DNA of 17,101 bases from Bacillota bacterium. GTDB lineage: Bacteria > Bacillota > Clostridia > Tissierellales > Peptoniphilaceae. Each line of letters begins with the position of its first letter. Position 1 is the first letter of the stretch. The position numbers and the translations under genes are program-made. Location of the stretch: positions 1 through 17,101 of the forward strand of contig JAEXBH010000173.1 of NCBI GenBank assembly GCA_023394215.1. The letters are read 5' to 3'. This document shows positions 1 to 17,101 of this stretch, piece by piece. Under the pieces are notes generated by a model. The model saw only the letters and a program-made list of their open reading frames with translations. It ran no database searches and was not told the origin of the DNA.

Positions 1-318
1 GTACACCTTTCAGTTGGGCAAAATACAATAAAGGAAGCCAAGGAAGAAGCGGGGCTTGATGTTGAAATAGTAAGGGTTGCGGCTATTCTTGACAGGGATA
101 TGCATAATTTTCCTATACTTGCCCATAAGATTACAAAAATCTTTTCTATTTGTAAGCCGATTTCAGGGCATTTTGTAGCCAACAGTGAAACCTTGGATGC
201 AGCATATTTTGATCTTTCCAATCTTCCAAATTTAAGCTCCGATAAGACTTCGCTTGACCAAGTAAAACTTTGTTTTGATGCCTATAAAGATGAAAATTGG
301 AAGGTAGTTATAGAGTAA
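1..318 (+). CDS. Nudix hydrolase, C-terminal part (5' end outside window)
   Basis: The open frame enters from the left edge in frame 1 and stops at 316-318, giving the last 105 residues. Near its start is KEAKEEAGL (residues 11-19 of the fragment), which matches the REUxEExGU half of the Nudix box with Lys for Arg; the glutamates that bind the metal are present. Nudix enzymes cleave nucleoside diphosphates linked to another group X. The tail, with a segment reading roughly SETLDAAYFDLSNLPNLS, resembles the subgroup of Nudix proteins that carry an extra N-terminal domain and act on ADP-ribose-like or NADH-like substrates, but the substrate cannot be told from this fragment. An internal ATG at position 100 is not the start, because the Nudix box lies upstream of it in the same frame. 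No clear terminator follows; the next gene has its own promoter. Confidence 0.8.
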   Translation, partial: VHLSVGQNTIKEAKEEAGLDVEIVRVAAILDRDMHNFPILAHKITKIFSICKPISGHFVANSETLDAAYFDLSNLPNLSSDKTSLDQVKLCFDAYKDENWKVVIE

Positions 319-342
319 GTAATATCTTTTTTTATAATTTAT

Positions 343-351
343 TGCTATAAT
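343..351 (+). promoter_or_regulatory. Extended -10 promoter for the YczE-like gene
   Basis: TGCTATAAT is a perfect extended -10 element (TGnTATAAT). No good -35 hexamer is visible 17 bases upstream, which is tolerated with an extended -10. It lies 26 bases before the ATG at 378 and after the Nudix stop, so it would start a separate transcript. Confidence 0.55.
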
Positions 352-377
352 TGTCTGAGTACATTTAAGGAGTAATT

Positions 378-1019
378 ATGAAAAAAGAAAGTAAAAGGTT
401 TTTGGCATTTTTAATAATGCTTGTGATAAATTCGTTTGTAGTTGCAATAAATTTTAAGGCAGCCATAGGACTTGGACCTTGGGATTCATTTCAAAATACA
501 ATATCAGCAGTTGTAAATATTAGGGTGGGGAATATAGTAATGGTTTTAAACTCTTTACTTGTGGTTGCACAAATATTTCTCATGGGTAAAAAGTTTGAAA
601 AAATTCAACTTTTACAGTTGATAGTCGGTTTTATATTGGGTTTCATAATAAATTTTATGTTGTATGATGTTTTAAGTTTTGAGATAAATTCATATTTTAT
701 AAGATTTATAATGTTTTTTGTTTCAACTGTTCTCATAGCTTTTTTTATAGGGGCGATTATGCTTTTAAATATGCTTACTTTTCCCGTCGAAGGTTTTTGT
801 AAAGCCCTAAATTACAGGACAGGTTGGGATTTTATAAAGATAAGGCATGGTCTTGATGCTTTTTGTGTAGCGGTATCGTTTGTGCTTTATATGCTGTTTC
901 CGATTCCTTTAATAATAAGGGAGGGGACTATAATCACTGCAATTATATATGCACCTCTTATGGGGTTATTTATGAAGCTTTTGAAACCTTATTTTCTAAA
1001 ATGGGGTTTGACTGATTGA
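378..1019 (+). CDS. YczE/YitT-like integral membrane protein
   Basis: The 213-residue protein is almost wholly hydrophobic, with about five to six predicted membrane segments (roughly residues 8-28, 50-70, 76-97, 106-131, 158-182 and 187-205). Near the N-terminus, residues 31-39 read GLGPWDSFQ, the conserved loop of the YczE/YyaS/YitT family (GLGPWDxF). Members are inner-membrane proteins of unknown function. YczE of Bacillus is linked to lipopeptide production, but that role should not be transferred here. The start is secured by AAGGAG at 367-372, five bases before the ATG. The gene is flanked by its own extended -10 element and an intrinsic terminator at 1056-1085, so it is probably transcribed alone. 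Confidence 0.75.
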   Translation: MKKESKRFLAFLIMLVINSFVVAINFKAAIGLGPWDSFQNTISAVVNIRVGNIVMVLNSLLVVAQIFLMGKKFEKIQLLQLIVGFILGFIINFMLYDVLSFEINSYFIRFIMFFVSTVLIAFFIGAIMLLNMLTFPVEGFCKALNYRTGWDFIKIRHGLDAFCVAVSFVLYMLFPIPLIIREGTIITAIIYAPLMGLFMKLLKPYFLKWGLTD

Positions 1020-1055
1020 GCCTGGAATGAATTTAAAACTTTATAAAATTTTTAG

Positions 1056-1085
1056 CGGATTGTTATATTAAATAATCCGTTTTTT
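1056..1085 (+). terminator. Intrinsic terminator after the YczE-like gene
   Basis: CGGATTGTT (1056-1064) pairs with AATAATCCG (1071-1079), with one G-U pair and a six-base loop. A run of six T follows (1080-1085). Confidence 0.8.
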
Positions 1086-1086
1086 A

Positions 1087-1095
1087 TGTTAAAAT
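1087..1095 (+). promoter_or_regulatory. Possible extended -10 promoter for degV-family gene
   Basis: TGTTAAAAT matches TGnTATAAT with one mismatch in the hexamer. It starts right after the terminator T-run and lies 26 bases before the TTG start at 1122. No convincing -35 is seen. Confidence 0.35.
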
Positions 1096-1108
1096 ATAAA
1101 AAACAAAA

Positions 1109-1115
1109 AGGAGGT
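1109..1115 (+). promoter_or_regulatory. Ribosome binding site fixing a TTG start
   Basis: AGGAGGT is a near-perfect Shine-Dalgarno site. It lies six bases before TTG at 1122 and downstream of the ATG at 1086, so translation should begin at the TTG. Confidence 0.8.
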
Positions 1116-1121
1116 AGGATA

Positions 1122-1973
1122 TTGAACAAAATAAAGATTATTACTGACAGTACTTGGGATAGAGGGAAGGAAGTTGCAAAAAAAATGGATGTTTCCGTTG
1201 TCCCTTTAACAGTAACTTTTGGACAAGACAGCTTTTTAGATGATATAGATATTACAAGGGAAGTTTTTATAGAAAAATTAAGAAACACCAAAGAGTTGCC
1301 GGTAACTTCACAACCGTCACCTCAACTTTTTGAAGATGAGTTTAAGAAAGCCTTGGATGCCGGCTTTGATGTAGTATGTTTGACTGTAGCTTCAAATTTG
1401 AGCGGGACTTACAATTCGGCATTCCTTGCTAAAGAAAGTCTTGGAAGTGACAGAATCCATATTATTGACAGCGGGTCTGTTGCTATGGGTTTGGCACTTT
1501 TAGTAGATAGGGCTGTTCAGCTTAGAGATAAAGGATTTGGAGCTTTAGAAATAGTAAATGAAATAAATGAATTAAAGGGAAGGCTTGAAGTTGTAGCATC
1601 TCTTGATACGCTTGAGAATCTTGAAAAAGGAGGTAGGATTTCAAAAAGTCAATCCTTCATAGGGGGGATTTTGAAGATTAAACCTATATTAAAGATTTTT
1701 GAGGGCGTGCTCATAACCCTCGGAAAAGCCAAGGGTAAAAATGCGGCAATAAAAAAGATGGTTGATTATCTTCTTAAAGAGGGGATAGATACCGATTATA
1801 AGCTGGCTTACGGTTATGTCGACAACAAGGATAATTTGGATGCTTTTATAGGTGAGTTGGAATCCAAAATCGGAAAGTCCGACAATTGGGTGCAAGGCAT
1901 AGGGTCTGTTGTTGCAACCCATGCAGGGCTTGGGGCTTTCGGACTTGCATTTATAAAGAAAAATCATAATTAA
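1122..1973 (+). CDS. DegV family protein (fatty-acid-binding, FakB-like)
   Basis: The 283-residue protein has the usual DegV length. It begins KIKIITDSTWD, the first strand and DS motif of the family. TSQPSP follows at about residues 62-67 and SGT at 94-96; in known structures these lines bind the carboxylate of a fatty acid. The SLDTLENLEKGGRI signature is at 160-173. DegV/FakB proteins present exogenous fatty acids to the kinase FakA, which makes acyl-phosphate for phospholipid synthesis; no FakA gene is in the window. The start is a TTG at 1122 behind AGGAGGT (1109-1115). A longer reading from the ATG at 1086 would put that Shine-Dalgarno inside the gene and is rejected. No terminator separates it from the next gene 41 bases on, so the two may be co-transcribed. 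Confidence 0.88.
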   Translation: MNKIKIITDSTWDRGKEVAKKMDVSVVPLTVTFGQDSFLDDIDITREVFIEKLRNTKELPVTSQPSPQLFEDEFKKALDAGFDVVCLTVASNLSGTYNSAFLAKESLGSDRIHIIDSGSVAMGLALLVDRAVQLRDKGFGALEIVNEINELKGRLEVVASLDTLENLEKGGRISKSQSFIGGILKIKPILKIFEGVLITLGKAKGKNAAIKKMVDYLLKEGIDTDYKLAYGYVDNKDNLDAFIGELESKIGKSDNWVQGIGSVVATHAGLGAFGLAFIKKNHN

Positions 1974-2014
1974 GACATATTTAACAGGTATAATGAGCCA
2001 AAGGGAGTGGTATT

Positions 2015-2410
2015 ATGAAGGAAAAATTTACAAAATGGATGCAGGGAAGGTATGGAGCTGATCAGCTGACAAATACCATAATTTATCTTGCTGTGCTGAT
2101 TCTTATAGGGGGGCTTTTCACAAAGAGTAAAGTACCGTCTTTTGTAGCTTTAACCTTGGTTATTTATGCTAACATAAGGGTAATGTCAAAAAACATTTAT
2201 CAAAGAACAAGAGAAAACACCCTGTTTTTAGAGAAAACTAAGGGAGTAAGATCGTTTTTTTCAAGGACTTATCTTCATATTTTCGGAAGGGACGGCTATA
2301 AATACTTTACTTGCGATCAATGTAAGACAGAGCTTAGAATCCCTAAAAATAAGGGGAAGATAAAGGTGAGATGCCCTAAATGTAAAAAGGAACATATAAA
2401 AAGGACTTAG
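2015..2410 (+). CDS. Small membrane protein with C-terminal zinc ribbon
   Basis: The 131-residue protein has a basic N-terminus, two hydrophobic segments (about 21-36 and 41-57), a charged linker, and a cytoplasmic-type tail with two CxxC pairs at C100/C103 and C120/C123. The spacing and the basic residues between the pairs are typical of a zinc ribbon. The N-terminal stretch MQGRYGADQL is of a kind I associate with an uncharacterised family found in many Clostridia and relatives; no function is established. The start follows AAGGGAG at 2001-2007, eight bases before the ATG. It stands 41 bases behind the DegV gene. A TATAAT at 1989-1994 is present but would leave a very short leader, so co-transcription with degV is at least as likely. 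Confidence 0.65.
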   Translation: MKEKFTKWMQGRYGADQLTNTIIYLAVLILIGGLFTKSKVPSFVALTLVIYANIRVMSKNIYQRTRENTLFLEKTKGVRSFFSRTYLHIFGRDGYKYFTCDQCKTELRIPKNKGKIKVRCPKCKKEHIKRT

Positions 2411-2411
2411 T

Positions 2412-2459
2412 AAAAAGGACTCGGTAAATATCCATAGGATAATTTACAGGAGTCCTTTT
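2412..2459. terminator. Bidirectional terminator between convergent genes
   Basis: The outer stem pairs AAAAGGACTC (2413-2422) with GAGTCCTTTT (2450-2459). The inner stem pairs GTAAATATCC (2424-2433) with GGATAATTTAC (2437-2447), with one bulged base and an ATA loop. The outer arms give T-runs on both strands, so it can stop both the plus-strand gene ending at 2410 and the minus-strand gene ending at 2462. Confidence 0.85.
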
Positions 2460-2461
2460 AT

Positions 2462-3013
2462 TTAATCTTTTAATTTGGTCAGCATAACTACAATGGGAGG
2501 GTTATTTATTTGATTTATAAAGTCGAATTTCAGTATGGAAAAGTTTTTTTGATTTAGGCTTTCCAAATATTTTATTATTAATTCCTTTTCTTCTCTTCCC
2601 GACGGATGTCCCGGGTAGAAGGTTAAGATAATTTTCCCCTTAAGATTGAGCTTTATAAGAAGTTTTTTTATGGTATCAAGTACTGTTTGCCCTTTTGTGA
2701 CAATGGACTTGTCAGCTCCGGGTAAATAACCGAGGTTAAATACGGCAAGGTCTATTTTATCATCAATATATTTTTCAAAATTTTCGTGACTGTCATGAAT
2801 AAGTTTCAGCTTATCAAAACCCTGACAGAGCTCTTTTGTATTTTTAATTGCAATTTCCTGTATATCAAAGGCGTATACAGAAGCGGGGTTTAATTTTTCC
2901 AAAATAAGTTTGCTGTCATTTCCGTTTCCGCAGGTCATATCAAGGGCTATTTCGGCATTTTTTATATAATTATCAAATAAAAATTCTATGAGATTTTTAG
3001 TGTTGTTTATCAT
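2462..3013 (-). CDS. mnmM: Class I SAM methyltransferase of the MnmM/YtqB type
   Basis: The 183-residue protein has a Rossmann-type SAM-binding motif, DMTCGNGND at 25-33, and an acidic residue ending the second strand at D50. It also carries the marks of the YtqB family: FNLGYLPG at 92-99, YPGHPSGREE at 133-142 and NNPP at 171-174. Family knowledge: Bacillus YtqB is MnmM, which methylates 5-aminomethyl-2-thiouridine at the tRNA wobble position; older annotation calls it a putative rRNA methylase. The start is supported by GAGGA on the minus strand (plus-strand positions 3021-3025), seven bases before the ATG. It is the only minus-strand gene in the window and is transcribed alone, ending in the shared terminator at 2412-2459. 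Family assignment is firm; the exact substrate is by homology. Confidence 0.85.
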   Translation of the reverse strand: MINNTKNLIEFLFDNYIKNAEIALDMTCGNGNDSKLILEKLNPASVYAFDIQEIAIKNTKELCQGFDKLKLIHDSHENFEKYIDDKIDLAVFNLGYLPGADKSIVTKGQTVLDTIKKLLIKLNLKGKIILTFYPGHPSGREEKELIIKYLESLNQKNFSILKFDFINQINNPPIVVMLTKLKD

Positions 3014-3040
3014 TTATTTTCCTCGTTTAATGTAATATCA

Positions 3041-3046
3041 ATTATA
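3041..3046 (-). promoter_or_regulatory. Possible -10 box for mnmM
   Basis: On the minus strand this reads TATAAT, 28 bases upstream of the ATG at 3013. No good -35 hexamer is visible at the right distance, so this is a weak call. Confidence 0.3.
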
Positions 3047-3149
3047 TGATAAGTTAAAAAGTCACTTATTGGAAGAGGGATTACAAAAATGTATTTCTGA
3101 ATAAAATTATAAAACATATTAAGTTATATATATGACAATTAGGTTAAGG

Positions 3150-3200
3150 AAACGTTGAAACATAATTAGTCCACAATATGTGGACTAATTATGTTATAAC
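3150..3200 (+). repeat. Structured intergenic repeat, copy 1
   Basis: The left end reads AACGTTGAAACATAATT and the right end AATTATGTTATAAC; both ends recur in copy 2 at 3251-3331. The core is a perfect inverted repeat: CATAATTAGTCCACA at 3161-3175, loop ATA, TGTGGACTAATTATG at 3179-3193. The right end contains TGTTATAAC, one base off an extended -10 box. No open frame lies in it. It may be a small non-autonomous mobile repeat; a transposase source cannot be named. Confidence 0.7.
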
Positions 3201-3203
3201 AAC

Positions 3204-3250
3204 CTTACGGCGTAAGCCGCCGCTCTTTCAGACCGTCGGACGCCTGAGAG
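3204..3250 (+). other. GC-rich hairpin block between the two repeats
   Basis: Thirty of 47 bases are G or C by hand count, far above the surrounding AT-rich DNA. Two foldbacks are visible: CGGC-GTAA-GCCG (3208-3219), a stem with a GNRA-type loop, overlapping the alternative CTTAC-GGC-GTAAG (3204-3216); and CTCTTTCAG (3223-3231) against CTGAGAG (3244-3250) with two unpaired T. No coding potential is seen. Confidence 0.5.
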
Positions 3251-3331
3251 AACGTTGAAATATAATTTGCCTACTTCGTAGGCGTGGCTACGCCACTAAT
3301 TTTGCTACGCAAAATAAAATTATGTTATAAT
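3251..3331 (+). repeat. Structured intergenic repeat, copy 2 (three-hairpin core)
   Basis: The left end AACGTTGAAATATAATT and right end AATTATGTTATAAT match copy 1 at 3150-3200 with one difference each. The ends pair (ATAATTT 3262-3268 with AAATTAT 3317-3323) and enclose three consecutive perfect triloop hairpins: GCCTAC-TTC-GTAGGC (3269-3283), GTGGC-TAC-GCCAC (3284-3296) and ATTTTGC-TAC-GCAAAAT (3299-3315). The predicted fold is a cloverleaf-like junction, but there is no tRNA-like T-loop or anticodon arm. The right boundary supplies a perfect extended -10 box for tsaE. Confidence 0.7.
3302..3331 (+). promoter_or_regulatory. Promoter of the tsaE-rdgB operon, inside the repeat
   Basis: TGTTATAAT at 3323-3331 is a perfect extended -10 element. 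TTGCTA at 3302-3307 matches four of six -35 bases with an 18-base spacer. It lies 18 bases before the tsaE ATG. No other promoter-like sequence or gap of note occurs before the operon's end at 13782. Confidence 0.6.
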
Positions 3332-3339
3332 ATCTTAAT

Positions 3340-3345
3340 GAGGTG
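3340..3345 (+). promoter_or_regulatory. Ribosome binding site fixing the tsaE start
   Basis: GAGGTG pairs with the 3' end of 16S rRNA and is four bases from the ATG at 3350. It excludes the in-frame ATG at 3284, which lies inside a repeat hairpin. Confidence 0.65.
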
Positions 3346-3349
3346 TAAG

Positions 3350-3814
3350 ATGAGATATCAGATTAAAAATATGAAGGACTTGGAGAAATTTGCTAAGGAA
3401 TTTTCTAAATATGTAAAAGCGGGGGATGTATTTTCCTTGGTTGGAGACTTGGGTGCAGGTAAGACAAGTTTTGTTCAGTTTGTCGGGAAATATTTAGGCA
3501 TAAAGGATTATATTACTTCTCCGACTTTTTCGATTTTAAATGTTTATAGGGGAGAAATCGGTCTTAATCATGCGGATTTTTACAGGCTTGAGGATGAAAG
3601 AGAAATAGAGGCTCTTGATTATGAGGCTATTATGTATCCGGAGGGAGAGATTTCATTTATAGAATGGGCTGAAAAGGTTAGGTCTTATATGCCGGATGAT
3701 GCGATAGAGATTTTTATAAATTATGAGTATGAAGGTAGGAGTATTGAAATATCCGATAAGACTCTAAGAGGAAGATATATAGGAGATAAAATAAATGAAA
3801 GTTTTGGCAATTGA
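3350..3814 (+). CDS. tsaE: tRNA t6A synthesis ATPase TsaE
   Basis: The 154-residue protein shows the Walker A loop GDLGAGKT at 32-39, the switch-like TSPTF at 56-60, HADFYRL at 74-80 and FIEWAEK at 103-109, all standard for TsaE (YjeE/YdiB). TsaE is the ATPase that works with TsaB and TsaD in the cytoplasm to transfer the threonylcarbamoyl group to A37 of ANN-decoding tRNAs. The start at 3350 follows GAGGTG and gives the normal family length; the in-frame ATG 66 bases upstream would add 22 residues encoded by the repeat. It is the first gene of a ten-gene operon and overlaps tsaB by 20 bases. The threonylcarbamoyl-AMP synthase TsaC/Sua5 is not in the window. Confidence 0.95.
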   Translation: MRYQIKNMKDLEKFAKEFSKYVKAGDVFSLVGDLGAGKTSFVQFVGKYLGIKDYITSPTFSILNVYRGEIGLNHADFYRLEDEREIEALDYEAIMYPEGEISFIEWAEKVRSYMPDDAIEIFINYEYEGRSIEISDKTLRGRYIGDKINESFGN

Positions 3815-4472
3815 TACATCAACTATGATTTCGTCCGTTGCCATTTTGGAAGATGGGCAGATTATAGGTGATTATAGTGTAAATCAGGTTAGGACCCATT
3901 CTGAAATGCTTATGGTGATGGTTAGGGACTTGCTTGATAATTTAGGGTTAAAGCTTGAGGATATAGATTTATTTGCCGTTTCCAAGGGACCGGGTTCTTT
4001 TACGGGGCTTAGGATTGGAGTAACAATAGCAAAGACTCTTGCTCAAGTTTTTAATAAACCTATTATAGGGATTTCCAGTTTGGAGGCTCTGGCAAATTCC
4101 GTATATTTTGACGGATTGATAGTTCCGGTAATTGATGCCAGAGCAAAAAGGATATTTTCCGGAATATATAAAAGAGAAGGTAAAAAGTTAGTTTTATTGG
4201 AAGAGGAAACTTTGACAGATATTGACAGCTTAGGGGAATACTTAAGGGGGCAAAAGGCTATTATCTTAGGTGATGGGGCTTATAAGTTCAGAGAAAAGCT
4301 GGAAGATGAGCAAATATTTGCCGGTGGGCACCTTGATAATTGTATAGCGAGGGCTATGTGCATTTTAGCTAAAGAAAAATATGAGGCGGGTTTCAGGGAT
4401 TCCTATTTCGATTTGTCACCGAATTATTTGAGAAAATCTCAAGCGGAGTTGGATTTTGAAAGAAAAGCTTAA
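3795..4472 (+). CDS. tsaB: tRNA t6A synthesis protein TsaB
   Basis: The 225-residue protein has the ASKHA-fold start KVLAIDTST, THSE at 34-37, and GPGSFTGLRIG at 65-75, the TsaB/YeaZ signature. TsaB is a catalytically inactive paralogue of TsaD that forms the heterodimer with it and recruits TsaE. The C-terminal part is shorter and more variable, as is usual. AGGAGA at 3781-3786, inside the end of tsaE, places the start at the ATG 3795. The stop at 4470-4472 lies within the first codons of rimI, so translation is likely coupled across all three genes. Confidence 0.95.
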   Translation: MKVLAIDTSTMISSVAILEDGQIIGDYSVNQVRTHSEMLMVMVRDLLDNLGLKLEDIDLFAVSKGPGSFTGLRIGVTIAKTLAQVFNKPIIGISSLEALANSVYFDGLIVPVIDARAKRIFSGIYKREGKKLVLLEEETLTDIDSLGEYLRGQKAIILGDGAYKFREKLEDEQIFAGGHLDNCIARAMCILAKEKYEAGFRDSYFDLSPNYLRKSQAELDFERKA

Positions 4473-4884
4473 TTTAAGAAAAGTTGAGAATGATGATATA
4501 GATTTACTTTGCAGTATGGAAAATCAGATTTTTTCAGAGCCTTGGTCAAAAAGAAATTTTGAGGAAAGCTTAAAGTCGGATTTTAACCGTTTATTTTTAG
4601 TATTTGACAGTGAATATTTAGGCTATATAGCTTATAGCAATGTTTATGGCGAAGTAAACCTGGATAGGATTCTTGTTTTAGAGGCTTACAGGGGCAAGAA
4701 AGTTGCCTCTTTTATGATTGAGTATTTGATTGAAAATGAAGGAAGTTTTCCTATTAAGCTTGAAGTTGAAGCAGGTAATAAAGCCGCTATAGCCCTTTAT
4801 AGAAAATACGGCTTTGAAGAGATATTCAGGAGAAGAGATTATTATGGCAAAAACAGGGATGCTATATTGATGGAGAGGAAATGA
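4456..4884 (+). CDS. rimI: RimI-type GNAT N-acetyltransferase
   Basis: The 142-residue GNAT protein shows EPWSKRNFEESL at 28-39, the central strand and loop ending RGKKVAS at 79-85, and LEVEAGNKAAIALYRKYGF at 102-120, the RimI signature. E103 and Y115 fall where the catalytic Glu and Tyr of RimI are described. RimI acetylates the N-terminal residue of ribosomal protein S18; the gene sits between tsaB and tsaD in many Gram-positives. The start is a TTG at 4456 behind GGAG (4445-4448), overlapping tsaB by 17 bases. The acetyl-CoA loop is unusual: the canonical R/Q-x-x-G-x-G/A reads R-G-K-K-V-A, with Lys in place of the middle Gly. Substrate is by homology and synteny only. Confidence 0.88.
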   Translation: MKEKLNLRKVENDDIDLLCSMENQIFSEPWSKRNFEESLKSDFNRLFLVFDSEYLGYIAYSNVYGEVNLDRILVLEAYRGKKVASFMIEYLIENEGSFPIKLEVEAGNKAAIALYRKYGFEEIFRRRDYYGKNRDAILMERK

Positions 4885-4885
4885 T

Positions 4886-5908
4886 ATGGATATATTGACT
4901 ATGGGAATAGAGTCTTCATGTGATGAGACCAGCATATCTTTAGTAAAAAACGGAAGAGAGGTCTTATCAAATATTATTATGAGTCAGATAAAGACCCATC
5001 AAAAATATGGGGGAGTTGTTCCGGAAATAGCTTCAAGAGAACATTTGGAAGCTATTAATTATGTTATAAAAGAGGCCCTTGATAAGGCAGGCAAGGGATT
5101 TAAAGATATAGATTTGATAGCAGTTACTAAGGGACCGGGGCTTATAGGAGCATTGCTCGTAGGTATTTCGGCGGCCAAAGCGTTGGCTTTGGCTCTTGAT
5201 AAACCCTTGATAGGTGTAAATCATATGGAAGGACACATATGTGCAAATTATTTGGTACATGAGGATTTAAAACCGCCTTTTATATCTCTGGTAGTTTCCG
5301 GAGGTCATACTTACCTGGTTGATGTTAAAACTTATACGGATTATGAAGTAATAGGACAGACAAGAGATGATGCTGCAGGAGAAAGCTTTGATAAGGTATC
5401 AAGGACGCTTGGGCTTGGATATCCGGGAGGGCCGGCTATACAGAAGGCGGCTGAAAAGGGAAATCCGGACGCCATTAAGTTTCCAAGAGTTATTATTGAT
5501 AACAAAACCTATGATTTTTCGTTTTCCGGTTTGAAAACAGCGGTTTTAAACTATATAAACAGTGAAAAGATGGCAGATAGGGAAATAAATCCTTATGATG
5601 TAGCTGCAAGTTTTCAGGCAGCGGTTACGGATGTATTGGTTGAGAAGACTCTTAGGTTACTCATAGAAAAAGGCAGGGATAAGCTTGTTCTTTCCGGTGG
5701 AGTGGCTGCAAACAGGGCTCTTAGGGAAAGTTTGGGAAAATCCTTACCGGCTCATGTAAAACTGTATTATCCGAGTCTTGACTTATGTACGGACAATGCC
5801 GCTATGATAGCCTCGGCAGGTTATTTTAATTTTTTGGAATATGGAGAGGACAATCTTAGATTGGACGTATACCCGAATTTAGGACTTGAAAAGGGGAAAA
5901 ATGAATAA
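4886..5908 (+). CDS. tsaD: tRNA t6A transferase catalytic subunit TsaD
   Basis: The 340-residue protein of standard length starts ILTMGIESSCDETS, the Kae1/TsaD phosphate loop. HMEGH at 113-117 supplies the metal-binding His113 and His117. SGGHT, DDAAGESFDK and LSGGVAANR follow, with CTDNAAMIA near residues 301-309 giving the third metal ligand D303. TsaD transfers the threonylcarbamoyl group from its AMP adduct to A37 of tRNA, together with the TsaB and TsaE encoded just upstream. The ATG lies one base after the rimI stop, with GGAGAGG (4872-4878) as ribosome binding site. The 3' end overlaps pcrA by eight bases. Confidence 0.96.
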   Translation: MDILTMGIESSCDETSISLVKNGREVLSNIIMSQIKTHQKYGGVVPEIASREHLEAINYVIKEALDKAGKGFKDIDLIAVTKGPGLIGALLVGISAAKALALALDKPLIGVNHMEGHICANYLVHEDLKPPFISLVVSGGHTYLVDVKTYTDYEVIGQTRDDAAGESFDKVSRTLGLGYPGGPAIQKAAEKGNPDAIKFPRVIIDNKTYDFSFSGLKTAVLNYINSEKMADREINPYDVAASFQAAVTDVLVEKTLRLLIEKGRDKLVLSGGVAANRALRESLGKSLPAHVKLYYPSLDLCTDNAAMIASAGYFNFLEYGEDNLRLDVYPNLGLEKGKNE

Positions 5909-8087
5909 TAAATTACTTGAGAATTTAAATGATAAACAGCTTGAAGCCGTAGTAAATACTGAGGGCCCCATACTTATATTGGCAGGAGCAGGCTCAGGCA
6001 AGACGAGAGTGCTTACAACAAAGATAGCCTATCTTATAGAGGAAAGAGGAGTAAGGGAAAATAATATATTGGCATTTACCTTCACCAACAAGGCGGCTAA
6101 AGAAATGAAGGAGAGGGTGGAAGTATTTTTAAATAAAGATATTAGCCATATGTGGATAGGAACATTTCACAGTATTTGTTCAAGGTTGCTTAGGAAAAAT
6201 ATCCATTTGCTTGGCTATAAGCAAAACTTTACCATTTACGACAGTCAGGATTCCAAGACTCTTATAAAAGAGATAATGAAGGATTTATCTATCGATGAGA
6301 AATATCTTCCGGTTAATATGGTGATTTCCAAAATTTCAGACTATAAAAACAGATTGGTTAGTCCGGTTGAGGTTATAGAAAAATCAATATATGAGCGTGA
6401 AAGTCAAATAGGAGAAATCTACAAAAAGTATGAGGCAAGAAAAAAGAACAACAATGCCTTGGATTTTGATGATTTGATATTGAAAACATTGGAACTTTTT
6501 ACTGCTAACAAAGAGCTTAGAGAGCATTATGCCGATATTTTTTCCTATGTGTTTGTTGATGAGTATCAGGATACAAACAAGTCTCAATATGAACTTATAA
6601 AACTCTTATCATATAAGAATAAGAATATTTGTGTTGTCGGGGATTCCGACCAGTCCATATATAGTTGGAGAGGAGCCGATATCACAAATATTCTTAATTT
6701 TGAGAAGGACTTTAAAGATGCCAAGGTTATACTTTTGGAGCAGAACTACAGGTCTACAAGTAAGATCTTGGATGCTGCAAACGAGCTTATCAGGCACAAT
6801 GAGGATAGAAGGGAAAAGAACCTTTGGACCCAAAGTAAGGGTGGTGCCGATATAGTATTTAAACTTTTAAATACCGAGTATGAGGAGGCAAATCAGGTTA
6901 TTCAAAATATTTATCAGATGAATAATGACGGTGTAGCCTTTAAGGATATGGCAATACTTTACAGGACAAATGCCCAGTCTCGAGTTTTGGAAGAAAAACT
7001 TATGGCTGAGAAAATACCCCATAAGGTTATAGGTGGACTTAAGTTTTATGATAGAAGGGAAGTTAAGGATATAATTGCCTATCTTTCTTTTATAGCAAAT
7101 CCCGATGACAATCTGGCATTTAAAAGAATAGTAAATATGCCTAAAAGAGGTCTGGGAGATACTTCAGTATCCAAGCTTGAAGCTTATGCGAATGCTACAA
7201 ATCAATCAATTTATGATGCCGTATATGATGAAAATATAGATGTATTAAGTAAGGCTACCCTTGCAAAATTCAGACAGTTTACCGATTTTATGACCGCCTT
7301 TATAAACTTGATTGACAGTTACAATATAGTTGATTTGGTTGAAGAAGTATTTGATCAATCCGGCTATAAGGCCATGCTCGAATCTTCAAAATTGATAGAG
7401 GACAGATCGAGAATTGAAAATATTTCCGCTCTTATTTCTGCAATTACGGAGTTTGACAGAAATACCGAGGATGCAAGGCTTAACGATTATTTACAAAGCG
7501 TAAGTCTTCTGTCAGACGTGGATAAGACAAGTGATGAAAGTGCGGTAAGCCTTATGACCATACATGCGGCAAAGGGTCTGGAGTATGACGTAGTATATTT
7601 GACTGGTATGGAAGACGGCTTATTTCCGAGCTTGAGAGCCTTGGAAGAAGGAGGGCTTGAGGAGGAAAGAAGGCTTTGCTATGTGGCTGTTACAAGAGCT
7701 AAGAAAAGATTATATATATACGCATCCGCTTCAAGAATGACTTACGGAAAATCATCCTACTCAAAAAAATCAAGATTTTTAGAAGATATGTCAGGATTTT
7801 TCAAGGATGAAAGTAAGGTAAACGGAAATATTTTTGAAGTTGAAATAGATTTATTTGAGGAAAAAAGGAGCAGGTACAAGGCTGATATAAGGGAAAGAAA
7901 AGCAAGAATAGAAGAAGCCAAAAATCAAGAATATTCTATTGGGGACAGGGTATCCCATAAGAAGTTCGGAGTAGGTATGATTGTTCAGATAAAAGATGCG
8001 GTTTCAGGTAAGGAGCTTTTGATTTCCTTTGAGAAAAACGGTATTAAGAGACTTAATTCCAAGATAGCACCTTTGGAAAAGTTATAG
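5901..8087 (+). CDS. pcrA: ATP-dependent 3'-5' DNA helicase PcrA
   Basis: The 728-residue UvrD/Rep superfamily 1 helicase has, in order, the Q motif LNDKQLEAV (9-17), Walker A GAGSGKT (29-35), VDEYQDT (219-225), a QNYRS motif, TIHAAKGLEYD (about 553-563) and YVAVTRA (594-600). The last 50 residues, starting YSIGDRVSHKKFGVG, form the PcrA Tudor-like C-terminal domain that contacts RNA polymerase. PcrA works in repair, plasmid replication and removal of stalled transcription and recombination complexes. ATG at 5901 follows AAGGGG; a TTG at 5886 in the same frame lacks a site and is rejected. It overlaps tsaD by eight bases and is followed nine bases later by ligA, the usual Gram-positive partner. 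Confidence 0.95.
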   Translation: MNNKLLENLNDKQLEAVVNTEGPILILAGAGSGKTRVLTTKIAYLIEERGVRENNILAFTFTNKAAKEMKERVEVFLNKDISHMWIGTFHSICSRLLRKNIHLLGYKQNFTIYDSQDSKTLIKEIMKDLSIDEKYLPVNMVISKISDYKNRLVSPVEVIEKSIYERESQIGEIYKKYEARKKNNNALDFDDLILKTLELFTANKELREHYADIFSYVFVDEYQDTNKSQYELIKLLSYKNKNICVVGDSDQSIYSWRGADITNILNFEKDFKDAKVILLEQNYRSTSKILDAANELIRHNEDRREKNLWTQSKGGADIVFKLLNTEYEEANQVIQNIYQMNNDGVAFKDMAILYRTNAQSRVLEEKLMAEKIPHKVIGGLKFYDRREVKDIIAYLSFIANPDDNLAFKRIVNMPKRGLGDTSVSKLEAYANATNQSIYDAVYDENIDVLSKATLAKFRQFTDFMTAFINLIDSYNIVDLVEEVFDQSGYKAMLESSKLIEDRSRIENISALISAITEFDRNTEDARLNDYLQSVSLLSDVDKTSDESAVSLMTIHAAKGLEYDVVYLTGMEDGLFPSLRALEEGGLEEERRLCYVAVTRAKKRLYIYASASRMTYGKSSYSKKSRFLEDMSGFFKDESKVNGNIFEVEIDLFEEKRSRYKADIRERKARIEEAKNQEYSIGDRVSHKKFGVGMIVQIKDAVSGKELLISFEKNGIKRLNSKIAPLEKL

Positions 8088-8096
8088 GGGGAAATT

Positions 8097-10082
8097 ATGG
8101 ATAGGATAAGAGAACTTATTGATCAGATAAAAGAATTGAATTATCACTACTATACCTTGGATCAGCCCCTAATAAGTGACGGGGAATACGACCTTTTATA
8201 TGATGAGCTTCTTAGGCTTGAAAAAGAAACGGGTATAATTTATGATGATTCGCCTACGAATGTTGTAGGTGATAAGATTTTGGATAAGTTTGAAAAGCAT
8301 ACCCATCTTGGAAGACTTTATTCTTTGGGAAAAGCCCAATCCTATGGGGAAATTGAGGACTGGATATTTAGAGCTGAAAAGCTTAGACAGGTATATAATG
8401 ATGAAAATCCTCACAATATGCTTCCTGAGCTTGAGTATGTTATTGAGCTTAAGTTTGATGGACTTACTATAAATTTGACTTATGAAAATGGGAATTTGAC
8501 TTATGCGACTACCAGGGGGACCGGTCAGGTTGGCGAGGAAATATCAGCACAAGTTGCAACTATAAAGACCATACCTAAAAAAATTGCTTATAAAGGGCTT
8601 GTTGAGATTTCGGGAGAGGGAGTGATGCCCCTGTCACAGCTAAAAAAATATAATGAAGTAAATGATATAAAGCTTAAAAATGCAAGAAATGCAGCAGCCG
8701 GGGCCTTGAGAAATTTAGACGTTTCTGTTACGAGATCAAGGCACCTTGAAGCATATCTTTATAATATAGGTTATATGGAGCCGCAAATTTTGTCATCTCA
8801 AACGGAAATATTTGACTTTCTCAGGGAAAACAATTTTCAGCTTTATCCATTTATGAGAATAGCTAAAAGCTTTGGAGAAATTAAGGCTGCCATAGAGGAA
8901 ATTTCGGAATTTAGAAAGACTATTGATGTCCTTACCGACGGTGTCGTTATTAAGATAAATGATTTCAGAACCCGTGAAGTGCTTGGATTTACCAATAAGT
9001 TTCCAAGGTGGGCGCTTGCTTACAAGTTTGAAGCCGAACAGTTTACGACTGTTGTAAGAGAAGTTGTTTGGAATGTCGGCAGGACCGGCAAGGTAACGCC
9101 GGTGGCTATTTTAGATCCGGTTGACATAGACGGGGTCACCGTAACAAGGGCAACTTTAAATAATTATGACGATATAAAAAGAAAAAATGTAGCTATAGGT
9201 TCAAGGGTTATTATAAGGAGATCAAATGATGTAATTCCTGAGATACTTATGGCTGTTGATGATGAAAATCCCACTGAAAAAATAGAAAAGCCTGAAAAGT
9301 GTCCGGCTTGCGGTACTGAACTTTTTTATGATAAGGTTCATATATTTTGTCCAAATTCCATGGACTGCAAACCTCAAATGCAAGCAAGAATTGTGCATTA
9401 CTGTTCGAGAGAGGCTATGAATATTGAAGGAATCTCAGAGAAAACCGTTGAGAGATTTACCGAAGAGCTTGATATCACAAGGGTCGATCAACTTTATGAT
9501 TTAAGGAAGGAAAATCTTATAAACTTGGAAGGTTTTAAGGATAAAAAGGCTGACAAGCTGATAAGTGCAATAGAAAATTCTAAACATGCCAAGCTCGATG
9601 CTTTTATTTACGCCTTAGGTATACCAAATGTCGGAGTAAAGACGGCAGGGGACCTTGCTTTGCGTTTCAGGAGTCTTTCAGCCCTTAGAAGTGCCGGATA
9701 TGAGGATTTGATAGAAATCAGTGATATAGGAGATATTACAGCCAAAGCCATAGTGGAGTTTTTTGCGTCAAGTCATATTAAGCTTGCTCTTGAAAGGCTT
9801 ATAGCTAAAGGTATTGAACTTGAGGAGGCTGATGAAGAAATATCATCGGATTTAAAGGATTTAACAATAGTTGTTACAGGTACGTTTGAAGGTTATAATA
9901 GAAAAGAAATAGAAAAAGAGCTAAAATTAAGGGGTGCCAAGGTAGCTTCAGCGGTTTCAAAGAACACTGATATTTTGCTTGCAGGAGAAAATGCCGGTTC
10001 CAAGCTTGAAAAGGCCAAGGGATTCGGTACAAAAATTTACCAAGACCAAGAATTAAAAAGCTTTTTAGATAGTATTATTTAG
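8097..10082 (+). CDS. ligA: NAD-dependent DNA ligase LigA
   Basis: The 661-residue protein has the full LigA layout. Domain Ia (1-65) includes NYHYYTLDQPLISDGEYD. The adenylation domain carries the active Lys119 in ELKFDG. Then come an OB fold, a four-cysteine zinc finger (C402, C405, C418, C424), helix-hairpin-helix repeats, and a C-terminal BRCT domain from about 585. It seals nicks during replication and repair using NAD+. The motif RLYSLGKA is a slightly divergent form of the usual PMLSL segment. GGGGGA at 8088-8093 sets the start, nine bases after pcrA. The pcrA-ligA-gatCAB order is the one seen in Bacillus and relatives. Confidence 0.96.
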   Translation: MDRIRELIDQIKELNYHYYTLDQPLISDGEYDLLYDELLRLEKETGIIYDDSPTNVVGDKILDKFEKHTHLGRLYSLGKAQSYGEIEDWIFRAEKLRQVYNDENPHNMLPELEYVIELKFDGLTINLTYENGNLTYATTRGTGQVGEEISAQVATIKTIPKKIAYKGLVEISGEGVMPLSQLKKYNEVNDIKLKNARNAAAGALRNLDVSVTRSRHLEAYLYNIGYMEPQILSSQTEIFDFLRENNFQLYPFMRIAKSFGEIKAAIEEISEFRKTIDVLTDGVVIKINDFRTREVLGFTNKFPRWALAYKFEAEQFTTVVREVVWNVGRTGKVTPVAILDPVDIDGVTVTRATLNNYDDIKRKNVAIGSRVIIRRSNDVIPEILMAVDDENPTEKIEKPEKCPACGTELFYDKVHIFCPNSMDCKPQMQARIVHYCSREAMNIEGISEKTVERFTEELDITRVDQLYDLRKENLINLEGFKDKKADKLISAIENSKHAKLDAFIYALGIPNVGVKTAGDLALRFRSLSALRSAGYEDLIEISDIGDITAKAIVEFFASSHIKLALERLIAKGIELEEADEEISSDLKDLTIVVTGTFEGYNRKEIEKELKLRGAKVASAVSKNTDILLAGENAGSKLEKAKGFGTKIYQDQELKSFLDSII

Positions 10083-10090
10083 GGGGTTGT

Positions 10091-10366
10091 ATGGATATAG
10101 AGAAAATATATTACAAGGCATATTTACTTGTTGATCCTTCGGAAAAAGACTTTATAGAGAAAAAATTCTTTGATGTTGTAAAAAGTGTAGACAGGATTAT
10201 GGAAGTTGATACAAGTCAAATTAAGAGTTATGAGATTACAAGTGAAGTTTTTTCTCCTATGAGAGATGATAGCATAATGGAATCCATAGACAGGGAAGCT
10301 GCTTTTGCGAATGTAAAAACGAGAGAATACGGCTATTTTAAGCTGAACAATATATTGGAAGATTAG
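10091..10366 (+). CDS. gatC: Asp/Glu-tRNA amidotransferase subunit C
   Basis: The 91-residue protein is weakly conserved in its first half. Its second half shows the GatC pattern: MRDD at about 57-60, then SIDREAAFANVKTREYGYF and a final hydrophobic ILE. GatC is the small belt subunit that holds GatA and GatB together in the complex that turns Glu-tRNA(Gln) into Gln-tRNA(Gln) or Asp-tRNA(Asn) into Asn-tRNA(Asn). AGGGGG, overlapping the ligA stop, serves as ribosome binding site. The call rests partly on position directly before gatA and gatB. Confidence 0.85.
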   Translation: MDIEKIYYKAYLLVDPSEKDFIEKKFFDVVKSVDRIMEVDTSQIKSYEITSEVFSPMRDDSIMESIDREAAFANVKTREYGYFKLNNILED

Positions 10367-10373
10367 GTGACTT

Positions 10374-11771
10374 ATGGATATAAAATCATTACATGATAGA
10401 TATAAAAGCGGACAAACAAGTGTAGAAGCCTACATCGAAGAAGTCTTTGAAAGAATAGAAAAAAATAATTATAACACATATATAAGCCTAAATAAGGAAA
10501 AAGCACTTGAAAAGGCAAGAGAGCTTGATCGCCAATTAAAGGCGGGTAAGGAGATTTCAGGGCTTTTCGGAGTTCCTGTAGCCCTTAAGGACAATATACT
10601 CACAAAGGGACTTAGAACTACGGCAGCATGTCATTTTCTTGATTCGTATGTGCCTATTTATGATGCTCATGTGGTTAAGAAAATTGCTGAAACCGATGCA
10701 ATCCTGATAGGCAAGACCAATATGGACGAGCTTGCAATGGGATCTTCATCAGAAACCTCATATTATGGCAATGTAGTAAATCCATTTGATCCTACAGCCA
10801 TACCGGGAGGTTCATCATCAGGGTCGGCAGCGGCTGTTGCTGCGGATGAAGCGGTTGTTGCTCTTGGGACAGATACCGGAGGTTCTTGCAGAAACCCTGC
10901 AAACTACTGCAATGTAGTCGGATTTGCACCGTCCTACGGTGCTATTTCAAGGTTTGGGGTTATTTCCATGGCAAACAGTTTGGACAGGGTAGGTATGCTT
11001 GCCAACAATGTAGCTGATATAGAAAGTATTTTCAGGGCTATAAAAGGGGTGGATGAAAATGACTTTACCTCCTTGGAACTTGAAGACTACCTTGAAGATA
11101 TAGATCTTAAGGGTATGAAAATAGCCGTTGTTGAAATGAAAAATGAATTTAACCTGGAAGGACAGGTTAAGAGAAATTATGAAAAAGTACTTAACATTCT
11201 TAAGGATAAGGGTGCGATTATAAATACTGTAGATATCCATTTGCTTGAATATTTTAATCAGGTTTATACAGTGCTTATGTCAGTCGAAGTTGCTGCAAAT
11301 ATCGCCAGAATAGACGGTTTAAGATATGGGGAAAGTGTTGAAAAGTACAAGGATGTAGAAGACTTTTACAGGCAAAACAGATCAAGATATTTCGGGGAAG
11401 AGGCTCAAAGGAGAATAGCTCTTGGAGACTTTTTTGCATCAAAAGTTCACAATCAAAAATACTATTTCCAAGCTATGAAGCTTAGGGAGATGTATAAGGA
11501 AGAAATGGATAAAATTTTAAGTGAAAATGATATTTTTCTTTCGCCTACAGCTACGGATTTGCCATATAAGGTAGGAGCCAAGTATGACGACGGAAATGCG
11601 GCTTTTGATTCCGGTATGTTCAATACAATTACCAATATTACAAATCTTCCATCCATATCAATACCGGTGGAAAAAGATTTGCTTGGATCAATTCAATTGA
11701 TAGGGGCGAGAAATCAGGATATGAAGTTGCTTAAGATTGCTCAAAAATTTGAAGAGGTAATAGGCGCATGA
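10374..11771 (+). CDS. gatA: Asp/Glu-tRNA amidotransferase subunit A
   Basis: The 465-residue amidase-signature enzyme has the Ser-cisSer-Lys triad: Lys72 in ALKDNI, Ser147 in GGSSSGSAAA and Ser171 in DTGGSCRNPA, with the same spacing as in the structurally known GatA. It hydrolyses glutamine to release ammonia, which passes to GatB. The segment NYCNVVGFAPSYGAISR is a normal variant of the usual GLKPTYGRVSR. A site AGGTGA (10365-10370), overlapping the gatC stop, is only three bases from the ATG. The gene overlaps gatB by four bases (ATGA), indicating coupled translation. Confidence 0.96.
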   Translation: MDIKSLHDRYKSGQTSVEAYIEEVFERIEKNNYNTYISLNKEKALEKARELDRQLKAGKEISGLFGVPVALKDNILTKGLRTTAACHFLDSYVPIYDAHVVKKIAETDAILIGKTNMDELAMGSSSETSYYGNVVNPFDPTAIPGGSSSGSAAAVAADEAVVALGTDTGGSCRNPANYCNVVGFAPSYGAISRFGVISMANSLDRVGMLANNVADIESIFRAIKGVDENDFTSLELEDYLEDIDLKGMKIAVVEMKNEFNLEGQVKRNYEKVLNILKDKGAIINTVDIHLLEYFNQVYTVLMSVEVAANIARIDGLRYGESVEKYKDVEDFYRQNRSRYFGEEAQRRIALGDFFASKVHNQKYYFQAMKLREMYKEEMDKILSENDIFLSPTATDLPYKVGAKYDDGNAAFDSGMFNTITNITNLPSISIPVEKDLLGSIQLIGARNQDMKLLKIAQKFEEVIGA

Positions 11772-13189
11772 AAACAATAATAGGACTTGAAATACATTGT
11801 GAGTTGTCTACAAAGACAAAGATGTTTTGCGGTTGTAAAAATGAGTTCGGACAAACTCCGAATACTGTTGTTTGCCCGATTTGTCTTGGCCATGTCGGCA
11901 CCTTGCCGAGAGTAAATAAGGAAGCTGTGAAGCTTTCCGTGATGGCGGGACTTGCATTTGATTGCAATATAAGGCAAAATATGAAATTTGATAGAAAAAA
12001 ATACTTTTATCCCGATCTTACCAAGGGTTTCCAAATAACTCAACAGGATGAGCCCGTATGCTATGACGGTTTTCTTGAAATAGATTCTTCTGAAGGCAAG
12101 AAAAAAGTAAGGATAGAGAGAATCCATATGGAAGAAGATACAGGGAAATCTACCCATACTGAAGACGGTAAAACCCTGCTTGACTACAATAGGGCAGGAG
12201 TTCCTCTTATAGAAATAGTGACAAGACCTGACATATCAAGTGCGGAAGAGGCAAGAGATTTTCTTGAAAAACTTAGACAAAGGCTTAAATTCATAGGCGT
12301 GTCCGATGTAAAAATGGAGGAAGGATCTCTTAGGTGTGATGTTAATATAAATATCAAAGATGATGAAGGAAACAGGTCGGCTATAGCTGAAATAAAAAAT
12401 TTGAACTCTTTCAGATCTGTTGAAAGAGCTATTAAGTATGAAGAAAAAAGGCAAGCAGCCTATATGGCTGAGGGCAAGACTTCATCCAAGGAAACAAGAA
12501 GATGGGATGAAGCCACTCAAACAACTATACTTATGAGAAAAAAAGATGAAGAAAATGACTACAGGTTTACAGTGGAAGCGGATCTTCCGAGACTTGTATT
12601 ATCTGATGAATTTATAGCGGCTATTAAAGAAAATTTATCGGAACTTCCTGAGGCTAAGAAGGAAAGATACATGAAAGATTACAGGCTTAGCGACTATGAT
12701 GCGGGTCAATTATCTCAAGATAAAGATATTTCTATGTTTTTTGAAAAAGTGGTTGAAATGTTGAATGAACCTTCTTTGGTAGCAAATTGGACCCTAACGG
12801 AAATTTTGAGAAGACTTAAGGAACATGAAATTGAAATAGGAGAAATGAAACTTTCCGTAGAAAATTTCGTAAATCTTCTTACTTTAGTAAAGGATAATAA
12901 GATTTCAAATAATACAGGTAAGAAAATACTTAGGGAAATTTTTGAGAGTAATGAAAATCCTCGTATTTTGGTTAAGGAAAGAGGACTTGAGCAAAGCGGA
13001 GACGTGGACTTTATGGCAAAACTTGTAAATGAAGTTTTGGATGAAAATCCTCAATCTATATCGGATTTTAAAGCAGGAAAGGATAGGGCTTTGGGATTTT
13101 TGACCGGACAGGTAATGAAAAAATCACAGGGTAAGGCAAATCCTCAGCAGGTAAATGCCATGTTAAAAGAAGAGTTGGGTAAAAGATAA
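11768..13189 (+). CDS. gatB: Asp/Glu-tRNA amidotransferase subunit B
   Basis: The 473-residue protein begins IIGLEIHCELSTKTKMFCGC, the GatB signature. It has a four-cysteine zinc-type motif (C21, C23, C36, C39), the strongly conserved FYPDLTKGFQITQ segment, and a C-terminal YqeY-like helical tail that contacts tRNA. GatB phosphorylates the mischarged tRNA carboxylate and amidates it with ammonia channelled from GatA. Presence of gatCAB indicates that the organism makes Gln-tRNA and/or Asn-tRNA indirectly. The ATG overlaps the gatA stop, and the TAA shares a base with the rdgB ATG (TAATG). Confidence 0.96.
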   Translation: MKTIIGLEIHCELSTKTKMFCGCKNEFGQTPNTVVCPICLGHVGTLPRVNKEAVKLSVMAGLAFDCNIRQNMKFDRKKYFYPDLTKGFQITQQDEPVCYDGFLEIDSSEGKKKVRIERIHMEEDTGKSTHTEDGKTLLDYNRAGVPLIEIVTRPDISSAEEARDFLEKLRQRLKFIGVSDVKMEEGSLRCDVNINIKDDEGNRSAIAEIKNLNSFRSVERAIKYEEKRQAAYMAEGKTSSKETRRWDEATQTTILMRKKDEENDYRFTVEADLPRLVLSDEFIAAIKENLSELPEAKKERYMKDYRLSDYDAGQLSQDKDISMFFEKVVEMLNEPSLVANWTLTEILRRLKEHEIEIGEMKLSVENFVNLLTLVKDNKISNNTGKKILREIFESNENPRILVKERGLEQSGDVDFMAKLVNEVLDENPQSISDFKAGKDRALGFLTGQVMKKSQGKANPQQVNAMLKEELGKR

Positions 13190-13782
13190 TGAAGATAGCA
13201 ATTTCATCCTCAAATAAAGGAAAATTGGCGGAAATAAGTCAGGCACTCGGAGAGAGTTTCGAGCTTTTTACCAAGGATATGCTTGGGCTTGGAGATTTTG
13301 ATGTACTTGAAGACGGGGAAAGCCTTGAAGAAAATGCTTTTAAAAAGTCCAAGGCCCTATATGACAGGACAGGTTATGTAACTATATCGGATGATACCGG
13401 ACTTTTTGTGGATGCACTTGGGGGAGCACCCGGTGTTTATACTGCAAGATTTGCAGGAGAAAACGCATCTTACGAGGACAATATGGACAAGATGCTTGAT
13501 GTTTTAAAAGAAGTCGGAAATTTGGAAGACAGGGCTTGCCATTTTAAAACAGTTATTTGTCTTGTAGATAAAAAAGGCGAAGTCCATTATTTTGAGGGAA
13601 GACTTGATGGATATATAGCCTTTGAAAAAAGTGGAAATCTCGGTTTCGGTTATGATCCTATCTTTATAGTCAAGGGATCAAACAGGAGCCTTGCAGATTA
13701 TAATGAAGAGGAAAAAAATCAGATAAGCCATAGGGGTTTGGCGCTGAAAAAGTTGGTTTCCTATTTGAAAAATGATTTATAA
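13189..13782 (+). CDS. rdgB: XTP/dITP diphosphatase (RdgB/HAM1)
   Basis: The 197-residue protein carries the HAM1 family marks: SSNKGK at 7-12 (nucleotide-binding S/T-x-N-x-x-K), ISDDTGLFVDALGGAPGVYTARF at 66-88 with the general-base Asp69, FGYDPIF near 150, and SHRGLALKK from 180. It hydrolyses non-canonical purine triphosphates (ITP, dITP, XTP) to monophosphates, keeping them out of DNA and RNA. It is the last gene of the operon, coupled to gatB by a TAATG overlap, and is followed 18 bases later by a strong terminator. Confidence 0.95.
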   Translation: MKIAISSSNKGKLAEISQALGESFELFTKDMLGLGDFDVLEDGESLEENAFKKSKALYDRTGYVTISDDTGLFVDALGGAPGVYTARFAGENASYEDNMDKMLDVLKEVGNLEDRACHFKTVICLVDKKGEVHYFEGRLDGYIAFEKSGNLGFGYDPIFIVKGSNRSLADYNEEEKNQISHRGLALKKLVSYLKNDL

Positions 13783-13800
13783 ATCGAATAGATGAGTTTT

Positions 13801-13837
13801 AAGGATAGTATATCAATGATATATTATCCTTATTTTT
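13801..13837 (+). terminator. Intrinsic terminator of the tsaE-rdgB operon
   Basis: AAGGATAGTATATCA (13801-13815) pairs with TGATATATTATCCTT (13817-13831), with one G-U pair and a small loop at the centre. Five T follow at 13833-13837. Confidence 0.88.
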
Positions 13838-13880
13838 ATGTACATAGGATAATGATTTCAGACTGTGAAATGAAAAATAA

Positions 13881-13910
13881 TTGACAAAGTTCTTACTTAT
13901 GAATTATATT
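13881..13910 (+). promoter_or_regulatory. Promoter of the MerR-family gene
   Basis: A perfect TTGACA (13881-13886) is followed after 18 bases by TATATT (13905-13910). The leader before the ATG at 13977 contains an inverted pair CTTAAT-N11-ATTAAG (13937-13959), which could be a binding site or a small hairpin; this is unproven. Confidence 0.5.
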
Positions 13911-13976
13911 TATAGTAGGGGAATTTTTAAAGTTTTCTTAATTTCGATATCTTATTAAGATAAAATAGGAGGCTGT

Positions 13977-14876
13977 ATGGTTGAATATTATTCAATAGGA
14001 AAAATTTCAAAGGAATGCGATGTCACCATAAAAACCTTGCGATACTATGATAAAATAAAATTGTTGCAACCCGAATACAGGGATGAGAACAGTAATTATA
14101 GATATTATACAAAAAAGCAGATGGTTGATGTTTTAATTATAAGAAGGCTTAGGGCCTTGAACATATCTATAAAAAATATAAAGAGTATAATATCGAAACC
14201 GTCTATAGAAAACTACATAAATATTATAAAAAAGAAGTCGGATGAGTTATCGTCCGAGATAGATCATTTGCAGGCAAAAAAGGCAGCCTGTGATGTAATC
14301 CTTAATAGGATGATAAACGGTAAGGAAATAATGGAAGACGGAAATGACGGCATATCTTTCGGAGAATGCACAAAGAATGTAAGGATAGAGGAGATACCGG
14401 TATCAAGGATACTTTACTCAAGAAAGATTATGAAAAACTACAACAATGCCGCAGTATCGCTTGACAGATGGCTTGATATATATGAGCAATGCACAAACAA
14501 CGGGATATCTATGCAAAGTTCCATTATTACTACGTATTATGCGGAACCTCTGGCACAGTTTCTTTTGAGTGACTGCGATGTGGAATTCGGGGTAAGCATA
14601 AATATTGACACTGATTTGCAGAAATCAAATGCGAATACCAGAATTGCCGGAGGGCATAAGGCCTATACGGCGTATCATGTAGGAAGATACAGTGAAATAA
14701 TAAAGTCGCATGTGGCTTTAATTCAGTGGCTTCATAAGGAAAACTACGAAATATCGGGACCTATTTCCGAAGTTTTTGTAATATCACCTCTTGATATAGA
14801 AGATGAGGAAAAACATATAACCAAGATTATTATTCCTATAAAGGAAAGACGGATGGATACTTCTATTAAAAAATAA
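13977..14876 (+). CDS. MerR-family activator with GyrI-like effector domain
   Basis: The 299-residue protein starts with a MerR winged helix-turn-helix (about 4-72). SIGKISKECDVTIKTLRYYD is the recognition helix region and NYRYYTKKQ the wing. A helical dimerisation segment follows (about 80-110). The C-terminal half (about 130-299) has the strand-helix pattern of the GyrI/BmrR ligand-binding fold, including RIEEIP, TAYHVGRYSEI and a final ITKIIIPIKE strand. This family untwists promoters with 19-20 base spacers when ligand binds. Exactly such a promoter lies 331 bases downstream, before the CoA-transferase operon, so that operon is the likely target (inference). Relatives with this domain often sense drugs or other organic compounds. 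AGGAGG at 13967-13972 supports the ATG. It has its own promoter and terminator. Confidence 0.85.
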   Translation: MVEYYSIGKISKECDVTIKTLRYYDKIKLLQPEYRDENSNYRYYTKKQMVDVLIIRRLRALNISIKNIKSIISKPSIENYINIIKKKSDELSSEIDHLQAKKAACDVILNRMINGKEIMEDGNDGISFGECTKNVRIEEIPVSRILYSRKIMKNYNNAAVSLDRWLDIYEQCTNNGISMQSSIITTYYAEPLAQFLLSDCDVEFGVSINIDTDLQKSNANTRIAGGHKAYTAYHVGRYSEIIKSHVALIQWLHKENYEISGPISEVFVISPLDIEDEEKHITKIIIPIKERRMDTSIKK

Positions 14877-14894
14877 ATTAAGTTTTGCTTGATA

Positions 14895-14924
14895 AACAGG
14901 ATGTCGATTTGACATTCTGTTTTT
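14895..14924 (+). terminator. Intrinsic terminator after the MerR gene
   Basis: AACAGGATGTC (14895-14905) pairs with GACATTCTGTT (14911-14921), with one G-U pair and a five-base loop. A T-run extends to 14924. Confidence 0.85.
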
Positions 14925-14998
14925 ATGTTTAGGGTAACAAAAGATTCACTAAAAAGGTGCCTGCGATTAATAAATAAAAGTTAAAAAGAAAAGTTATA

Positions 14999-15036
14999 AA
15001 ATAAGTCTGCTGTAAGGGTAGACTTATTTATTTTTT
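14999..15036 (+). terminator. Terminator-like hairpin containing motif copy 1
   Basis: AAATAAGTCT (14999-15008) pairs perfectly with AGACTTATTT (15020-15029) around an 11-base loop, GCTGTAAGGGT. It is followed by A and six T (15031-15036). It lies 75 bases beyond the MerR terminator, so it is either a second terminator or the end of an unannotated short transcript. Confidence 0.55.
15009..15025 (+). repeat. Direct repeat of 17 bases, copy 1
   Basis: GCTGTAAGGGTAGACTT is identical to 15143-15159. Here it forms the loop and 3' arm of the terminator-like hairpin. Confidence 0.75.
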
Positions 15037-15142
15037 ATTAAAAGCCTTTGAACTATAGAAAACAAGGGAAATATGACAACGTTTATCATATTTTGGAAAA
15101 AGTATTCCATTTTTTTAAATAATATTTTAAAATTCGACAAGT

Positions 15143-15159
15143 GCTGTAAGGGTAGACTT
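15143..15159 (+). repeat. Direct repeat of 17 bases, copy 2
   Basis: It is identical to copy 1, 134 bases downstream of it. The flanking AAGT (15139-15142) can still pair with ACTT, and CT with AG inside, so a weaker hairpin with a similar loop sequence remains. It ends about 48 bases before the -35 box of the downstream operon. Confidence 0.75.
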
Positions 15160-15206
15160 TTTAAAATAAAATTAAATTTTAACAATAATTATTTGATGAA
15201 ATCGTA

Positions 15207-15237
15207 TTGACACTCCATTTGAAGGAGGAGATATACT
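15207..15237 (+). promoter_or_regulatory. MerR-type promoter with 19-base spacer
   Basis: A perfect -35 TTGACA (15207-15212) and a good -10 TATACT (15232-15237) are separated by 19 bases rather than 17. The over-long spacer is the hallmark of promoters activated by MerR-family proteins, and a MerR-family gene lies immediately upstream. Confidence 0.72.
15213..15227 (+). promoter_or_regulatory. Candidate MerR operator (dyad in the spacer)
   Basis: CTCC (15213-15216) and GGAG (15224-15227) form an inverted pair around ATTTGAA, with its centre near the middle of the 19-base spacer, where MerR-family operators sit. The dyad is short, so the assignment depends on context. Confidence 0.5.
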
Positions 15238-15246
15238 TTAGATAAG

Positions 15247-15277
15247 ACGATTGATAAAAAGATAATTAACCAATCGT
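15247..15277 (+). other. Hairpin at the 5' end of the operon leader
   Basis: ACGATTG (15247-15253) pairs perfectly with CAATCGT (15271-15277) across a 17-base loop. With a start about seven bases after the -10 box, the stem would sit at the extreme 5' end of the transcript, where such stems can protect mRNA from decay. It is not followed by a T-run, so it is not a terminator. Confidence 0.45.
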
Positions 15278-15295
15278 TAAATATTAAAGAAAGAG

Positions 15296-15302
15296 AGGAG
15301 AT
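15296..15302 (+). promoter_or_regulatory. Ribosome binding site fixing a TTG start
   Basis: AGGAGAT lies five bases before TTG at 15308, the only start codon in a suitable position for the CoA-transferase. Confidence 0.7.
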
Positions 15303-15307
15303 AGGAT

Positions 15308-16495
15308 TTGGTAAAAGAAAAGGCTTTAGCAGGTTTAAAAGTTATTGATTTAACTTCAGCTTTAAGCGGTCCTTTCTGTACAATGTTCTTTGCCGATTTC
15401 GGTGCAGAAGTAATCAAGATTGAACCGGTTGGTGGGGAACAATGTCGTACTTGGGGACCTATTGATAAAGAAAGTGGTGAAAGTGGATTTTATGCTTATG
15501 TAAACAGAAATAAAAAGGGTTGTACATTAAACTTGAAATCCGAAAAAGGCCGTCAAATGCTATATGAGTTGGTTAAGGATGCAGATTTCCTATGTGAAAA
15601 TTATAAGGGTGGAGTAACTAAGAAGTTGAAAATAGATTATGATACCTTGAAAGAAATCAATCCGAGACTTATATACGTTTCAGGATCAGGCTTTGGACAA
15701 ACAGGACCAATCAGCCATAGACCTTGTTATGACATAGTAGCACAATCTATGGGCGGAATGGTAAACTTGACAGGTTTTAAAGATTCTATCCCTGTAAAAG
15801 TAGGACCTTCAGTGGCAGACCACGTTTCAGGTATCTATCAAATGGTAGGAGCCCTAATAGCATTGCAATATCGTGAAAAGACAGGTAAGGGACAACACGT
15901 TGACGTAGCGATGTTGGATACAATCTTCAGCTTATTGGAAAATGCTATCCCTAACTATACGATGGAAAATATTATTCCTGAAAGAAATGGTAATATAGAT
16001 CCTTCGATTGCACCTTTTGATATTTATCCTTGCAAAGACGGATATGTTGCACTTGGTGTAGGTAACGACAGACTTTGGGCTAAATTCTGTAACTTGATGG
16101 GTAAACCTGAGTTGATAGAAGACCCGAGATTTGTTACCAACGAACTTAGATCTGAAAACTATGTTCCGGATTTACAAAATATAGTAAGAGAATTTGTAAA
16201 AGAACTTACTAAGAAGGAAATTGAGGATATGATGGACGAAGCAGGTATTCCATGCGGTCCTGTATTAAATGTTAAAGAAGCTATCGAACATCCTCAAATT
16301 AAGGCAAGAGAAATGATGGTTCATATAGAACATCCGACAGTTGGAGATATGTATTTCCAAGGTGTTGTGCCTAAGTTATCTGAAACACCGGGAGCTGTGG
16401 AAACTCCTCCGCCTCTATTGGGACAACATAACAGAGAAGTTTTCGGTTTGAGTGAAGAGGAAGCAAAAGCGTTAGAAGAAGAAGGAATAATTTAA
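15308..16495 (+). CDS. CaiB/BaiF family (class III) CoA-transferase
   Basis: The 395-residue protein has the family length. It opens with LAGLKVIDLTSALSGPFCTMFFADFGAEVIKIE, the nucleotide-binding start of class III CoA-transferases. RNKKG follows at about 67-71. CYDIVAQSMGG has the catalytic Asp at 142, which forms the acyl anhydride with the substrate. VDVAMLDTIFSLLE and a C-terminal PPPLLGQHNREVFG follow. These enzymes move CoA between carboxylic acids. The substrate is not fixed by sequence; the two ammonia-lyase-like genes downstream suggest a beta-amino acid (inference). The start is TTG at 15308. Arginine is coded 10 times AGA, 3 times CGT and never AGG, unlike upstream genes. It is the first gene of an operon behind a MerR-type promoter. 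Confidence 0.88.
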   Translation: MVKEKALAGLKVIDLTSALSGPFCTMFFADFGAEVIKIEPVGGEQCRTWGPIDKESGESGFYAYVNRNKKGCTLNLKSEKGRQMLYELVKDADFLCENYKGGVTKKLKIDYDTLKEINPRLIYVSGSGFGQTGPISHRPCYDIVAQSMGGMVNLTGFKDSIPVKVGPSVADHVSGIYQMVGALIALQYREKTGKGQHVDVAMLDTIFSLLENAIPNYTMENIIPERNGNIDPSIAPFDIYPCKDGYVALGVGNDRLWAKFCNLMGKPELIEDPRFVTNELRSENYVPDLQNIVREFVKELTKKEIEDMMDEAGIPCGPVLNVKEAIEHPQIKAREMMVHIEHPTVGDMYFQGVVPKLSETPGAVETPPPLLGQHNREVFGLSEEEAKALEEEGII

Positions 16496-16511
16496 TAAAA
16501 AGGAGTTAGAA

Positions 16512-16988
16512 ATGGCAAGAAAAGTATCTTATTTAAGTTATAACATGACTACAGCGGATGCATCAAACGTTGACGGAATAATACCTGTAGGTCGTCAATT
16601 TGACTTTATAGGCGACGTAGAAACAGAACAAATGATTCTTAATGACGGTGATGAATCTTTATGTTTGGGTTACCATGACGTAGATATTTATGAAGATGTT
16701 TATGTTGGTGACATGATGGAATATAAGGCTACTATGACTAAGGTTGGTAATACTTCAAGAGACTGCTTAATCGAAGTTTATAAATTGGCTACTCCTGCAT
16801 CAAGAGCAGGCAAGGCTGATGCTAAGGTCGGAGATATGGTATGGTTTGATGAACCTGTACTATGTACAAAGGGAAATGTACGTTTAGTTGTTAAAAAACA
16901 TCTTCAAAGAGGTGAACAACCTGACGGTATCGTAAATGACCCATGGAGGGCATTGGAAGATTTCCCTGAAGAAGACGTTGAATTTTAA
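16512..16988 (+). CDS. Hotdog-fold protein, beta-aminoacyl-CoA ammonia-lyase-like, divergent
   Basis: The 158-residue protein resembles 3-aminobutyryl-CoA ammonia lyase (Kal) and beta-alanyl-CoA ammonia lyase in its centre: DGDESLCLGYHDVDIYEDV at about 45-63, VGDMMEYKATMTKVGN at 65-80 and IEVYKLA at 87-93. These match the remembered family pattern of D-G-D, GY/AY-D, V-GD-xEY and KVGN. Such enzymes remove ammonia from beta-aminoacyl-CoA to give enoyl-CoA. The N-terminal segment, where canonical members have HYxGxLVxGAR, reads NVDGIIPVGR (19-28), so key residues are lost. It may be a non-catalytic or differently acting partner of the next gene. A 16-base gap with AAGGAG precedes the ATG. A thioesterase or MaoC-like role cannot be excluded. 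Confidence 0.65.
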   Translation: MARKVSYLSYNMTTADASNVDGIIPVGRQFDFIGDVETEQMILNDGDESLCLGYHDVDIYEDVYVGDMMEYKATMTKVGNTSRDCLIEVYKLATPASRAGKADAKVGDMVWFDEPVLCTKGNVRLVVKKHLQRGEQPDGIVNDPWRALEDFPEEDVEF

Positions 16989-17002
16989 TTGAGGAGGATG
17001 AG

Positions 17003-17101
17003 ATGGAAAATATTACTATGCGTTATAGAATGTCTGACAGAGACGTATTTTATGGTGGTGGAGTAGTAAACGGAGCAAGAGGCATCACCCTAATGGAAGA
17101 A
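17003..17101 (+). CDS. Hotdog-fold beta-aminoacyl-CoA ammonia-lyase-like, N-terminal 33 residues
   Basis: The frame opens at ATG 17003 behind AGGAGG (16992-16997), 14 bases after the previous gene, and runs off the window. Its first 33 residues contain MSDRDVFYGGGVVNGARG, which matches the HYxGxLVxGAR motif at the start of 3-aminobutyryl-CoA and beta-alanyl-CoA ammonia lyases, with Phe-Tyr in place of His-Tyr. It therefore looks closer to a catalytic subunit than the preceding paralogue. Only the N-terminus is visible, so the family call is provisional. Confidence 0.55.
   Translation, partial: MENITMRYRMSDRDVFYGGGVVNGARGITLMEE

Follow-up and report, generated by a model that had tools for sequence, protein, structure and literature searches.

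The operon at the end of the window

What is the function of an operon that starts with a CaiB-family CoA-transferase and continues with two small hotdog proteins? Such a set of genes closes the stretch of clostridial DNA analyzed here (the window, 17,101 nucleotides). An earlier note had seen in it a class III transferase and two ammonia-lyase-like proteins, which would load CoA onto a free beta-amino acid and then deaminate it by a possibly undescribed route. The features of the window that bear on this question are collected in Table 1.

Table 1. Features of the window assigned to the operon and its upstream region
Feature	Position	Strand	Basis
MerR-family regulator with a GyrI-like small-molecule domain, predicted operon regulator	13977..14876	+	PF13411 (8e-15), PF06445 (1.5e-10)
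Intergenic direct repeat, candidate operator or leader element	copies 15008-15042, 15142-15176	.	80% identical, 134 apart
Class III (CaiB/Frc) CoA-transferase, predicted beta-aminoacyl-CoA transferase	15308..16495	+	PF02515; TTG start; Asp171
Hotdog subunit A of predicted two-subunit beta-aminoacyl-CoA ammonia lyase	16512..16988	+	4mtu match; motifs
Hotdog subunit B, first 33 codons, gene cut by the window end	17003..17101	+	ATG start; YGGGVVNGAR kept

The CaiB, A and B genes lie on one strand with gaps of 16 and 14 bases, and each is preceded by a purine-rich start site. The 33 codons of B contained in the window encode exactly the 33 N-terminal residues of the public protein P0090 (122 aa), so the second hotdog gene exists in full length and is no accidental open reading frame. 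The first hotdog protein is the public protein P0033. Locus comparison finds CaiB, A and B together repeatedly in related Clostridia, and the three genes are a real, conserved and interpretable operon. The MerR gene, which is situated outside 15308..17101, also belongs with this operon, because its family is found near CaiB, A and B in 32 of the 43 records compared.

In the other loci compared, the surroundings of the operon lack the core of the direct repeat, GTAAGGGTAGAC, and its sole reverse-strand match falls within an Acl-type coding region of locus L071. The search thus gave no evidence of a shared operator.

The relatives were collected by a contig scan of genomes, which gave 38 loci, and were analyzed by ORF clustering, family scans and profile placement. 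The profile placement comprised 43 records, with the window included and L043-L062 left out. These records are not independent: several belong to close relatives, and L042 comes from the same genome as L010. L039-L041 were taken in because they hold A and PreA. L043-L046 overlap other stretches, and the neighbour and motif counts come from sets apart from these.

The two hotdog proteins

In sequence, both hotdog proteins match Acl, the beta-alanyl-CoA:ammonia lyase. A (158 codons) has only one PDB match at E <= 1, Acl2 of Clostridium propionicum (4mtu, E 1.4e-17), and in the fold search it is 37% identical to this chain as compared with 10-20% for the other chains listed. The profile of B reaches Acl at 1.3e-13, and its next match is at 0.028.

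The motifs of Acl, defined here from the alignment, are divided between the two proteins. A keeps GDVETE...DGDESLCLGY and QRGEQ and B keeps YGGGVVNGAR, which are complementary halves. GDxxTE is present in 31/31 A-type proteins (P0028-P0054, P0056, P0058, P0060 and P0061; other A-type matches, odd lengths and fragments were left out of this count) and VNGAR in 0/31. Among the matches listed, VNGAR is present in 105 and GDxxTE in none of the 116 B-type proteins, which are those newly numbered from 120 matches. The Acl of Anaerotignum propionicum has both motif sets in one chain, whereas neither A nor B does; the window is thus of the split A/B type.

The gene arrangement follows the same division. 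In the profile placement of 43 records, B comes directly after A in 46 of 50 A domains, and 12 A-B fusions were found. The predicted structure of a fused A-B protein is one double hotdog (pLDDT 91.7, pTM 0.90). The A and B lines co-diverge. In the hotdog tree, the B branch is long (1.41) and the root was placed for drawing only. X1 and X2, a less derived sister pair that is also encoded by paired genes, group there with B and A, respectively, X1 not being one clade. The adjacency, the fusions, the complementary Acl motifs and the co-divergence are the evidence that favours A and B as subunits of one enzyme, where the earlier note had counted two lyases.

Two other readings of these proteins have to be weighed against a single two-subunit lyase. 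It is very improbable that they are acyl-CoA thioesterases or hydratases. The fold searches are rich in thioesterases: the A-B chain finds many of them, with the double-hotdog acyl-CoA hydrolase 2gvh in first place, and in VIA-align with B alone 2gvh is tied with 4mtu, which Foldseek ranks first for B. Some public records, moreover, call B-type proteins acyl-CoA hydrolase. The sole PDB match of A, the gap below Acl in the matches of the B profile, and the excess identity of A to 4mtu speak for Acl instead, and the thioesterase or hydratase reading was set aside on sequence, fold alone giving no separation. The earlier note had named a structural placement of both proteins with thioesterases or MaoC hydratases as one outcome that would overturn its proposal; in sequence both go with Acl, while the VIA-align fold of B alone ends in the tie. 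The alternative that A and B are separate one-subunit lyases, each with a substrate of its own (beta-alanyl-CoA for one and 3-aminoisobutyryl-CoA for the other, say), is unlikely. It would suit the two different beta-amino acids that uracil and thymine yield, the full hotdog fold of each subunit, and locus L029, where one of two dehydrogenases is over and the other under the cut-off of the acryloyl-CoA reductase model AcrC. It is opposed by the lack in each protein of motifs that single-chain Acl has, by the fusions and the order of the genes, and by the less derived X1 and X2, which are also paired and whose members fall with B and A, respectively, in the tree.

If A and B form one enzyme, the active site would be a composite one at the A-B interface. 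A hotdog dimer has two sites, and in A/B one of them would then be complete and the other vestigial. Heteromeric hotdog dehydratases such as mycobacterial HadAB have two unequal subunits and one functional active site; they act on other substrates and belong to another family, and the likeness is one of principle only. A two-subunit ammonia lyase of the A/B kind was not found in the titles and abstract openings of a largely open literature. The A/B pair, the X1/X2 pair and the natural fusions look like a clean case of the change from a symmetric enzyme to an obligate heteromer, and one open to testing with three small genes. The public names '3-aminobutyryl-CoA ammonia-lyase' and 'acyl-CoA hydrolase' are probably misleading for A/B-type proteins.

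Kal, the 3-aminobutyryl-CoA ammonia lyase of lysine fermentation, belongs to the same hotdog superfamily and presumably uses the same elimination chemistry. It differs in that A and B are under the cut-off of its model (NF052388, 160 bits), are separate from the Kal group in the hotdog tree, and have no recognised Kce-like partner beside them. The scores are 68 bits for A of the window, 21 bits for the 33-codon fragment of B and 57 bits for B of L002; being so far under the cut-off, they led to the rejection of the lysine route. Of the three rows labelled Kal in the tree, only L066 and L067 adjoin a gene that appears to be Kce-like. The Acl of L002 is itself under the Kal cut-off (143 bits).

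The CoA-transferase

The CaiB protein of the window (395 codons) matches PF02515 with 442 bits (E 2.5e-132), its residues 7-375 covering positions 1-366 of the 366 of the profile. Asp171 is aligned in 7/7 homologues compared, and in the alignment to the SUGCT chain it also falls on an Asp; we take it to be the conserved catalytic Asp, as in formyl-CoA transferase. The protein is 86% identical to its counterpart in L001, 80% to that in L002, 49-51% to the CaiB proteins encoded beside Acl in Anaerotignum, and 28% to E. coli CaiB. Against the named class III equivalogs of NCBIfam (succinate-glutarate, oxalate, mesaconate, carnitine etc.) it reaches at best 311 bits, the cut-off being 750. The deep forks of the CaiB tree are unresolved, with E. 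coli CaiB, Frc and YfdE as long branches, and no claim on the ancestry of the transferase is therefore made. The CaiB of the window is predicted to use beta-alanine or 3-aminoisobutyrate as CoA acceptor.

Neighbouring genes in relatives

The loci that bear A/B include those of Peptoniphilus, Peptostreptococcus, Terrisporobacter, Clostridium, Eubacterium, Pseudoramibacter, Lachnoanaerobaculum and Anaerotignum. Among the 43 records, the neighbours are B in 40, CaiB in 40, an acyl-CoA dehydrogenase in 38, EtfA and EtfB in 33, the transporter BrnQ in 13 and DUF1097 in 13. Among the families that ORF clustering showed the relatives to share, neither an aminomutase nor a Kce-like gene could be recognised. 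The prediction of a module for the CoA activation and subsequent deamination of a free beta-amino acid is supported, and the dehydrogenase, the Etf and the transporter, which the earlier note had proposed to look for beyond the window, are all present in related loci. Neighbours indicative of another pathway, which would have spoken against its proposal, did not appear, and those present fit the pathway.

In several loci the dehydrogenase, and in L010 also the Etf, scores as that of an acryloyl-CoA reductase. L010 exceeds all three NCBIfam cut-offs for this enzyme (NF042970-NF042972), with 680 bits against 600 for AcrA, 525 against 475 for AcrB and 675 against 640 for AcrC. AcrC is also over its cut-off in L004, L016, L030 and, for one of the two dehydrogenases, L029. 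The dehydrogenase of L002, which is near the window, reaches 463 bits in the AcrC model and has no Etf adjoining.

Link to pyrimidine catabolism

Genes of reductive pyrimidine catabolism (PreTA, dihydropyrimidinase, ureidopropionase) occur with A/B, and this pathway would supply beta-alanine and 3-aminoisobutyrate. Of the 38 loci, 15 have dihydropyrimidinase, the M20 carbamoylase, PreA or PreT within the stretch taken; the other 23 have no pyrimidine gene within stretches of which several are short. In L043 one strand carries CaiB, B, A, BrnQ, EtfA, EtfB, AcrC, PreA, PreT, DUF1097, dihydropyrimidinase and carbamoylase, and further contiguous clusters are found in L040 and, without Etf in the stretch, in L041. 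The presence of DUF1097 in A/B loci fits the adjoining of a DUF1097 gene to preTA in Anaerostipes hadrus, as given in PMC11036815.

The association extends to whole genomes. Of 291 genomes taken from a single class, 7 have A and 16 have PreA over its cut-off, and 5 have both (Fisher p 5e-6). In all five of the latter, A and PreA are on one contig and at most 12 kb apart; three of them (G159, G304 and G319) are outside the 38 locus genomes. G304 has PreA and A/B and lacks the M20 carbamoylase at 1e-100. PreA is over its cut-off in 28 and dihydropyrimidinase over its own in 33 of the 38 locus genomes, while in 14 control genomes each of the two is over its cut-off in 2. Four locus genomes (G001, G003, G012 and G036) have neither over its cut-off.

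A search of 30 genomes for lyases of the superfamily found 11 with no such lyase better than 1e-25 besides A/B, and 9 of these have PreA over its cut-off. Besides the gene neighbours, this result is the best evidence on the choice of substrate, and it points to substrates of A/B that would be derived from pyrimidines. An operon for the conversion of uracil to propionate was not found in the titles and abstract openings of a largely open literature.

The counterpart in Anaerotignum propionicum

The Acl of genome G327 is identical to the solved C. propionicum Acl (4mtu) over 125/125 residues, and G327 is taken as a genome of Anaerotignum (Clostridium) propionicum. Its locus L061 has the order Acl, CaiB, MerR-GyrI. 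In the genus of genome G026, the one-subunit Acl gene adjoins a CaiB-family gene in 8/8 genomes, and four further Acl copies among 12 loci are not beside CaiB. As Acl is found beside CaiB in these genomes, the pairing of a class III transferase with a lyase is not new, contrary to the earlier note. Its assignment of a class I transferase to beta-alanine fermentation also fits badly with what PMC13067684 states, namely that Pct activity on beta-alanine was only marginal and that Cp_act was active. Cp_act is probably the CaiB gene beside Acl. The beta-alanine fermentation of A. propionicum (Act, Acl1/Acl2, AcrCAB) has the same predicted steps of CoA transfer, deamination and NADH-dependent reduction as the route of the window. 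The pathway logic was thus already known; what is new is the split lyase and the link with pyrimidine genes at the level of the operon.

The same genome also has the split A/B type. Locus L060 of G327 carries AcrC-AcrB-AcrA-CaiB-A-B-nitroreductase, with MerR on the other strand and, beyond it, dihydropyrimidinase-NCS1 permease-carbamoylase-PreT-PreA. The only AcrC of G327 over the cut-off is situated here, two more matches being at 526 and 446 bits, and the acryloyl-CoA reductase for which A. propionicum is known therefore seems to be encoded within a pyrimidine cluster. The C. propionicum genome was reported with three identical copies of acrABC (PMC4832176), which were not reproduced in G327 by the AcrC family model.

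Proposed pathway

From the gene content of the window and its relatives, we consider it quite likely that CaiB and A/B would activate a beta-amino acid, probably beta-alanine or 3-aminoisobutyrate, and deaminate it, and that the acyl-CoA dehydrogenase of relatives would lead on to propionyl-CoA or isobutyryl-CoA. CaiB would move CoA to the free beta-alanine or 3-aminoisobutyrate, the donor presumably being the product of the pathway itself, propionyl-CoA or isobutyryl-CoA, from which the acid would be released. A/B would then take ammonia off the CoA ester to give an enoyl-CoA and NH3, and the dehydrogenase together with Etf would reduce the resulting acryloyl-CoA or methacrylyl-CoA. The CoA ester so formed would return to the transferase, and propionate or isobutyrate would leave the cycle. 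As the transferase would draw CoA from its own product, activation would take place without ATP and the cycle might act as an electron sink. The balance would be beta-alanine + 2[H] -> propionate + NH3, and uracil would take two more [H] where PreTA is present.

The module might instead serve a different beta-amino acid (beta-leucine, 3-aminobutyrate or beta-valine, for instance), the proximity of pyrimidine genes being secondary. This has a low probability. Carriers of the BrnQ type are known to take branched-chain amino acids, and the BrnQ genes in 13/43 records, one of them directly after the dehydrogenase in L001, leave room for another substrate; the sub-threshold AcrC score of the L002 dehydrogenase and the four locus genomes with neither PreA nor dihydropyrimidinase over the cut-off point the same way. 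Against it stand the several loci whose dehydrogenase and Etf scores exceed the cut-offs for acryloyl-CoA reductase, the co-occurrence and linkage of A with PreA, and the shared gene families, among which neither an aminomutase nor a Kce-like gene was recognised.

With beta-alanine or 3-aminoisobutyrate as the predicted substrate, the source of the amino acid might differ between lineages. L001, whose draft genome is the nearest relative of the window, has the order CaiB-A-B-dehydrogenase-BrnQ on a contig of 4.3 kb that carries no hydrolase, and neither PreA nor dihydropyrimidinase is over the cut-off in this genome. In the next relative, L002, DUF1097, dihydropyrimidinase and carbamoylase are part of the operon, and no PreA is over the cut-off. 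No dihydropyrimidinase of the window's species is among the best 120 of 7981 matches. Since no pyrimidine genes were found for its lineage, the organism of the window probably imports the beta-amino acid through a BrnQ-type transporter instead of making it from uracil. Other Clostridia would produce the beta-amino acid themselves, with uracil or thymine as the source.

A more far-reaching reading is possible, and we put it forward tentatively. A/B may be a hitherto undescribed lyase, obligately of two subunits and with a composite site, derived from a duplicated Acl-like ancestor, may close a complete, ATP-free route from uracil to propionate and from thymine to isobutyrate, and AcrCAB may be part of the pyrimidine system. 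The ancestor would have been a one-subunit enzyme, the copies of which lost complementary halves, and nucleobases would be electron acceptors in Clostridia. The acryloyl-CoA reductase of C. propionicum would also be used in the fermentation of lactate and alanine.

If the proposed pathway is correct, many anaerobes could dispose of electrons on beta-amino acids derived from pyrimidines and release propionate or isobutyrate. The two acids would then have a source that has gained little recognition. The pathway would also be a fate for beta-alanine and 3-aminoisobutyrate and possibly, more speculatively, for alpha-fluoro-beta-alanine, the product of 5-fluorouracil. Both the split lyase and the AcrCAB-containing cluster are surprising and easily tested.

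Relation to other systems

Yin et al. in 2019 reportedly extended the pyrimidine pathway by a release of the nitrogen of beta-alanine that uses a transaminase. The A/B loci differ from this extension in their predicted CoA-dependent elimination and reduction.

The beta-valine degradation of Pseudomonas sp. SBV1 (BvaA, BvaB1, BvaB2) also deaminates a free beta-amino acid in a manner that depends on CoA. According to PMC4619459, it differs in its ATP-dependent ligase and in its lyases, which are akin to enoyl-CoA hydratases and are each active alone. As these lyases are of another fold (PMC4619459), the system was rejected as a relative of A/B.

The layout of CaiTABCDE/FixAB of E. coli is analogous to that of the A/B loci, with a class III transferase (CaiB), a reductase of the acyl-CoA dehydrogenase type (CaiA), Etf (FixAB) and a transporter (CaiT). 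Like the proposed route, the carnitine system first carries out an elimination on a CoA ester and then a reduction. CaiD, however, eliminates water and not ammonia, and the relation is one of analogy, not of membership.

Variants of the predicted lyase genes

In L010, L011, L013 and L026, the gene for the class III CoA-transferase CaiB is flanked on both sides by duplicated pairs of A and B, the hotdog subunits of the predicted β-aminoacyl-CoA ammonia lyase. The transferase encoded at L030:10459-12027 has subunit B fused at its N-terminus, and this fusion is also found at the corresponding position in L031-L033. In Peptoniphilus stercorisuis (L002:8957-9864), a tandem pair of genes of the one-subunit Acl type, whose encoded proteins are identical, is placed between CaiB and A/B.

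A second and less derived lyase pair, X1/X2, is found in L042 and L043 next to the genes for dihydropyrimidinase and carbamoylase; in L068 its neighbour is an acyl-CoA dehydrogenase gene. This pair perhaps serves the other pyrimidine-derived substrate. Among the matches listed, several A- or B-type proteins agree with dihydropyrimidinases in the length of their longest contig (25431, 15625, 24260, 21720, 21627, 23563 and 37933), which may point to additional contigs that carry both genes.

The pyrimidine genes are recurrently accompanied by the DUF1097 membrane-protein family (13 of the 43 records, e.g. L043:9436-9918), which, as a guess, might be linked to the uptake or handling of pyrimidines.

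AcrC copies

The genome taken as Anaerotignum propionicum contains one match to the acryloyl-CoA reductase subunit AcrC above the cut-off and two weaker ones (C1:2255225, C1:2914930 and C1:503855), in disagreement with the genome paper, in which acrABC is reported in three identical copies (PMC4832176).

Interval between the MerR gene and CaiB

This interval of the window contains a direct repeat, the first copy of which is overlapped by the second of two terminator-like hairpins.

Coordinates of the X1/X2 pairs and of the intergenic elements
Feature	Position	Remark
X1/X2	L042:7737-9606	
X1/X2	L043:12812-13691	
X1/X2	L068:2870-3775	
Direct repeat, 35 bases	window 15008-15042 and 15142-15176	copies 80% identical
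Hairpin 1	window 14894-14922	
Hairpin 2	window 14999-15029
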